From assembly GCF_003201565.1 (NCBI RefSeq), contig NZ_QJJP01000015.1:1-64000 (forward strand): 64,000 bases of DNA, given 5' to 3'. The notes under the pieces were generated by a model, which was not told the origin of the DNA, did no database searches, and was given only the letters and a program-made list of their open reading frames with translations. The position numbers and the translations under genes were made by a program. This document shows, piece by piece, positions 1 through 64,000 of this stretch (position 1 is its first letter; the number at the start of each line of letters is the position of its first letter). The DNA comes from Nitrosomonas sp. Nm84 (lineage in GTDB: Bacteria; Pseudomonadota; Gammaproteobacteria; Burkholderiales; Nitrosomonadaceae).

Positions 1-424
1 ATCTGGCAAGCAGAAACACGTGAAAAAGCTTATGAAGCGTTTGATAACTGTATAACGCGTTTTAATCCGAAGTACCCAAAAGCCATGGAATGCCTGGCTA
101 AAGATAAAGATTCCATGCTGGCTTTCTACGATTATCCTGCCGAGAACTGGCAGCACATCAGAACAACTAATCCGGTTGAATCTGTATTTGCTACTGTCAG
201 GTTGAGAACAGCCAAGACCAAAAACTGCGGCAGCCGCACAACAACGCTGACTATGGCGTTCAAACTTATGGAAACAGCGCAGAAAAATGGTTCCGGCTAA
301 GGGGCTACAATCTGCTGGCCGATGTAGTCTCCGGTATTACATTCGTTAACGGCATAAAACAACAAACGGGAGATCAAAAACAGGTTGCCGCTTGATTCTC
401 CGTACACCAGATTTGACTATAGCT
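1..424 (+). pseudogene. IS256-family (mutator-type) transposase, 3' part, frameshifted, with right terminal repeat
   Basis: The frame is open from base 1 and carries the C-terminal part of an IS256-type DDE transposase, including the motif TTNPVESVFATVRLRT. It stops at 298-300 after AQKNGSG. Adding one A to the five-A run at about 282-287 restores the family ending (AQKKWFRLRGYN, then LLADVVSGI) down to a stop at 393-395, so the gene is broken by a single-base loss. The bases after the stop, about 397-424, look like the right terminal repeat. The sequence just beyond belongs to a different transposase, so this element probably inserted into an IS3-type gene. The 5' part lies outside the window. 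A sequencing error in the A run is a possible alternative to real decay. Confidence 0.8.
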
Positions 425-612
425 CGTTTGTCGATTACTACAACCACGGGCGTTATCATGAATCACTCAATAATTTAACACCGGCTGATGTCTTTTATGG
501 TCGAGGCCAATCTATTTTGAATGAACGTGAAAAAATAAAACGGCGAACCTTAGCTCTGCGACACCAAATGTTTTATGCTAAACAAGCAACAAACTCAAAT
601 CTGATGAGCTAA
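424..612 (+). pseudogene. IS3-type transposase, C-terminal fragment of the integrase core
   Basis: The reading frame shows FVDYYNHGRYHESLNNLTPA followed by DVFYGRG and a basic REKIKRRTL tail. This is the end of the rve-type integrase core of IS3-family OrfB proteins, where the conserved glutamate lies in HESLNN. Only about 60 residues remain. The upstream part is replaced by the right end of the IS256-type element, so the fragment cannot be functional. An in-frame TTG at 385 exists but lies inside the other element and is not a credible start. Confidence 0.75.
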
Positions 613-682
613 TGCGTCTCTTAATTCAGCCACCCATTAGTCCACATTGCTTTGACGACGTACATGTGATCTGAATCTTTGT

Positions 683-1501
683 TCATTGCATGGTTTTTTC
701 CATTTGATCGACAATCTTTAAAATGGATGGCCAAATTTTTCTCCAACAACACTCGTGAGTAAAGTTCTCGAAATGCAAAATTTGTGGCTCAGGTTGACGC
801 TGTAATGCATCTTTTACAATAGACGGGGGAATATTTGTATCAGCGGAGCCCATTAAATGCAATTGTTTGATATACGAGGGAAGCGGTGGCAAGACAGCTG
901 GGTTAAGAGAACCTTCTAATGGGCTGTACGAATGTAATTCACTCCAGGCATCAATATCTATATTCCCGGCAATTGTAATTACCGCTTTTACATTTAATAA
1001 TTGTGGCGCAATTAACATGGCCAAAGTCCCTCCTCCGCTATAACCAATTAACGTTACCTTACAATTAGGATAATCATCAAGTTGCTGGCGCAGAGCGAAA
1101 CTCATGCTATCAACTACATCCTTTGAATATCTCCAATAGGTCCAGTATAAAGGATGGCAGCCTTCAGCCTGATGGTATCCAAGATAGCAGGGACGCCCAA
1201 GATATTGGGAAGATGTATTATCAATGGCCATTAGATCCAAAAGCAGTGAATAACGTGAGTTTGGATCTAATGAGATATCATTACGCGAACTCCAGGGCGT
1301 GCCATCATCCGGAATATAAATATGTATTTTATTGTCAACACAAAAAGGTTTATTAATATAAGAATTTAGGATAAATTGCTTGCTATTTAATCGTTGATTC
1401 ATAAAACCATGCAACACTGCTTGTTTATGGATCAACTCAGAAGGAATTGCACACGCAGTTAATATTAATAAAATGAGACAAATACGCCATAATCCACCCA
1501 T
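683..1501 (-). CDS. Putative lipoprotein of the alpha/beta-hydrolase fold
   Basis: A 272-residue protein. The N-terminus has a hydrophobic stretch ending in the lipobox LTAC (Cys17), so it is predicted to be lipid-anchored. A nucleophile elbow GYSGGG sits near residue 155, followed by VKAVITIAGN, an aspartate in MGSADTNIP and a histidine in FTHECCW near the C-terminus. Together these form a plausible Ser-Asp-His triad of the alpha/beta-hydrolase superfamily. The substrate cannot be read from the sequence. It is transcribed away from the caspase-like gene, with a 225-bp AT-rich gap between them. The fold assignment is fairly safe; any specific function such as esterase or peptidase would be a guess. 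Confidence 0.7.
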   Translation of the reverse strand: MGGLWRICLILLILTACAIPSELIHKQAVLHGFMNQRLNSKQFILNSYINKPFCVDNKIHIYIPDDGTPWSSRNDISLDPNSRYSLLLDLMAIDNTSSQYLGRPCYLGYHQAEGCHPLYWTYWRYSKDVVDSMSFALRQQLDDYPNCKVTLIGYSGGGTLAMLIAPQLLNVKAVITIAGNIDIDAWSELHSYSPLEGSLNPAVLPPLPSYIKQLHLMGSADTNIPPSIVKDALQRQPEPQILHFENFTHECCWRKIWPSILKIVDQMEKTMQ

Positions 1502-1726
1502 AACTCACTAAATATTCCAAGGTAATTGATAATAATTGAGGTATTATAAAATGATTGATTCTGTATCAAATACACAGATACAGGTGAATTCAGTATGGAT
1601 TATAGATACTCTTAAATCTTATCTTTGATGAGCAATTAGTATTTTGAAATATTAGAAATTCACATCCGGGCATGATGGATGATATTTTATTATGCAACTC
1701 ATTGATAATATGTGATTTGATAAGTT

Positions 1727-4342
1727 ATGCAAGAACCTCATCCAATAAAATATAAGTTGTCACTTAACCTTATTAATCAGATTTTTCAGCGCAGACCATG
1801 GCAGTTTATTTCTTTTCTCTTCAGTATACCTACAGTCATTATTCTGGTTAGCTGTTCTTCCGTTCCATCGAATCCTGCTGATACTGAAAGTAATGCGGGT
1901 AATGTTAATAAATTGCAGATTATCGATTGTTTACTTCCAGGCCAGTTAAGACAATTGGGAATCAATATGACTTATTTGACTCCCAGACGACCAGTACGCA
2001 CATCAGCTGCTGATTGCGAAATTCGTGGTGGTGAATATGTTGCTTATGATCGTGCGAATTATGCATCTGCTTTAAAAATTTGGCTACCAAAAGCATCGGA
2101 AGGGGATGCAGAAGCACAAACGTACGTTGGGGAAATTTATGAAAAAGGTCTAGGTATTGCTCCTGATTATGCGACGGCTGCTGCTTGGTATCGTAAAGCT
2201 GCAGAGCAAGGAAATGCTCAAGCCCAAATCAATCTGGGATTTCTTTATGAAAAAGGTTTGGGTGTAAAACAGGACTCAATCACAGCATTGACCTGGTATC
2301 GTAAGGCATCAGGATTAGAAAATACAGATATCGCTTTTTCGGCTAGTGTTGAAATTTCTAATCCAGAAGTTGATAAGCTTCGCCAGCAAGTGTCAGAATA
2401 TAAAATAGAATCATCTTATTATCAACAAGAATCAGCCGCACTTAAGAAGAAATTATCGGATACCCAACAACAGCTCGATAATACTCGTGAGCAATTAGAA
2501 AGTCGCAGGCAGGATTTATTGATTGAACAAAAAGCTGCTGATCAAATACGTGAAGCATTACAACAAAAAATACAGCAAATTGATCGAGAAACGCTCCCCA
2601 ATAGTGCAGCATCATTGGAAATAGCAAAATTCAAGCAAGCGCTAAAACAAAAAGAAGCTGAACTGGAGTTTAATCAGATAGTTATTCTGAGGCTGGAAAA
2701 CGAAGCCCAAGAGCAGAATAGAGCATTGAAAGATCTACAAGATGGTGCGGAGCAAATTGCTATAAAAACAGATCACGAATTAGCTTCATTACGATCTGAG
2801 CTTGAAAAAAGCAAAATTGATTCGGCACAATTAGAGTCAGAATTGCAAAAAACGCAAACTCAGTTATCCTTTTCTCAAAAAACTCTCAGCGAAAAAAATA
2901 ATTATCTAAAAAAACGAGAAGATGATCTTAAATTATTGCAAGAGGAGTTAAATGAGAAAAGGGAAAAAGCAATCTCAACACAAGACAACCACGAAGTAAA
3001 GAAATTAAGTAAGGCTTTGGATGAACTTGAGTTTGCCTTCCAGTCCCATAAGCAAGCATTAGACAAGCTGAACATTGAGAAGGAAGAACTAACAAAGCAG
3101 AGCCATGAAAAACAGCAGATATTGAAAGAGAAAAACGAACAAATCGCACTCCTACAAGATCGCCTTGCCCGTGAAAAAATAGAACCCGTTCTATCAGAGA
3201 GTAAAACCAACAGTCTGAGTAATTTAGCAGGACCACAAATTGAAATCATTGAACCGCCTTTAATTGTTCAACGAGGTGTATTATCAATCAGCACTCGTTC
3301 AGGATTGACAACAAGAACAATAGTGGGAAAGGTGACCGCACCTGCCGGGTTAATTTCTTTTATTGTAAATGATAAAGAAGAGATTGTAGATAAAAGCGGT
3401 ATGTTTAAGGTAGATGTTCCTCTAATGTCTGCGATTACACCCATTAAGGTTGTCGCAGTTGATCAAAACAGTAAGCGAACCGAAATGAAGTTTAACATCG
3501 AGCAGACAAAAGCTGAGGTGCAACCAGCTTTAGCATCTTCAACACCAAAGTCAACTTCAGAAAAAAGGTTGCAGAGCTTATTACCTCCCACTGCATTTGG
3601 AAGATATTACGCACTACTCATAGGGAACAATACTTACTCTAAGCTACCTCACTTAGCTACGGCAATTAATGATGTAGAAGCTGTAGCAAAACTATTAAAT
3701 GATAATTATGGGTTTGAAACAAAGGTATTAGTCAATGCAAATCGCTATGACATTCTTAAAGCATTAAATGATTATCGTAAGATATTGACAGAAAAAGATA
3801 ACTTCCTGGTCTATTATGCGGGTCATGGAATCTTGGATAAGGTAAATGATAGAGGGCACTGGTTACCGGTTGATGCCGAACCTGACAGCTCAGCAAACTG
3901 GATATCAGTTGATAATATTACAGATCAGCTAAAGATTATTGCAGCAAAGCATATATTGGTGGTAGCTGACTCATGTTATTCAGGTTCACTTACGCGTAGT
4001 TCAGTTGCACGACTTGAAGCTGGAATGACAATTGAAAAGCGTGCAGATTGGATTAAGTCATTATTAAATACCAAGTCCCGGTTAGCTTTATCTTCGGGCG
4101 GTTTAGAGCCCGTTTTAGATGGAGGTGGCGGTAATCACTCTGTATTTGCCAAGGCATTTATTGAGACGCTACGAAAAAATAATGACATAATGGAATCCTA
4201 TACTCTTTATCGTGATATTTCAGCATTAGTTGCAGACGCTGCCAAAGCTTTTGATTTTAATCAAGTGCCTGAGTATGCCCCGATCAGTCATGCAGGACAT
4301 GGCGCAGGAGAATTTTTTTTCTATCCTAAACAGTTACATTAA
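1727..4342 (+). CDS. Caspase-like (peptidase C14) lipoprotein with Sel1 repeats and long coiled coil
   Basis: An 871-residue protein in four parts. An N-terminal hydrophobic segment ends in a lipobox-like LVSC (Cys43). Two Sel1/TPR-like repeats follow at about residues 105-190 (AEAQTYVGEIYEKGLGI; AQAQINLGFLYEKGLGV). A glutamine- and lysine-rich coiled coil covers about 200-490. A beta-rich linker precedes a caspase-like domain from about 620 to the end. The domain has the family start YYALLIGNNTYSKLP, catalytic His700 in YYAGHG and Cys750 in ADSCYSG, so the dyad is intact. In other bacteria C14 proteins act in stress death, development or defence; the role here is unknown. The putative outer-membrane autotransporter-type gene starts 74 bp downstream on the same strand, suggesting co-transcription. 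Confidence 0.8.
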   Translation: MQEPHPIKYKLSLNLINQIFQRRPWQFISFLFSIPTVIILVSCSSVPSNPADTESNAGNVNKLQIIDCLLPGQLRQLGINMTYLTPRRPVRTSAADCEIRGGEYVAYDRANYASALKIWLPKASEGDAEAQTYVGEIYEKGLGIAPDYATAAAWYRKAAEQGNAQAQINLGFLYEKGLGVKQDSITALTWYRKASGLENTDIAFSASVEISNPEVDKLRQQVSEYKIESSYYQQESAALKKKLSDTQQQLDNTREQLESRRQDLLIEQKAADQIREALQQKIQQIDRETLPNSAASLEIAKFKQALKQKEAELEFNQIVILRLENEAQEQNRALKDLQDGAEQIAIKTDHELASLRSELEKSKIDSAQLESELQKTQTQLSFSQKTLSEKNNYLKKREDDLKLLQEELNEKREKAISTQDNHEVKKLSKALDELEFAFQSHKQALDKLNIEKEELTKQSHEKQQILKEKNEQIALLQDRLAREKIEPVLSESKTNSLSNLAGPQIEIIEPPLIVQRGVLSISTRSGLTTRTIVGKVTAPAGLISFIVNDKEEIVDKSGMFKVDVPLMSAITPIKVVAVDQNSKRTEMKFNIEQTKAEVQPALASSTPKSTSEKRLQSLLPPTAFGRYYALLIGNNTYSKLPHLATAINDVEAVAKLLNDNYGFETKVLVNANRYDILKALNDYRKILTEKDNFLVYYAGHGILDKVNDRGHWLPVDAEPDSSANWISVDNITDQLKIIAAKHILVVADSCYSGSLTRSSVARLEAGMTIEKRADWIKSLLNTKSRLALSSGGLEPVLDGGGGNHSVFAKAFIETLRKNNDIMESYTLYRDISALVADAAKAFDFNQVPEYAPISHAGHGAGEFFFYPKQLH

Positions 4343-4415
4343 ATCCTGATTAGATAAAATTAAGATAATATACCGCACAGAAAGTAATAATTAAGAAAAC
4401 AAGGACAAGAGGGAA

Positions 4416-5810
4416 TTGAAATTGATTATGCGATCAAAAAATTTAATAGTTTTCTTTTTAAAAGCCTCTGTGTTCTTATGCATTTGTCATACAAGTGTCG
4501 CAAAAGCTGCTGATGCAAGACTTGTTAATGAAACACAAGCCAATATGTCAAATGCCATGGTTGATGTATGTTTGGATACAAGAAATGCCTCGACCGGTCT
4601 TATTAATCGTTGTGATCAATTGTTAAAAGAAATTGATAATGATGCTGATAGAATGAGAGTCAATGTAGGGGAAGATGCCTCAAATAATCCTGTATATGAT
4701 GCCATTACTCAGATTGCACCTGAACAAGCCATTGTCCCCAGCATCCAAGCCGCGCGTACCATGAGAGGGATGTTAGGCGCCTCTAACGCTGCTGTTATTT
4801 CTCGTATGACTCAATTACGCGCGCAAATGCGTGATCCAAATGCAGTTCACTTTGCTCAGCGTGTACAACAAAATCCTGGTTCTTTTTCCTTTGCTTTGAG
4901 CCCATCTCAAAGTGGTGGCTCTGCGGGCATTGCAGATTCCAATCGTCTTGGTATTTGGGGAAATGGAAATTACACGGCAGGAAATGTCGATACATCGACT
5001 AATCAACAAGGGTTTAACTTTGGGAACTGGGGAGGAGACCTCGGGGTCGATTATCGAATCAATAATAATATTGTAGTGGGTTCCGCCTTTAGTTACACGG
5101 GTACTAATGCAAATGTTAACGATTCCCGAAGCACTGTGAAATCTGATTCATATACGGGGTCGATTTTTTCAATGTATACACATAATAGTGGTCTATATAT
5201 TGACGGTATCGCCTCCTATGGCGGTATAAATTACCAACTTAACAGAGATATTGTATATACATTAGGCACAACGGGTGCAGTGGTAGATAACATACCCTCA
5301 ATTGCTGGCAGACCTGATGGTTCACAATATTCATTTGCAGGAGGTATTGGTTATCAGTACAACCGCGGAGCCACTACGGTTGAGCCATTTGCACGGGCTA
5401 ATTATCAAGAATTGATGATTGATTCTTATAAAGAAAGCAACGTCGCTGCCTGGGCTATGGGATTTAGCAAGCAAAACATAAGTTCGTTGCCTACCACGCT
5501 TGGATTGAGATTAAACCACGCTTTCAGTACTTCTCGAGGAATTTTCCAACCACAAGTTCTTGGTGCTTGGAATCATGAGTTCTCTGATAATCAACATAGC
5601 ATAGATGTGCGCTATCTAAATAGTAATAACATCAATAACAATTTTCATGTTTTAGCTCAAAACCCAGATCGAGATTACTTTACAGTTGGCGCTAGTTTAA
5701 TTGGGACTCTGCCTCATAATGTCTCTGTATTTGTTAGCTATAATACAATACTTGGTTATCAGGATCTTTCAAGCCATCGTGTAACTTTTGGTGGACGGAT
5801 TAATTTTTAG
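4416..5810 (+). CDS. Autotransporter-type outer-membrane beta-barrel protein
   Basis: A 464-residue protein. A signal peptide (hydrophobic FFLKASVFLCICHTS, ending near VAKAA) is followed by a short helical passenger of about 130 residues with two cysteines. From about residue 170 there are alternating amphipathic beta strands typical of an autotransporter barrel (GNWGGDLGVDYRINNNIVVG; YSFAGGIGYQYNRG). It ends in GGRINF, with the terminal phenylalanine expected for barrel assembly. The passenger is very short compared with classical autotransporters. It starts 74 bp after the caspase-like lipoprotein gene on the same strand. The barrel call is good; the function and any cargo are unknown. Confidence 0.72.
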   Translation: MKLIMRSKNLIVFFLKASVFLCICHTSVAKAADARLVNETQANMSNAMVDVCLDTRNASTGLINRCDQLLKEIDNDADRMRVNVGEDASNNPVYDAITQIAPEQAIVPSIQAARTMRGMLGASNAAVISRMTQLRAQMRDPNAVHFAQRVQQNPGSFSFALSPSQSGGSAGIADSNRLGIWGNGNYTAGNVDTSTNQQGFNFGNWGGDLGVDYRINNNIVVGSAFSYTGTNANVNDSRSTVKSDSYTGSIFSMYTHNSGLYIDGIASYGGINYQLNRDIVYTLGTTGAVVDNIPSIAGRPDGSQYSFAGGIGYQYNRGATTVEPFARANYQELMIDSYKESNVAAWAMGFSKQNISSLPTTLGLRLNHAFSTSRGIFQPQVLGAWNHEFSDNQHSIDVRYLNSNNINNNFHVLAQNPDRDYFTVGASLIGTLPHNVSVFVSYNTILGYQDLSSHRVTFGGRINF

Positions 5811-5953
5811 TCAATAGGCGATTGATTAGGTATTCCGATCTTCGTGCGACTTAATATCTATCTTTGCTAAATTCGTTTTCCTCAATCTAACCCAACCAGC
5901 ATTACTTGCTAACTGGAATTATTGCGCTCAATGATATGAATAAGGAGAAGATC

Positions 5954-7480
5954 ATGCGTTTATCGATTATGATATTTTTTTCACCAAATTTGTCCAACTA
6001 CTTTTCATGGGTCATGCGACGTATTGCCACTGGCATGTTTGCAAGCGTAGTGCTCATGAATACAGCGTCATTGGTTTTTGCAGAACCGGAGATAATGAGC
6101 TTCGAAGCGAAGTTGGACGGCAATAATGTGATTCAGGTGCCTCCAAATAGTACCGTCACGCTGTCTACGGTGGCTATAGGTGATGGCTTAAGCTATACAT
6201 GGACGGTAAATGCGGGCACAATTCTCTCGTCCTCTAATGCTGAAGCGCAATGGCAGCTACCAGTTTCACGCGGTCTTCATTTTGCCTATGTTCGCGTGAC
6301 TGACATTAATGGAACCTATGTAGATCGCGGAGTAACCATGTCGACCGATGGCAGCGCCATTTTCGGAGATCAGCCAATTTCGGCATCGAGGCCCTCAGAT
6401 AAAATTCCAACAAATGAGCCAAAGAGCCAGCACTTCTTGAGCTACATAAACGTTAATCCAGATTTTCGAAATATTAATACCAAAGAAGAATCCTGCCTTT
6501 ACTATTATATGATCGGTGTGGTAACTGGTTGTGGATCGGATGGTGAAATGATCGAGCCTAAGACAAATTTTACTCAATGGAAAAAGGACTGGGGGCTGAA
6601 CCATCCATTCGTAGGCGGCGCTAGAGCGATTTATGCGAACAAGGCCGACCTCAATCTACAGCGGAATATGCATGGAGTATTTTATGCTCCCAATGATACC
6701 CTCGCCTACTATGTCTGCAATTATCCGCGCGTTGACGATCTTGATGAGGGGGCAAATCTCGACAATGCCATCCACAATCTTAATCTTGCCGCTTGTGTCG
6801 CCATGGAAAAAGGTAGCGATAACATTACGAAATTTTACGTGTTTGGACCTTCCGGAGATTTACTACAATCCGTAAATCTCGACGGTCGTGGTGAGAAATA
6901 TATACCGGGAGCATGCGTGGTGTGTCACGGTGGTAAAAAATATACAAAGGACAATTTTACAGAATATGACCTAGAATCGAATTTCCTGCCGTTCGATCTC
7001 GAAAATTTTGTATTTTCTAGCCAAGTTGGATTGACTAAAAAGGCGCAAGAAAAATCGCTTCGTCAACTAAACGAATGGATTCGCGACAAAATTCCGACCA
7101 CAGAGCCAGCACATCCGATCGCTGAACTGATCAATGGTTGGTATCCTGATCCAGACAGCGAATTTAATTCGTCCTTTGTTCCAGCCGGCTGGGCTTCGAA
7201 TGAGCAGCTGTACAACGATGTTGTTAAACCCTATTGCCGCACTTGTCATATCGCGTTGACTCCCAATTTCATGACATTTTTGAATTTCAGTGTCTACAGT
7301 CATAATTTAAAAGCTCTTGTCTGCGGCAATGCCAGTGCCGACCCCGACAATCTTACACCTAAAATTTATAAAATGCCGAACGCACGAGTGACTTTTGATC
7401 GTTTATGGAACTCAAAGGGCATAACCACGCTTAGGACCTTTTTGGGTGCTACTGAGCAGGACTGTTCTCTTCCTCAATAA
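5954..7480 (+). CDS. Secreted diheme cytochrome-like protein with PKD-like N-terminal domain
   Basis: The start at 5954 is chosen because AAGGAG lies 8 bases upstream; the frame is open further up to 5906 but without a better site. A signal sequence runs to SLVFA. Next is an Ig/PKD-like region (VPPNSTVTLSTVAIG, LSYTWTVNAG) of about 90 residues. Two c-type heme motifs are visible, CVVCH near residue 320 and CRTCH near 430. The two sites are over 100 residues apart, so it may have two small heme domains or one large domain with distant sites. It would act in the periplasm or on the surface. No electron-transfer partner is adjacent. The stop is followed by AT-rich DNA and a truncated IS element. 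Confidence 0.65.
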   Translation: MRLSIMIFFSPNLSNYFSWVMRRIATGMFASVVLMNTASLVFAEPEIMSFEAKLDGNNVIQVPPNSTVTLSTVAIGDGLSYTWTVNAGTILSSSNAEAQWQLPVSRGLHFAYVRVTDINGTYVDRGVTMSTDGSAIFGDQPISASRPSDKIPTNEPKSQHFLSYINVNPDFRNINTKEESCLYYYMIGVVTGCGSDGEMIEPKTNFTQWKKDWGLNHPFVGGARAIYANKADLNLQRNMHGVFYAPNDTLAYYVCNYPRVDDLDEGANLDNAIHNLNLAACVAMEKGSDNITKFYVFGPSGDLLQSVNLDGRGEKYIPGACVVCHGGKKYTKDNFTEYDLESNFLPFDLENFVFSSQVGLTKKAQEKSLRQLNEWIRDKIPTTEPAHPIAELINGWYPDPDSEFNSSFVPAGWASNEQLYNDVVKPYCRTCHIALTPNFMTFLNFSVYSHNLKALVCGNASADPDNLTPKIYKMPNARVTFDRLWNSKGITTLRTFLGATEQDCSLPQ

Positions 7481-7654
7481 AATTAATTGCCAAGACAGTA
7501 CATGAGATGACAATTACCTGGACAATTTGCGGCTATGTTAAGAAATCTTGTAGTCTCCTCGAATTTTGGATCCAATCAAAAGTAGAGGTTATAGGGATTT
7601 TGCCATAATAATAGTCATACCCTATCTTGCCAATAATGCCTTTTAACTCGCTTC

Positions 7655-8240
7655 TATAGAGACTGTCCCGTAAACTGTGCAATTGTCTATCATAGTATTT
7701 TTAAAGGATAGATGATGACCAAAGAAGAATTAGAGAATTTTGCTCGAGAGGTAGCGAAAGGGATAAAAACAGAGCGAGACCTAAGCGAATTCAGCCAGAC
7801 GTTAAGGAAAGTTGTCATAGAAACGGCACTCAACGCTGAGCTTGATGATTATCTGGGCTACGACAAGCATGAACGCCCCCATTCAAACAATCGTCGCAAT
7901 GGTTACTCTGGCAAGACCCTACGAACGGAAGACGGTGAATTTGAACTCAACACGCCTCGCGACAGACTGGGAGGCTTCGAACCGCAGTTGGTCAGGAAAC
8001 GACAGACGCGTTTTACCTCGCTGGATGACAAGATTCTGAGTTTGTATGGCCGAGGTATGACGACGCGAGAAATTGTGTCGACATTCAAGGAGATGTACGA
8101 TGCTGATGTATCGCCTACGTTGATCTCCAGAGTAACTGACGCAGTGATTGAGCGGGTGACTGAATGGCAATCGCGCCCGCTGGATTCGCTTTATGCGATT
8201 GTTTATTTGGATTGCAAAGACTTCTGCACAACCTCGAAAA
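7655..8240 (+). mobile_element. Truncated IS256-family element with left terminal repeat
   Basis: A terminal-repeat-like GAGACTGTCCCGTAAACTG begins near 7659, about 50 bp before the transposase start, which is the usual layout for this family. The coding part loses similarity just after the motif YLDC (about 8214), and no right end or second half is found downstream. The element is therefore a 5' remnant. Its end sequence differs from that of the element at the left edge of the window, so the two are not halves of one copy. What lies from about 8215 to 8330 may be the border of another lost element. Confidence 0.65.
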
Positions 8241-8326
8241 TTTTGCTGTATCCACAGAGAAAAATTTCTAAAAGGCATTTGTCACGCATGCCACTGGCAA
8301 AAAGTGAAGTTTTTTCCTTTTTTTAG
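7712..8326 (+). pseudogene. IS256-family transposase, N-terminal half only
   Basis: About 170 residues match the N-terminal half of IS256/mutator transposases (ALNAELDDYLGY, RNGYSGKTLRTEDGEFEL, TPRDRLGGFEPQLV, FTSLDDKILSLYGRGMTTRE, LYAIVYLDC). The aspartate of YLDC is the first catalytic acid. After it the reading continues into unrelated sequence (KDFCTTSKIL) and stops at 8326. The other two catalytic acids are missing, so it is inactive. Family members are about 400 residues; this has 204. The start ATGATG at 7712 follows AAAGGATAG. A truncated protein of this kind could still bind the element ends, but nothing shows that it does. Confidence 0.8.
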
Positions 8327-8584
8327 GGGAATTTCCTCCCTTATCTAGGGTTCCATAAATACTTTATGACGATATTTCGGAATCCATACAAAGTGATACA
8401 TCAACCTGAATACATGATGACTATGTCTCTGCAGTTCCATAAGCGATGCGGTTAAACACATGGACTCCATTTTTGACAGCACATATCAGTCGTAATATTC
8501 ATATGTGCTGTGTAATTCAGAGTAGCTCCCCATTCTAAAATATCAGCGAATTTATCAGATTATCGCTAATCTTATTGACTTGAA
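8327..8584. other. Intergenic stretch without recognisable gene
   Basis: An AT-rich gap between the truncated transposase and the stop of the first barrel gene, which reads toward it. I found no reading frame, terminal repeat or strong hairpin followed by a T run. Confidence 0.5.
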
Positions 8585-9907
8585 TCAGAAAGGAATCGTA
8601 GCATCCAGCGAGAACAAAAATTGATCCTTCCTGCCATCAAACGGCCGGAATGCCATATCGATGCCGTCTGCCCTGTCGTAGCGAATGTTTTTACGGATAC
8701 TGATATTGCGCATTGGTTTCCAGTCAATCTTTAATCTCTTCGCTGGTTTCCAATTCATACCCAGTGTGACTGCGTAATAATCTGCAGGTGCGCTGACAAA
8801 TGGTATGTTGCCTGCGTAGCTGATTCCTTTATTGTTGAGGGCCGAGAGTATCCGATAAGGTGAAAAAACGCGCCAACCATTCCGATCATGAAATCGTTCA
8901 GCACGTATACCTATGGATAAATCACGGAAAAGATCATATGTCAGGTGCGTATTGATGCTATACCATGCTGCATTTTGAATTCCTCCAGGCAGGTTAATGT
9001 TACTTGCCCACCCATGGACATGGTGCACGACCCAATGAGTCTTGGGTGTGATCCAATGCTGCAGAACAGTGTTGTACATTATCCAGGGTTCATTGACTGC
9101 TGTTTGTCCGTACGTTCCGCCTAATGCTACCGAGGTTTTTTGATCATTACTGTTCCAGCGAATATTCGCTAATCCTCCCCAGTTACCTAATTGTTTATCA
9201 AAACCACCATCCCAACCTCCGGTCGCGCTGCCCGTAGTTGCTCCAGCTTGAATTGCCCAATTTTGATTGATTGTATAACTGCCTAAGAAACCTGTGTGCG
9301 TGAACGGCTCGCCACTGTTAAGCGCATAAGCACGGGTATAAAAGAAGTTATCAGGAGCAGGAACAGTTTCATAACCAAGCGGTGAATAAAAATGACCGGC
9401 TTTAATATTGAGTCCATTTCCGACCGGCAAGTAAGCTTCAAGGTAAGCTTGAGGAAGTGCAATTCCATAAGTGCGGGTCGATTTACAACACAAATTGAGA
9501 TCCCAGTTACCCCTGTCTGATGGCTCACCGGTATTCTCATCAAAGGCTGATATACCAAAAGCCTGTGTATAAATAGCATCTGTTCCAAATAAGAAATCGA
9601 AACGACCGCCAATATCCCATTTTTTGCCTTCTGATTCCACGTTACGCTGTAAAAATAGGTTGAGCTGATTTAACTGAAATCGGTTGGCTCGATCCGCAAA
9701 AGTAACAGCACCATTGAAGCCATCCGATGGATTATTGGCATTATAGGTTGCGCCACCGTTGATCCAACCGCCCAATTCAAAACCACTCTCTCTGAACAGG
9801 TTTGTCATGCTATTTGCATGCACACTACTCAAATTCAATAGAATCGAAAACATAGTCCCTATCCAAATGTATGACGTTTGATTATTATTTTTTGCTGTGC
9901 GATTCAT
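8585..9907 (-). CDS. Outer-membrane beta-barrel protein (BBP2-like porin), paralogue 1
   Basis: A 440-residue protein with a signal peptide (ending near VHANS) and a barrel ending in a terminal phenylalanine (FSLDATIPF). Conserved stretches shared with the two paralogues at 19397 and 21635 include LGGWINGGAT, DGFNGAVTFADRANRFQLNQ, GGRFDFLFGTDAIYTQAFG, WDLNLCC, RTYGIALPQAYLE and TVPAPDNFFYTRAY. The pattern resembles the BBP2 porin-like family, which has no settled substrate. The tandem cysteines in NLCC are conserved in all three copies. About 69 nt upstream of the start is a paired-box element also found before the two small lipoprotein genes. The barrel call is solid; the transport substrate is unknown. 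Confidence 0.78.
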   Translation of the reverse strand: MNRTAKNNNQTSYIWIGTMFSILLNLSSVHANSMTNLFRESGFELGGWINGGATYNANNPSDGFNGAVTFADRANRFQLNQLNLFLQRNVESEGKKWDIGGRFDFLFGTDAIYTQAFGISAFDENTGEPSDRGNWDLNLCCKSTRTYGIALPQAYLEAYLPVGNGLNIKAGHFYSPLGYETVPAPDNFFYTRAYALNSGEPFTHTGFLGSYTINQNWAIQAGATTGSATGGWDGGFDKQLGNWGGLANIRWNSNDQKTSVALGGTYGQTAVNEPWIMYNTVLQHWITPKTHWVVHHVHGWASNINLPGGIQNAAWYSINTHLTYDLFRDLSIGIRAERFHDRNGWRVFSPYRILSALNNKGISYAGNIPFVSAPADYYAVTLGMNWKPAKRLKIDWKPMRNISIRKNIRYDRADGIDMAFRPFDGRKDQFLFSLDATIPF

Positions 9908-9939
9908 TTTTAGATTCTCTTTTCAAAGTGGATCGTACC

Positions 9940-10015
9940 TTAGCTCAGTCAAGACAATGGCGCATACCGGGAAAACCATTATTCTTTATTAAGAGAAACC
10001 ATTAGAAACGCATTT
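9940..10015 (-). promoter_or_regulatory. Shared upstream element, copy A (two AATGGTTT-type boxes 23 bp apart)
   Basis: Written on the plus strand, GGAAAACCATT (9970-9980) is followed by GAAACCATT (9995-10003); the CC pairs are at 9976 and 9999, exactly 23 bp apart. A TTGACT-like block (minus strand) lies at about 9942-9951. The same arrangement occurs before the lipoprotein genes at 10698 and 21252. The nearer box is 69 nt from the barrel start codon. A direct repeat at two helical turns suits a dimeric activator or repressor, but the regulator is not identified. Confidence 0.6.
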
Positions 10016-10239
10016 CACTTCGCAGTGGAATTTATGATTTATTAGATAGAATGAAGCAACTAACTTGTACGATCTACGAATACTTGTTTGTTGAAAAAGC
10101 CACTATAGGAAAAGCAAAACGCCCAGGATCAGAAGACCAAAGGCGCTTTGAAGAGGTGATGTTGGGAATCAAATAATTCTTACTGAATTCTTACTACCTA
10201 TAAAACCAAGATCCTTTCTTTATTGGATTTTTAGGCATT
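10016..10239. other. Intergenic stretch with a weak 41-codon reading frame
   Basis: Between the regulatory element of the barrel gene and the stop of the first YYGR lipoprotein. A short plus-strand frame from ATG 10051 to a stop at 10174-10176 ends in SEDQRRFEEVMLGIK. It has no clear ribosome-binding site and no recognised relative, so I do not call it as a gene. Confidence 0.3.
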
Positions 10240-10698
10240 TCACAAGTTGCTTGAGTTCGAGTTTTGCTTAGTCTTGATTGTACGATTGCCTTGTTGACCA
10301 TGAATCTCTGCTGGCTTGGCATATTTGCGCTGCAACAATTCTGCTGCTATTTTTCGATGAAAATGGGCCTGTTTTTGTGCTTCTTGTACAGCTTGCTCGT
10401 AATAACGTAAATTGGCCGCGGCATGTGATTGAAAATCCTGTCCTCCTCGCCCATAGTATTGGCTCTTATCTTCATAGTGCTGCAAGGCTTTCTTTTTTTC
10501 TGCTGCTTTTGTGGCCATTTCTTTGGCTACATCGTCATAGTAATTAGCCAACTTATCATGATCACTATAAGTTTTTGGATTCTGCGCCAGCTTTCTACCA
10601 TCATCATTTTGTGCTTCTATATGACCCAGCTGCGCACACGCAACCAATAGAAAAAGTAAAGGTAAAACTACAAGATATCTTCTCAGTTTTATGCTCAT
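10240..10698 (-). CDS. Small coiled-coil lipoprotein with YYGRxGxDxxSH motif, paralogue 1
   Basis: The start at 10698 is chosen over the upstream ATG at 10773 because GGAG precedes it and it gives a clean lipoprotein signal (LLFLLVAC, Cys21). The mature part is mostly charged helix: DHDKLANYYDDVAKEMATKA, then HYEDKSQYYGRGGQDFQSHA and HFHRKIAAELLQ. The same layout is found in the genes at 20830-21252 and 59197-59553, defining a small family. It probably sits in the periplasm attached to a membrane. The shared upstream element is 72 nt before the start. Its position next to a barrel gene with the same element suggests a joint regulon. No function is known to me. Confidence 0.72.
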   Translation of the reverse strand: MSIKLRRYLVVLPLLFLLVACAQLGHIEAQNDDGRKLAQNPKTYSDHDKLANYYDDVAKEMATKAAEKKKALQHYEDKSQYYGRGGQDFQSHAAANLRYYEQAVQEAQKQAHFHRKIAAELLQRKYAKPAEIHGQQGNRTIKTKQNSNSSNL

Positions 10699-10734
10699 GA
10701 TAGTAACTCCAAGTAGAACGACATGGGAGCATAT

Positions 10735-10805
10735 TATCTGAGTCAATACTATGATGAATATTGGGGAAACCATTGTTCTTTACTCAGGAAAACTATTAAA
10801 AAGCA
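10735..10805 (-). promoter_or_regulatory. Shared upstream element, copy B
   Basis: On the plus strand, GGGGAAACCATTGTTCTTTA is followed by GGAAAACTATT; the CC/CT pairs are at 10770 and 10793, again 23 bp apart. The TTGACTCAG block on the minus strand lies at about 10740-10748. The element overlaps the 5' extension of the reading frame, which supports the later start at 10698. Confidence 0.6.
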
Positions 10806-10928
10806 TTCCAATAAGAAACATTTCAATAAGATAAATCGCATTGTGAATCGGATATAAGTATCGGTTAATAAATAGTTAATTATGTTTCACAATCATCAGA
10901 CCGAAGCAAAATTTTGATTGAAACCAAT

Positions 10929-11840
10929 CTATTCTAAAGATTGGTCCCAGTAAGGCTTATCTCCGACGTGTTCTGTCAGGAAATTAATAAAAGAGCTTAT
11001 CTTTTTAGGCAAATGTCTACTTGGAAGATAGCAGGCATATATATGACGCTCTACCGATAGGTATTCTGGAAGCGCCGCCTGAAGTCGACCTTTTTGTAAT
11101 TCCATACCAATAGTATAGGTAGGTAACAAAGCGATTCCTAGTCCATGAAGTGCTGCCTGAGCAAGTGCATCGTTATCATTGATACGTAAGGTCCCTGATA
11201 CTGGAATTTTGATCTTGCCTTCCGGCCCGATGAAGCGCCAATAGCCTTGCTCAGCCGAGAGCGCACAATCGAGACAGTTATGTTTCACTAGATCTTCTGG
11301 TGTTTGTGGCACACCCCATTGTTGGAAGTACTGAGGGGTTGCGCACAGTATGCGACGCACAGGCGCAATCTTACGAGCTACCAGATTGGGATCCGGCTCG
11401 TTTGTCACACGAATCTGTACATCATATCCTTCTTCGATCAAGTCGCCTGGACGATCGGTAATGGTCAAGTCAACTTTTATTTTAGGATAACGTGCAAGAA
11501 AACAAGGCAGTACGGGAGCGACATGACGCGTTCCAAAAGAGCTCGGCACACTCACTTTCAGTGTTCCGCGCGGTTCAGCGTGAAGGCTATTTACTACTTG
11601 TTCGGCATGTTCAGCCTCTGTCAGGATACGTGCTACATGCTCAGAAAGCGCGATGCCCGTCTCCGTCAAACTAAGATGTCGAGTGCTGCGGAGAAGTAAT
11701 CGTGTACTAAGATTCTTCTCAAGTTTGGCAACTGCTTTACTGACCGCTGCGCGAGAGATATCCATGCGACGTGCCGCTTCCGCAAAACTGCCTGCCTCCA
11801 CGACGCGTGCAAAAATGATGAATAGGTTAAGATCTTGCAT
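10929..11840 (-). CDS. LysR-family transcriptional regulator
   Basis: A 303-residue protein of normal family length. The N-terminal winged helix-turn-helix is clear (VVEAGSFAEAARRMDISRAA, then VSKAVAKLEKNLSTRLL, STRHLSLTETG). The effector-binding part follows, with GTLKVSVPSSFGTRHVAPVL and NDNDALAQAALHGLGIALLP. It resembles the CrgA/DsdC-like subgroup that regulates diverse oxidoreductase or efflux genes. It is divergent from the tiny membrane-protein pair at 12176, with a 335-bp gap, so those could be its targets. No metabolic gene is adjacent, and the inducer is unknown. Confidence 0.88.
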   Translation of the reverse strand: MQDLNLFIIFARVVEAGSFAEAARRMDISRAAVSKAVAKLEKNLSTRLLLRSTRHLSLTETGIALSEHVARILTEAEHAEQVVNSLHAEPRGTLKVSVPSSFGTRHVAPVLPCFLARYPKIKVDLTITDRPGDLIEEGYDVQIRVTNEPDPNLVARKIAPVRRILCATPQYFQQWGVPQTPEDLVKHNCLDCALSAEQGYWRFIGPEGKIKIPVSGTLRINDNDALAQAALHGLGIALLPTYTIGMELQKGRLQAALPEYLSVERHIYACYLPSRHLPKKISSFINFLTEHVGDKPYWDQSLE

Positions 11841-12175
11841 AATACTATTGTATCCAATTTGGAAACAAAATGTTTCATTTTTTGGTACTTCTCTCTAGCA
11901 AATTCTCTCTGTATTATCGCTTCCAAGGTGAGATATTTATATTAGATGCCGCAAATAAATTATGGTTATTATTGTAACTAAAAGACTAATATCTATATTG
12001 ACCTTAATTAGCGCACTCTTATTCACTTAAAGTGAGATATTTCCGGTTGGTCAATTAAAGGTTTTATTGTCAACCTGATAGAGCGTATTATTAATAGGGT
12101 TATTTTACAAGTTAAATGCACATTCTTTACTACTTGCATAAATAATCAACAAATGTACTACAAGGAGTAGAACTT
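11841..12175. promoter_or_regulatory. Divergent intergenic region between lysR-type gene and small membrane protein
   Basis: A 335-bp AT-rich gap. It should hold the promoter of the LysR gene on one strand and of the small protein at 12176 on the other. I see no unambiguous -35/-10 pair and no convincing palindromic T-N11-A operator, though several AT-rich candidates exist. The only clear signal is the ribosome site AAGGAG just before 12176. Confidence 0.35.
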
Positions 12176-12385
12176 ATGGAAACCAAAGAGTTATTAAAAT
12201 CACCACAGTTATTTATCGTTTATGCAATTACCCTTCTTTATACCATCACGTTCTATTTGGCGGCAGTTGTGACGTCATCTGCTGATAATGCAGTATGGGG
12301 CCTGCAAGGCATACATCAGGTTGCTAAACTAGAAACAAATGGTCTTAACCATTCTCAAGTAATCCGGAATAACAGTTCGGGTTAA
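12176..12385 (+). CDS. Small single-span membrane protein, first of a tandem pair
   Basis: A 69-residue protein with one hydrophobic segment (FIVYAITLLYTITFYLAAVV) preceded by METKELLKSPQL. The ribosome site and spacing (ACAAGGAGTAGAACTTATG) are nearly repeated at the second gene 346 bp on. The proteins share a KxPQLFxVYAIT core, so the pair arose by duplication including the leader. The C-terminal half is polar and unremarkable. I do not recognise the family. Small proteins of this type often stabilise a larger membrane complex, but no such complex is encoded nearby. Confidence 0.6.
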   Translation: METKELLKSPQLFIVYAITLLYTITFYLAAVVTSSADNAVWGLQGIHQVAKLETNGLNHSQVIRNNSSG

Positions 12386-12521
12386 ACCCGATAAGGATCG
12401 TGCCCCCATTTTTGTAATCAAGTAAATCATTGCAAGAGAGCAAAAAAGCATCAGTGGGGGCATTTGAACAAAAATATGCGGTTAAGGCAAACAATACAGA
12501 TGATTACGAGGAGTAAAACTT

Positions 12522-12644
12522 ATGAGAATCAGAGACCCATTAAAAAAACCTCAGTTATTTGAAGTTTATGCAATTACTATTTATTTTGCAGTCACGATCT
12601 GTTTAATTCTCTTTTACAGCTACAATTTGTTTAATTCCCTTTAG
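12522..12644 (+). CDS. Tiny membrane protein (40 residues), second of the tandem pair, possibly frameshifted
   Basis: ATG at 12522 follows GAGGAGTAAAACTT, copying the leader of the first gene. The product starts MRIRDPLKKPQLFEVYAIT and has one hydrophobic segment. Just past its stop the DNA AGCGGCAGTTATAACGGCTT still matches GGCGGCAGTTGTGACGTCAT of the first gene, so homology extends beyond the stop in another frame. A near-repeat GTTTAATTC(T/C)C occurs twice 28 bp apart inside the gene, a likely slippage insertion that shifted the frame. It may therefore be a shortened or dead copy. Confidence 0.5.
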   Translation: MRIRDPLKKPQLFEVYAITIYFAVTICLILFYSYNLFNSL

Positions 12645-13107
12645 CGGCAGTTATAACGGCTTCTGAGGTGCTGTCAAAATGGAGCCACCGGCTTAAGCGG
12701 AAAGCAGATTTGCTAGTATTGCCACGTAAATTGTGCTGGTGGCAAATAACCTAGCTTTTCTGTTTTCTCTGTCGTTTATAGAAGCTATATATTCGGTAAG
12801 GCTTGCCTAATGCGAACTCTCTCCGTCTGTCAGCATAAACCCAGTTTTCTAGTTACCCCCTTGAATAACAACAATCGTTTTTCTGCTTCTACCAGCGATC
12901 CACTCTTTCTTTGAAAAACTTAACTAATTGCTCCCTAAATTCGTGACTATATTGGGTACGCGGTAATTCCATCTTCATCCTCCATTTCATCTCTTCATCT
13001 TATGAAACTTCGGATCCCTTGAAAATCAACATACCTCAAAATCTCATTACCTTCACAAGCAAAAACATTTAAAATTGGTAGCTCCAAATTGATAGTGACT
13101 GAAGCTT
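12645..13107. other. Gap containing a decayed IS3-type remnant
   Basis: 463 bp without an intact gene. The minus strand from about 12978 down to about 12800 keeps pieces of an IS3-family OrfA. The stretch from 13000 to 13107 looks like the upstream region of crcB. I looked for the fluoride riboswitch fold there and did not find it. Confidence 0.5.
12800..12978 (-). pseudogene. IS3-family OrfA remnant
   Basis: From ATG 12978 the minus strand reads MKMELPRTQYSHEFREQLVK then FFKERVDRW and a stop at 12889. This matches the N-terminal helix-turn-helix start of IS3 OrfA proteins. Downstream in another frame LENWVYADRRR matches the conserved LKNWV-type segment of the same protein. The middle part is deleted or frameshifted, and no OrfB follows. 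It is too short and broken to act. Confidence 0.6.
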
Positions 13108-13491
13108 ATGCTCAATTCCATATTAGCCATTAGTATTGGCGCATCCTTGGGTGCCATACTGAGATGGTTGCTAGGGGTATCCCTTAATGCGCTGTTTCCG
13201 ATTATTCCACTTGGTACACTCGTGGCGAATCTTATTGGCGGTTATCTGATAGGCGTGGCACTCGCTATATTTACCCATCATCCTGGTCTTGCACCCGAGT
13301 GGCGCTTGCTGGTAATTACCGGTTTTCTGGGCGCGTTAACCACATTTTCCAGTTTCTCTGCTGAAGTCACCACTCTGATTCAAGAGGGGCGTATACTTTG
13401 GGCCACCGGTGCAATCAGTGTTCATGTGATAGGTTCTTTGGTAATGACGATGCTGGGACTAGCGACCGTTTCTGCGCTCAGAACCATTTGA
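13108..13491 (+). CDS. crcB: Fluoride-selective channel CrcB/Fluc
   Basis: A 127-residue protein with four hydrophobic segments. The family signatures are present: [13 protein letters not shown] at the start, [14 protein letters not shown] in the second helix and [15 protein letters not shown] with the TFSSF pore motif in the third. Fluc channels are dual-topology dimers in the inner membrane that export fluoride. The next gene, 16 bp on, is a DUF190 protein, a common partner of crcB. Length is normal and no residue is missing. The ribosome site is weak. No fluoride riboswitch was seen upstream. Confidence 0.92.
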
Positions 13492-13507
13492 CTCTAAGGA
13501 GAAGATC

Positions 13508-13825
13508 ATGAATGGCTATCAATTGACTTTCTTTACACAGCAAGATCGCAAGCACGATCACATGCCTCTCGGAGAATGGTTAGTGCAAGCGGCACAGAAA
13601 TTGGGTATTCGCGGCACAACGCTGATTGCTGCAACCGAAGGATTTGGACACGAACGCAAACTGCATTCCGCGCATTTCTTTGATTTGGCGGATCAGCCAA
13701 TCGAAGTGACTATGGCCGTGAATGAACAGGAAGCAGCATGCATGTTCGCGCATCTGAATCAAGCAGGTATTAATGTGTTCTATGTCAAAATACCGATTGA
13801 GTTCGGTATGACCGGGGAAACCTAA
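13508..13825 (+). CDS. DUF190 family protein
   Basis: A 105-residue cytoplasmic protein with an excellent ribosome site (TAAGGAG, 8 bases before ATG). It has the family features: a ferredoxin-like PII-type fold pattern with GTTLIAATEGFGHERKLHSA and a second strand QPIEVTMAVNE. DUF190 proteins frequently follow crcB, as here, and are proposed to sense or modulate fluoride handling, but the mechanism is not established. It is almost certainly in an operon with crcB. Confidence 0.8.
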   Translation: MNGYQLTFFTQQDRKHDHMPLGEWLVQAAQKLGIRGTTLIAATEGFGHERKLHSAHFFDLADQPIEVTMAVNEQEAACMFAHLNQAGINVFYVKIPIEFGMTGET

Positions 13826-14018
13826 TGTGAGTCGCTTCGGTTCTTCTGGGAAGAAAATGATTCGAGCGAGCGAAAGAAGAGATGAAAAATTAAATCAGCT
13901 ATTCATCGGAAGAATGAGTGGCAGGATTGGTACTCGAGTAGTAAAAGAAGTATGAGTCGCGATGATCCGCGATCAGTATCCTAAACCCCACAAAAACGTC
14001 AAGATACAATGACATTTC

Positions 14019-14186
14019 ATGTCTAGCGCCGCTCGCGAAAAATTTTCCTCTGAAGCTGCGCCAGAAGTTCTTGCCACACCTAGAAAAATTGCCGAATCCA
14101 CAGGACGGCCTCGCCACCATATTTTAGGTATTTTTGCGCAAAGTCTAAGCGAGTTTGACCAGCTTTACCACGAATCAGCTAAGTAA
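14019..14186 (+). CDS. Small uncharacterised protein (55 residues), possible fragment
   Basis: ATG 14019 to TAA 14186. The product starts MSSAAREKFSSEAAPEVLAT and continues RKIAESTGRPRHHILGIFAQ, then SLSEFDQLYHESAK. The GRPRHHILGIFAQSL stretch looks conserved rather than random. I do not recognise a named family; the short basic-plus-acidic layout could fit an antitoxin-like or regulatory protein, but no toxin gene is adjacent. The 190 bp before it hold a further short frame with a stop between, so this may be the 3' part of a decayed gene. Confidence 0.4.
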   Translation: MSSAAREKFSSEAAPEVLATPRKIAESTGRPRHHILGIFAQSLSEFDQLYHESAK

Positions 14187-14329
14187 CGATGAGAAATTAC
14201 CTGGCTGTTTCCGGCAGCATTAGCATTGATTAAGAATCATATACATCGCTCAGAAGAACGACAGTATTTTAGGTTTAAATCTCAAAAACTGTATTTTACA
14301 AAGACTTCATCCCATACTCTACAAATACC

Positions 14330-14677
14330 ATGAACACTATCAGAATTAAACGGGTATACGAAAAGGCTGCGACAGATGAATACAGAATCTTGGTGGATAG
14401 ATTGTGGCCTCGAGGATTGACTAAAGAACGGGCAGCAATTGATTTGTGGCTAAAAGAGATTGCGCCTTCGACGGAATTACGTAAGTGGTTTGGGCATGAC
14501 CCAGAAAAATTCCTTGAATTTCGCACTCGCTATGTTGCAGAGCTTACACAAAATCCTGCCGTAGCAATTATTTCAAATTTATTAACCGAACATAAGAATA
14601 TAGTCTTGGTATATGCAGCTAAAAGCGAGGTTACTAATCATGCAATCGTGCTTAAAGGATTTATAGAATCAATATAG
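14330..14677 (+). CDS. DUF488 family protein (YeaO-like)
   Basis: A 115-residue protein with the full DUF488 pattern: IRIKRVYEKA, YRILVDRLWPRGLTKERA, then DLWLKEIAPSTELRKWFGHD and a C-terminal segment with LVYAAKSEVTNHAIVLKGFI. The DRLWPRG box is diagnostic. The function of the family is unknown; it is cytoplasmic and widespread. The gene stands alone between the small protein at 14019 and the convergent Gly-zipper lipoprotein gene. Length and motifs are normal. Confidence 0.88.
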   Translation: MNTIRIKRVYEKAATDEYRILVDRLWPRGLTKERAAIDLWLKEIAPSTELRKWFGHDPEKFLEFRTRYVAELTQNPAVAIISNLLTEHKNIVLVYAAKSEVTNHAIVLKGFIESI

Positions 14678-14830
14678 CAGATCCTGCTTTCGCACACCAT
14701 ATTATGCACCTTACCGCTAACCATAGTTATCCAACAAAGAAGTGTCACTCCATGGTTTCCTGAGCACACACCCCGAAGTATTAACAATCAGTGACTCGTT
14801 ATCCAAGAACATCACAAGCCACTGAAACAG

Positions 14831-15403
14831 TTACCGAATGGGCGGTGGTGGTGGCGGATTACCCGGTGGAGGAGGAGGCGGATTGCCTGACGAGGGCGGG
14901 GGCGGCGGCAATGTAGAACTCGCCGGCGGCGTTGAAACCCTTCGATAGCGGTCATCATAAACAGCGGCTGGGCTTCTAGTGATGTTACCCGAAACGGGAA
15001 CATTATGGCCTTTCGCATACATGCAAGGAATATAGCTGTTGTCATATCTTTGTTGGCTGATATTCCCTGAAGATGTGGCATTACTTGTTCCAAACAGTGT
15101 GCCCGCTAAAAGACCTATACCAGCACCTATGGCAGCGCCTTCCCCACCACCGATAGCAGCGCCTGCAGCAGCACCTAGCCCGGCTCCAACGGCGGCACCT
15201 TCTACACCGCTCGTCCGGGAGGATTGTCTAGGAGTATTACCTTCAATCTGAAGGTAAGCGTATTCTCTACATTCCCTGTCATCTTGACGAAATTGATCAA
15301 AGCTTTTACCAGAACCAGGTAATACCATCATACTAGGGCCTGTTGGCAGATTTACACAAGCGGTCAATATACAAGTGACCAGTAATATAGATGATCTTCT
15401 CAT
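14831..15403 (-). CDS. Glycine-zipper lipoprotein with proline-rich tail
   Basis: A 190-residue protein. The signal ends in the lipobox LTAC (Cys16). After a short polar part there is a glycine-zipper segment (GAAVGAGLGAAAGAAIGGGE, then GAAIGAGIGLLAGTLFG) of the YMGG/SlyB-like type that can insert in membranes. Two cysteines occur outside it, CREYAY and PCMYAKGHN. The end is a proline-rich tail with runs of 5 to 6 prolines separated by GN, unusual for this class. It is probably an envelope lipoprotein. Its stop lies 25 bp beyond the next gene on the same strand, so they may be co-transcribed. Function unknown. Confidence 0.7.
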   Translation of the reverse strand: MRRSSILLVTCILTACVNLPTGPSMMVLPGSGKSFDQFRQDDRECREYAYLQIEGNTPRQSSRTSGVEGAAVGAGLGAAAGAAIGGGEGAAIGAGIGLLAGTLFGTSNATSSGNISQQRYDNSYIPCMYAKGHNVPVSGNITRSPAAVYDDRYRRVSTPPASSTLPPPPPSSGNPPPPPPGNPPPPPPIR

Positions 15404-15427
15404 TATTAATATGTTTACCTTAATTTG

Positions 15428-15874
15428 TTATTGCCCTGAAGGCTGTGGCGCTACTTGCAGCCAGCCAGCTGGACAGTTTTTTACATATGGATAGTAACCT
15501 TCAGGGTTCTGGCAATAGTACCAATAACTGGTCTGTGGTTGGGCCGATTGTACCTGTGGTTGCTGTACATAAACCGGTGGTGAAGTCGGTACAATCACAG
15601 TTTGCGGATAAGCATAAGCAGGTGGATAGTAAAAAGGATAGCGATAACCATATCCGCCCCAACCGTAACCACCGAAGCCATAGCCACCATACCCATAACC
15701 ACCATAAAATCCAGGGCCGAAGCCTAGGCCAATGCTTAAATGATTATGACCATGTCCATGATGACCCCCATGCCCCCCTCCGTGGTGCCCTCCACCTCGC
15801 GCCCAAACAGAGCCGTTTGTTATCAGTATCATCAACAGCACGACAGCTAAAGACGTCAATTTCATATTGTCCAT
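15428..15874 (-). CDS. Secreted glycine/tyrosine/histidine-rich small protein
   Basis: The start at 15874 is chosen because GGGAATTCCT precedes it and it gives a clean signal peptide (SLAVVLLMILITNGSVWA); the frame extends to 15931. The mature part has a His/Gly block (GGGHHGGGHGGHHGHGHNH), then Gly/Tyr repeats (YGGYGYGGYGFGGYGWGG). The C-terminus shows YYCQNPEGYYPYVKNCPAGW, a short domain seen at the end of many proteobacterial secreted proteins. The histidine block could bind metal. It probably forms an operon with the Gly-zipper lipoprotein gene 24 bp downstream. No assigned function. Confidence 0.68.
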   Translation of the reverse strand: MDNMKLTSLAVVLLMILITNGSVWARGGGHHGGGHGGHHGHGHNHLSIGLGFGPGFYGGYGYGGYGFGGYGWGGYGYRYPFYYPPAYAYPQTVIVPTSPPVYVQQPQVQSAQPQTSYWYYCQNPEGYYPYVKNCPAGWLQVAPQPSGQ

Positions 15875-15931
15875 AGGAATTCCCGTGAATATTCGATATG
15901 AATAGTAAGACAGAAAATTAGACTGATACAT

Positions 15932-16319
15932 TACTCCACAATTCCATCAGCATGCAAAACTAACGTTCCCATATAAAATAAAAATTCAATCACTCCTAAT
16001 CCGGCTAGATGAAAAGCGGGGACCTTCACTGCGTGAGATGATCTGTCTTGAAGAATGTGCTTTAAAGGCGTCCCATGTCCAAAACTCCTAGCAATGGAAC
16101 AGATAAGTCGACGATGACGCATTGCTTGCAAACAAAATCAATGTAAAAACCAGGGATAGCAAAAAAGCGCCTTTTTATTACCGCCTTATTGTAGAAAACC
16201 TATTGAAAATATTTAGCATTAAGGAAAGGTCAGAATAAAGCAAAACCGTACCAGGGATTCAGCGACACGCCCTTCGCGCCGGACGATGGCGCGACCCTTG
16301 CGCGTTAGCAGGTTTTAAG
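15932..16319. other. Intergenic stretch, with a GC-rich tract near its end
   Basis: A 388-bp gap. A minus-strand frame to 16131 has no recognisable relative and no ribosome site, so it is not called. At about 16245-16312 there is a short GC-rich tract (CCCTTCGCGCCGGACGATGG) unlike the AT-rich surroundings. Read forward it gives YQGFSDTPFAPDDGATLAR before a stop, perhaps a small relic of a transferred gene. Confidence 0.35.
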
Positions 16320-16814
16320 CTAATGCAGTAATTGGTTCGCTGCTCGCTGCTGCTGGGGAAACAAATGAGTTATTTCTTCCTTGTGTATTTTAAAACTGTG
16401 CATAAATGGAATGATTTTAAATTGAATAAATTGTCCTAAGTCATTATCTCTAGAGAAGTTGGTAGCAAAACGCATGAAAAAATCAAGCACTGTCTCTTCG
16501 TCTACTTGATGAAATGGCTGCAAGGTATGACTACACAATAAATGGCTTTTAGAACACAAGAAAGGCGTCAAGCGTTGAAACTGTTCCAAGTCTTCAGATT
16601 CATAATAGCAACAAGTCAGAAGATTGGCGAAATTGTTCTCAAGAGCAGCTAAACGTAAGTTATGAAAAAATGCAACGGTATGGAATTGAAAAGAATTTTC
16701 GGGAATCTGGATAGCCGCCTCATAATCAATCTCTGGAATCTGCAAATCAGCGATACGTTGCAAATGATTAAATAATGAATAGCATCTCGCCCCTACTTGT
16801 TTATCTGTTTTCAT
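16320..16814 (-). CDS. Uncharacterised cytoplasmic protein
   Basis: The start at 16814 is preferred over 16895 because AGAGGTG lies just before it. The 164-residue product has no signal peptide or membrane span. It is rich in Phe, His and Leu, mostly helical in appearance, with a CCYYESED segment and a possible C-terminal helix EEITHLFPQQQRAANQLL. I do not recognise a domain. It is a lone gene between the Gly-rich secreted protein gene and srkA. Composition is ordinary coding sequence, so a real gene is likely. Confidence 0.5.
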   Translation of the reverse strand: MKTDKQVGARCYSLFNHLQRIADLQIPEIDYEAAIQIPENSFQFHTVAFFHNLRLAALENNFANLLTCCYYESEDLEQFQRLTPFLCSKSHLLCSHTLQPFHQVDEETVLDFFMRFATNFSRDNDLGQFIQFKIIPFMHSFKIHKEEITHLFPQQQRAANQLLH

Positions 16815-17059
16815 TGGATTCACCTCTAACCATAATGACAATTCAATTAAAAGTTTGTTTCTGACTTTCAACCAAACAAAATAAGACGAAAACAAGTATA
16901 AATCTATGGAATTATGGCTAATGCTTTAAAAAAGCAGGTTATAGGGTCTATTTGTAACAAATTTGTTTAAAGTCTTTTTGGCAACACAAGCTGCGACCAA
17001 TCGGCTGTGTCGAGTACTTGATGTTCCTAATACCAACAACAATCTTCGAAATTTTTCAA

Positions 17060-18043
17060 TCAGACCAGCCCTAGTGGTGGCTCGTCCATTAGCGCGATCT
17101 GTTCGCGCAATTCCAAAATGCGCTCTTGCCAATAACGTTGCGTATTAAACCACGGAAAAGCTTGCTTGAAGGCTGGATCGTCCCATCGTTGTGCTAGCCA
17201 GGCAGAATAATGAATTAGGCGCAAGGTACGTAAAGCTTCGATCAGATGCAACTCACTGGAATCAAAATCGCAAAAGTCTTCATACCCCGCCAACACGTCA
17301 TTCAACTGCCGTACCATATCTGCGCGCTCGCCCGACAATAACATCCACAAATCCTGCACAGCCGGCCCCATGCGACTATCGTCAAAATCCACGAAGTGCG
17401 GACCGTTTTCTGTCCACAGCACATTCCCCGCATGACAATCACCATGCAGACGTAGCACTTTGACAGTACTGCCGGCACGCGCGAAGCAGTGACGCACGCC
17501 AGCCAACGCCAGCTCTGCTACGCTGCGATAAGCAGCCTCAAGATCGACCGGGATAAAATGATTGGTCAGTAAGAAATCAAGCGGTTCTACGCCGAAGTTC
17601 GCTATATCCAGCGTGGGACGATGTTGAAACGGCTTGAGTGCGCCAATGGCATGGATGCGGCCAAGGAACCGCCCCATCCATTCCAGCGTGTTGCAATCTT
17701 CAAATTCAGGCGCACGTCCGCCGTGTCTGAGAAAAACGGCGAAGCGAAATCCCTCGAAGGTGTGGAGTGTTTTTCCACTCATCACCAACGCGGGTACCAC
17801 AGGAATTTCGCGCTCGGCCAATTCCTGCACGAAAGCGTGTTCCTCCAGGATAGCCTCATCCGTCCAGCGTCCCGATCGGTAGAACTTCGCTATTAGCGGC
17901 AAGCCGTCTTCCATACCAACCTGATAAACGCGATTCTCATAGCTGTTAAGTGCCAACAGACGGCCATCGCAGCGATGACCCAGATTGTCCAGCGCGTTCA
18001 TAACGCAATCGGGGGTCAGTAAAGAGAAAGCCGGTGTTGTCAT
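17060..18043 (-). CDS. srkA: Stress response serine/threonine protein kinase SrkA (YihE/RdoA)
   Basis: A 327-residue protein matching the normal length of the family. Visible parts are NSYENRVYQVGMEDG and a lysine in LIAKFYRSGRW (nucleotide binding), the catalytic loop LHGDCHAGNVLW with Asp and Asn, and the metal site FVDFDDSRMGPAVQDLWML. SrkA is a eukaryotic-like kinase that protects cells in stationary phase and stress; in other bacteria the gene often precedes dsbA, but here no dsbA is adjacent. It lies on the minus strand, 100 bp after arfB. Confidence 0.9.
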   Translation of the reverse strand: MTTPAFSLLTPDCVMNALDNLGHRCDGRLLALNSYENRVYQVGMEDGLPLIAKFYRSGRWTDEAILEEHAFVQELAEREIPVVPALVMSGKTLHTFEGFRFAVFLRHGGRAPEFEDCNTLEWMGRFLGRIHAIGALKPFQHRPTLDIANFGVEPLDFLLTNHFIPVDLEAAYRSVAELALAGVRHCFARAGSTVKVLRLHGDCHAGNVLWTENGPHFVDFDDSRMGPAVQDLWMLLSGERADMVRQLNDVLAGYEDFCDFDSSELHLIEALRTLRLIHYSAWLAQRWDDPAFKQAFPWFNTQRYWQERILELREQIALMDEPPLGLV

Positions 18044-18143
18044 GGTTTATGTCTTTTGTGCATGGATTGAATACTGCTTGCTTCCTTCAGTCGGTATTGC
18101 CCAGGACACGAGCTTCGCTTTACCAGTACCACGTTTGATTTTA

Positions 18144-18593
18144 TCACTCCTCGCCGATCTTGCTGCGTAACGATTTTCTTTGGCTCTGTAACGATTTACT
18201 TTCCAGACGTTTTACTTGGGAAGCTCTGGTCGGCTTGGTAGGCATTCGAAGCTTTATTGGCACTGTGACGCTTTTAATCATTTCACGTAATCGATTCAGC
18301 GCATCTTCCCGGTTCTTGATCTGACTGCTAAACCGCTGCGCCTTAATGATAATGACACCTTCGCTGGTGATGCGGCTATCCTTTAATTGCAATAGCCTTT
18401 CCTTATATCGCTCAGGTAGCGATGCAGCCTGGATATCGAATCGCAGATGTATTGCGGTCGCTACTTTATTGACATTCTGTCCACCGGAGCCCTGTGAGCG
18501 TATCGCTTGTATTTCGATCTCAACCAAGGGTATTACGATATTGCCTAGTATTCTCAACATGGTTAGCCGCGCAATTTCCTCTTCTTGATTCAT
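18144..18593 (-). CDS. arfB: Alternative ribosome-rescue factor ArfB (YaeJ)
   Basis: A 149-residue protein. The catalytic GGQ motif is in SQGSGGQNVNKV, with the surrounding release-factor domain, and the C-terminal tail is strongly basic (KRLESKSLQSQRKSLRSKIG). The tail of ArfB enters the empty mRNA channel of stalled ribosomes and the GGQ hydrolyses the peptidyl-tRNA. Start at 18593; the in-frame ATG at 18560 would also leave the domain intact. It lies upstream of srkA on the same strand. The small size excludes RF1/RF2. Confidence 0.92.
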   Translation of the reverse strand: MNQEEEIARLTMLRILGNIVIPLVEIEIQAIRSQGSGGQNVNKVATAIHLRFDIQAASLPERYKERLLQLKDSRITSEGVIIIKAQRFSSQIKNREDALNRLREMIKSVTVPIKLRMPTKPTRASQVKRLESKSLQSQRKSLRSKIGEE

Positions 18594-19396
18594 GTCATGA
18601 CTTAGTAATAAGCGGAATCACCGAATTCATATCCCATATCCGGAAAGATGCTGCTGATCCAAGTTGCGCTGATTGATGAACTATCTCACAGCCGACTAAC
18701 AGGTCGTTGAAAAACGTTTTCGAGGCAGTCATATCAGGCAAAAACAAGGGAGAAAGCGCAGTTTATGCGCAATAAATGAGCATTCTTAGCCTGTTTTAAC
18801 ACCGTAATGGCAACGCAGATAGTTTTTCAACGGCCTTGCTAAGGCAATCATTGGGCAGGCTTCTTTATCATCCTGACCAGCATTCAAAAATACCGTCGTC
18901 GACATTATGCCATTGTCTTCGGATGTCCGGCGGTCTGTGATAGCAATATCCGCTGGGTATCCCGTCAGATCAACGATTATCGAGTCCACCAGGAATCAAC
19001 AATCATTTGCGCCGATCTTTATTTCTTTGAGACGGCATCGTAATTCACCACAATCTCATGATTGATGTAATACTCAAAATAAAATAGTAAAATAAAACAA
19101 AATAATGAGATTGACTCATGTCGCTTTTAAAACGAGAACACTACTAAACGTTTTAGGAGAGAGAGTGTTTGTACTTCAGCCTCATCATTTTTATGTCACC
19201 ACACAAGGAACTGAATCTGTTAGTTATCGAGAATGAGCATGCTATCTACAATTAAGAAAAAGAATTCACCTTATGAATTAGCAAGCCTCCTGAAAGTTAC
19301 ATCATTCCAGTTTGGATGAACTAAAAACCATAATCTGCTCAACCACTTGTCGTGGACATTGCACATTTACAAACCAATCCATATCGCCACACAAAG
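18594..19396. other. Long gap with an inverted-repeat element and no intact gene
   Basis: About 800 bp between arfB and the second barrel gene. It contains repeat copy 1 at 18700-18840. A minus-strand frame at 18786-18989 overlaps the repeat and has no recognised product. The rest (18990-19350) is AT-rich with stops in all frames. I see no clear promoter or terminator. Confidence 0.4.
18699..18840. repeat. Dispersed inverted-repeat element, copy 1 (about 140 bp)
   Basis: The ends are inverted copies: CAGGTCGTTGAAAAACG on the left and GTTTTTCAACGGCCTTGC on the right. The interior keeps GAGGCAGTC, GCGCAGTTTATGCGC and TTAGCCTGTTTTAACAC. Related sequences occur at 23004-23134 (inverted) and 23680-23796, and a short end piece at 39050-39094. 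No reading frame is inside. It looks like a miniature, non-autonomous mobile repeat. Confidence 0.7.
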
Positions 19397-20746
19397 ATGA
19401 AATACTCAAAATGGCTGTTATTGGCCACAATAGGCAGTGTACTTATTTTTATTACCGACTCAGCTACTCTGTATGCCGCAAGCACTTTAAAGAAATTTAT
19501 TAAAGATAACAGAATAGAATTAGGTGGTTGGGTTAATGGCGGCGCAACTTTTAACCCCAGCCAGACCGACGGATTTAATGGTCCGGTTGCTTTTGCCGAC
19601 CAGGCCAACCGTTTTCAGTTAAATCAATTTAACTTGTTCCTGCAACGCTCAGTTGTATCTGAAACCAATAAATGGGATTTTGGCGGGCGTTTTGATTTTT
19701 TGTTTGGCACAGATGCTATTTATACGCAAGCATTTGGTGTTCCAACTTTTGATGTACATTCCGGCGAGCCTCTCCAAAGAAATAACTGGGATCTCAACAT
19801 ATGCTGCTCATCCACGCGCACCTACGGCATAGCGCTCCCGCAAGCTTACCTGGAAGTACACGTGCCTATTGGTAAAAATGGACTCAATCTCAAGGCAGGA
19901 CACTTTTATTCTCCAACCGGTTTTGAGACAGTTCCAGCACCGGATAACTTTTTTTATACACGCGCTTATTCTTTTAATGCCGGTGAGCCTTTTACGCATA
20001 CCGGTTTGCAAGCAAACTATACAATTAACAAAAATTGGGCAGTTTCCGGTAGTGCTGTGACCGGCAGTGCCACTGGTGGTTGGGACGGTGGATGGAACAG
20101 GCAGTTAGGAAACTGGAGCGGCATTACCGGAATTACCTGGACCAGCGATAATCATGCAACCTCACTGAATATTACCGGCACTCTTGGAGAGACTTCGACA
20201 CATAACAGCGCGGCATGGGGAATGTATAATACGGTATTGCAACACAAAATTAATCCTAAAACACTGTTGGTTCTACACCATGTTCATGGTTTTGCTAACA
20301 GCGTATTATTGAATAACCTGAAATACGCCAATGTTGTCAGAGACGTTCAGTGGATGGGGTTGGTTACCCACCTATACTATGATCTTACCGAGCATGTATC
20401 GTTAGGTTTTCGGGGAGAATGGTTCCGCGACAGAGACGGCTTCCGCAATCCATCGCCGTTCCGGATTGCAGCAGCCACCAACATAGTTAATGGCGTACCT
20501 GAGAGCTATGCCGGTAACTTCAGCAGCGTAACCGTCACGCCGGCAGACTACTATGCAGCAACCGTCGGGATAAACTGGAAAGCAGCCAAGACACTAAAGC
20601 TTCAGTGGGATGCGATAAAAAAGCTCAGCGTTCGTCCCAACATCCGTTATGACCGGGTCGACGCTTACCATACCTCAGCTTATAGGCCTTTTGCCGGTCA
20701 TAAGGATCAGATTCTGTTTTCGTTGGATTTCGTACTACCCTTTTAA
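19397..20746 (+). CDS. Outer-membrane beta-barrel protein (BBP2-like porin), paralogue 2
   Basis: The start at 19397 is preferred over 19352 because it begins a clean signal peptide (MKYSKWLLLATIGSVLIFIT). 449 residues, ending in the barrel signature FSLDFVLPF. It shares LGGWVNGGATFNPS, GFNGPVAFADQANRFQLNQF, GGRFDFLFGTDAIYTQAFG, WDLNICC and TVPAPDNFFYTRAY with the copies at 8585 and 21635, and is closest to the latter. The ribosome site is weak. The upstream paired-box element found before paralogue 1 is not seen here. It is convergent with the YYGR lipoprotein gene that follows. Confidence 0.75.
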   Translation: MKYSKWLLLATIGSVLIFITDSATLYAASTLKKFIKDNRIELGGWVNGGATFNPSQTDGFNGPVAFADQANRFQLNQFNLFLQRSVVSETNKWDFGGRFDFLFGTDAIYTQAFGVPTFDVHSGEPLQRNNWDLNICCSSTRTYGIALPQAYLEVHVPIGKNGLNLKAGHFYSPTGFETVPAPDNFFYTRAYSFNAGEPFTHTGLQANYTINKNWAVSGSAVTGSATGGWDGGWNRQLGNWSGITGITWTSDNHATSLNITGTLGETSTHNSAAWGMYNTVLQHKINPKTLLVLHHVHGFANSVLLNNLKYANVVRDVQWMGLVTHLYYDLTEHVSLGFRGEWFRDRDGFRNPSPFRIAAATNIVNGVPESYAGNFSSVTVTPADYYAATVGINWKAAKTLKLQWDAIKKLSVRPNIRYDRVDAYHTSAYRPFAGHKDQILFSLDFVLPF

Positions 20747-20829
20747 CATCTCTCGCCTAAGCGGAGAAGGCAGGGAAGCTTCAAAAACTGCAACCACCGA
20801 TCAAATCGATGGTTGTTTGATTGATTGTC

Positions 20830-21252
20830 TCACAGCTCTGTGTTACCGGAATACTCGTCGTTTTCTACTGTAAGATCACGATCTTCTGGATCAATCTCTG
20901 CTGTATTGATCCGGTTATTTCGTTGCTCCATTGCCATTTTTCTATGAAACTCGACATATTTCAAACTCTTGCTCAAAGTTTCCTCATGTGCACGAATATT
21001 GGCCGACGCATGTGATGGTAGATCCAAACCTTGCCTACCATAGTAATAAGAGCGTGCTTCATAGGCTTCAAGTATTTCTTTGTTTTCTTGCAGCTTTATT
21101 TTTGCTTCCTCGGCCAAATTCTCGTAATGCCTTACCAACGCTTCATGATCATTATTAACGATCCCTATTGGAGCAGTCACAGGACTCATTTGCGCGCAAG
21201 CAGCTAATACAGTCAGCGCAAGCAACAGTATTAGAAGTTTTAGTGCTTTCAT
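20830..21252 (-). CDS. Small coiled-coil lipoprotein with YYGRxGxDxxSH motif, paralogue 2
   Basis: The start at 21252 gives MKALKLLILLLALTVLAAC, a classical lipoprotein signal (Cys19); the longer frame to 21339 reads through the regulatory element. The 140-residue product has the family layout: DHEALVRHYENLAEEAKIKL, YEARSYYYGRQGLDLPSHAS, then a helix with VEFHRKMAME. It lies between two barrel paralogues, reading away from the one at 21635. The 23-bp paired-box element is 74 nt before the start. Function unknown; a periplasmic helper of the barrel proteins is possible but not shown. Confidence 0.72.
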   Translation of the reverse strand: MKALKLLILLLALTVLAACAQMSPVTAPIGIVNNDHEALVRHYENLAEEAKIKLQENKEILEAYEARSYYYGRQGLDLPSHASANIRAHEETLSKSLKYVEFHRKMAMEQRNNRINTAEIDPEDRDLTVENDEYSGNTEL

Positions 21253-21289
21253 AATGAATACCCTCCAGATATAAAACGAACGGTACCAT

Positions 21290-21362
21290 CTTAATTCGGT
21301 CAGCACCTCATGTATATTAGGAAAACCATTGTTTTTCATTAATGGAAACCATTAACCATTTT
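21290..21362 (-). promoter_or_regulatory. Shared upstream element, copy C
   Basis: On the plus strand, GGAAAACCATTGTTTTTCAT is followed by GGAAACCATT, CC pairs at 21326 and 21349, 23 bp apart. A TGACC block on the minus strand lies at 21295-21299, where the other copies have TTGACT. It is upstream of the lipoprotein gene at 21252 and could also influence the divergent barrel gene at 21635, although it is about 270 bp from it. Confidence 0.6.
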
Positions 21363-21634
21363 TCATGTAATACTTAGATAATTAAGCCATTTTCCGTAGA
21401 ATCTCAGCCGCAAGGAAAGAAAATTGCAGCAAAAACAAGCAACCAGAACTTACTGTGAGTACAAAAAAACCGCTTCCGGACACCATTTGGATGGGAATAT
21501 GTCACTAAAGCGTCTATAATCACGCCCGCATATTTATTCAGCAAAACACCTTGTAGTATAGAACACTCAACAAACTCAGCGCTGACATAGCACACACTCT
21601 TTTTATTTCTTTTTCTTTCGGAATATCCCACAGC

Positions 21635-23005
21635 ATGTACGGTATCTTGCAGCTTCCAAGATGGTTGTTATTTGCCATAACAAGTAGTATATTAATTTTT
21701 GCAGCACTTACAACGCATGCAGGTAATCTCCATGCTAATCATCCCAGGATTAAAAAATTATTTAACGATAGCAAGCTGCAATTTGGCGGCTGGATTCATG
21801 GTGGAGCGACCTTTAATCCAAGCCAAACTAATGGATTCAATGGCCCGGTTATTTTTGCTGATCAGGCTAATCGGTTTCAGCTCAATCAATTGAATTTGTA
21901 CATACGTCGCCCCGTCGTCTCACAAGGCACAGTATGGGATTTTGGTGGACGTTTCGATTTCATGTTTGGGACAGACGCCATCTTTACTCAAGCTTTTGGT
22001 GTTCCAGCTTTTGATGTAAATTCCGGAGAACCTCTGAAAAGAAGTAATTGGGATCTCCATTTATGTTGTTCTTCCACACGAACGTATAGCACTGCCCTTC
22101 CGCAAGCATACCTAGAAACCTATGTACCGATCGGCAATGGACTCAACATAAAATTGGGGCATTTTTATACCCCGACAGGCTTTGAAACCGTTCCAGCACC
22201 TGACAATTTCTTTTATACGCGCGCTTATACTCTGAATGTCGGCGAACCTTTTACTCATACAGGCATGCTGGCAAACTATTCCGTCAACAAAAACTGGCTT
22301 ATCTTAGGCGGTCCGATTACCGGCAGCGCTAATGGTGGATGGGATGGCGGATGGGATAAGCAATTAGGAAACTGGAGTGGACTTGCCGGCTTTACGTGGA
22401 CTAGTGATAATCGTGCAACCTCACTTCATTTCTCCGGCACCTATGGTGAGATTTCCACGCGAAGCAACGAACCTTGGGGATTTTATAACATTGTCTTGCA
22501 ACACAGAATTACGCCTAAAACCCTATTGGTTCTGCACCATGTTTACGGGCTTGCAGGCGGCGTCTTGTTGAACAACCAGAAATACAGCAATGTAACAAAA
22601 GATGCGGAATGGTTTAGTGCGATTGCACATCTATACTATGACCTAACAGACAATCTGGCAATCGGTGCTCGGGGTGAATGGTATCGTGATAAAGTCGGTT
22701 TTCGCAATCCATCTCCGTTCCGTATAGCCGCCGCTACCAATGTCGTCCATGATAAAACAGTCAGCTATGCGGGTGACCTCAACAATGTAACCGTTGCACC
22801 GGCAGATTATTATTCTATGACCGTGGGACTAAATTGGAAGGCAGCCAAAACTTTGAAGCTTGGATTGAATTTCTTAGAGAGACTGAATATTCGCCCCAAT
22901 ATTCGTTATGATCGAGTCGATGCCTATCATACAGCCGCTTATCGACCGTTTGGCGGAAACAAAGATCAGATTTTATTTTCACTCGACTTCGTATTACCCT
23001 TCTAG
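21635..23005 (+). CDS. Outer-membrane beta-barrel protein (BBP2-like porin), paralogue 3
   Basis: 456 residues; signal peptide MYGILQLPRWLLFAITSSIL ending near THAGN, and a C-terminal FSLDFVLPF. It is a close paralogue of the gene at 19397, sharing GFNGPVIFADQANRFQLNQL, GGRFDFMFGTDAIFTQAFG, WDLHLCC and RPNIRYDRVDAYHTAAYRPF. The shared NRFQLNQ and APDNFFYTRAY stretches probably form fixed parts of the barrel. The repeat element copy 2 starts directly after the stop codon and might act as its transcript end. Substrate unknown. Confidence 0.75.
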   Translation: MYGILQLPRWLLFAITSSILIFAALTTHAGNLHANHPRIKKLFNDSKLQFGGWIHGGATFNPSQTNGFNGPVIFADQANRFQLNQLNLYIRRPVVSQGTVWDFGGRFDFMFGTDAIFTQAFGVPAFDVNSGEPLKRSNWDLHLCCSSTRTYSTALPQAYLETYVPIGNGLNIKLGHFYTPTGFETVPAPDNFFYTRAYTLNVGEPFTHTGMLANYSVNKNWLILGGPITGSANGGWDGGWDKQLGNWSGLAGFTWTSDNRATSLHFSGTYGEISTRSNEPWGFYNIVLQHRITPKTLLVLHHVYGLAGGVLLNNQKYSNVTKDAEWFSAIAHLYYDLTDNLAIGARGEWYRDKVGFRNPSPFRIAAATNVVHDKTVSYAGDLNNVTVAPADYYSMTVGLNWKAAKTLKLGLNFLERLNIRPNIRYDRVDAYHTAAYRPFGGNKDQILFSLDFVLPF

Positions 23006-23134
23006 CAGGCGTTGAAAAACTACCTATGACGTTAAAAACAAGCTCAAAATACTCATTTTATTACGCACAAGCTGCACTTCCTTACCTGTTTTGCTTGTTA
23101 TCGACTGCCTCGGAACGTCTTTCAACGCCTGCTG
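23004..23134. repeat. Dispersed inverted-repeat element, copy 2 (inverted)
   Basis: The ends AGCAGGCGTTGAAAAAC and TTTCAACGCCTGCT are inverted repeats. The interior on the minus strand keeps GAGGCAGTCG and GCGTAATAAAATGAG, matching copy 1. The left end overlaps the stop codon of the barrel gene (23003-23005), so insertion or duplication occurred precisely at the gene end. Confidence 0.7.
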
Positions 23135-23170
23135 TAGGTGTTAGTTCAAATTGACACATGCATGTCATAG

Positions 23171-23557
23171 TTACTGCTTTTTTATAATACTAGGCGGTTT
23201 GCAATAAAACCGCGCTGAAAACTCTGCGCTACGCTGCCTATTTCTAATGACATCCCCCCCTTCGTTAACACATACCCTGATAGAATTATCCAAATTCGGG
23301 AAATACTCGTTGGATCCGGGTTGTGCTGAAGTTGGTGGAACTTTTTCTCTTATTCTAGCGCACAATTCAGGTTCATCGGGTTTTGACGGAGCACCCTCCA
23401 TGGCAGGTAATGGGCAAAGATTACAAGGATCCCCCGGGCATAAACATCCTTTACAGCTCGCATGCGCTGATAAAGACCATACAGTCAATCCCAAACCACA
23501 AAAAAGAAACAAGCTTACTTTAATCGCAGACCATACAAATATTTTCATTTTTTTCAT
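23171..23557 (-). CDS. Small secreted cysteine-rich protein
   Basis: The start at 23557 (MKKMKIFVWSAIKVSLFLFC) begins a signal peptide; the frame extends to 23617. The mature part starts with a dense cysteine cluster CKGCLCPGDPCNLCPLP (C-x2-C-x-C-x4-C-x2-C), followed by single cysteines in ELCARI, RVCVNEG and FYCKPPS. Eight cysteines in about 100 residues suggest disulfides or a metal site in the periplasm. I do not recognise a family. It is flanked by two copies of the inverted-repeat element, so it may be part of a mobile or unstable stretch. Confidence 0.5.
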   Translation of the reverse strand: MKKMKIFVWSAIKVSLFLFCGLGLTVWSLSAHASCKGCLCPGDPCNLCPLPAMEGAPSKPDEPELCARIREKVPPTSAQPGSNEYFPNLDNSIRVCVNEGGDVIRNRQRSAEFSARFYCKPPSIIKKQ

Positions 23558-24077
23558 AAAAATTTCTATTCCATCGCATAAATTGCAACTATTGATTCTA
23601 AATGACTTATACTTCATCTAGGTTATCGTAATTCCATTATAAATGTTCGTTTTATAACTTACTGCTTATTAGAAAAAACATTTATGAGGCAGTCGATGCT
23701 AGACAAAAACAGGCGAGAAGACACAGTTTATTAAGCATTTTTAGCCTGTTTTAACACTGTAGCGACGACGCGGATAGTTTCTTCAACAGCCTGCTAGATA
23801 CATTTTTAATAAGAAGTTATTTAACCTTATACCAATGATAAACAAAGGCGCGTGCTTTTTGACAAACTGATTTTAACTCAATACCCTATTTATGCATGGA
23901 TCAATTACTTGAAATTCAAAAATGGCATTCATTCGATTCTATAATGACTCATATTGCGTATTGGAAAAATGCATCAGCACCTCAATTTTTGTTTCACGTG
24001 ATCAAAAATTCATTCCTTTCTTAGCATACGAATTCGCAGAATGAATTCAATCGACATCAATGATTTTAAGGACAATG
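23558..24077. other. Gap with repeat copy 3 and no gene
   Basis: 520 bp. It holds the third copy of the inverted-repeat element and AT-rich sequence before the small coiled-coil gene at 24078. No frame above 60 codons with a credible start was seen. Confidence 0.4.
23680..23796. repeat. Dispersed inverted-repeat element, copy 3 (eroded left end)
   Basis: The interior has GAGGCAGTCGATGCT, then ACAGTTTATTAAGCATTTTT and AGCCTGTTTTAACACTGTAG, matching copy 1 in order. The right end is AGTTTCTTCAACAGCCTGCT. The left end has lost the GTTGAAAAAC box except for a vague AAAAAACATTTATG. Confidence 0.6.
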
Positions 24078-24443
24078 ATGAAGACTATTTTCAATAATAA
24101 CATCGGATTATTTATTAACGCTTGCTTCGCCTTACTTTTAAGCATCGTGTATATGCCATTTGCAAATGCAGAAGCCATCGAGCATCTGCAGAAAAGCGCC
24201 AGCAATGCTTATGAGCGCATGATACAAGCCAAACAATCTGCTGAAACACTCGCTAAAGATGCAGCGTTTGGAGAAAAGAAAGTAACTTCTATCAAACAAA
24301 AACTGTCAGCGGCTGAGGAAGAAGCAGCAATTGCTCGGAAAAAATCTGAACAGGCTAACGCATTACTGGAACAAGCAACTAATCAGTGGAAACAAGCCAC
24401 TGATACCTTAGCTAATGAATGGGGAAAAACTGAAAGAAGATAA
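24078..24443 (+). CDS. Small secreted coiled-coil protein
   Basis: An ATGATG pair follows AAGGA; I place the start at 24078 (24075 is equally possible). The N-terminal signal peptide ends near PFANA. The remaining 90 residues form one long Ala/Glu/Lys/Gln helix (AYERMIQAKQSAETLAKDAA, EEEAAIARKKSEQANALLEQ). It resembles periplasmic coiled-coil proteins in general but not a specific family. Its composition recalls the YYGR lipoproteins, yet it lacks the YYGR motif, so I do not include it in that family. Confidence 0.5.
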   Translation: MKTIFNNNIGLFINACFALLLSIVYMPFANAEAIEHLQKSASNAYERMIQAKQSAETLAKDAAFGEKKVTSIKQKLSAAEEEAAIARKKSEQANALLEQATNQWKQATDTLANEWGKTERR

Positions 24444-24464
24444 TTAAAACCTATTTGACTATTG

Positions 24465-24893
24465 CTATCGTTGCAGAATCATTTTGACATGCGGAATTCC
24501 CGCATCCATAAATTCTTTCCCATGCGCCTGAAATCCAAACTTTTCGTAGAATCGAACAGCAGCCGTTTGCGCATTTAGTATGGCTTTGGGTATTCCTCGA
24601 TTGCTTACTTCTTCCAGTACTTTTAGCATCATGGCCCTGCCGATCCCTATCCCACGCCATTCTTTTAATACCGCCATACGTCCGATATGCCCATCCGGTA
24701 ACAATCGTACAGTTCCTACGGGCTGTCCGTCAGCATTAAATGCAAGCACATGCGTGCTGATTATATCAAACTCATCCCATTCGAGCTCTTCCGGAACTCG
24801 CTGCTCATGAATAAAAACCGCTGTTCGAATCATACGTAAAGCAGATGCTTCGTCTTCCCAATCTACTATGCGTAACCGATGAAAATGTTGCAT
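24465..24893 (-). CDS. GNAT family N-acetyltransferase
   Basis: A 142-residue protein with the GNAT fold signatures: VFIHEQRVPEELEWDEFD near the start, GTVRLLPDGHIGRMAVLKEW and the acetyl-CoA loop RGIGIGRAMMLKVLEE, then LNAQTAAVRFYEKFGFQAHG. It is closest to the YjcF/ElaA-like group. The acceptor substrate cannot be inferred. It lies 23 bp after purA on the same strand and may be the last gene of that transcript. Confidence 0.82.
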   Translation of the reverse strand: MQHFHRLRIVDWEDEASALRMIRTAVFIHEQRVPEELEWDEFDIISTHVLAFNADGQPVGTVRLLPDGHIGRMAVLKEWRGIGIGRAMMLKVLEEVSNRGIPKAILNAQTAAVRFYEKFGFQAHGKEFMDAGIPHVKMILQR

Positions 24894-24916
24894 AAAATCA
24901 TTTCCACGATAGATTA

Positions 24917-26224
<1,308 letters not shown>

Positions 26225-26248
26225 CTAAATAACTCTATTTCTAAAAAA

Positions 26249-27415
26249 TTAGATTTCTGCAACAATCCACTGTTCATTATGCAATACTAACTGCCTGTCA
26301 CAGTTCAAAGATTCATTGTTTTGCCCTGGCAATTCCATGATGACTATGTGCCCTGCTTTACGTAACTGTTCAATCTTAGCTTCTAATTCTGTATCTTTTT
26401 TCTGGAAAGGTGCGCGTATTCCTTTTGGATATGCTTTGGGTCTGACTAATTTGGATAACTCTCTTAGGTCCATGCTAAAGCCAGTTGCCGGTCGTGCTCG
26501 CCCAAAAGCTTTACCAATCTCATCATAACGCCCACCTAAAGCAATAGCGTTTGAACTCCCGTTGGCATAAGCAGCAAAAACAACACCTGTGTGATAATGA
26601 TACCCACGTAAATCAGCCAAATCGAATGAAATCTTATCGACAGTTGGCTTTAATTCTTCCTCAATGATATTAAGTTCATTAAGTGCTATCTTTATTTCAG
26701 GGTAATCTGGTAATCGTTCACTGGCATGTATCAGAATTTCTTTATCACCATATAAATCAGGTAACAGCATCAATGCCTCACGAGCATGTTTTGGCAACTT
26801 TATACACAATTCCTGTAGCGTTGAAATATCTTTTGCTTGCAAAACTGAGAATAATTCGGTTTCGAGTTCTCGCGATATACCCGCACCTTTAATTAATCCC
26901 CGGAAAACTGCCACATGCCCAAGATCCAGTTGAATTTCACCCACACCTGAAACAGATAAACATTGCAACATAAGCCGTTGAACTTCGAGATCGCTTTCCA
27001 AACCGGAGTGACCATAAAGTTCCGCGCCAATCTGCAATGGCTCTCGCGTCTGTGTTATTCCGGATGGTACGGTATGCAGCACACTATTGGCATAACATAA
27101 GCGTGTTATTCCTGCACAATTCAGCAAATGCGCATCAATCCTGGCAACTTGTGGCGTCATATCAGCACGCAAACCCATCATGCGCCCACTCAGTTGGTCG
27201 ATCACTTTAAACATTTGCAGATCCATGTCACTGCCACTACCGGATAATAGCGACTCCACATACTCCAATAAGGGCGGAATGACCTGTTGGTAACCATTCA
27301 CCAGCAATAAATCAATGATTTGCCGACGTACTATCTCAATATGAAGTGTTTCTACAGGTAATATATCTTCGACATATTCTGGAAGTAACCAATTACGCAT
27401 AGTCATGTTCGACAA
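26249..27415 (-). CDS. hisZ: ATP phosphoribosyltransferase regulatory subunit HisZ
   Basis: 388 residues, related to histidyl-tRNA synthetase but lacking the anticodon-binding domain. Family stretches include NWLLPEYVEDILPVETLHIE, FKVIDQLSGRMMGLRADMTP and a C-terminal GGRYDEIGKAFGRARPATGF. HisZ pairs with the short form of HisG to catalyse and regulate the first step of histidine synthesis, so a short hisG is expected elsewhere in the genome. The gene sits between the DUF2065 gene and purA, its conserved place. Confidence 0.93.
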   Translation of the reverse strand: MSNMTMRNWLLPEYVEDILPVETLHIEIVRRQIIDLLLVNGYQQVIPPLLEYVESLLSGSGSDMDLQMFKVIDQLSGRMMGLRADMTPQVARIDAHLLNCAGITRLCYANSVLHTVPSGITQTREPLQIGAELYGHSGLESDLEVQRLMLQCLSVSGVGEIQLDLGHVAVFRGLIKGAGISRELETELFSVLQAKDISTLQELCIKLPKHAREALMLLPDLYGDKEILIHASERLPDYPEIKIALNELNIIEEELKPTVDKISFDLADLRGYHYHTGVVFAAYANGSSNAIALGGRYDEIGKAFGRARPATGFSMDLRELSKLVRPKAYPKGIRAPFQKKDTELEAKIEQLRKAGHIVIMELPGQNNESLNCDRQLVLHNEQWIVAEI

Positions 27416-27449
27416 ACATCAATCAATAAAAAGAATTGAGAACAGCAAA

Positions 27450-27635
27450 TTAGCTTACGATAAGGAGTAGCATTAATCCAATCAACATCGAAGTCAGGCC
27501 TATAAAACGTATTTGACTATCATTAATTTCGATTAACTTTCTAAATGCTTCTCGCCAAGTGCTGGGAGATAAAAATGGCAGCATTCCTTCTAGAATCAAC
27601 ATCAATGCAACTGCAATCAGAAAAGTTTCCCACAT
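27450..27635 (-). CDS. DUF2065 small membrane protein
   Basis: 61 residues with two hydrophobic segments (FLIAVALMLILEGMLPFL and IGLTSMLIGLMLLLIV) around a conserved middle PSTWREAFRKLIE. This is the DUF2065 pattern seen between hflC and hisZ or purA in many proteobacteria. Function unknown; inner membrane. It is separated from hflC by a hairpin with a T tract, so it may be expressed by partial read-through or by its own promoter. Confidence 0.85.
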   Translation of the reverse strand: MWETFLIAVALMLILEGMLPFLSPSTWREAFRKLIEINDSQIRFIGLTSMLIGLMLLLIVS

Positions 27636-27677
27636 ATAACAGCGACTCCTGATTAATCAATTTCTCACTGCACTTTC

Positions 27678-27752
27678 AAAAAATAAACAAAAAAATTAAG
27701 AGGTTCTGTTGTAATCGAGTATAAAATTAACCGCGATTTCCAGAACCTCTTA
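27678..27752 (-). terminator. Rho-independent terminator after hflC
   Basis: TAAGAGGTTCTG (27697-27708) and CAGAACCTCTTA (27741-27752) form a perfect 12-bp stem with a 32-nt loop. On the minus strand it is followed by AATTTTTTTGTTTATTTTTT. It lies 145 bp after the hflC stop, so it should end the hfq-hflX-hflK-hflC transcript before the DUF2065 gene. The loop is longer than usual. Confidence 0.7.
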
Positions 27753-27896
27753 GAAAGTTACTGCAAAACAAAATTATATTCCTATTTACAAGAGCACCGC
27801 CCTAGATTCGGAAATAGCTCTCTATCTTATGAGCATGACATTTCCAGCAGGGTCTCTGAACAATAAATATCTTTTTATTCAGTCAGTTCTTAATTA

Positions 27897-28772
27897 TCAT
27901 TTACCAACATCAGGATTCTTCAAATATTTGAAGAAGTCGGAAGTCGGTTCAAGAACCATCATATCTCCCTTGTTCTTGAACGATTGTTTATACGCATCCA
28001 TGCTACGCCAGAAAGCATAAAACTCCGCATCTTTCTGAAAAGCCGCCGCATAAGTCGCAGCCGCTTGACTATCGCCATCACCCATTGTTTTCTGAGCTTC
28101 ACGATAAGCTTCTGCCAAAATAACTTCCCGCTGCCTGTCAGCATCAGCACGAATCTTCTCAGATTCAGCTGCACCGGTAGAGCGCAATTCATTGGCCACT
28201 CTTTTTCGTTCCGCTTCCATACGTCTATAAACAGATTCACTAACCTCTTGCGGCAGATCTACACGTTTCAAGCGCACATCAACAACTTCCACACCAATTG
28301 AGCGAGCATCATTGTCTGCTTTCTGACGCATAATCTCCATAATGACGTCCCGTTCACCTGAAACCACATCATGAACCGTTCGATTACCAAATTCGTCACG
28401 CAAACTGGCATTTATGGTTTGTGCTAAACGCGTTTGCGCCAGACCTTCATCCCCACGTACACTAATATAATATTGCTTGACATCAACAATGCGCCACTTA
28501 ACGAACAAGTCTACTAAAACGTTCTTCTTTTCTGATGTAATAAAACGTTCCGGTTCTTCCGTGTTCATGGTCAGAATACGTTTCTCAAAATAACGCACAT
28601 TCTGTGCTAAAGGAATTTTGAAATATAAACCCGGTTCAGTTTTAACATCGATCACTTCCCCCAATTGAAATAGAATTGCCTGTTGTCGCTCATCTACAAT
28701 ATAGATAGCTGAACTTCCCAGAAAAAAAACGGCAATAATTATGCCTGAAAATACTGATGTAAAATTTTTCAT
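27897..28772 (-). CDS. hflC: Protease modulator HflC
   Basis: 291 residues. One N-terminal membrane segment (VFSGIIIAVFFLGSSAIYIV) followed by the SPFH/band-7 domain with DERQQAILFQLGEV, KWRIVDVKQYY and the helical tail with RADADRQREVILAEAYREAQ. HflC forms a large periplasm-facing complex with HflK that regulates the FtsH protease. Its start directly abuts the hflK stop, so translation is probably coupled. The product is normal in length. Confidence 0.94.
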   Translation of the reverse strand: MKNFTSVFSGIIIAVFFLGSSAIYIVDERQQAILFQLGEVIDVKTEPGLYFKIPLAQNVRYFEKRILTMNTEEPERFITSEKKNVLVDLFVKWRIVDVKQYYISVRGDEGLAQTRLAQTINASLRDEFGNRTVHDVVSGERDVIMEIMRQKADNDARSIGVEVVDVRLKRVDLPQEVSESVYRRMEAERKRVANELRSTGAAESEKIRADADRQREVILAEAYREAQKTMGDGDSQAAATYAAAFQKDAEFYAFWRSMDAYKQSFKNKGDMMVLEPTSDFFKYLKNPDVGK

Positions 28773-29948
28773 CTATCTAATCTCCCGTTCACGACTGCGA
28801 AAAGATTCTCGTGTCCGTATACTGTTGTCAGATGCGGATTCCTGTGCTGAAGGTTGCACAGCTACCGGTGCTGGTGTGGATCCAGTCATTTGAATTAATT
28901 TATCCAACGGTAAATACAGTAGATTATTGCCGCTCTTCTGATCAACCAGAATCTTACTGGTATTAGAAAGTACTTGCTGCATCATATCCAAATACAAGCG
29001 CTCACGGGTCACTGTGGGCGCTTTGCTATATTCAACCAGGATCTGTTCAAAACGTCTGGCGTCACCTTCCGCACTTACAATGACGCGCTGCTTATACCCT
29101 TCAGATTCTTGAATTAATCGGGCCGCATTACCGACAGCTCTTGGAATGACGTCATTAGCATAAGCTTGGCCTTCATTTTTTTGCCGTTCCCTATCTTGCC
29201 CGGCTTTCACTGCATCATCAAACGCAGCCTGAACTTGTTCCGGCGGTTGTGCATTTTGCATCGTTACTTTACTGATAGAAATACCTATTTCATAGCGATC
29301 TAGAATCTTTTGCATTAACTGCGTTGCTTTAGCAGCCACTTGCTCGCGACCTTCGTAGAGAACATAATCCATTTTGCTTTTGCCGATGACTTGTCTAATT
29401 GCAGTTTCTGCAGCCTGCAAAACTGCATCATCAGGACTTCTATTTTTAAATAAAAACTTCTCTGGATCATTCAAAATATACTGCACCGCAAACTGGATAT
29501 CGATGATGTTTTCATCATCAGTCAGCATCAATGATTCCCTGAGTACTTTACTCCTCACATTGTTACGGTAGCCAATTTCAACCGTACGAACTTGACTGAC
29601 ATTCACTATCTCCACTTTTTCAACGGGATAAGGTAGGTGCCAACGTAAACCTGCTGGAGCGGTTTCTACAAATTGACCGAAGCGTAATACAACACCTCTA
29701 TGTCCCTCTTCGACAATATAGAATCCACTGCCCAACCACACCACTACTAACAAACCCAATATTAATGCAATATTACCGCCACTTTGCTGCTTCGGAGCTT
29801 TATCACGTGGCCCATCATCATCCCCGCCACCTTTTTTTTGTCCAAAAATATTATTAATCTTTTTATTGACATTGCGCAGCACGTCGTCCAGATCTGGTGG
29901 ACCAGAATCACCTTTATTTTTTCCCCACTGTGGATCATTTAATCCCAT
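28773..29948 (-). CDS. hflK: Protease modulator HflK
   Basis: 391 residues. A Gly/Asp-rich cytoplasmic start (NVNKKINNIFGQKKGGGDDD), one membrane segment (ALILGLLVVVWLGSGFYIVE) and the SPFH domain with EEGHRGVVLRFGQFVETAPA and GLRWHLPYPVEKVEIVNV. It partners HflC around FtsH. The C-terminal tail after residue 355 is Ser/Arg-rich and low in complexity, as in other HflK proteins. It lies 21 bp downstream of hflX in the operon. Confidence 0.94.
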   Translation of the reverse strand: MGLNDPQWGKNKGDSGPPDLDDVLRNVNKKINNIFGQKKGGGDDDGPRDKAPKQQSGGNIALILGLLVVVWLGSGFYIVEEGHRGVVLRFGQFVETAPAGLRWHLPYPVEKVEIVNVSQVRTVEIGYRNNVRSKVLRESLMLTDDENIIDIQFAVQYILNDPEKFLFKNRSPDDAVLQAAETAIRQVIGKSKMDYVLYEGREQVAAKATQLMQKILDRYEIGISISKVTMQNAQPPEQVQAAFDDAVKAGQDRERQKNEGQAYANDVIPRAVGNAARLIQESEGYKQRVIVSAEGDARRFEQILVEYSKAPTVTRERLYLDMMQQVLSNTSKILVDQKSGNNLLYLPLDKLIQMTGSTPAPVAVQPSAQESASDNSIRTRESFRSREREIR

Positions 29949-29969
29949 AATAATTCCTGTTTTGTTCGT

Positions 29970-31142
29970 TCAAAAAAATCCTTGTACCGTAGCACAGCCT
30001 TCAGTTATTTTCTTTGTATCGGTCGATTCTTCATACATTTTTTTGGAGTTTTCTGCGCTTGCTTCTGTCAATGCTTGCCTTACAAACTCTATACCCTCGC
30101 CTGTTTTTGCACTTAAACGAATGCGTGATATTCTATCATATTCATCACGCCCGCAACCTTTACCGTCTAAAGACAAGTCAGTTAAATCAATCTTGTTCAG
30201 GATTAAAATCTGAGGAATAGAATCAGCACCAATCTCCTTTAATATTTTGTTAACCTCTTCAACTTGTTCATCCCGATTGGGGCTGCTGGCATCTATCACA
30301 TGAAGCAGTATATCAGCTTGAACAGTCTCTTCAAGCGTCGCACGAAATGCCGCAACCAAGGTGTGCGGCAATTCACGAATAAACCCTACTGTATCCGAAA
30401 TTACAACTGAGCTGCTCGGTGTAAGAAACAATTTTCGTGTTGTTGTATCCAATGTGGCAAACAGCTGATCTGCAGTATACGATTGTGCACGTGTCAATTT
30501 ATTAAATAATGTCGATTTCCCCGCATTGGTATAACCAACTATGGACACCGACAATACATTGGTGCGCTGCCTTGATCGTCTTTGTACATTACGTTGACGC
30601 TGTAAGGTTGCAAGCTTCTCTTTAAGTAACTTAACTCGCTTTCTAATTAACCTTCGATCTGTTTCTAATTGGGTTTCACCGGGACCACGCAAGCCTATAC
30701 CACCTTTTTGTCTTTCTAAATGAGTCCATCCCCGCACTAATCGAGTTGCCAGATGCTCAAGTTGTGCCAATTCAACCTGCAGCTTTCCCTCATAGCTCTT
30801 AGCTCGCTGAGCGAAAATATCCAGAATTAGGCTAGTGCGATCAATAACATTGCAATTCAAACGTACAGACAAATTACGTTGCTGAGCCGGTGATAAATCA
30901 TGGTTAAAAATAACCAATGGCACTTTATTCTGCATGATTACTTGCGCCAATTCTTCGACTTTGCCGCTTCCAATGTAGGTCGTAGGGTCAGGTCGGGCAC
31001 GCTTTCCTTCAATAACTGCTACTACTTGGAGCTTACTGCTGAGGGCCAGCTGCTGTAATTCTTGCACGCGATCGACATGATCACCATTGCCAAAATCAAG
31101 GCTAACTAAGACAGCTTTATCCGCTACGGGCAATTTATGCAT
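29970..31142 (-). CDS. hflX: Ribosome-associated GTPase HflX
   Basis: 390 residues. The N-terminal HflX domain has TYIGSGKVEELAQVI and FNHDLSPAQQRNL; a helical linker carries GGIGLRGPGETQLETDRRLI; the GTPase domain has the P loop GYTNAGKSTLFNKLT, DTVGFIRELPHTL and the NKID base-recognition motif. HflX splits stalled or stressed 70S ribosomes. It lies 21 bp after hfq on the same strand, the standard arrangement, and before hflK. Confidence 0.95.
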   Translation of the reverse strand: MHKLPVADKAVLVSLDFGNGDHVDRVQELQQLALSSKLQVVAVIEGKRARPDPTTYIGSGKVEELAQVIMQNKVPLVIFNHDLSPAQQRNLSVRLNCNVIDRTSLILDIFAQRAKSYEGKLQVELAQLEHLATRLVRGWTHLERQKGGIGLRGPGETQLETDRRLIRKRVKLLKEKLATLQRQRNVQRRSRQRTNVLSVSIVGYTNAGKSTLFNKLTRAQSYTADQLFATLDTTTRKLFLTPSSSVVISDTVGFIRELPHTLVAAFRATLEETVQADILLHVIDASSPNRDEQVEEVNKILKEIGADSIPQILILNKIDLTDLSLDGKGCGRDEYDRISRIRLSAKTGEGIEFVRQALTEASAENSKKMYEESTDTKKITEGCATVQGFF

Positions 31143-31163
31143 ACCTGAATCATTATTCAGGCA

Positions 31164-31409
31164 CTAAGTGTCATGTGCTTCCACTGTTTCAATCGGCATG
31201 GTAACCGCTCTTGCAGGCACCACTGTAGAAATTGCATGTTTATATACCATTTGCGTCACTGAGTTTTTTAACAGCACCACATATTGATCAAACGAATCAA
31301 TTTGTCCTTGCAATTTGATACCATTCACCAAATAGATTGATACCGGAATATGTTCTTTACGCAATATATTCAGAAATGGATCTTGCAGTAACTGTCCCTT
31401 GTTACCCAT
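31164..31409 (-). CDS. hfq: RNA chaperone Hfq
   Basis: 81 residues: [20 protein letters not shown] and the Sm2 motif YKHAIST, preceded by the Sm1 part with [20 protein letters not shown]. Hfq is a hexamer that pairs small RNAs with mRNAs. The C-terminal tail after VVPARAV is short (about 14 residues). It is the first gene of hfq-hflX-hflK-hflC; GGGAGTT just upstream of the start is the likely ribosome site. Confidence 0.96.
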
Positions 31410-31644
31410 GGGTAACTCCCTATTCTAATTATTGGTTATCGGAATAGTGACTCTACTTGATTTTTTAATGTAAATCTACATTAGATTGCACCAACACTGC
31501 AACACCTTGATTTGGCATTAACTCCCAACCATTATGAGAACTGTCAAAATTTATGTTTACTCTATTCTTACGATATTTCAAGCACCCAAACTGGATTTCC
31601 AGTCTGGATACTTAAATTGCATTCATCGCTTCAATGACAAGATT

Positions 31645-31682
31645 TAAAAAACCGTCTTTTAATTCAGACAATTAAAATGGTT
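31645..31682 (-). terminator. Terminator overlapping the stop of the diheme peroxidase gene
   Basis: On the minus strand AACC-A-TTTTAATT pairs with AATTAAAA-GAC-GGTT around the loop GTCTG, followed by TTTTT. The stop codon TAA (31672-31674) is inside the left arm, so the terminator is built into the gene end. Confidence 0.6.
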
Positions 31683-32664
31683 CAGGTCTTGGCGTACTAT
31701 TATTGGAAGGCGGCAGAATCGGCATCTTAAAGTCAGGCTGTTCACCGGTTAGTGTTTTTAAGAAGGCAACAATACTGTCAATTTCCTTCTTATCAAAATC
31801 ACGATCCAATTGCACTTTTCCCATTGTTTTTACAGCATCTTCCAATGTCGCTGCTGCGCCATCATGAAAATAGGGGTAGGTTAATTCAATATTACGCAGC
31901 GTTGGTACTTTAAAAACGTTTAAATCAGTATCTTTTCCGGTAACCGCTTTTCTGCCTTCCGCTTTACTCGCTGTTTTATAAGGATGGTATACGCCAAACT
32001 TCTGATACAGTGCACCACCTACCGCTGGTCCATTATGGCAGCCTGAGCAACCGCTACTCTTAAATAATTCATATCCTTCCAATTCCTGCGGATTTAATGC
32101 TTTCTTATCGCCTTCCAGCCACTTATCAAAACGCGATCCCGGCGTAACCAAAGTTTCCTCAAAAGCTGCAATTGCAGTCGTCACGCGATCAATATCCACC
32201 TGATCAGAGCCAAATGCTTTTTGAAAATGCCCGCGATACTGAGGAATTGATTGCAAAACCTCGACAGCCGCTTTATGCGTTGATGCCATCTCCCCTGGGT
32301 TTGCAATAGGCCCCCCTGCCTGCTCTTTTAAATCTTTAGCACGTCCATCCCAAAATTGCGCCAAATTCATACTGGCATTCAATATTGTGGGAGCATTAAT
32401 GGGTCCTTGTTGCCATGCGTGACCAATAGAAGTCGGAATATTATCTGTGCCTCCCATGCTCAAATTGTGGCAGGAATTACAGGAAATAAAACCGGATTTC
32501 GATAGACGCGGATCGAAAAATAACATCTTACCTAATTCAACCATATCCGCATTTTTCACTACTGGCGCTTTAATGGGCTGGATAGGCTCATTGGCTAAAA
32601 CATTAATCGAGGCGACAAGAGCGCCAATCGATAACAGTGACGCAACCAGTGTACGTATCTTCAT
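31672..32664 (-). CDS. Diheme cytochrome c peroxidase (MauG/CcpA family)
   Basis: 330 residues with a signal peptide (SLLSIGALVASINVLA). Two heme-c motifs, CNSCH near residue 62 and CSGCH near 208, are at the spacing of bacterial diheme peroxidases. Conserved stretches are VELGKMLFFDPRLSKSGFIS, NAPTILNASMNLAQFWDGRA and a C-terminal ELTYPYFHDGAAATLEDAV with a candidate heme ligand histidine. It would reduce hydrogen peroxide in the periplasm using cytochrome electrons. It is a single gene with its own terminator. A MauG-type oxidising role is less likely but not excluded. Confidence 0.9.
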   Translation of the reverse strand: MKIRTLVASLLSIGALVASINVLANEPIQPIKAPVVKNADMVELGKMLFFDPRLSKSGFISCNSCHNLSMGGTDNIPTSIGHAWQQGPINAPTILNASMNLAQFWDGRAKDLKEQAGGPIANPGEMASTHKAAVEVLQSIPQYRGHFQKAFGSDQVDIDRVTTAIAAFEETLVTPGSRFDKWLEGDKKALNPQELEGYELFKSSGCSGCHNGPAVGGALYQKFGVYHPYKTASKAEGRKAVTGKDTDLNVFKVPTLRNIELTYPYFHDGAAATLEDAVKTMGKVQLDRDFDKKEIDSIVAFLKTLTGEQPDFKMPILPPSNNSTPRPEPF

Positions 32665-32844
32665 CGGTATTCTCCCTAAAAACGGCTGTAATGGCGCAGC
32701 CGGTTACGCCTGATGAAACATTCACAAGTGGGAATCTTAAAACACAAAACAAGGCGACAATATCCTGCTTCTCAAAAAATAACAGAATAATTCATATGTA
32801 CTCGTCGATACTTTATAGCAGAATAATTTCTCACAACGAATAGA

Positions 32845-33408
32845 TTATTCATTGACTTCCAATTGACTGGCCAAGCCAATTTTAGTGGCTTCTTTAGGCA
32901 CATTATTTTTGTCGTAACCAGAACTTTGACACACATCTGTTTTTAGTAAACGCGACAGCTCTGTTAATGCCTGCTTATAAACCTTACGTTTAAATTCAAC
33001 CACTGAATCCAACTCAACCCAATATTGATTCCAACGCCACGCATCAAATTCCGGATGCGTGCTTCCACGCAGCGAAACATCACTGTCACGCCCGATTAAG
33101 CGCAACAGGTACCAAATCTGCTTCTGTCCCTTATAATTTCCCCGCCACTCACGCCTTATCCAACGCTCAGGTACCTCATAACGCAACCAATCACGTGTTC
33201 GCCCAACAATCTCCACATGATTTGGACGCAACCCTATCTCCTCGGTTAATTCCCGATACATAGCCTGCTCAGGGCTTTCCCCTGATTTGATACCACCTTG
33301 GGGAAATTGCCAAGAATTCTGCCTGATACGTTTGCCCCAAAAAACTTCATTCTTTGAATTCAGCAGGATAATACCGACATTGGGGCGGTATCCATTACGG
33401 TCAATCAT
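32845..33408 (-). CDS. rppH: RNA pyrophosphohydrolase RppH (Nudix family)
   Basis: 187 residues. The Nudix box is complete ([20 protein letters not shown]), preceded by [20 protein letters not shown] and followed by the RppH-specific [10 protein letters not shown]. RppH removes pyrophosphate from the 5' end of mRNA to start decay. The C-terminal 35 residues ([15 protein letters not shown]) are less conserved, as usual. It is divergent from proS across about 200 bp, the common betaproteobacterial order. Confidence 0.93.
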
Positions 33409-33617
33409 GTAAATTACCCATTTGACCCATCAAATGTATAGATTTTTTCATACTTTATTGCAGATTGAAAGTGTCCACAAAACAAAACTCCATACTTTCG
33501 TTATAGCTTCATTTGCCAGCGCCAAGTTATCTGCATACTTATGTATAGACTAATCCGCACTTCCTTTACTATTTCAAGGTAAAATTGCGTTAATTTATCA
33601 TCATAATGGAATCATTC

Positions 33618-35327
33618 ATGCGCGTCTCGCAATTTTTTATTTCAACCCTCAAAGAAGCACCTGCTGAAGCGGAACTCATTAGTCATAAATTGATGCTACG
33701 TGCCGGGCTTATCAAACGTCTCGGCAGCGGATTATATACCTGGATGCCACTAGGCTTGAGAATACTCCGAAAAATAGAAAATATTGTTCGTGAAGAAATG
33801 AACAAAAGTGGCGCCATAGAGGTTCTAATGCCCGCCATACAACCTGCAGAGTTGTGGCAAGAAACGGGTAGATGGGATATATTCGGACCACAAATGCTAA
33901 AAATCAAGGATCGTCATGAGCACGACTTCTGCTTCGGTCCTACCCATGAAGAAATCATCACCGACATAGCACGCAAAGAAATCAAAAGTTACCGCCAGCT
34001 ACCACTTAATTTTTATCAAATTCAAACTAAATTTCGCGATGAAATTCGACCACGTTTTGGAGTTATGCGTGCACGAGAGTTCTTGATGAAAGATGCGTAT
34101 TCGTTCCATACTGATGCAGATAGCTTGGCGCAAACTTATCAACTTATGTATGAAACATATAGTCGTATTTTTACCCGTCTTGGATTGAAATTTCGTGCTG
34201 TAGCGGCCGATACCGGCGCCATCGGTGGCAGTGGCTCGCATGAATTTCATGTGCTAGCAGAATCCGGCGAGGATGCCATTGCATTTTGCCCGGATTCAGA
34301 TTATGCCGCCAATATTGAATTAGCCAGTGCACTGATATCGCAACAGGAGCATGATAAACCCACAGGTGTCATGCAAAAAATCTCGACACCCAATAAAAAA
34401 ACTTGCGCTGAAGTGGCAGCGTTCTTAGGAATGCCCTTACAACAAACCGTCAAAACGCTCGCAATAAAAGTACATGACAAAATATTCTTATTGCTGCTGC
34501 GCGGCGACCACCAGCTCAACGAATTGAAAGTCAGGAAAATACCCTTTTTATCTGAATTTCAAATGGCAAGTGAAGCGGATATCCTACAAGAAACTGGAAC
34601 AATACCTGGATATATCGGCCCCGTTGGTTTAGAAACTTGTGTAATTGCTGATTATGCTGTCATCAGCATGAGTAATTTCATTTGTGGCGCAAACGCAGAA
34701 GGCTTTCATCTGACCCATGTCAATTTTGAGCGCGATCTTAAAATACCCGATCATGTTTTCGATATCCGCAATGTTGTTGCAGGCGATGCTTCGCCCGATG
34801 GTAAGGGAACACTGGAAATTTGTCGCGGCATTGAGGTCGGCCATATTTTTCAGTTGCGTACAAAATATTCTGAAATCATGAAAGCGGGTTATCTCGATGA
34901 ATCAGGTCAAATGCGATATATGGAAATGGGGTGCTATGGTATTGGCATTTCACGCATTATTGCTGCCGCCATCGAGCAGAATCATGATGAACATGGCATT
35001 ATTTTTCCAGCCACAATGGCTCCTTTTCAGCTTGTCATTGTTCCGATCGGCCTGCAAAAAAGCAATCAGGTAAAAGACACGGTGGAAAAACTCTATCAAC
35101 AATTCTCAAATGCTCGGGTCGAAGTACTTCTGGATGATCGAGACGAACGTCCTGGTGTCATGTTTGCTGATATGGAGCTCGTGGGAATTCCACATCGAAT
35201 TGTTATTGGCGAACGAGGATTGAAACAATCTGTTGTTGAATACCAAGGGCGAAAAGATGAAGCTTCGCAAGCAATACCTATCGATGAAATTTTTTCATTT
35301 ATAACAACCAAGTTATGCATAAATTAA
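33618..35327 (+). CDS. proS: Prolyl-tRNA synthetase (bacterial type with editing domain)
   Basis: 569 residues from the start [20 protein letters not shown]; an upstream in-frame ATG at 33606 adds four residues. Class II motifs are visible: [27 protein letters not shown] and [20 protein letters not shown]. The insertion (editing) domain at about 230-400 has KTLAIKV and [13 protein letters not shown]. The anticodon domain ends [20 protein letters not shown]. It charges tRNA-Pro. The stop overlaps the next gene by 13 bp. Confidence 0.96.
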
Positions 35328-35893
35328 CGATTACGATTGTTGCTTTGCTTTGCTGCACTAGTGTACATGCCAATAATCCGCATTATGAGCAGCTTGCTGC
35401 CTACGCCCAAACCGGCATATTTCACGAAACCAGCGATCAAGCAGTGTCGTATTCGGAGTATGCTGCCATGGCCGATAACATCACATGGCTTGTTATCATG
35501 AGTCGCCGATTGGAAAAATTTATACCTGATACGCTTGAGCGGGAAGAATTTCTGCGCACGGTTTACTATGAAGCAACGCGGGCAGGATTGGATCCCCAAC
35601 TCATATTAAGTGTCATTCAAGTCGAGAGTGGCTTCAAGAAATATGCCGTTTCCTATGCCGGTGCGCGCGGCTATATGCAAATCATGCCGTTCTGGATCGA
35701 TCTCATCGGTCATCAGGATCACAATCTCTTTCATTTACGCATCAACTTGCGCTATGGATGCACTATTCTGCGCCATTACCTTGATCAGGAAAAAGGTGAC
35801 TATTTCCGCGCGCTGGGCCGATATAACGGTAGCCTTGGTGAAGCGACTTATCCACAACTGGTATTCGATAAATGGTTGAGTACTTGGCGATAA
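35315..35893 (+). CDS. Lytic murein transglycosylase (SLT domain)
   Basis: 192 residues with a signal peptide ([10 protein letters not shown]). The SLT domain shows the catalytic glutamate in [12 protein letters not shown], then [13 protein letters not shown] and a C-terminal [16 protein letters not shown]. It would cleave peptidoglycan glycan strands in the periplasm. It starts inside the last 13 bp of proS in another frame, so translation may be coupled, and the pair is seen in related species. Length is on the short side for a soluble SLT enzyme. Confidence 0.88.
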
Positions 35894-35978
35894 ACGCTTC
35901 ATCACCTCATGATTAGCAAACTGGATCAGAATTCCGCCCAGAGCTGCACAGAATTGATGCCATCGTGTTGACTGTTCT

Positions 35979-36467
35979 TCACTTTTTAGAAGATTTCGAT
36001 TCAATAAACGTTTCTATACTCTCGCGCGAAATAATGCCCAACTGGCGTGCAGCCGGATTACCATCCGGATCGTAAAAATACGTACTGGGTAAAAGCGAGA
36101 TATCATCCAATTGAGAAGCAATCTCCCGATTCCCCAGAACGGTAGGATAAGTAATTGACATCGACCGCACAAAATCCATCACCACTTGCGGATCGCCAGA
36201 ATCCATCGCCACACCAATTACCATAATATCTTTTCGGCTCTCATACAATGCGATCAAATCCGGAATCTCTTTTAAGCAGGGCGGGCACCAGGTTGCCCAG
36301 AAGTTAACCAGTACCCATCGCCCTTTGTAGTCTTCAAGCTTATGAATTTTCCCTGTTGCATCCTGAAACTCAAAGGCCTGTACCGGAGCGCTCAATAGCA
36401 GCGCCATCAGGCAAAATGACCATGCCAATTTATGTTTCAGTATTTGGTAGCGTAATTGACAAGCCAT
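35979..36467 (-). CDS. TlpA-like thiol-disulfide protein (periplasmic thioredoxin fold)
   Basis: 162 residues. A signal peptide (AWSFCLMALLLSAPVQA) precedes a thioredoxin fold with the active site WCPPC in NFWATWCPPCLKEIPDLIAL, and later a cis-proline-type LPSTYFYDPDG. This is the TlpA/ResA-type family that reduces disulfides, often for cytochrome c maturation. The CPPC centre agrees with a reductant. It lies one base beyond the end of the leuA frame, so the two genes are nearly contiguous and may share a transcript. Confidence 0.85.
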   Translation of the reverse strand: MACQLRYQILKHKLAWSFCLMALLLSAPVQAFEFQDATGKIHKLEDYKGRWVLVNFWATWCPPCLKEIPDLIALYESRKDIMVIGVAMDSGDPQVVMDFVRSMSITYPTVLGNREIASQLDDISLLPSTYFYDPDGNPAARQLGIISRESIETFIESKSSKK

Positions 36468-36468
36468 A

Positions 36469-38001
36469 CTATACTTGCGGGTGAGCTCGCTCCAACTTGC
36501 TACAAAGTTTATTTAATGCACTCAGGTACGCTTTTGCAGAAGCCACAACAATGTCCGTATCTGCCCCATGTCCGTTCGCAATACGATCAGATTTACGTAA
36601 CCGAACAGTGACCTCCCCTTGTGCATCCGTTCCGCTGGTAATGTTGTTGACGGAAAATAACTGTAACTCGGCGCCACTTATCAGCAGTGCCTCAATCGCC
36701 CGGAAAGTTGCATCAACCGGACCGCTTCCTTGAGACTCGGCATGTATTTCATTACCATTATCTGAAATCACGATCCGTGCGTAAGGAATCTCACCTGTTT
36801 CGCAATGAATCGTTAGCGATATTAGCCTGTAACACTCTTGCAATATCAACACTTCATCCGAAACCAATGCTTGCAGATCTTCATCAAATATTTCGTGCTT
36901 CTTATCTGCCAATTCCTTAAAACGTAAGAAAGTATTATTGAGCATTTCTTCGGATTCCAATTCAATACCCAATTCCATAAGACGATTGCGAAACGCATTA
37001 CGCCCTGAATGTTTTCCTAGCAATAACTTATTCGCCCCCCAACCTACATCTTCGGCACGCATAATTTCGTAGGTTTCACGATGTTTCAACACGCCATCCT
37101 GATGAATCCCTGATTCATGCGCAAAAGCATTGGCACCGACAATCGCTTTATTAGGCTGCACCGGAAAACCGGTAATACCGGAGACCAGTTTACTTGCCGA
37201 AACAATATGTGTGGTATCAATTTTAGTATCACAAGGAAAGTAATCCTGGCGCGTACGCACAGCCATCACAACCTCTTCCAATGCTGCATTACCCGCTCTT
37301 TCGCCGAGGCCGTTAATGGTACATTCGACTTGCCGTGCACCATTCATCACGGCAGTTAATGAATTGGCTACCGCCAATCCTAAATCGTTATGACAATGCA
37401 CTGAAAAAATTGCCTTATCAGAATTAGGAATACGTTCACGCAAATCACGAATCAACTTGCCGAATTGTTCCGGCATGGTGTAACCGACGGTATCTGGAAT
37501 ATTCAGTGTGGTCGCGCCTGCATCAATAACCGCTTCGAGTATTTGACACAGGAAATCTATTTCCGAACGACCGGCATCTTCCGGAGAGAACTCAACATTA
37601 TCGGTATATTGGCGCGCCCATTTCACAGCCTTCACCGCTTGTACGATGACCTGATCCGGCGACATACGCAGTTTTTTCTTCATATGAATCGGTGACGTCG
37701 CAATAAACGTATGAATACGCGCTGACTGCGCACCTTTCAATGCCTCGCCTGCACGCTGAATATCAGCTTCAATCGCGCGCGCCAGACCACATACCACACT
37801 CCCCTTCACTGAATCAGCAACGGCCTTGACAGCTTCAAAATCCCCATTAGAAGCTGCTGGGAAGCCGGCTTCAATCACATCCACACCCATACGTTCCAAT
37901 TGCCAAGCAATGCGAACCTTTTCTTCTTTAGTCATTGATGCGCCAGGACTTTGTTCGCCATCACGTAGGGTAGTATCAAAAATAATTAAATGCTCTTGCA
38001 T
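36469..38001 (-). CDS. leuA: 2-isopropylmalate synthase
   Basis: The start at 38001 ([20 protein letters not shown]) is preferred over 38031 because GGAGAG precedes it. 510 residues. The catalytic barrel has [39 protein letters not shown] and HESGIHQDG; the C-terminal part is the leucine-binding regulatory domain ([18 protein letters not shown]). It condenses acetyl-CoA with 2-oxoisovalerate, the first step to leucine. Upstream lies a leucine-rich leader peptide, so attenuation control is likely. It closes the ilvB-ilvN-ilvC-psd-pssA-leuA block. Confidence 0.95.
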
Positions 38002-38037
38002 TATGCTCTCCACTTGAGGAAGAAAACTCACAATAAG

Positions 38038-38062
38038 ATAAAACTCGTTTATCGAATTTTAT
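38038..38062 (-). other. AT-rich hairpin between the leader peptide and leuA
   Basis: ATAAAATTCG pairs with CGAGTTTTAT around ATAAA (one G-U pair). It lies 37 nt before the leuA start. It has no following T run, so it might affect translation or be the downstream part of an attenuator. Confidence 0.35.
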
Positions 38063-38092
38063 AGGGTAGAAAGAAATAGAGGGTAGAAATTT

Positions 38093-38179
38093 TTAGCGCG
38101 CAAGGCGCAATAACAGCGCCAGTAGAATCACTGGTGCTGGCAGCAGATGGAGTGAGTGGATATTGTTTCTTACTAACAT
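38093..38179 (-). CDS. Leucine-rich leader peptide of leuA (attenuation)
   Basis: A 28-codon minus-strand frame with ATG at 38179 and TAA at 38093-38095. The product is MLVRNNIHSLHLLPAPVILL followed by ALLLRLAR. Ten of 28 residues are leucine, six of them in the last ten residues, with Val and Ile nearby; such a run of regulatory codons is the hallmark of leader peptides of ilv/leu operons. It lies 92 nt before leuA in the 225-bp gap after pssA. The ribosome site is weak. See the alternative hairpins that overlap it. No overlapping annotated gene makes this frame necessary. Confidence 0.6.
   Translation of the reverse strand: MLVRNNIHSLHLLPAPVILLALLLRLAR
38104..38139 (-). promoter_or_regulatory. 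Two mutually exclusive hairpins in the leuA leader
   Basis: Hairpin 1 (38114-38139): CAGC-A-CCAGT pairs with ACTGG-C-GCTG around GATTCT. Hairpin 2 (38104-38120): GGCGC pairs with GCGCC around TGTTATT. Both use 38116-38120, so only one can form at a time. Both overlap the leucine codons of the leader. A ribosome stalled on these codons would choose between them. I do not see a textbook T run, so the exact terminator is uncertain. Confidence 0.45.
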
Positions 38180-38226
38180 AATGGCCGAATATAAATAGTT
38201 TTTTCTTTTTGTGCAATAGACAATGC

Positions 38227-39000
38227 TTATGAGCCAGGTGTTTCACTACTTTTTTTATTTCTGCTAAAACGCCATAATTTAATAAAGAAACCAGAAAATG
38301 CATAGACTGCAAACAAACAAAACAATACGAGCGGCGGATGACTGGGGATTAAAACAAAGAAGAACAGCACTAATAACAGGATAGTAAAAAACGGTACTCG
38401 TCGACGTAAATTGATCTCTTTACCGCTATAGTAAGGAATATTGCTCACCATGGTTAACGCAGCAAACAAAGTCACCACACAAACCAGCCATTTAATATCG
38501 CTGCCTTGTACCTGAAAATTAAGCGTTACCCAAACAAGTCCGGCTATCAATGCTGCTGCTGCAGGACTGGGCAGTCCCTGAAAGAAACGCTTATCGACGA
38601 CTTCGATATTGGTATTGAATCGTGCAAGCCGCAACGCCGCACATGCACAGTAAATGAATGCAACTATCCAGCCCCATTGCTCCATATCTTTTAGGGCCCA
38701 TTCATATACGATCAATGCCGGTGCAATCCCAAAAGAAACCATATCGGACATACTGTCGTATTCTGCTCCGAACTCACTTTGAGTACCTGTAAGTCGTGCG
38801 ACACGACCGTCCAATCCATCCAGTACCATGGCAATAAAAATGGCTATCGCCGAATACTCAAAATTCCCGTTCATCGCTTGCACAATGGCATAGAATCCCG
38901 CAAATAGCGCAGCGGTAGTAAACAAATTAGGTAACAAATAGATGCCACGCCGTCGTAACCGGGACTTGAGCATAGTGCGCTCTGGTAGAGAATCAGGCAT
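38227..39000 (-). CDS. pssA: CDP-diacylglycerol-serine O-phosphatidyltransferase
   Basis: 257 residues with about six to eight hydrophobic segments. The CDP-alcohol transferase motif is complete (DGLDGRVARLTGTQSEFGAE, then YDSMSD). The enzyme makes phosphatidylserine in the inner membrane from CDP-diacylglycerol and serine; psd just upstream then decarboxylates it to phosphatidylethanolamine. The N-terminal RRRGIYLLPNLFTTAALFAG is typical of the Bacillus-type integral-membrane form. The C-terminus is a polar lysine/serine tail. Confidence 0.93.
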   Translation of the reverse strand: MPDSLPERTMLKSRLRRRGIYLLPNLFTTAALFAGFYAIVQAMNGNFEYSAIAIFIAMVLDGLDGRVARLTGTQSEFGAEYDSMSDMVSFGIAPALIVYEWALKDMEQWGWIVAFIYCACAALRLARFNTNIEVVDKRFFQGLPSPAAAALIAGLVWVTLNFQVQGSDIKWLVCVVTLFAALTMVSNIPYYSGKEINLRRRVPFFTILLLVLFFFVLIPSHPPLVLFCLFAVYAFSGFFIKLWRFSRNKKSSETPGS

Positions 39001-39049
39001 TATTGGTATATATGAAAAATGCTAACGAATGACAGTGTGCCATAAACCT

Positions 39050-39094
39050 TGTATCGGTTGCTTCGAAAACGTTTTTTTAACGACCTGTTAGGAT
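39050..39094. repeat. Dispersed inverted-repeat element, end fragment (copy 4)
   Basis: On the minus strand AACAGGTCGTTAAAAAAACG followed by TTTTCGAAGCAACC matches the left 30 bp of copy 1 (ACAGGTCGTTGAAAAACGTTTTCGAGGCAGTC) with few changes. Nothing of the rest of the element follows. It lies between psd and pssA. Confidence 0.5.
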
Positions 39095-39138
39095 TAGTTA
39101 TTGAAATAAAAACTCTAGCGAGCAAATAGATCACTTCT

Positions 39139-39804
39139 CTAGCTAGTCTCTTTATGTTCTTCACGAAATTCCGCCAACACTGTCAATGTTGCGGACACCT
39201 TATCGCCAATATTGACATTGATTTTAGTGTTCAATGGCAAATAAACATCGACCCTCGACCCGAATCGTATAAAGCCGAAACGTTGACCACGTGCCAAATG
39301 ATCGCCAGATGATGCATGACAAATAATACGTTTTGCAACTAAGCCAGCCACCTGCACACAGGTCACATCCGCACCATTATCTGCCTGAATCCATAGCGCA
39401 TTACGCTCGTTTTCCAGAGAAGCTTTGGGTAAATCCGCATTCACGAATTTTCCAGGAAAATACCATTTGTCACGCACTGTTCCATCGACCGGACTACGAT
39501 TAGAATGTACATTAAACACATTCATAAACACGCTGACCTTAATAGCTTCCCGCTCCAGATAAGGGTCCTGAATCTTTTCTACCGCGACAATTCTACCGTC
39601 AGCAGGCGCCAATATGGCATTGCGATCTGATGGCACCTCCCTGGGTGGATCACGGAAAAACTGCAGAACAAACAAGGCAATTACCCAAAGTGGTATTGCC
39701 CAGAGCCAGCCCACTAATAGCGTAGCGCCAGAAGCAGCAGTAAACGCTATTACGATATGTGGCCAGCCTTCACGAGCGATAATAGGATGAGGATAATGAG
39801 CCAT
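39139..39804 (-). CDS. psd: Phosphatidylserine decarboxylase (short form)
   Basis: 221 residues, the compact form of about 215 residues found in many bacteria. Two membrane segments at the N-terminus, then [20 protein letters not shown] and [19 protein letters not shown]. The self-cleavage serine that becomes the pyruvoyl group is in [11 protein letters not shown] near the end. The enzyme produces phosphatidylethanolamine. It lies 67 bp after ilvC and 139 bp before pssA, all on the minus strand. Confidence 0.93.
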
Positions 39805-39870
39805 AAGTAGTTACAAAGAAATCTAAAATGATAAATAAGCCAAAATTCAAATCACAGAAAAATCAGTTCT

Positions 39871-40947
<1,077 letters not shown>

Positions 40948-41011
40948 TTAGAAAAAACTAATCGCTTTGGATTACTGGCTTCGAGATTCTTAATTCATCA
41001 GCAGGTGGGGA

Positions 41012-41503
41012 TTATACCTTTAAAATCCATTCTCCGCGCCCTATGCCGGATGCACCTGTGCGCACTGTCTCCAGAACTGCGCTGCACCCAACCGCTTCAA
41101 GAAACGCATCCAGTTTCGAGCTGGTGCCCGTTAACTCGATGGTATAGGATTTGTCTGTCACATCGATAATACAGCCACGAAAAATTTCAACCAAACGTTT
41201 AATTTCTTCCCGATCTGCGCCAACTGCGCGTACTTTTACCAGCATCAATTCGCGCTCGATATGGCTACCATCATTCAAATCGATGATTTTTACCACTTCA
41301 ATCAGTTTGTTCAGTTGTTTTGTTACTTGCTCGACTACTTCATCAGATCCCACCGTCACCAATGTCATTCGCGACAAGGTTGGATCCTCAGTAGGTGCCA
41401 CTGAAAGTGATTCAATGTTATAACCACGTGCTGAAAACAGGCCAGCTACGCGAGACAAGGCACCGGCTTCATTTTCCATTAATAAAGAAATAATATGTCG
41501 CAT
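41012..41503 (-). CDS. ilvN: Acetolactate synthase small (regulatory) subunit
   Basis: 163 residues. The N-terminal ACT domain reads HIISLLMENEAGALSRVAGL and YNIESLSVAPTEDPTLSRMT; the C-terminal half is the activation domain. It binds valine for feedback control of the large subunit. Called ilvN here; the IlvH name is equally used. It starts four bases after the ilvB stop, so the two subunits are translated together. Length is normal. Confidence 0.94.
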   Translation of the reverse strand: MRHIISLLMENEAGALSRVAGLFSARGYNIESLSVAPTEDPTLSRMTLVTVGSDEVVEQVTKQLNKLIEVVKIIDLNDGSHIERELMLVKVRAVGADREEIKRLVEIFRGCIIDVTDKSYTIELTGTSSKLDAFLEAVGCSAVLETVRTGASGIGRGEWILKV

Positions 41504-41507
41504 TTAT

Positions 41508-43211
41508 TTACACCAGAATCATTTCAGAGAGCCCTTTACCACCTGGTACCATGGGAAAAACATTTTCAGTCTGATCGGTAATAAAATCCATAAATACCAA
41601 TTGATCTTTCAGTTTAAATGCCTCCTTTAAAGCACCTTCTACATCTTCAGGCCGTTCAATTTTCATTCCGACATGTCCATAGCTTTCAGCCAGTTTCACA
41701 AAATCCGGTAGCGCATTCATATAGGATTCCGCATAGCGATTACCGTGAAAAAACTCCTGCCATTGCCTAACCATGCCCATGTAGCGATTATTTAAGTTAA
41801 TAATCTTTAATGGCAACTTATATTGCTTGCAGGTCGATAATTCCTGAATACACATCTGGATACTTGCTTCACCCGTAACACAAGCCACTTTGCCTTTCGG
41901 ATTGGCCAACTGCACCCCCATTGCCGCAGGCATTCCAAACCCCATCGTGCCCAATCCGCCCGAGTTAATCCAGCGCCGAGGCTTATCAAATTTATAAAAC
42001 TGCGCGGCCCACATTTGATGCTGCCCGACATCCGAGGTAATAAACGCATCACCTTTGGTAATATTGAACAACTTCTCAATAACCATTTGCGGTTTAATAA
42101 TTTCGCTATCACGATTAAACTTGAGACAATCCCTCTCGCGCCATAGCTCGATTTGTTTCCACCATTCTTTCAATGCTGCTTGATCCGGCTTTTCCTTTCC
42201 GGCCTTTAGCAGTTTAATCAGCTCTTTCAGCACATCCAGAACGTCACCGACTATCGGAACATCGACCTTAACGCGTTTTGAAATAGACGACGGATCAATA
42301 TCAATATGGATAATTTTTCTATTTTCATTAGAAAAATGCTTGGGATTACCAATGACACGATCATCAAAACGTGCACCCACAGCCACCAGAACGTCACAAT
42401 ACTGCATCGCCATGTTAGCTTCGTAAGTGCCATGCATACCCAACATACCTAAAGATTGCTTATCAGTAGCAGGATATCCTCCTAATCCCATTAAAGTATT
42501 GGTACAAGGAAAATTCAACAGCTGCGTCAACTCAGTCAGCTGAGGTGCCGCATTGCTCAGAATTACCCCGCCACCTGCATAGATCATCGGACGCTTAGCA
42601 GTGAGTATCAATTCAGCGGCTTTCTTGATCTGCCTGGAATGTCCTTTAACCACAGGGTTATAGGAACGCATAGTTACCTTATCCGGATAAACAAATTTGG
42701 TTTTTTGCTGCGAAACGTCTTTGGGTATATCCACCAACACAGGACCTGGGCGACCTGTTGAGGCGATATAGAAAGCTTTTTTAATAGTTTCCGCCAGTTC
42801 GGTGACATCTTTTACGAGAAAGTTATGTTTGACGCAAGGGCGCGTTATGCCGACCGTATCAACTTCCTGAAAGGCATCCAGGCCAATCGCGCTTGTCGGT
42901 ACCTGACCGCTAATCACGACCATCGGAATCGAATCCATGTAAGCGGTTGCGATCCCTGTTACTGCATTCGTCACACCCGGGCCTGAGGTAACCAAAGCCA
43001 CACCCACTTTATCGCTAGAACGGGCATAACCGTCTGCTGCATGCACGGCCGCTTGCTCATGACGCACCAAAATATGCCGAACCTTATCCTGCTTGAATAA
43101 TTCATCGTAAATAAACAATACCGCCCCACCGGGATAGCCGAAAATACACTGCACCCCTTCTTCCTGCAAACAGCGTATTGTAATTTCAGCGCCGGTTAAT
43201 TCCACACTCAT
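41508..43211 (-). CDS. ilvB: Acetolactate synthase large (catalytic) subunit
   Basis: 567 residues, a thiamine-diphosphate enzyme. The N-terminal part has FGYPGGAVLFIYDELFKQDK and the catalytic glutamate in LVRHEQAAVHAADGYARSS; the middle has GGGVILSNAAPQL; the C-terminal thiamine motif is GEASIQMCIQELSTCKQYKL to NNRYMGMVRQWQ. In most ThDP enzymes the motif begins GDG; here GEASIQM is seen, as in several proteobacterial acetolactate synthases. It joins two pyruvates, or pyruvate and oxobutyrate. It begins 72 bp after tldD. Confidence 0.94.
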   Translation of the reverse strand: MSVELTGAEITIRCLQEEGVQCIFGYPGGAVLFIYDELFKQDKVRHILVRHEQAAVHAADGYARSSDKVGVALVTSGPGVTNAVTGIATAYMDSIPMVVISGQVPTSAIGLDAFQEVDTVGITRPCVKHNFLVKDVTELAETIKKAFYIASTGRPGPVLVDIPKDVSQQKTKFVYPDKVTMRSYNPVVKGHSRQIKKAAELILTAKRPMIYAGGGVILSNAAPQLTELTQLLNFPCTNTLMGLGGYPATDKQSLGMLGMHGTYEANMAMQYCDVLVAVGARFDDRVIGNPKHFSNENRKIIHIDIDPSSISKRVKVDVPIVGDVLDVLKELIKLLKAGKEKPDQAALKEWWKQIELWRERDCLKFNRDSEIIKPQMVIEKLFNITKGDAFITSDVGQHQMWAAQFYKFDKPRRWINSGGLGTMGFGMPAAMGVQLANPKGKVACVTGEASIQMCIQELSTCKQYKLPLKIINLNNRYMGMVRQWQEFFHGNRYAESYMNALPDFVKLAESYGHVGMKIERPEDVEGALKEAFKLKDQLVFMDFITDQTENVFPMVPGGKGLSEMILV

Positions 43212-43283
43212 GCTTTCTGCATCCCAATATCAAATTCAACTAGTTATTAAATATTCATGCGGCAGTGCTACTTCTGCTTACCG

Positions 43284-44756
43284 CTAATTTCCCGTACCAC
43301 CCACTGTCAACCCATCGATGCGCAATGTGGGTTGTCCCACACCCACAGGCACACTCTGTCCATCCTTGCCACATGTTCCGACACCTGGATCAAGTAACAT
43401 ATCGTTCCCGATCATAGAAACTCGTGTCAGCACATCAGGGCCATTACCAATTAAAGTAGCCCCTTTAACAGGATAAGTAATTTTTCCATCTTCAATCATA
43501 TAGGCTTCGGCCGCTGAAAAAACAAATTTCCCGCTGGTGATATCCACTTGTCCGCCACCAAAATTTGCGGCATACAAGCCATGCTTGACCGAAGCGATGA
43601 TTTCTGCCGGATCCTTATCGCCATTCAGCATATAGGTATTCGTCATGCGCGGCATCGGTATATGCGCAAAAGACTCACGCCGACCATTACCGGTCACAGG
43701 AGAATTCATTAATCGAGCATTTAGGCTGTCCTGCAAATAGCCCCTAAGTATGCCATCTTCTATCAACACAGTACATTGCGTCGGATTACCTTCGTCATCA
43801 ATATGTAACGATCCACGCCTTTGCGGAATTGTTCCATCATCGACCACCGTGACACCGGGAGCTGCAACGCGCTCACCAATACGTCCTGAAAACGCTGAAC
43901 TGCCTTTGCGGTTGAAATCCCCTTCCAGTCCATGACCTATTGCTTCATGCAACAATATCCCAGGCCAGCCACTCCCCAGAACAACCGTCATGGTACCTGC
44001 CGGCGCCGGGCGCGCATCCAAATTAATCACGGCTTGATGCACAGCTTTTTTTGCATAATCCTGCAAAATTTCATCGGTAAAATAAGCATAATTAAAGCGC
44101 CCGCCACCACCGGCAACACCTTGTTCACGCCGACCATTTTCTTCCACGATCACCTGCAAGGACAACCGAACCAGTGGCCTCACATCAGCTGCAAGCAACC
44201 CATCACTACGCGTTACCAGTACCACTTCATATTCACCGGCAAGCGATGCCACCACCTGAGTAACCCGCTGATCCAATTGTCGGGTATAGCGCTCGAGTTT
44301 TTCTAACAAAGCCACTTTATCCGCATCTTTAAGACTTGCGATGGGGTCTTCCGGCAAATACAACTGTGTGTGGCGATCCACCGCATTATCTTTCATGACT
44401 TGCACTGCAGGCATACCACCCCGATTGGCGATCGCCCGTGTTGCCTGAGCCGCCGATACCAGAGCTGGCATGCTAATGTCATCGGAATAAGCGAATCCGG
44501 TCTTTTCTCCACTAATCGCACGAACACCAACCCCTTGCTCGATATTGAAGCTACCAGATTTGACGATACCTTCTTCCAGCATCCAGCCTTCAGAGCGGCT
44601 GTACTGAAAATAAAGATCCGCATAATCGATTTTATGCGTGAGTATCTGATCCAACACGCGTTGTAATCCGGTTGCATCAATGTCATAGGGCGACAACAAG
44701 CAACGGTCGGCAATTGCATAAAAATCTTTATTTTCTGTCATCCATTCAATCGTCAT
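43284..44756 (-). CDS. tldD: Metalloprotease TldD
   Basis: 490 residues, full length. The zinc motif is [11 protein letters not shown] near residue 260, and the C-terminal half has [20 protein letters not shown] and [20 protein letters not shown]. TldD acts with TldE (PmbA), which is not in the window, as a protease involved in CcdA degradation and microcin maturation. It lies between ilvB and the nitrilase gene on the minus strand, an order common in betaproteobacteria (nitrilase-tldD). Confidence 0.94.
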
Positions 44757-44830
44757 AATTATCCGGTCTTATTTTATCAGCAGATGATGCAGTCACGTAG
44801 AGAATTATTATTTATTAACAAACGCTTAAC

Positions 44831-45694
44831 TTAACAGTATTGTAGGATTCGATGATTCAATGCGGGCAGATTTGTTCGCAAACTCGCCTGATACCCCGGA
44901 TCAAGTGTCGCCACCACAGCGCCAGAGCCCCGTGGCAAACGCTCCATCACCACACCCCAAGGATCCACAATCATACTATCTCCGTTCGTTTCCCGTCCAT
45001 TGACATGGTACCCCCCCTGCCCGGGCGCTATCACATATGCCATATTTTCAACCGCACGTGCACGCACCAGGATCTCCCAATGCGCCTTGCCAGTAATTGC
45101 AGTAAATGCCGCAGGTGCCAGAATAATATCAACATTATTCATCATACGGAATAACTCGGGGAAGCGCAGATCGTAACATATCGACAATCCGATACGACCA
45201 AATGGAGAGTCTACAGTGACAACCTCGCTTCCAGCCTTAATGGTTCTTTCTTCAGCATAGCATTCATCACCTAGCCGCAATCCAAACAAATGAATTTTGT
45301 CATAACGCGCAACTTGTTCTCCGTTGTCCGCATATACCAAACAACTATTATAAATTTTATCCGATTCGGACGAAGCTAATGGCACCGATCCGCCCACCAG
45401 CCATATCCCCAGGCGTTTTGCTGTATCACTGAGAAATTTCTGTATTTGCCCGTCACCCGGTTGTTCCTGAACAGTCAGCTTATCCGTGTCTTTCATTCCC
45501 ATGATGCAGAAATATTCAGGCAATACAACCAGTTCAGCTTTCTGAGAAACTGCATCTTCTATTAGGCGCGCTGCTTCCTCCAGATTTGCAGACACACTTG
45601 GGCCCGAAGCCATCTGAATGGCGGCAACACGAAAGCTTGCCCGTTTTTCATATTCAATCACCGGCTGATTATGTTTAGTGCTATCGTTCAACAT
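44831..45694 (-). CDS. Carbon-nitrogen hydrolase (nitrilase superfamily, Nit-like amidase)
   Basis: 287 residues. The catalytic triad is Glu in LVVLPEYFCIMG, Lys in ARYDKIHLFGLRLGD and Cys in GLSICYDLRFPELFR. The overall layout matches the Nit1/Nit2-like group that hydrolyses deaminated glutathione; this exact substrate is inferred from family and not shown. Cytoplasmic. It lies 74 bp upstream of tldD on the same strand and divergent from glnE. Confidence 0.88.
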   Translation of the reverse strand: MLNDSTKHNQPVIEYEKRASFRVAAIQMASGPSVSANLEEAARLIEDAVSQKAELVVLPEYFCIMGMKDTDKLTVQEQPGDGQIQKFLSDTAKRLGIWLVGGSVPLASSESDKIYNSCLVYADNGEQVARYDKIHLFGLRLGDECYAEERTIKAGSEVVTVDSPFGRIGLSICYDLRFPELFRMMNNVDIILAPAAFTAITGKAHWEILVRARAVENMAYVIAPGQGGYHVNGRETNGDSMIVDPWGVVMERLPRGSGAVVATLDPGYQASLRTNLPALNHRILQYC

Positions 45695-45941
45695 TATTCC
45701 ACTACTTTAATTTTCAAAATTTTGATAAGAAACCGCTTTGGTTTATTGATTATATACTGCAATTTATCAATATTATTATAAAGTTATGAAAAATCCCTAT
45801 AAAAAACAGGAGATATATTCAATACCAAACCGGATTCTAGCATCTACGCCGACATCGTTCTATTTTGATTTACAATAAATCTGATGTCAGCAAGCGCTGC
45901 CTTTGCTATTCTATGAAATTGAATTAACTGTCGAGCGCTCA

Positions 45942-48734
45942 ATGGTGCACACTACTGGTAACATGCCTGATTCGATTCTTGCCACTGTCTTGCCTTTCAG
46001 TCGCTATATGCAGCGCATATTGGACAGCGAACCTGCGCGAAAAATGGCACTGCTCAAAGAACTGCAATTGCCTTTCCGCAAAGCCGCCATGCAGGCATTT
46101 CTGAATTCTCAATCTGAACATATCACCACTGAAGAAATCCTACATAGCATGCTGCGCGACTTGCGCAAACAAGTCATGCTGCGATTAACCTTACGTGATA
46201 TCAGTGGTCAGGCTGATTTATCGGAAGTCATGTCCAGCATGACCGAGCTCGCTGAAGTCACCATCAATTTTGCACTCAAGTACCATGAGAGCTGGTTAAC
46301 ACAATCCAATCGCTTTGGGTCACCCAGGGGAGAACATAGTAACACCACCCAACATATGCTAGTTGTAGCCATGGGCAAACTGGGCGGCGGCGAACTCAAT
46401 GTCTCTTCCGACGTCGACTTGATCTTTGTATACCCGGAAGATGGCGAGACCGATGGCAAAAAATCTATTTCAAACCATGAATTTTTTGCCCGTCTCGGCC
46501 GCAAACTCATTGCCAGCCTGAACGATTACACGGTCGATGGCTATGTATTCCGTGTCGATATGCGCCTGCGTCCGCATGGAGAAAATAGTCCTTTGGCAAT
46601 CAGTTTTCCCATGCTGGAAGAATATTTCATCAAACAGGGACGCGAATGGGAGCGTTATGCCTGGATCAAAGGTCGAGTCATCGCAGGACCGGGCGATGCC
46701 GAAACCGAATCGATTCTCATGGAAAAAATTGTCAGACCCTTTGTGTTCCGCAAATATCTGGATTTTGGTGCGTATGAATCGATGCGGCGCTTACATGCGC
46801 AATTACGCAAGGAAGTCGAACGCCGGGAGATGCACGACAACATCAAATTAGGTCCCGGCGGTATTCGTGAAATAGAATTTATTACGCAGGTTTTTCAGTT
46901 GATCCGCGGAGGTCGCGATGTCGATCTGTGTATTCGACCGACACTCAGCGTTCTAGAACGTTTACAAAAAAAACAACAGCTGCCGCAGCAAGCGGTTACG
47001 GACCTCACACAGGCCTATCACTTCCTGCGCAAACTGGAACACCGTCTGCAATATCTGGATGATCAGCAAACACAAACACTCCCTTTAAATCCAGCCGACC
47101 AAAGTCTGATCGCAACCGCGATGGACTTTCCAGATTACACAAGTTTTATGCAACAATTGGATGTACATCGCAAGAACGTAACACGTCAATTTGAGCTCAT
47201 TTTTGCCACTCCCAGGAAATCACCCACCCACGACATGCTGGCTTATTTCTGGCAAGCTGAAACACAAGATATTTCACAGACAGAAGCAGCCGCCACACAG
47301 CTGAGCACCATGGGGTTTACCGAACCTGCAAAAATTTCAGAACGGTTACGGTTGTTTTATCACAGCACCGCCTATCACCAGCTACCCAAATCCAGTCAAC
47401 AACAAATCAACACACTGGTTCCGATGATGGTCGAGGCTGTTGCTGAATTACCACCCGTTGAGACTACACTGGAACGCACGTTGCAGTTACTCGAAAAGAT
47501 CAGTTCGCAGACCTCCTATCTGGCACTCTTGCTGGAGCACCCTCATACATTACAACGTGTTGCAGAGCTCGTCAGCGTCAGCCAGTGGGCTAGTGACTAT
47601 CTGGGGCGACACCCTATTCTATTAGATGAATTATTGCGCCATGACGCACCGCACCCTGTCCCGGACTGGAATGCACTCAGCAATGAATTGGTCTATCAGT
47701 TGAATCATGTCGACAATCCCAAAAATGACGTGGTCGAATGGCAAATGGACGTTCTGCGGCACTTCCAGCACGCCCAAGTATTCCGCTTATTAGTCACCGA
47801 TCTGGAAGGCTCGCTACTGCTCGAAACACTGAGCGATCACCTAACCGCACTGGCCGATCTGGTGCTGGATACCGTATTGAACCTCGCCTGGCTCGGCTTA
47901 AAAAAACGCCACTGCGAGAAACCCGCGTTTGCCATCATCGGTTATGGCAAACTGGGAGGAAAAGAGCTCGGTTATGCATCCGATCTCGATATGATTTTTG
48001 TATATGAAGATCATCATCCTGATGCTGCGGAGATTTACACCAAGCTCGGGCAAAGTATCAATGCATGGTTGACCCGCCACACTTCAGCAGGCTTATTGTA
48101 CGAAACGGATTTGCGCCTGCGCCCCAATGGTGCCGCCGGTTTATTGGTCAGTTCGATGGAAGCTTTTGCGCAATATCAGCATGAACAAGCTTGGGTTTGG
48201 GAACATCAGGCATTAACTCGGGCGCGTTTCGTCGTGGGCGACAAACAAGTAGGAGAAGCTTTCGAAAACACCCGCAAAGAAATTTTGTGTAAGCCGCGCA
48301 ATTTAATCGAGCTCAAACAAGAAATTTTAAAAATGCGTGAAAAGATGCTGGATATTCATCCTAACCCAACCAATTTATTTGATATCAAGCACGACCGTGG
48401 CGGTATAATTGATGTGGAATTCATTGTGCAATATCTGGTACTGGGCTACGCCAACCAATATCCACAATTAACCAGCAACATTGGCAACATTGCACTGCTA
48501 AAGCTGGCGGGTGAACTGGGACTCGTACCCGCTGAAGCCGCCACCAAAGCACGGACCGCCTACCGCGAATACCGTCGCCTGCAACACCGCCTAAGATTAG
48601 GCGGCGAGCCGGAATTGTCAGGCGCCACCGTTTCAAGAGACAAATCGCAAAAATTCGCACGTATCGCAGCCGACCGCTTGAGCAATGACCGCATGGCAGT
48701 ATTGCAATTATGGGAAGAAGTTTTTCGGCTGTAG
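45942..48734 (+). CDS. glnE: Bifunctional glutamine synthetase adenylyltransferase/adenylyl-removing enzyme
   Basis: About 930 residues. Start chosen at 45942 (MVHTTGNMPDSILATVLPFS); 45903 and 45963 are alternatives. Two nucleotidyltransferase domains are visible: the adenylyl-removing domain with MGKLGGGELNVSSDVDLIFV near 150 and the adenylylating domain with GYGKLGGKELGYASDLDMIF near 665. Between and after them are helical regions including GPGGIREIEFITQVFQLIRG. GlnE modifies glutamine synthetase under PII control. Antisense frames over its 3' end are shadows. Confidence 0.93.
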   Translation: MVHTTGNMPDSILATVLPFSRYMQRILDSEPARKMALLKELQLPFRKAAMQAFLNSQSEHITTEEILHSMLRDLRKQVMLRLTLRDISGQADLSEVMSSMTELAEVTINFALKYHESWLTQSNRFGSPRGEHSNTTQHMLVVAMGKLGGGELNVSSDVDLIFVYPEDGETDGKKSISNHEFFARLGRKLIASLNDYTVDGYVFRVDMRLRPHGENSPLAISFPMLEEYFIKQGREWERYAWIKGRVIAGPGDAETESILMEKIVRPFVFRKYLDFGAYESMRRLHAQLRKEVERREMHDNIKLGPGGIREIEFITQVFQLIRGGRDVDLCIRPTLSVLERLQKKQQLPQQAVTDLTQAYHFLRKLEHRLQYLDDQQTQTLPLNPADQSLIATAMDFPDYTSFMQQLDVHRKNVTRQFELIFATPRKSPTHDMLAYFWQAETQDISQTEAAATQLSTMGFTEPAKISERLRLFYHSTAYHQLPKSSQQQINTLVPMMVEAVAELPPVETTLERTLQLLEKISSQTSYLALLLEHPHTLQRVAELVSVSQWASDYLGRHPILLDELLRHDAPHPVPDWNALSNELVYQLNHVDNPKNDVVEWQMDVLRHFQHAQVFRLLVTDLEGSLLLETLSDHLTALADLVLDTVLNLAWLGLKKRHCEKPAFAIIGYGKLGGKELGYASDLDMIFVYEDHHPDAAEIYTKLGQSINAWLTRHTSAGLLYETDLRLRPNGAAGLLVSSMEAFAQYQHEQAWVWEHQALTRARFVVGDKQVGEAFENTRKEILCKPRNLIELKQEILKMREKMLDIHPNPTNLFDIKHDRGGIIDVEFIVQYLVLGYANQYPQLTSNIGNIALLKLAGELGLVPAEAATKARTAYREYRRLQHRLRLGGEPELSGATVSRDKSQKFARIAADRLSNDRMAVLQLWEEVFRL

Positions 48735-49051
48735 CCCTCGCAAAATTAATTTTTAAATATGCACCATGACATGCTAGAAGACCAGAGGACTCGATTTCTG
48801 TGATTATTGATCCATTCTGCGTGCTAAAACAACAGGCCAAACCCTGCTTCGGTCTATTCGTAGAACCACAAAGTAGGACATCTTGCGAAATAATGTAGGA
48901 CAAATTGCAATATTGTACTAAATTTGTTTTGGATGTAACCGTTACCATCCCTGTTCTAGTAGAATTACTCAATAAGAAAAATTGGCACAATTCCTGCTGG
49001 CAACATCACACACACTTGATGTGTCCAACTTAACTTTAAGGAGAATCACTC
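48735..49051. other. Intergenic region with the pilin promoter
   Basis: 317 bp. A minus-strand frame overlaps it but is the shadow of glnE. Apart from the sigma-54 promoter at 48983-48997 it is AT-rich and without a gene. Confidence 0.5.
48983..48997 (+). promoter_or_regulatory. Sigma-54 (-24/-12) promoter of the pilin gene
   Basis: TGGCACAATTCCTGC: GG and GC elements separated by exactly 10 bases, matching the consensus TGGCAC-N5-TTGC except one base. Transcription would start near 49010, giving a leader of about 40 nt to the AAGGAG site at about 49038 and the ATG at 49052. Type IV pilin genes are classically transcribed by RpoN with the PilR activator; no pilSR genes are in the window. Confidence 0.7.
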
Positions 49052-49534
49052 ATGCAAGCACAAAAAGGTTTTACGTTGATTGAATTAATGATCGTTGTCG
49101 CAATTATTGGTATTTTGGCTGCTGTGGCGGTACCTGCATATCAAAACTATACTTTGAAAGCGCGATTTAGCGAAGTTGTTGCCGCAGGTTCGCCTTATAA
49201 ATTAGCATTAGAAGTATGCGCACAAGACGGACGTTGTAATGCTGGCGGCACCTTTACTGCAATATCTGTTGCATCTGGAGTACCAGATGCCGCAGCAATT
49301 ACTGCTGGCATTCCTGGTATTTCATCTTCAACGGCAGCTTCTCCATTCGACCCAGCTGGAGTAACTTTAGCAATAGCAGGCGGCGTAGCTACATTAACCC
49401 TTGTTCCAAGAGCAGTTAGCGGAATAGTTGTTGGAGATACCTATGTCTTGACAGGTACACTTCAAGCAGACGGAAAAATTACATGGGCAAGAACTGGCGG
49501 TTGCACAACACGTGCTGCTGGTGCCATTTGCTAA
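49052..49534 (+). CDS. pilA: Type IV major pilin
   Basis: 160 residues. A very short leader MQAQKG is followed by the conserved N-methylated helix [20 protein letters not shown], with the Glu at position 5 of the mature protein. The globular part carries VCAQDGRC and, at the end, a second pair [12 protein letters not shown] forming the likely C-terminal disulfide loop. It is cut by PilD and assembled into a surface fibre for attachment, twitching or DNA uptake. AAGGAG precedes the start. A single gene, with its own sigma-54 promoter and terminator. Confidence 0.93.
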
Positions 49535-49565
49535 TATAAATCTTATTCTTTGTTCTATCTAGCAC

Positions 49566-49638
49566 GTAGGTTGGACTGAACGAAGAGATGCCCAACACAA
49601 GCTCTGAACGTTGGGCTTCATTCCTCAACCCAACCTAC
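49566..49638. repeat. Imperfect inverted repeat after the pilin gene
   Basis: Arms of about 31 bp: CGTAGGTTGGACTGAACGAA, then GAGATGCCCAAC, against GTTGGGCTTCATTCCTCAAC, then CCAACCTAC, around a loop ACAAGCTCTGAAC. This GTAGGTTGG type of repeat is of the kind found scattered in many bacterial genomes. It would form a long hairpin in the pilin transcript. Confidence 0.6.
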
Positions 49639-49654
49639 ATACTTAATGTTTTAA

Positions 49655-49695
49655 CAAAAAACCGTCTCTAACCAAGGCGGTTTGCTATTTTGTTA
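49655..49695 (+). terminator. Rho-independent terminator downstream of the pilin gene
   Basis: AACCGTCT pairs with AGGCGGTT around CTAACCA, with a preceding A run and a following TTGCTATTTTG. It lies about 120 bp after the pilin stop, beyond the inverted repeat. Confidence 0.6.
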
Positions 49696-49746
49696 TGATT
49701 TGCGATTGCACACAGCCCACGTAGGGTGCAATAATCATCGGACATT

Positions 49747-50082
49747 TCAATCAATACGTTTTGATTGAAAGCATTGATAAACACCGAAACTACGCCTTCC
49801 ATCGACAATTTCCGAAATGGGAACAATGGTATCGCCCCCCATCAGACCCGCTTCATTGCGCGCAAGATCCGCAAGTTCGCCGGTAACTTTCTCTGCATCA
49901 CGGTCGAATATGATTTGATCGACAACTTTCGCATTCGCATTCCCCAACTTTTTGCAGGACTCGACTGCTTTGACCGATTGCACCAGGCGTACGCTCTCGC
50001 CTTTCGAAGTAACTTTAACCCACGTGCAGGAAGACAGTATTAAACTACCGCATATACATATGGCGATCAGGATTTTTTTCAT
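49747..50082 (-). CDS. DUF4156 lipoprotein
   Basis: The start at 50082 (MKKILIAICICGSLILSSC) gives a clean lipobox LSSC; the frame also has an ATG at 50088. About 111 residues. The mature part shows VKVTSKGESVRLVQSVKAVE, DRDAEKVTGELADLARNEAG and GGDTIVPISEIVDGRRSFGV, matching small envelope lipoproteins of DUF4156. Function unknown. The gene is convergent with pilA; the spacing and terminator separate them. Confidence 0.8.
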   Translation of the reverse strand: MKKILIAICICGSLILSSCTWVKVTSKGESVRLVQSVKAVESCKKLGNANAKVVDQIIFDRDAEKVTGELADLARNEAGLMGGDTIVPISEIVDGRRSFGVYQCFQSKRID

Positions 50083-50345
50083 TACCAAGCCTCATTACTA
50101 ATCAAATTATCGATAAAATCATTGGTGTGTTCTATTTCTGATTCCGGGTTTTGCATTCAATGGTCATATGATATGCCAACGGGAACAGGATTTGAACAGG
50201 ATGTTCACTGCTTGCACAAACACCAGCCAGCAATTGACTTAACCGGAGCAAACCGGTAAAAGCTTACTACGAGCCATGATAGAAATTGCATCATCAGCTC
50301 GGATCAGCTTCTGCTAGGCTAATGCCTTCACATTACTAACAATCC

Positions 50346-52109
50346 ATGGCAAACCTTCCCCCAAGCCCCCAAACCCGCTGGCAAGCCGTCAAAATGGCAG
50401 CCCGGTTTATCTCACCCTACAAACGCCAAGTCATCTACAGCTTGTTGGCTTTGTTATTCACAGCGACAATCACGTTGTCAATCGGACAAGGTATCCGCTT
50501 GCTGATTGATCAAGGATTCGCGACACAATCGAAAGATCTGTTGAGTCAATATGTGGTGATATTTTTGCTGCTGGTGATTGCTCTAGCTATCGGCACGTTT
50601 ACCCGCTATTACTGGGTTACGTGGTTGGGTGAGCGTGTCATTGCGGATATCCGCCGCACAGTATTCAACCATCTGATCCATTTGCATCCGGGCTTTTTCG
50701 AGGAAAACCGCAGTCTCGAAATTCAGTCGCGTCTGACCGCCGATATGACATTGCTGCAAACCGTGATCGGATCGTCCGTTTCATTCGCGCTACGCAACTT
50801 GATTATGATGCTGGGCGGCATTATCTGGTTATTCATCACCAATGCAAAACTGACCGCACTGGTAACGATTTGTGTGCCACTGGTGGTCATTCCCATTTTG
50901 ATCTACGGTCGCCGGGTACGGCATCTGTCGCGACAAAGCCAGGACAGAATCGCTGCGGTAGGCGCGTATGTCGGCGAGGTACTCGGGCAAATTAAAACGG
51001 TACAAGCTTACAATCACCAATCCATCGACCAACGTATATTTCACGATCAAGTGGAAGAAGCTTTTGCGGTTGCCAAACAACGCACTACGCAGCGCGCACT
51101 ACTCGTCACCATTGTCATCGTATTGGTGCTAGGTGCGGTAGGCCTGATGTTATGGGTGGGTGGCATTGATGTGATTGAAGGCCGCATCAGCGGTGGCGAA
51201 TTGGCTGCTTTTATTTTCTATAGTGTCATTGTAGGTTCGGCTGTCGCTTCCATTTCGGAAGTTATCGGTGAGTTGCAACGTGCCGCCGGTGCCGCCGAAC
51301 GGACGATGGAATTATTACGGGCTCCCAATCTGATCCAGTCCCCAGCAACGCCTCAACCATTGCCTAAAGTATCTGGCAATATCGAGATTGATCAATTGTG
51401 CTTCGCTTATCCTTCCCGCCCCGACGTGCTTGCCATCAATGAACTGACACTCACCATCCGGGCCGGCGAAACGCTGGCGCTGGTAGGTCCTTCCGGTGCC
51501 GGCAAATCAACGTTGTTTGATTTGCTGCTGCGCTTTTTTGATAGTCAATCCGGTTGCATCAAACTGGAAGGAATTGATATCCGACATCTGGATCTTTTTG
51601 CCTTACGCCGGTGCTTTGCGCTGGTGTCACAGAATCCGGTGCTGTTTTTTGGCACCATCAGTGACAATCTGCGCTATGCTCGCCCTGACGCCACCGATGC
51701 CGAAGTGGAAGCGGCTGCTGAGGCCGCTTACGCGCACGATTTCATCTGTAAGCTGCCGCAAGGTTATCAAACGCACTTAGGCGATTCAGGGTTAGGATTA
51801 TCAGGTGGACAAAAGCAACGATTGACCATCGCACGCGCCCTGTTGGCCGATGCACCGATTCTGTTGTTGGATGAAGCAACCAGCGCATTGGACGCGCAAA
51901 GTGAACATTGGGTGCAACAAGCATTGCAGCGATTGATGCATAATCGCACGACATTGGTTATCGCCCATCGCCTGGCTACCGTACAATCCGCAGACCGGAT
52001 TGCCGTGCTCGATCATGGCCATCTGGATGCACTGGGCACACATACCGAGTTACTGCAATCCAGTGCGCTGTATGCGCGCTTGGCTGCACTACAACTGCAA
52101 CCGCAGTAG
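50346..52109 (+). CDS. ABC exporter, MsbA-like half-transporter (membrane and ATPase domains fused)
   Basis: 587 residues. Six hydrophobic segments in the first 300 residues, then an ATPase domain with Walker A GPSGAGKST, signature LSGGQKQR, Walker B ILLLDEATSALD and the switch histidine in IAHRLATV. Half-transporters of this type form homodimers in the inner membrane and export lipids, peptides or drugs. MsbA proper flips lipid A core; the family is broader, so I do not assign the substrate. A single gene, convergent with hpnG with 10 bp between stops. Confidence 0.88.
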   Translation: MANLPPSPQTRWQAVKMAARFISPYKRQVIYSLLALLFTATITLSIGQGIRLLIDQGFATQSKDLLSQYVVIFLLLVIALAIGTFTRYYWVTWLGERVIADIRRTVFNHLIHLHPGFFEENRSLEIQSRLTADMTLLQTVIGSSVSFALRNLIMMLGGIIWLFITNAKLTALVTICVPLVVIPILIYGRRVRHLSRQSQDRIAAVGAYVGEVLGQIKTVQAYNHQSIDQRIFHDQVEEAFAVAKQRTTQRALLVTIVIVLVLGAVGLMLWVGGIDVIEGRISGGELAAFIFYSVIVGSAVASISEVIGELQRAAGAAERTMELLRAPNLIQSPATPQPLPKVSGNIEIDQLCFAYPSRPDVLAINELTLTIRAGETLALVGPSGAGKSTLFDLLLRFFDSQSGCIKLEGIDIRHLDLFALRRCFALVSQNPVLFFGTISDNLRYARPDATDAEVEAAAEAAYAHDFICKLPQGYQTHLGDSGLGLSGGQKQRLTIARALLADAPILLLDEATSALDAQSEHWVQQALQRLMHNRTTLVIAHRLATVQSADRIAVLDHGHLDALGTHTELLQSSALYARLAALQLQPQ

Positions 52110-52119
52110 CAGCTGAATT

Positions 52120-52902
52120 TTATACCGATCGATCGGCTGCTTGACTATCCAATCCGGCACCAGCCGATTGAATCACCCTTGACAGCGTTTTGCGTGCGGC
52201 ACGCATACCAACTCCCATCTGAAGCAGCGTATTCACATGGACTGAACGTTTAAGTAATAGCACGAGCAGGCACATTGAATTTACTCCTCCATCCGGATAT
52301 ACCGCACTGAGAAGTGCTTGCGGCGGGGAAAATTGAAGTGGATCGATAATAGCGCGTACAGCGATAAAAGGAATACCTGCTGCTGCAGCAACTTCAGCAA
52401 TAGCGCCGCTCTCCATATCCACCGCACAAGCACCTGTTGCTTGCGCCAAGTGCCGTTTTGCTTGTATATCCGTCAATGGCACTGCGCTGTTCGCCAGTAT
52501 GCCGTTGACCACGACGATATCGGCCGGAAGCATTTGTTGTAGTCGATTGCGCCATACCGTGGTGATGGAAAACTGTTCTCCGACATGGATAATATCCGGA
52601 AGAATCAGATCGCCCGGTTTCAAATTGGCATCCAATGCGCCGGCAACACCGAAACTCACCAATGCAGTAGCGCCATGCTGGCACAATCCCTCTGCCGCTG
52701 CCTGTGCTGCTTGTGCGCCCATGCCACTTAACCACAAAACCGCATGGTCGCTAACCTGCACCATTTCGTTGAATGGAATATGCGCTGATGAAACACAGCG
52801 GGCTTCAGCCCGCAACGCCGTCACCAGGCCGATTATATGCATATTGTCAGGAATTTGTCGGACTTGAGCAATCGTAACGAACCAGCAGGATAGCGAGGAC
52901 AA
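52120..52902 (-). CDS. hpnG: Hopanoid-associated nucleoside phosphorylase-like protein HpnG
   Basis: 260 residues. The nucleoside phosphorylase fold shows HIIGLVTALRAEARCV, SFGVAGALDANLKPGDLILP and AVDMESGAIAEVAAAAGIPF. Adjacent to shc this protein is HpnG, which releases adenine from adenosylhopane on the way to bacteriohopanepolyols. It lies 69 bp after shc on the same strand. The hpnH gene needed for adenosylhopane is not in the window. The first 20 residues, before IIGLVTALRAEAR, may be a late-start artefact. Confidence 0.85.
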   Translation of the reverse strand: MSSLSCWFVTIAQVRQIPDNMHIIGLVTALRAEARCVSSAHIPFNEMVQVSDHAVLWLSGMGAQAAQAAAEGLCQHGATALVSFGVAGALDANLKPGDLILPDIIHVGEQFSITTVWRNRLQQMLPADIVVVNGILANSAVPLTDIQAKRHLAQATGACAVDMESGAIAEVAAAAGIPFIAVRAIIDPLQFSPPQALLSAVYPDGGVNSMCLLVLLLKRSVHVNTLLQMGVGMRAARKTLSRVIQSAGAGLDSQAADRSV

Positions 52903-52971
52903 ATTTTCACGATTCTGAGGCGCATAGCATGACTATGCAACAAGGAATCGAGGAAATACGAACTGCTACTC

Positions 52972-55005
52972 CTACTGGTGCAGTAGATTAGTTTCAAGTT
53001 CGACAGACTCCAAAGTTCTGGTCAGCGCACGGTAACGCGCCAGCGCCCAGAGCGGGAAGAATTTTGAATAACCGTGATAACGCAGATAGAAAACGCGCGG
53101 AAAACCAGGTGCGGTAAACCAAGGGTCTTCCCACAAGTGGTCACTCGCTTGATTGCGCAGCAAGTAGCCGATACCTTTACGTACAGATTCACTATTGACT
53201 TCACCGGCCGCCATCAAGCCCAATACCGCCCACGCTGTTTGAAAGGCAGTACTGGTTTCAGCAAATTGTCCTGCCAGTTTGCTATCCAAATAGGAGTCGT
53301 TGGTTTCACCCCAACCACCATCCGCGCGCTGCACGGAATTTAACCATTTTACGGCACGGCGTACTGACGTATGTTGCATATCGAACTTGGCCAAGCGAAA
53401 TGCTTCCAGCACAGACCATGTGCCATAGATATAATTGGTACCCCAGCGCCCGAACCAGGCGCCGTTTGATTCCTGTTCCCGTAACAAGTAACTGATACCA
53501 CGCAGCACCGCATGCTGGTGATGCTGCTTACCATATTTTCCAAGAAAACCGACGCAACGCGCTGTTACATCGCTGGTAGGCGGATCGATCAATGCACCGT
53601 GATCGGCAAAAGGAATCTCATTCAGATAGTGATAGGTGTTATCGATGTCAAAGGCTGCAAAACCACCATTGCGCGATTGCATGCCGAACAACCAGTTGGC
53701 TGCGCGTTCTAGGGCCTTCTGGTAACGCTGCGAATCGCCTTGATCCAGTGCCCAGGCCACTGCAGCCGTATCGTCGAGATCTGGATAATGCGGGTTCGCA
53801 TACTGAAAAGCCCAGCCACCACCCGGCAAATCCGGCCGTTTATCACGCCAATCGCCAGGTTCATCCAGAATCTGTTGTTCCACCAACCAATCCAGCGCTT
53901 GCAACACCGGTTTCTGATCCGTTGTTGGGTCTTCCTGTAATGCCAGACTTGTCAGCACCGTATCCCAGACAGGCGAGGTACAAGGCTGACACCAAACACG
54001 TTCTCCTTCATCGACCAGCAATCCGCGCAACGCGTTACGACATTGCACCCGGTTAGGGTGATCATAGGCATAGCCCAACAATGTCAATGCTTCATGCGCA
54101 TTGACCATGGCGGGAAAAATAGCGCCAATGCCACATTCGCCATTCAGACGTTCGAGTGTCCAGCTTTCTGCGCGACGTATCGAATATTGACGCACCGATT
54201 GAGGCAACTTGGGCTCCACCCGCGACAATACACGTTCAACCAACATAAAAATGCGTTTAAGCAATGTCTCCGCTTGCGGAAAATAGTTTGTTTCCTCTTC
54301 CGGTGGAACAATAAACAATTCACGAATATTCACTTGACGCGGATTGATAGCACGTGCCCTCATCGTACACAAGATGGATAAAGGTACCATAACGGTTCGC
54401 GACCAGTAGGAAACCTTGCTGAGGTGGAAAGGAAACCAACGCGGCAGTAGTACCAGTTCCGAAGGCACAACAGGCACACCGCGCCACGGGATCTGATCAT
54501 ACATTGCCAGCAGCAAGCGCGTAAAAACGTTAGCTTTGGCCGCACCACCGCGTTCTAGAATAGCTTCTCGTGCGCGCACCATATGCGCTGCATCGGGAGA
54601 ATCGCCCACCAGCTTCAGGGCATAATACGATTTAATGGTGCAACTGATATCAAATGCGCCGCCATAATATAACGGCCATCCGCCATGCGCCATGTCCTGT
54701 TTATCACGGATAAAACGCGCAATTTTATTCTCCAGAATGACATCGATTTCATCCATGAAGTGCATCATCAGAATATATTCTGCCGGGATGGTACAATCCG
54801 CTTCGAGTGGGAAACACCAGTGTCCATCTGGATTCCGCAAAGACAACATCGCCGTGCGAGCTTGGGAAAATTTCTTTTCCAGCTCGTCAGCATTGATTCT
54901 TTCACGACTCGAGTCGGCTGTTATATCCGCTAAAGGTGCTTCGTTCTCAAAAACGAAATCATTCCGTTGTTGCGATATGTTAGATTTTCTTTGAGATCCG
55001 TTCAT
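52972..55005 (-). CDS. shc: Squalene-hopene cyclase
   Basis: 677 residues, typical length. The catalytic DXDD motif is in YPDLDDTAAVAW at about residue 410. Several QW repeats are visible, for example QNGGF-type MQSRNGGFAAF, NGAWFGRWGTNYIYGTWSVL and ADGGWGETNDSYL. The enzyme turns squalene into hopene, making membrane hopanoids. Its neighbours hpnG (downstream) and mlaA (upstream) fit a role in envelope lipid. Start MNGSQRKSNISQQRNDFVFE at 55005. The squalene-making genes hpnCDE are not in the window. Confidence 0.95.
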   Translation of the reverse strand: MNGSQRKSNISQQRNDFVFENEAPLADITADSSRERINADELEKKFSQARTAMLSLRNPDGHWCFPLEADCTIPAEYILMMHFMDEIDVILENKIARFIRDKQDMAHGGWPLYYGGAFDISCTIKSYYALKLVGDSPDAAHMVRAREAILERGGAAKANVFTRLLLAMYDQIPWRGVPVVPSELVLLPRWFPFHLSKVSYWSRTVMVPLSILCTMRARAINPRQVNIRELFIVPPEEETNYFPQAETLLKRIFMLVERVLSRVEPKLPQSVRQYSIRRAESWTLERLNGECGIGAIFPAMVNAHEALTLLGYAYDHPNRVQCRNALRGLLVDEGERVWCQPCTSPVWDTVLTSLALQEDPTTDQKPVLQALDWLVEQQILDEPGDWRDKRPDLPGGGWAFQYANPHYPDLDDTAAVAWALDQGDSQRYQKALERAANWLFGMQSRNGGFAAFDIDNTYHYLNEIPFADHGALIDPPTSDVTARCVGFLGKYGKQHHQHAVLRGISYLLREQESNGAWFGRWGTNYIYGTWSVLEAFRLAKFDMQHTSVRRAVKWLNSVQRADGGWGETNDSYLDSKLAGQFAETSTAFQTAWAVLGLMAAGEVNSESVRKGIGYLLRNQASDHLWEDPWFTAPGFPRVFYLRYHGYSKFFPLWALARYRALTRTLESVELETNLLHQ

Positions 55006-55156
55006 ATATTCCTAAGCGCTATGGCTGTTACAAATTTTCCAATAGGTATACATGCATATACCACCCAGTAGCTCTACTTTATTCACTTAAAGACTCTTAT
55101 CATCTGTCAGTATCATTAACCTTGAGGCGTCTGACTATAAAACCCTATAACCAAGG

Positions 55157-55972
55157 CTAGTCAGTTTTTTTCTGTTTTTGCTTTTCCGAGTCTTTATCAA
55201 AAGGATTATCCTGAAAAGGCTCATAATAAAGGTCTAATGGCAGCTTGCCATCATGAACCAGAAATTCGCGCTGCTGTAATGATGCTTCACGCACAAATAA
55301 ATAAGGATCCAACGCCGCTTCATCACGAATACGCATTGGACCGGATAAACGTGCGCGCTTGTCGACAGCACCGAGAATCGTCAAAGGTGCAGCAAATACC
55401 GAACCCACTGCAAGACCTGCGTAAAAAAGCACATTGGTAAAAATACTGACCGGAATACTTGAAACATCACGCTCACTACTCGGCCCCATGAACGGAATAA
55501 ACAAATAAGAACCTGGGTCAACTCCCCATACGCCTAGTGTTTGACCGAAATCTTCATCATTCTTCTGTAAACCCATGTGAGTCGCCATATCAAAAAGCCC
55601 AAACATGCCGACTGATGAGTTAACAAAAAAACGTAGCGTATCTTGAAAACCTTGTTTTACCTTACCTTGCAAGAAGGAATTCAGAACGACATTGGGATAC
55701 GACAGATTATCGTAGAAATTCCCTATAGATCGTTGCGCTGCATCGGGCACATAATCAATGTAAGCATTCACAACGGGCTCAAATACCGCCCGATCGACTC
55801 GATCGGTAATATCATAGGAAGCTCGATTGACTTTCTCATGCGGATCGACCGGATCTACGTCTTGATCACCACCCTTTGGGGTTGTTGCACAACCCTGTAA
55901 GATCACGACACACAAAAACACCGCGCTACTAACTAACTGCCTGATATTTACTACCGAATGTATATTCCTCAA
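55157..55972 (-). CDS. mlaA: Phospholipid-binding lipoprotein MlaA (VacJ)
   Basis: 271 residues with a lipobox LQGC after a signal segment. The MlaA core is clear: DPHEKVNRASYDITDRVDRA, FYDNLSYPNVVLNSFLQGKV, FFVNSSVGMFGLFDMATHMG, then FGQTLGVWGVDPGSYLFIPF. MlaA sits in the outer membrane and removes misplaced phospholipid from the outer leaflet. Its rest, MlaBCDEF, is not here. It is 152 bp upstream of shc; hopanoid clusters of related species often hold an mlaA homologue. A short acidic and lysine-rich tail ends the protein. Confidence 0.92.
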   Translation of the reverse strand: MRNIHSVVNIRQLVSSAVFLCVVILQGCATTPKGGDQDVDPVDPHEKVNRASYDITDRVDRAVFEPVVNAYIDYVPDAAQRSIGNFYDNLSYPNVVLNSFLQGKVKQGFQDTLRFFVNSSVGMFGLFDMATHMGLQKNDEDFGQTLGVWGVDPGSYLFIPFMGPSSERDVSSIPVSIFTNVLFYAGLAVGSVFAAPLTILGAVDKRARLSGPMRIRDEAALDPYLFVREASLQQREFLVHDGKLPLDLYYEPFQDNPFDKDSEKQKQKKTD

Positions 55973-56060
55973 AATTCAGGTGCTCTCATTCATTTGCTTG
56001 TAAAACATTCAGTTCTGAGAAAACATCATTATCACAAAACGTAACCATCAATCTTTACAT

Positions 56061-56162
56061 TTATCTCACTAAAAGCAAGCAAAATACTCTGTCAATATTT
56101 GATTCGGCCGAAGTATACACTACTCCGTCAATCTCATGTTTTTCCAACTTGACAGAGATCAT
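56061..56162 (-). CDS. Short open frame (33 residues) with a strong ribosome site where exbD is usually found
   Basis: ATG at 56162 follows TTAAGGAGTTTAG, an unusually good site. The product is MISVKLEKHEIDGVVYTSAE followed by SNIDRVFCLLLVR. It has no similarity to ExbD/TolR, which starts with a transmembrane helix. It may be a small real peptide, or a leftover of a deleted gene. It lies between the ExbB gene and mlaA. Confidence 0.3.
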   Translation of the reverse strand: MISVKLEKHEIDGVVYTSAESNIDRVFCLLLVR

Positions 56163-56214
56163 CTAAACTCCTTAAGAAATATAAGAAAATTGAAGGAAAT
56201 AATGCCAACATCTC

Positions 56215-56823
56215 TTAACTTTCCCGCTCACCATGTACGATCTCTATCAGCTTTAGAGCTTGTAATTCCATCTCAAGAACGAAACCATCGACTTTCGCAC
56301 GAAAATGGCGGTAGAAAATCATGCTGGGAATCGCCACCAGTATACCGAATGCCGCATTATACAAAGCCACAGAAATCCCGTAAGCAAGTTGTGCCGGATT
56401 ACTACCCGTAGGAGAATTTGAACCAAAGATTTCAATCATGCCCACCAAGGTGCCAAACAATCCCATCAGTGGACTCAGCGCGGCAATCGTTCCTAGCGTG
56501 GTCAGATACCGGTTCAAATCATGTGCGACTACACGACCTGATTCTTCAATCGACTCCTTCATGACTTCCCGCGAGCTCTTAACATTTTTAAGCCCGGCAG
56601 CAAGCACTTCCCCTAATGGAGAATGCTGTTGCAAGCGCGCAATCATCTCAAGGTTTACACCATTTCTTTTATATTCATTTAATACTCTGGGCAATAATTC
56701 CTTAGGAGAAATGACACTTAAACGCAGTGTCCACATCCGTTCCACAATGATACCCATGGCAACAATAGAAGCAATAATGATTGGCCAGATCGGCCAGCCG
56801 GCCGCTTGAATCAAAGATAACAC
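56215..56823 (-). CDS. ExbB/TolQ/MotA-family proton channel protein, without ExbD partner
   Basis: 202 residues. Three hydrophobic segments (IWPIIIASIVAMGIIVERMW; LTTLGTIAALSPLMGLFGTL; VALYNAAFGILVAIPSMIFY) and the family TIAALSPLMGLFGTLVGMIE stretch. These proteins form a proton channel in the inner membrane with ExbD or TolR and energise outer-membrane transport or tolerance systems. In many betaproteobacteria the gene lies divergent to xseA and is followed by exbD-lpxK; here xseA is in place but exbD is absent and mlaA follows. Partner protein unknown. Confidence 0.85.
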   Translation of the reverse strand: MLSLIQAAGWPIWPIIIASIVAMGIIVERMWTLRLSVISPKELLPRVLNEYKRNGVNLEMIARLQQHSPLGEVLAAGLKNVKSSREVMKESIEESGRVVAHDLNRYLTTLGTIAALSPLMGLFGTLVGMIEIFGSNSPTGSNPAQLAYGISVALYNAAFGILVAIPSMIFYRHFRAKVDGFVLEMELQALKLIEIVHGERES

Positions 56824-57198
56824 GCGATAAACTCCTCACTCATGATAGATCAGGTATTATTCTGCAATCTATGAATACCTGATGATTTGCTTATTTTATA
56901 ACTAAGCGATTAATTTGGCATGTAATGTATCTTGATCGTGCACTTTCAGCAAGAAAACAGTGCTTTTTCTATCCACAATTTCTGTGAATAAGTTTGTGAA
57001 TATATTACGGATAGCACTATTAAGTTAGCATATCCAAACAACTTTTTTAACTTGATTATTTATTAATCTATATATAGCTTTATTAGAAGAAACAGATAAT
57101 TACAAGAAACCACACTTCTTACACACACTCTGACAATACACTACACACTTTCTACAAGACATGTGACATGTGGATTATCACATAACAGACGCAACCAA
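56824..57198. other. Divergent region between ExbB-type gene and xseA
   Basis: 375 bp, AT-rich, no gene. It should contain promoters in both directions. A short tandem near-repeat GACATGTGACATGTGG at 57159-57174 precedes xseA. Confidence 0.4.
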
Positions 57199-58548
57199 AT
57201 GAATTTTCCTTCAATCATGCTCGGCAACGTTCATAAAGTACTGACGGTCAGTGAATTAAATCGCACTACCAAGCAATTTCTGGAACAGAGCATTCCATTA
57301 TTGTGGGTTCAAGGTGAAATTTCCAATTTGAAGCGTTATCAATCGGGTCATTGGTACTTTTCCCTCAAGGACGCCGATGCGCAAGTTCGCTGTGTTTTAT
57401 TCAGTCACAAGAATCAATATATTGACTGGCAACCTAAGGATGGCATGCAAGTGGAAGTACTTGCAATCGTCACACTATACGAACCGCGCGGTGATTTTCA
57501 GTTAAATGTTGAAACCATGCGACGCGCCGGACTCGGTGAATTATTCGAGGCCTTTGAAAAGCTTAAATCCAAATTGGAACAAGCCGGATTATTCAATTCC
57601 GCAAATAAAAAACCGTTACCCGCGTTTCCGAAACAAATCGGCATCATCACCTCCTCGGATACTGCAGCGCTACGAGACGTACTATCAACACTGCAACGCC
57701 GCATGCCAACATTGCCTGTTATTATCTACCCTACCCTGGTGCAAGGAAGAACAGCAGCCGGCAGTATCGCCGATGCGATTAAAATCGCATGCCAACGAGC
57801 GGAATGTGATGTACTGATATTGTGCCGAGGTGGCGGTAGTATTGAAGATTTATGGGCATTTAATGAAGAAATTGTAGCGCTTGCCATTGCCGCCAGCCCG
57901 ATCCCCATCGTCAGCGGTATCGGCCATGAAACAGACTTCACCATCGCGGACTTTGTTGCGGATATGCGCGCGCCCACACCAACCGCAGCCGCTGAGCTCG
58001 CCAGCAGAGATCGAAAGGAACTGAGTCATCGCTTGAGCATGCTGCACCAGCGCATCTATCGCATCACCTTGCATCGTATTGAATACGCCATGCAACAAGT
58101 GGATATTCTGACGCATCGTTTAATTTACCCGGGCGATCGCATCAAACAGCAAACCTTGCATCTGGGGCATTTGCAGGACCAACTCATCAACACCTGGCGA
58201 CATCAGATCGAAAAGAAACAGTGGAAATTACTCGAATTCAGTCAACGGCTGACGGCTGCAAGTCCCAATATTGTCCATTTGGTAGAGCAACAAAAAGAGC
58301 GGACTTCACGTTTCCACTCTGCCTATTCCCGTTATTTCGAAAAAATATCAGTTCGGCTGCAACATATGCAAGTACAGTTATCTCACCTGAATCCGCAATC
58401 GGTACTGGAACGCGGATATAGCATTACGTATTCCATGCAAAGTACCATCATCCGTGACAGCAAACAAATGAATCCCGGCGATAGGATTCAGGTAAAATTC
58501 GCGCACGGAATGTGCGAGGCGGATGTCACAAAGACCAAAAATTCCTGA
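57199..58548 (+). CDS. xseA: Exodeoxyribonuclease VII large subunit
   Basis: 449 residues from the start MNFPSIMLGNVHKVLTVSEL; 57163 and 57217 are alternatives. OB-fold N-terminus with LWVQGEISNLKRYQSGHWYF, then catalytic domain with GIITSSDTAALRDVLSTLQR, LCRGGGSIEDLWAFNEE and SGIGHETDFTIADFVADMRA. The C-terminal half is a long coiled coil. With XseB it degrades single-stranded DNA. xseB is not adjacent. The ExbB-type gene is divergent, the usual betaproteobacterial context. Confidence 0.93.
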   Translation: MNFPSIMLGNVHKVLTVSELNRTTKQFLEQSIPLLWVQGEISNLKRYQSGHWYFSLKDADAQVRCVLFSHKNQYIDWQPKDGMQVEVLAIVTLYEPRGDFQLNVETMRRAGLGELFEAFEKLKSKLEQAGLFNSANKKPLPAFPKQIGIITSSDTAALRDVLSTLQRRMPTLPVIIYPTLVQGRTAAGSIADAIKIACQRAECDVLILCRGGGSIEDLWAFNEEIVALAIAASPIPIVSGIGHETDFTIADFVADMRAPTPTAAAELASRDRKELSHRLSMLHQRIYRITLHRIEYAMQQVDILTHRLIYPGDRIKQQTLHLGHLQDQLINTWRHQIEKKQWKLLEFSQRLTAASPNIVHLVEQQKERTSRFHSAYSRYFEKISVRLQHMQVQLSHLNPQSVLERGYSITYSMQSTIIRDSKQMNPGDRIQVKFAHGMCEADVTKTKNS

Positions 58549-58613
58549 TACCTATACATAGTATCAGCGCTCATTCCATTTTATGCAAAACAACAACAAG
58601 GACAAAATCACCG

Positions 58614-58988
58614 ATGCCAAAAACTTTCCTGATACTGGGCGCATTCAACACATTTTTATGCATCACACTAGGCGCGTTCGGCGCACACGGCCTGAAACGA
58701 GTATTATCAGCGGATATGCTTACGGTGTACCACACCGGCGTGCAATACCATTTTTATCACGCCTTCGGAATCATCATCATTGGCCTGCTATTACTGCACT
58801 TTCCCAAATCCCGCCTAATCCCGATATCCGGCTGGCTGATGATGGTCGGCATTATTTTATTCAGTTTCAGTCTTTACGTATTAAGCGTGACCGAAATGCG
58901 CGGGCTTGGCATGATCACGCCGTTTGGCGGCGTCTCATTCCTGACTGCTTGGGGATTGCTGATTTATGCCGTCTGGAAAGAAAAATAA
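58614..58988 (+). CDS. DUF423 small membrane protein
   Basis: The start MPKTFLILGAFNTFLCITLG at 58614 is chosen after AAGGA; a longer frame begins at 58512 but overlaps xseA. 124 residues with four hydrophobic segments and the family hallmark LGAFGAHGLKRVLSADMLTV, followed by YHTGVQYHFYHAFGIIIIGL. DUF423 proteins are inner-membrane proteins of unknown function. It starts 66 bp after xseA on the same strand and may be co-transcribed. Confidence 0.88.
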   Translation: MPKTFLILGAFNTFLCITLGAFGAHGLKRVLSADMLTVYHTGVQYHFYHAFGIIIIGLLLLHFPKSRLIPISGWLMMVGIILFSFSLYVLSVTEMRGLGMITPFGGVSFLTAWGLLIYAVWKEK

Positions 58989-59196
58989 AGGCACCGCCAT
59001 CGCACTTATAGTGATTGTAAGTTATCCGTGGCAGATACATGCAGCAATTTTGCGGATAGATACTGGTTATCAGTCAGTCCTATGGCGCTCGTATCGGTGA
59101 ACAAACATATGGGTAGAGCACTTCACCCAACAATGGCGACACTGAAATACCACCTGTTTGAATACAAACTAATAATCAGCAATATGAATAAAATAT

Positions 59197-59553
59197 TTAT
59201 TTAGATTTTTCTACTATTTTTCGATGGGAAGCGGCCATTTCCATGTTGCGCTCAGCCGATTTGGTATATTTTCTTAATAATGCTTCATGGTGCGACTCGA
59301 AATCCAGACCTTCCCGGCCATAGTATTCGCTGTGACTTTTATACTCTGCCAGCAGCTTTTTTTGCTCTTTTGCTTTTTCTTGCATTGCCTTGGCCTCATT
59401 CTCGTAATATACGGCTAATCCGATATGATCAAATTTAGTTTTGGCTTTGGCTTCAGCAATCTCGTTTACTTCTTCTGATTCTGCAGCGATGCAGACACTC
59501 GAAGCCATGAAAGTGAACATAATCAACATTGTGAAAAATAGCTTTGTTTGCAT
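59197..59553 (-). CDS. Small secreted helical protein with YYGRxGxDxxSH motif, paralogue 3
   Basis: 118 residues. A Sec signal peptide ends near SSVCIAAES; the cysteine does not sit in a good lipobox. The mature part follows the family layout: DHIGLAVYYENEAKAMQEKA, HSEYYGREGLDFESHHEALL and MEMAASHRKIVEKSK. It is about 38 kb from the other two members, and lacks their upstream paired-box element, so regulation differs. GGAG precedes the start. Function unknown. Confidence 0.7.
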   Translation of the reverse strand: MQTKLFFTMLIMFTFMASSVCIAAESEEVNEIAEAKAKTKFDHIGLAVYYENEAKAMQEKAKEQKKLLAEYKSHSEYYGREGLDFESHHEALLRKYTKSAERNMEMAASHRKIVEKSK

Positions 59554-59666
59554 GGTGAATCTCCTTGATTAGATATAAATGCAAAAGGAATTCCAGTGCT
59601 ATTACCAATATTCAGCCAGCTGAATTCGTTCATCATAGCAAATTGTGTAGAATCCACAAATGATTA

Positions 59667-60182
59667 ATGGATAAACCAGATATCAATCAGACTCATGAGA
59701 AACACAAAATGAAATTATTATTCTTAATTATTCTGCTCAGTTGTATCGGTGTTCTAGGTTATGCGCAATATCTGCAGCACGTTCAAGGGCTGCTGCCCTG
59801 CCCACTTTGTGTAGCACAACGGGTCGCCTACTGGCTGTTGGGACTCACTGCATTCGTGGCATTTCTCCACAATCCCAAATACATTGGGCGCCGCTTCTAC
59901 GGTTGCTTGCTGAGTGTTTTCGCATTCGCCGGGGCAATCATTGCTGCACGGCACGCTTGGTTGATACGTTTTCCGGAATCATTTGAGTGCGGTATCAGTC
60001 CGGAGGAAGCCTTTTTAAATGCCTTACCTATTGCCGGGTGGTGGCCTGGAATGTTTGAGGCCAATGGGGATTGCGCTAATATCGATTGGAAATTTTTATC
60101 ACTAACGATTCCGGACTGGTCATTGGTGGCTTTTATTAGCCTTGGGAGCTTAGCGCTTTATCCATTATTGGCTAAGAAATAA
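59667..60182 (+). CDS. dsbB: Disulfide bond formation protein DsbB
   Basis: 171 residues with four membrane segments. The periplasmic loop 1 has the CPLC pair in LLPCPLCVAQRVAYWLL, and loop 2 has a cysteine in ESFECGISPEE and another in ANGDCANIDWK. These four form the DsbB electron relay that re-oxidises DsbA with quinone. A start at 59709 (MKLLFLIILLSC) is also possible and would skip the first 14 polar residues. No dsbA is adjacent. It is convergent with xerD. Confidence 0.93.
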   Translation: MDKPDINQTHEKHKMKLLFLIILLSCIGVLGYAQYLQHVQGLLPCPLCVAQRVAYWLLGLTAFVAFLHNPKYIGRRFYGCLLSVFAFAGAIIAARHAWLIRFPESFECGISPEEAFLNALPIAGWWPGMFEANGDCANIDWKFLSLTIPDWSLVAFISLGSLALYPLLAKK

Positions 60183-60196
60183 CCAAGAATAGCGAA

Positions 60197-61108
60197 TTAT
60201 CCTCTTGGATGGTGCGTAGCATGTAGTTGCTTCAGACGTTCACGTGCAATATGCGTGTAAATCTGCGTAGTCGAAATGTCGGCATGACCCAGTAACAGCT
60301 GCACCACGCGCAAATCAGCGCCGTGATTTAGCAGATGGGTGGCAAATGCATGACGTAGTGTATGTGGAGATAGCTGTTTGGTAATACCCACTATTTGTGC
60401 ATAGCGTTTGATGAGATACCAGAATGCCTGACGTGTCATGGCCGCACCGCGTGCCGTCACAAATATGGTGTCGGTGACAATACCATTCAGAAGAGCAGGT
60501 CTAGCTTCCTTGGTATAGCGACTCAACCATTCGAGTGATTCTTCTCCAAGCGGTGCAAGACGTTCCTTCCTACCCTTCCCCATGACTCGCAGAACCCCCA
60601 TGTCCATGCTGACTTGCGAATACTTTAGATTGATCAGTTCCGATACCCGCAGTCCACTGGCGTATAAAACTTCCACCATCGCACGATCACGCAAACCGAG
60701 CGGGTGCTTAAGATCAGGCACGCTCAGCAATAGTTCGACTTCTTTTTCTGTAAGACTCTGAGGTAAACTGCGTTGCAATTTAGGCGTTTCAATATTAAGA
60801 CTGGGATCCGTCGCAATTTTGCCTTGGCGCAACAAAAAACGATAGAAACGTTTCAGACTGGATAGCTCCCGGCTGGTCGTACTGGCTTTAATCTTAGCGG
60901 AAACTCTGGACGCCAGAAACTCGAGCAAATCCGAATGCGTTGCATCCATCAGTACCCTATCTTCTTGATTTCTTCTTCTCAGCCATTCACTGAAAAGTCG
61001 TAAGTCATTGCGATAGCTATCCAGCGTGTTACGTGACAAGCCATCTTCCAACCATAAAGCGTCGGAAAACTCATCTAATAAATTTGCGTCTAAATCAAGC
61101 ACTCTCAT
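60197..61108 (-). CDS. xerD: Site-specific tyrosine recombinase XerD
   Basis: 303 residues. Core-binding N-terminal domain (LDEFSDALWLEDGLSRNTLD), catalytic part with Arg in ASGLRVSELINLKYS, HTLRHAFATHLLNHGADL, LGHADISTTQIYTH with the nucleophile tyrosine. XerC and XerD resolve chromosome dimers at dif near the terminus. The dif site is not visible here. XerC is not adjacent, and the closer resemblance is to XerD. The start overlaps the stop of ogt by 14 bp. Confidence 0.92.
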   Translation of the reverse strand: MRVLDLDANLLDEFSDALWLEDGLSRNTLDSYRNDLRLFSEWLRRRNQEDRVLMDATHSDLLEFLASRVSAKIKASTTSRELSSLKRFYRFLLRQGKIATDPSLNIETPKLQRSLPQSLTEKEVELLLSVPDLKHPLGLRDRAMVEVLYASGLRVSELINLKYSQVSMDMGVLRVMGKGRKERLAPLGEESLEWLSRYTKEARPALLNGIVTDTIFVTARGAAMTRQAFWYLIKRYAQIVGITKQLSPHTLRHAFATHLLNHGADLRVVQLLLGHADISTTQIYTHIARERLKQLHATHHPRG

Positions 61109-61598
61109 GGCGTAATAACCACCGTTTGATCTCTAAGGGATTTCCATCACTTGCATTCATAAAACCTCCTAATCCACCATTCTTAGCGATCACACGATGA
61201 CAGGGTATGATGATCGGAATTCTATTGGCGCCGCATGCCCGACCTACTGCTCTGGGTGCGGAATGGAGCTGTGTCGCTATTTCCGCATAACTACTCGTTT
61301 TCCCGCTCGGAATAGTCTGTATGGCTTGCCACACCCGGCGTTGATGCGCTGTGCCGCCAATATGCAAACTTAAATCAAACCTAAAACTGGGTTCAGTTAA
61401 GTACGCTTGCAATTGCCTACAAACCTCTTTAGCCAGATAACTCTGTGGTGCCAAAGGCTGAGTATCCACAGACAAATACTCGATATCGGTCAACCAGTCC
61501 TCTTCAATAATAATCCCTAGCACAGCAAATGGGGCAGCCAGTTTTGCCTGATAGACTTTGATTGAATCAGTCACCTGTATATTTTTTAATCTACTCAC
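61095..61598 (-). CDS. ogt: Methylated-DNA-protein cysteine methyltransferase
   Basis: 167 residues. The active-site motif is PCHRVIAKNGGLGGFMNASD, with the helix-turn-helix part RRVWQAIQTIPSGKTSSYAE upstream. The protein transfers the methyl of O6-methylguanine to its own cysteine, a one-time repair. The N-terminal half is short as in Ogt and lacks the Ada regulatory domain. It overlaps xerD by 14 bp, so translation of the two is coupled. Confidence 0.92.
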   Translation of the reverse strand: MSRLKNIQVTDSIKVYQAKLAAPFAVLGIIIEEDWLTDIEYLSVDTQPLAPQSYLAKEVCRQLQAYLTEPSFRFDLSLHIGGTAHQRRVWQAIQTIPSGKTSSYAEIATQLHSAPRAVGRACGANRIPIIIPCHRVIAKNGGLGGFMNASDGNPLEIKRWLLRHESA

Positions 61599-61696
61599 TG
61601 CCGGCTTAAATCGCTATTTGGAAAATTATCTAATGCTTCCGCTTTACTTAAAAATTGACATTAAAAATAAATAGAAGTTTCAAATGTCAATTCTTA

Positions 61697-61730
61697 TCCC
61701 GGCACCATGCAATGTGTACCGGGAATTTTT
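61697..61730. terminator. Possible hairpin between ogt and htpG
   Basis: CCCGGCAC pairs with GTACCGGG around a loop, followed on the plus strand by AATTTTTCC. On the minus strand, where htpG and ogt are transcribed, no T run follows, so its terminator role for htpG is doubtful. Confidence 0.3.
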
Positions 61731-61756
61731 CCAACAGATCATTCAATTTTTTTCAC

Positions 61757-63667
61757 TTACGACTTCAGCAACAACAACTCGTTGAGTCTCTTTACAAAAG
61801 CTGCCGGATCCTCAAGCTGACCGCCTTCAGCCAGCAAAGCCTGATCAAATAAGATATGACTCCAGTCTTCAAAATTGTCCGCCTCTGTTTTTAATCGTTG
61901 CACCATCGGGTGATGTGGATTGATCTCTAGAATTGGCTTAGCATGCGGCACCTTTTGCCCTGCCGATTTCAACAGCCTCTCCAGATTACCTCCCATCTCA
62001 TAGGTATCGGCAACAAGACAAGCTGGAGATTCTGTTAGACGAAAAGTAATACGCACATCTTTTACTTGCTCGCCCAGCGCGACTTTCATTTTTTCTGTCA
62101 ATTCCTGATAAGCGCTGGTTTCTTTCTCACGTTCTTCTTTCTCAGCCTCATCTTCCAGATTACCCAGATCCAAGCCGCCTTTAGCGACAGATTGCAGTGA
62201 TTTTCCTTCAAACTCGGTTAAGTTACTCACCAACCACTCATCCACGCGATCTGCTAACAAGAGTACTTCGATACCCTTCTTACGGAAAACTTCCAGATGA
62301 GGACTGTTTTTTGCCGCTTTCAGATTATCTGCTGTCACAAAGTAAATCTTTTCTTGTCCTTCTTTCATGCGCTGCACATACGTTTCTAACGAGACTGTTG
62401 GCTCGTCGGTATCACTTTGAGTGGTCACGAAACGTAACAGCTTGGCAATACGTTCACGATTTGCATAATCTTCGCCAACACCTTCCTTAAGAACTTGGCC
62501 GAACTCTCGATAAAAAGTACTAAACTTCTCTTTACCTTCATCATCTTCGTTCTTGGATAAATCCTCTACTAATCCCAGAACCTTCTTGACCACACCTGCT
62601 CTGATCGTGTCGATATCTTTAGATTCCTGCAATATTTCGCGCGACACATTCAAAGGCAGGCTATTCGAATCAATCACGCCACGGACAAAACGCAAATAAT
62701 TAGGCAGCAGTTTTTCAACATCATCCATGATGAAAACCCGTTGCACATATAACTTAATACCGTGGCGACGCTCACGATCAAACAAATCAAAAGGTGCCCG
62801 CGATGGAATATAAAGCAACTGAGTGTATTCCTGTTTCCCTTCCACCCGTGCATGCAGATAAGCAAGCGGCGGTTCAAAATCATGCGCTACGTGTTTATAA
62901 AATTCATGATATTGCTCAACGGTAATTTCATTTTTTGGGCGCGCCCATAAAGCACTTGCCTGATTGATTGTTTCATCTTCATCAGTGATTTTGTTTTTCT
63001 TCTCTTCCTGCGACCATTCTTCCTTTTTCATCACGATAGGCAGCGTAATGTGATCGGAATACTTGCGAATAATGTTACGGATTCTCATGCCATTGAGAAA
63101 CTCATCCTCATCCTCGCGCAGATGCAGGATCACTTCAGTACCACGTGTCGCTTTCTCTATGGTTTCCAGTGTGTAATCACCTTCACCACTGGATTCCCAG
63201 CGGACTCCATGCTCAGCGGTCAAACCGGCGCGCCTGGTATTTAAAGTCACCTTGTCGGCAATGATAAATGCCGAATAAAATCCGACACCGAATTGACCGA
63301 TTAAATGAGCATCTTTGGCTTGATCGCCGGTTAACGAATTAAAGAACTCCCGAGTACCCGATTTGGCGATAGTTCCAATATGATCAATCACTTCTTGCCG
63401 AGACATACCAATACCGTTATCGGAAATAGTGATAGTCCGTTCATTGCTATCGTAGCTCACGCAGATCTTGAGATCGGAGTCGGATTCATACAATGCTGCA
63501 TCCGTGAGACCTTCAAAACGAAGTTTATCCGCAGCATCAGAGGCATTCGAAATTAATTCACGCAGAAAGATTTCCTTATTACTGTATAAGGAATGAATCA
63601 TCAGCTTTAATAGCTGTTTTGCTTCAGTTTGAAAACTTAGATGTTCTTTGGTTGTTTCTGCTTGCAC
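61757..63667 (-). CDS. htpG: Molecular chaperone HtpG (Hsp90)
   Basis: 636 residues, full length. The ATP-binding fold has [40 protein letters not shown] and [16 protein letters not shown]; the middle domain has [20 protein letters not shown]. The C-terminal dimer region is intact. HtpG remodels client proteins with DnaK. The GGAGGCAAATGTGC region directly before the start is a good ribosome site. A single gene at the right end of the window. Confidence 0.96.
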
Positions 63668-63886
63668 ATTTGCCTCCTTAAGAAATTTGCTTATTTATCT
63701 GGGGATCATGCAGAAAAATTCAAGTCAATTTGTCAGTGAATTATTTACTTCAAATAAAGATACTAATATCCATATAACTTCCAATAAATAACACGATCTT
63801 AATCACGCCTGAAAATCTTTATTGAGGGATGCTCAAGAGGTACGTAATTTGCCAGAATTGCAACTATTCACAGTAACTTCCGGTGA

Positions 63887-64000
63887 ATGAAACAAGGACC
63901 GAATAAGCAAGAACGCAAGCCTGTTGATGATATTTTCTACCTGTGGTCGGAACAGCAGTACAGATTAAAATCTTCGCAGGATTCGACATCAGTTGTTGTT
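63887..64000 (+). CDS. 5' end of an open frame cut by the window edge
   Basis: From ATG 63887 the frame stays open to the last base and reads MKQGPNKQERKPVDDIFYLW and so on for 38 codons. I do not recognise it. GGTGA lies just before the start as a weak ribosome site. It is divergent from htpG. Confidence 0.3.
   Translation, partial: MKQGPNKQERKPVDDIFYLWSEQQYRLKSSQDSTSVVV

Follow-up and report, generated by a model that had tools for sequence, protein, structure and literature searches.

A leucine-rich leader ORF with an apparently leaderless start and a stop-codon hairpin before leuA in Nitrosomonas and related bacteria: a candidate Rho-dependent attenuator

Leader open reading frames (ORFs) with leucine codons have been described before leuA in enteric bacteria (PMC6123439), Shewanella (PMC2659441), Epsilonproteobacteria (PMC3847290), and Actinobacteria (PMC1262725), to the extent that the accessible portions of these reports cover them. 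A short leader RNA has been seen in the Epsilonproteobacteria, according to the available part of that report (PMC3847290), and a conserved upstream ORF (uORF) with a terminator precedes ilvB in Corynebacterium, again as given in the accessible text (PMC10272879). One attenuator survey across bacteria relied on intrinsic terminators for its search and, in the portion available, says that Rho-dependent cases were missed (PMC2965389). A paper on leuL in Nitrosomonas or other betaproteobacteria was not found among the open-access titles and starts of abstracts listed.

In Nitrosomonas sp. Nm84, the window (the whole stretch of DNA that was analyzed, 64,000 nucleotides of contig NZ_QJJP01000015.1) carries leuA, encoding 2-isopropylmalate synthase, at 36469..38001 on the minus strand, with matches to NCBIfam models NF002087 and TIGR00973 above cut-off and with ilvB, ilvN, ilvC, psd, and pssA upstream (NCBIfam). 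The start chosen for leuA by the ORF tool, a GTG at 38031, is probably wrong, since the ATG at 38001 has a GGAG ahead of it and agrees with the relatives. The end of pssA (38227) and this ATG enclose a 225-nt gap, read on the minus strand, in which the sequence-only reading had placed a 28-codon leader peptide with ten Leu; the ORF, here called leuL, was indeed read at 38179-38093 on the minus strand (38093..38179). Its peptide, MLVRNNIHSLHLLPAPVILLALLLRLAR, has Leu at 10 of 28 positions, six of them within the last ten residues. Among 2000 dinucleotide shuffles of the gap, two gave an ATG ORF with at least eight Leu, at least five of them in the last ten residues, and five gave an ATG ORF ending in LLR; the leader RNA fold gave a z of -2.79 against shuffles, with an equally good fold in 1 of 200. 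As far as the accessible parts of the reports describe them, LeuL of E. coli, Salmonella, and Shewanella is likewise a short Leu-codon leader ORF before leuA (PMC6123439; PMC2659441), and LeuL of C. jejuni likewise a 28-aa leader before leuA with Leu codons at its end (PMC3847290). In contrast to the enteric and Shewanella leaders, as outlined in those same parts, the ORF here lies beside its promoter without a Shine-Dalgarno sequence, and leuA stands behind pssA instead of heading leuABCD. In the same genome, no leader was seen in the stretch ahead of leuC. The favored reading, held with modest confidence, is that leuL acts as a leucine sensor and governs leuA from a promoter of its own within the ilvB-ilvN-ilvC-psd-pssA-leuA run, probably via Rho. 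The sequence itself shows the ORF, its conserved Leu codons, the promoter spacing, three hairpins (A, B, and T), the lack of a terminator by score, and a bias of C over G; the leaderless start, ribosome stalling, the Rho step, and the direction of the response are predicted.

The leader is widespread among relatives. Of 85 same-genus genomes, 84 gave a leuA locus; the upstream DNA was read at all 84, and at 82 of them a sigma-70-like promoter and a leader ORF of 26-34 codons precede leuA. The two other loci, L132 (genome G065) and L145 (genome G046), keep leuA without a leader ORF, so leader loss is possible there, and the 82 genus ORFs counted below are the 84 loci minus these two. An ATG ORF ending in LLR occurs in 78 of the 84 loci, whereas 20 rounds of shuffles averaged 0.35 and never gave more than 1. 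Leu makes up 535 of the 2389 residues of the 82 leader ORFs. Alignments used a set of 61 sequences (genus loci below 90% identity) and a hand-picked alignable subset of 29 of these. The nearest named records are mostly Nitrosomonas (best 80 of 587); these 80 named loci partly overlap the genus genomes and were kept out of the genus counts. Outside the genus, 100 genomes of the order had a leuA match and 86 loci were read, among them two with too little upstream DNA (L182 and L244). A promoter-distance filter was passed by 49 of the 86, and 41 of those 49 end LLR-like by pattern; 45 of the 86 failed the leader criteria, including some with a visible leader that nevertheless fail the promoter-distance filter (L170, L205, and L207). 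All of these counts come from related sequences and therefore represent non-independent events.

The putative promoter of leuL and leuA consists of a -35-like box, TTGCAC (38211..38216, minus strand), and a -10-like box, TATATT (38188..38193, minus strand), with a spacer of 17 nt and the -10 box 8 nt ahead of the leader ATG. By itself, this match is no evidence, as one was found against 1.5 expected by chance. Across the relatives, 75 of the 82 genus loci and 33 of the 41 order loci keep a -35 TTGC at spacer 17, and the leader ATG follows a TATATT-like box at 6-10 nt in 81 of the 84 genus loci and at 13 nt in one more. Ahead of the leader ORF, none of the 82 genus loci and none of the 41 order loci carries a Shine-Dalgarno-like motif; ahead of leuA, such a motif is present in 80 of 82 and 36 of 41, respectively. 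With the ATG 6-13 nt past the -10 box and no Shine-Dalgarno motif, the leader ORF is apparently leaderless, and the transcript is predicted to start 0-4 nt from the leader ATG. The epsilonproteobacterial LeuL ORFs were chosen by a ribosome-binding site, as the accessible part of the report has it (PMC3847290), whereas none is present here. For trpL of Sinorhizobium meliloti, a tryptophan leader and thus a different gene, the available text makes the leader ATG the RNA 5' end (PMC7298713), whereas the 5' end of leuL is a prediction.

Conservation is concentrated at the end of the ORF, where codons are numbered from the Arg codon right after the Leu run (codon 0). The control codons CTG TTA TTG (-3, -2, -1; 38108..38116, minus strand) vary synonymously among the genus loci that keep Leu there. 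All 82 genus loci have Leu at codon -1 (CTG 58, TTG 24), 78 of 82 at codon -2 (CTG 41, TTA 23, TTG 8, CTA 6), and 35 of 82 at codon -3. Leu codons that are conserved while their bases change, which had been named as a check on the leader, were thus found at -2 with four codons and at -1 with two. Farther upstream, codon -6 is Leu in 51 of 82 genus loci, with CTA in 24 of the 51; the CTA share of Leu codons in 13 window genes is 7.7%. Codon -6 (38125-38123) also shares sequence with the 3' arm of hairpin A, and the constraints on the codon and on the pairing therefore coincide at this position.

Hairpin A (CCAGT/ACTGG; 38119..38134, minus strand) lies inside the leader ORF just ahead of the Leu run and pairs 38134-38130 with 38123-38119. 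It covaries: in the 29-sequence set, all five pairs are changed on both sides and 78.9% of cells are paired, with one of the five pairs unpaired in 15 of 28 sequences. Hairpin B (UGCGC-N5-GCGC; 38096..38109, minus strand) abuts the stop codon, pairs 38108-38105 with 38099-38096, and is compatible with hairpin A. It is present in 82 of 82 genus loci, and its columns are the sole invariant ones of the 61-sequence alignment, so support for its pairing comes from farther relatives. There, the pattern is kept in 37 of the 41 order loci with a leader, variants being GCCC/GGGC in L181 and L218 and GCGT/ACGC in L220, with no fit in L245, and the two arms change together in some order and gammaproteobacterial loci. 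Hairpin T, an AT-rich stem (ATAAAATTCG/CGAGTTTTAT; 38038..38062, minus strand), stands 36 nt before leuA, with three of eight pairs changed on both sides and 96.6% of cells paired in the 29 sequences. Over the 61 loci, the mean fold z is -1.13 in the A region, -1.07 in the B region, and -1.91 in the T region, against -0.09 in an upstream control. RNAalifold on the 61 sequences predicted hairpin B and no other, so hairpins A and T rest on the 29 closer sequences. The four-helix structure contains 31 cells changed on both sides versus 13.3 in shuffles, and 0 of 500 shuffles reach 31; further pair types, one of five measures, do not exceed the shuffles, of which 251 of 500 are as high. The sequence-only reading had described two exclusive hairpins sharing 38116-38120, and which two it meant was inferred. 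Both can be drawn, and the core of the first, taken as hairpin A, covaries, but the second (38120-38116 with 38108-38104) fails conservation, two of its five pairs being broken in 20 and 15 of the 29 sequences, and in the same set its covariation is no better than in shuffles.

Classical attenuation, in which hairpin T or another would be an intrinsic terminator and a competing antiterminator would form upon stalling on the Leu codons, is an unlikely account of these features. It agrees with the conserved Leu leader, with the A-tract and U-tract arms of hairpin T and their covariation, and with the Leu leaders with terminators reported, in the accessible portion, for Shewanella (PMC2659441). 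With a terminator score that had one positive control, the E. coli trp attenuator at +21.8, not one of 61 genus loci and not one of 41 order loci came out positive, and the best score in the window was -52.9; as a strong terminator, hairpin T was therefore rejected. The genus loci nevertheless score above their shuffles (median -52.5 versus -86.8), and the main hairpin of the T region is followed by at least five U in 8 nt in 19 of 61 loci, so a weak terminator is possible in some species; in L156 and L158-L163, at most four of the 8 nt are U. A simple scan also picks out hairpin A as followed by a loose U-rich tail (one hit, against 0.8 expected). For the antiterminator, a column-pair scan of the 29 sequences, with up to 60 helices scored, recovers hairpins A and T and no convincing rival, and the best unexplained helix among the 22 listed, the 3' arm of A with the 5' arm of T, is unconvincing (z 2.3). 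Of the parts that define a LeuL-type classical attenuator, the Leu-rich leader ORF and residue-level codon conservation are present, and the intrinsic terminator and exclusive antiterminator helix were not found. As two defining parts were not found, leuL is not classed as a classical attenuator, although its sensing half would work like one. This sets it apart from LeuL of E. coli, Salmonella, and Shewanella, which the available portions of the reports present as classical attenuators (PMC6123439; PMC2659441). The layout of ribosome-mediated attenuation proposed from the sequence alone is thus supported as regards a Leu leader specific to leuA with a conserved promoter-like site of its own, and unsupported as regards the classical set of exclusive hairpins with a terminator. 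A leucine response of leuA separate from that of the ilv and phospholipid genes is a prediction of that reading.

The lack of a terminator by score would also suit control of leuA translation by the ribosome on leuL, acting via hairpin T and a possible weak hairpin CUUC/GGAG over the leuA Shine-Dalgarno sequence (38008..38022, minus strand), a rather improbable reading. It would be somewhat like the LEU element of Actinobacteria, likewise a Leu leader ORF before leuA without a terminator and one that involves the leuA Shine-Dalgarno sequence, as far as the accessible text goes (PMC1262725). CUUC/GGAG is paired in 98.3% of cells in the 29 sequences, with zero pairs changed on both sides, and this pairing is prone to arise by composition, a pyrimidine stretch ahead of GGAG being enough to pair with it; the fold of the leuA Shine-Dalgarno region is just a little more stable than in shuffles (mean z -0.41). 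Compared with the LEU element as the available part of that report describes it (PMC1262725), pairing here between the Leu codons and the leuA Shine-Dalgarno sequence may occur but lacks covariation support, a 4-pair helix TTGC/GTGG being possible in 98% of cases with no excess covariation in the 29 sequences. Highly improbable is an arrest peptide, whose C-terminal LLLRLAR would stall the ribosome via the exit tunnel with no codon sensing. Arg at codons 0 and +3 is invariant in 82 of 82 genus loci, as such a peptide would have it, but both codons are CGC in 82 of 82, against a CGC share of 28% among the Arg codons of 13 window genes, which points to an RNA-level constraint that hairpin B explains. 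Moreover, the peptide end varies in the order loci (RLAR, RASAN, RVRAH, and RPRAN among others) while a hairpin is kept, its loop ranging from 3 to 6, and conservation of the C-terminus for its own sake was rejected on these grounds. Finally, a promoter with a chance ORF and a leader without regulation is scarcely credible: the promoter-like site is conserved, but so are frame, length, Leu codons, and hairpins, in 82 genus loci and partly in 41 order loci.

The Rho-dependent reading of leuL draws on the RNA after the leader stop, where a linker at 38063..38092 (minus strand) is C-rich, G-poor, unstructured, and rut-like. Rho sites look C-rich, G-poor, and unstructured. TnaC of E. coli is a leader ORF with such a stretch at or after its end, where an arrest peptide acts together with a ligand. 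Within the 30 nt that directly follow the stop, C outnumbers G in 60 of the 61 genus loci and in every one of the 41 order loci. When 78 nt past the stop are taken, C minus G averages +10.6% in the genus (positive in 57 of 61), against -6.8% at the pssA end (7 of 61), and +10.3% in the order (37 of 41), against -3.7% at the pssA end (14 of 41), C/G content being a crude predictor of Rho sites. The linker fold over the 61 loci has a mean z of 0.10 and a mean MFE of -0.08. What marks a Rho-type uORF, an unstructured stretch with more C than G at or after its end, is found here. The CruR uORF of Bordetella pertussis, also a betaproteobacterium, likewise carries, at or beyond its end, unstructured RNA that is rich in C and poor in G, and its stalled ribosome keeps Rho off this RNA, as the accessible portion of the report describes (PMC9426467). 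The unfolded C-rich linker and the CruR precedent together favor Rho-dependent attenuation. According to that same portion, CruR stalls by an arrest peptide and a ligand (PMC9426467), whereas at leuL the conserved signal is the Leu codons and the role of Rho is predicted.

In the proposed mechanism, transcription would begin no more than a few bases from the leader ATG and a ribosome would initiate on the leaderless mRNA. When charged tRNA-Leu is scarce, the ribosome would halt on two or three Leu codons near the ORF end, covering the 3' half of the leader ORF and keeping hairpins A and B open. When leucine is plentiful, it would reach the stop and leave, hairpins A and B would fold, and the C-rich stretch would be free, a direction of response that we infer. 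Shut-off would most likely come from Rho loading on the C-rich RNA and stopping transcription ahead of leuA or within its early part, a step that a ribosome parked on the leader would hinder. A difficulty remains for this Rho-dependent mechanism: the C-rich stretch lies past the stop and the halted ribosome upstream of it, so masking of the rut-like RNA would be partial at best, the ribosome shortening the free RNA instead of covering the C-rich stretch. It also counts against the Rho mechanism that hairpins B and T have no assigned role in it.

Related leaders occur in gammaproteobacteria, where 20 of 27 loci chosen by record title have a leader ORF. Eighteen of the 20 carry a UGCC-type hairpin with the stop codon wholly or partly in the loop, and two carry a UGCGC form ahead of the stop. 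In 15 of the 20 (L077, L080, L082, L084, L085, L087, L088, L091-L093, L095, L097, L100, L105, and L107), a second hairpin, whose core resembles CUGGCGAG and whose flanks vary but stay complementary, follows shortly past the stop, and in 14 of these 15 it is followed by ACGC, which could pair with the loop GCG. No Rfam family was found at the gathering level in seven CUGGCGAG-type loci searched. Given this other post-stop structure, the downstream step may differ there. It is tentatively proposed, at a little short of even confidence, that these sequences form a beta- and gammaproteobacterial leucine-leader family with a leaderless ATG, Leu codons before a stop-codon hairpin, and, in the beta loci scored, no intrinsic terminator, whose Rho- or hairpin-dependent attenuation terminator-based surveys could not see. 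A leaderless start combined with a stop-codon hairpin and the lack of a terminator did not turn up among the open-access papers listed; a 2004 comparative study of proteobacterial attenuators may predict this leader. The sensing half is seen in 82 of 84 congeneric and 41 of 86 other order loci, the terminator half in none of the loci scored. If Rho or hairpin B is the switch, a second design of amino-acid attenuator would be widespread, and leaderless translation would be tied to leucine sensing.

The leader peptides had no match in NCBIfam or Pfam, as queries too short for this to tell much, and Rfam 15 at the gathering cut-off gave no family in the window or in 14 related loci. Below threshold, IMES-2 reached 12.6 bits here (cut-off 54.7) and mir-1910 reached 21.2 bits in one gammaproteobacterial leader (cut-off 70). 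A covariance model built on the region from hairpin A through hairpin B and the linker to hairpin T had one match in this genome at E<=1 and a match in 110 of 125 family genomes at E<=0.01. The 78 same-genus matches (77 of 85 genomes) all lie upstream of leuA, on the same strand, at 28-63 nt, which marks the element as specific to leuA. The model misses five genomes that do have the ORF (G007, G008, G009, G013, and G079) and also G046, G060, and G065. Among the 78 matches, G045:C63:17654-18078 holds a second copy of the leader together with a partial copy of leuA, its first 96 codons.
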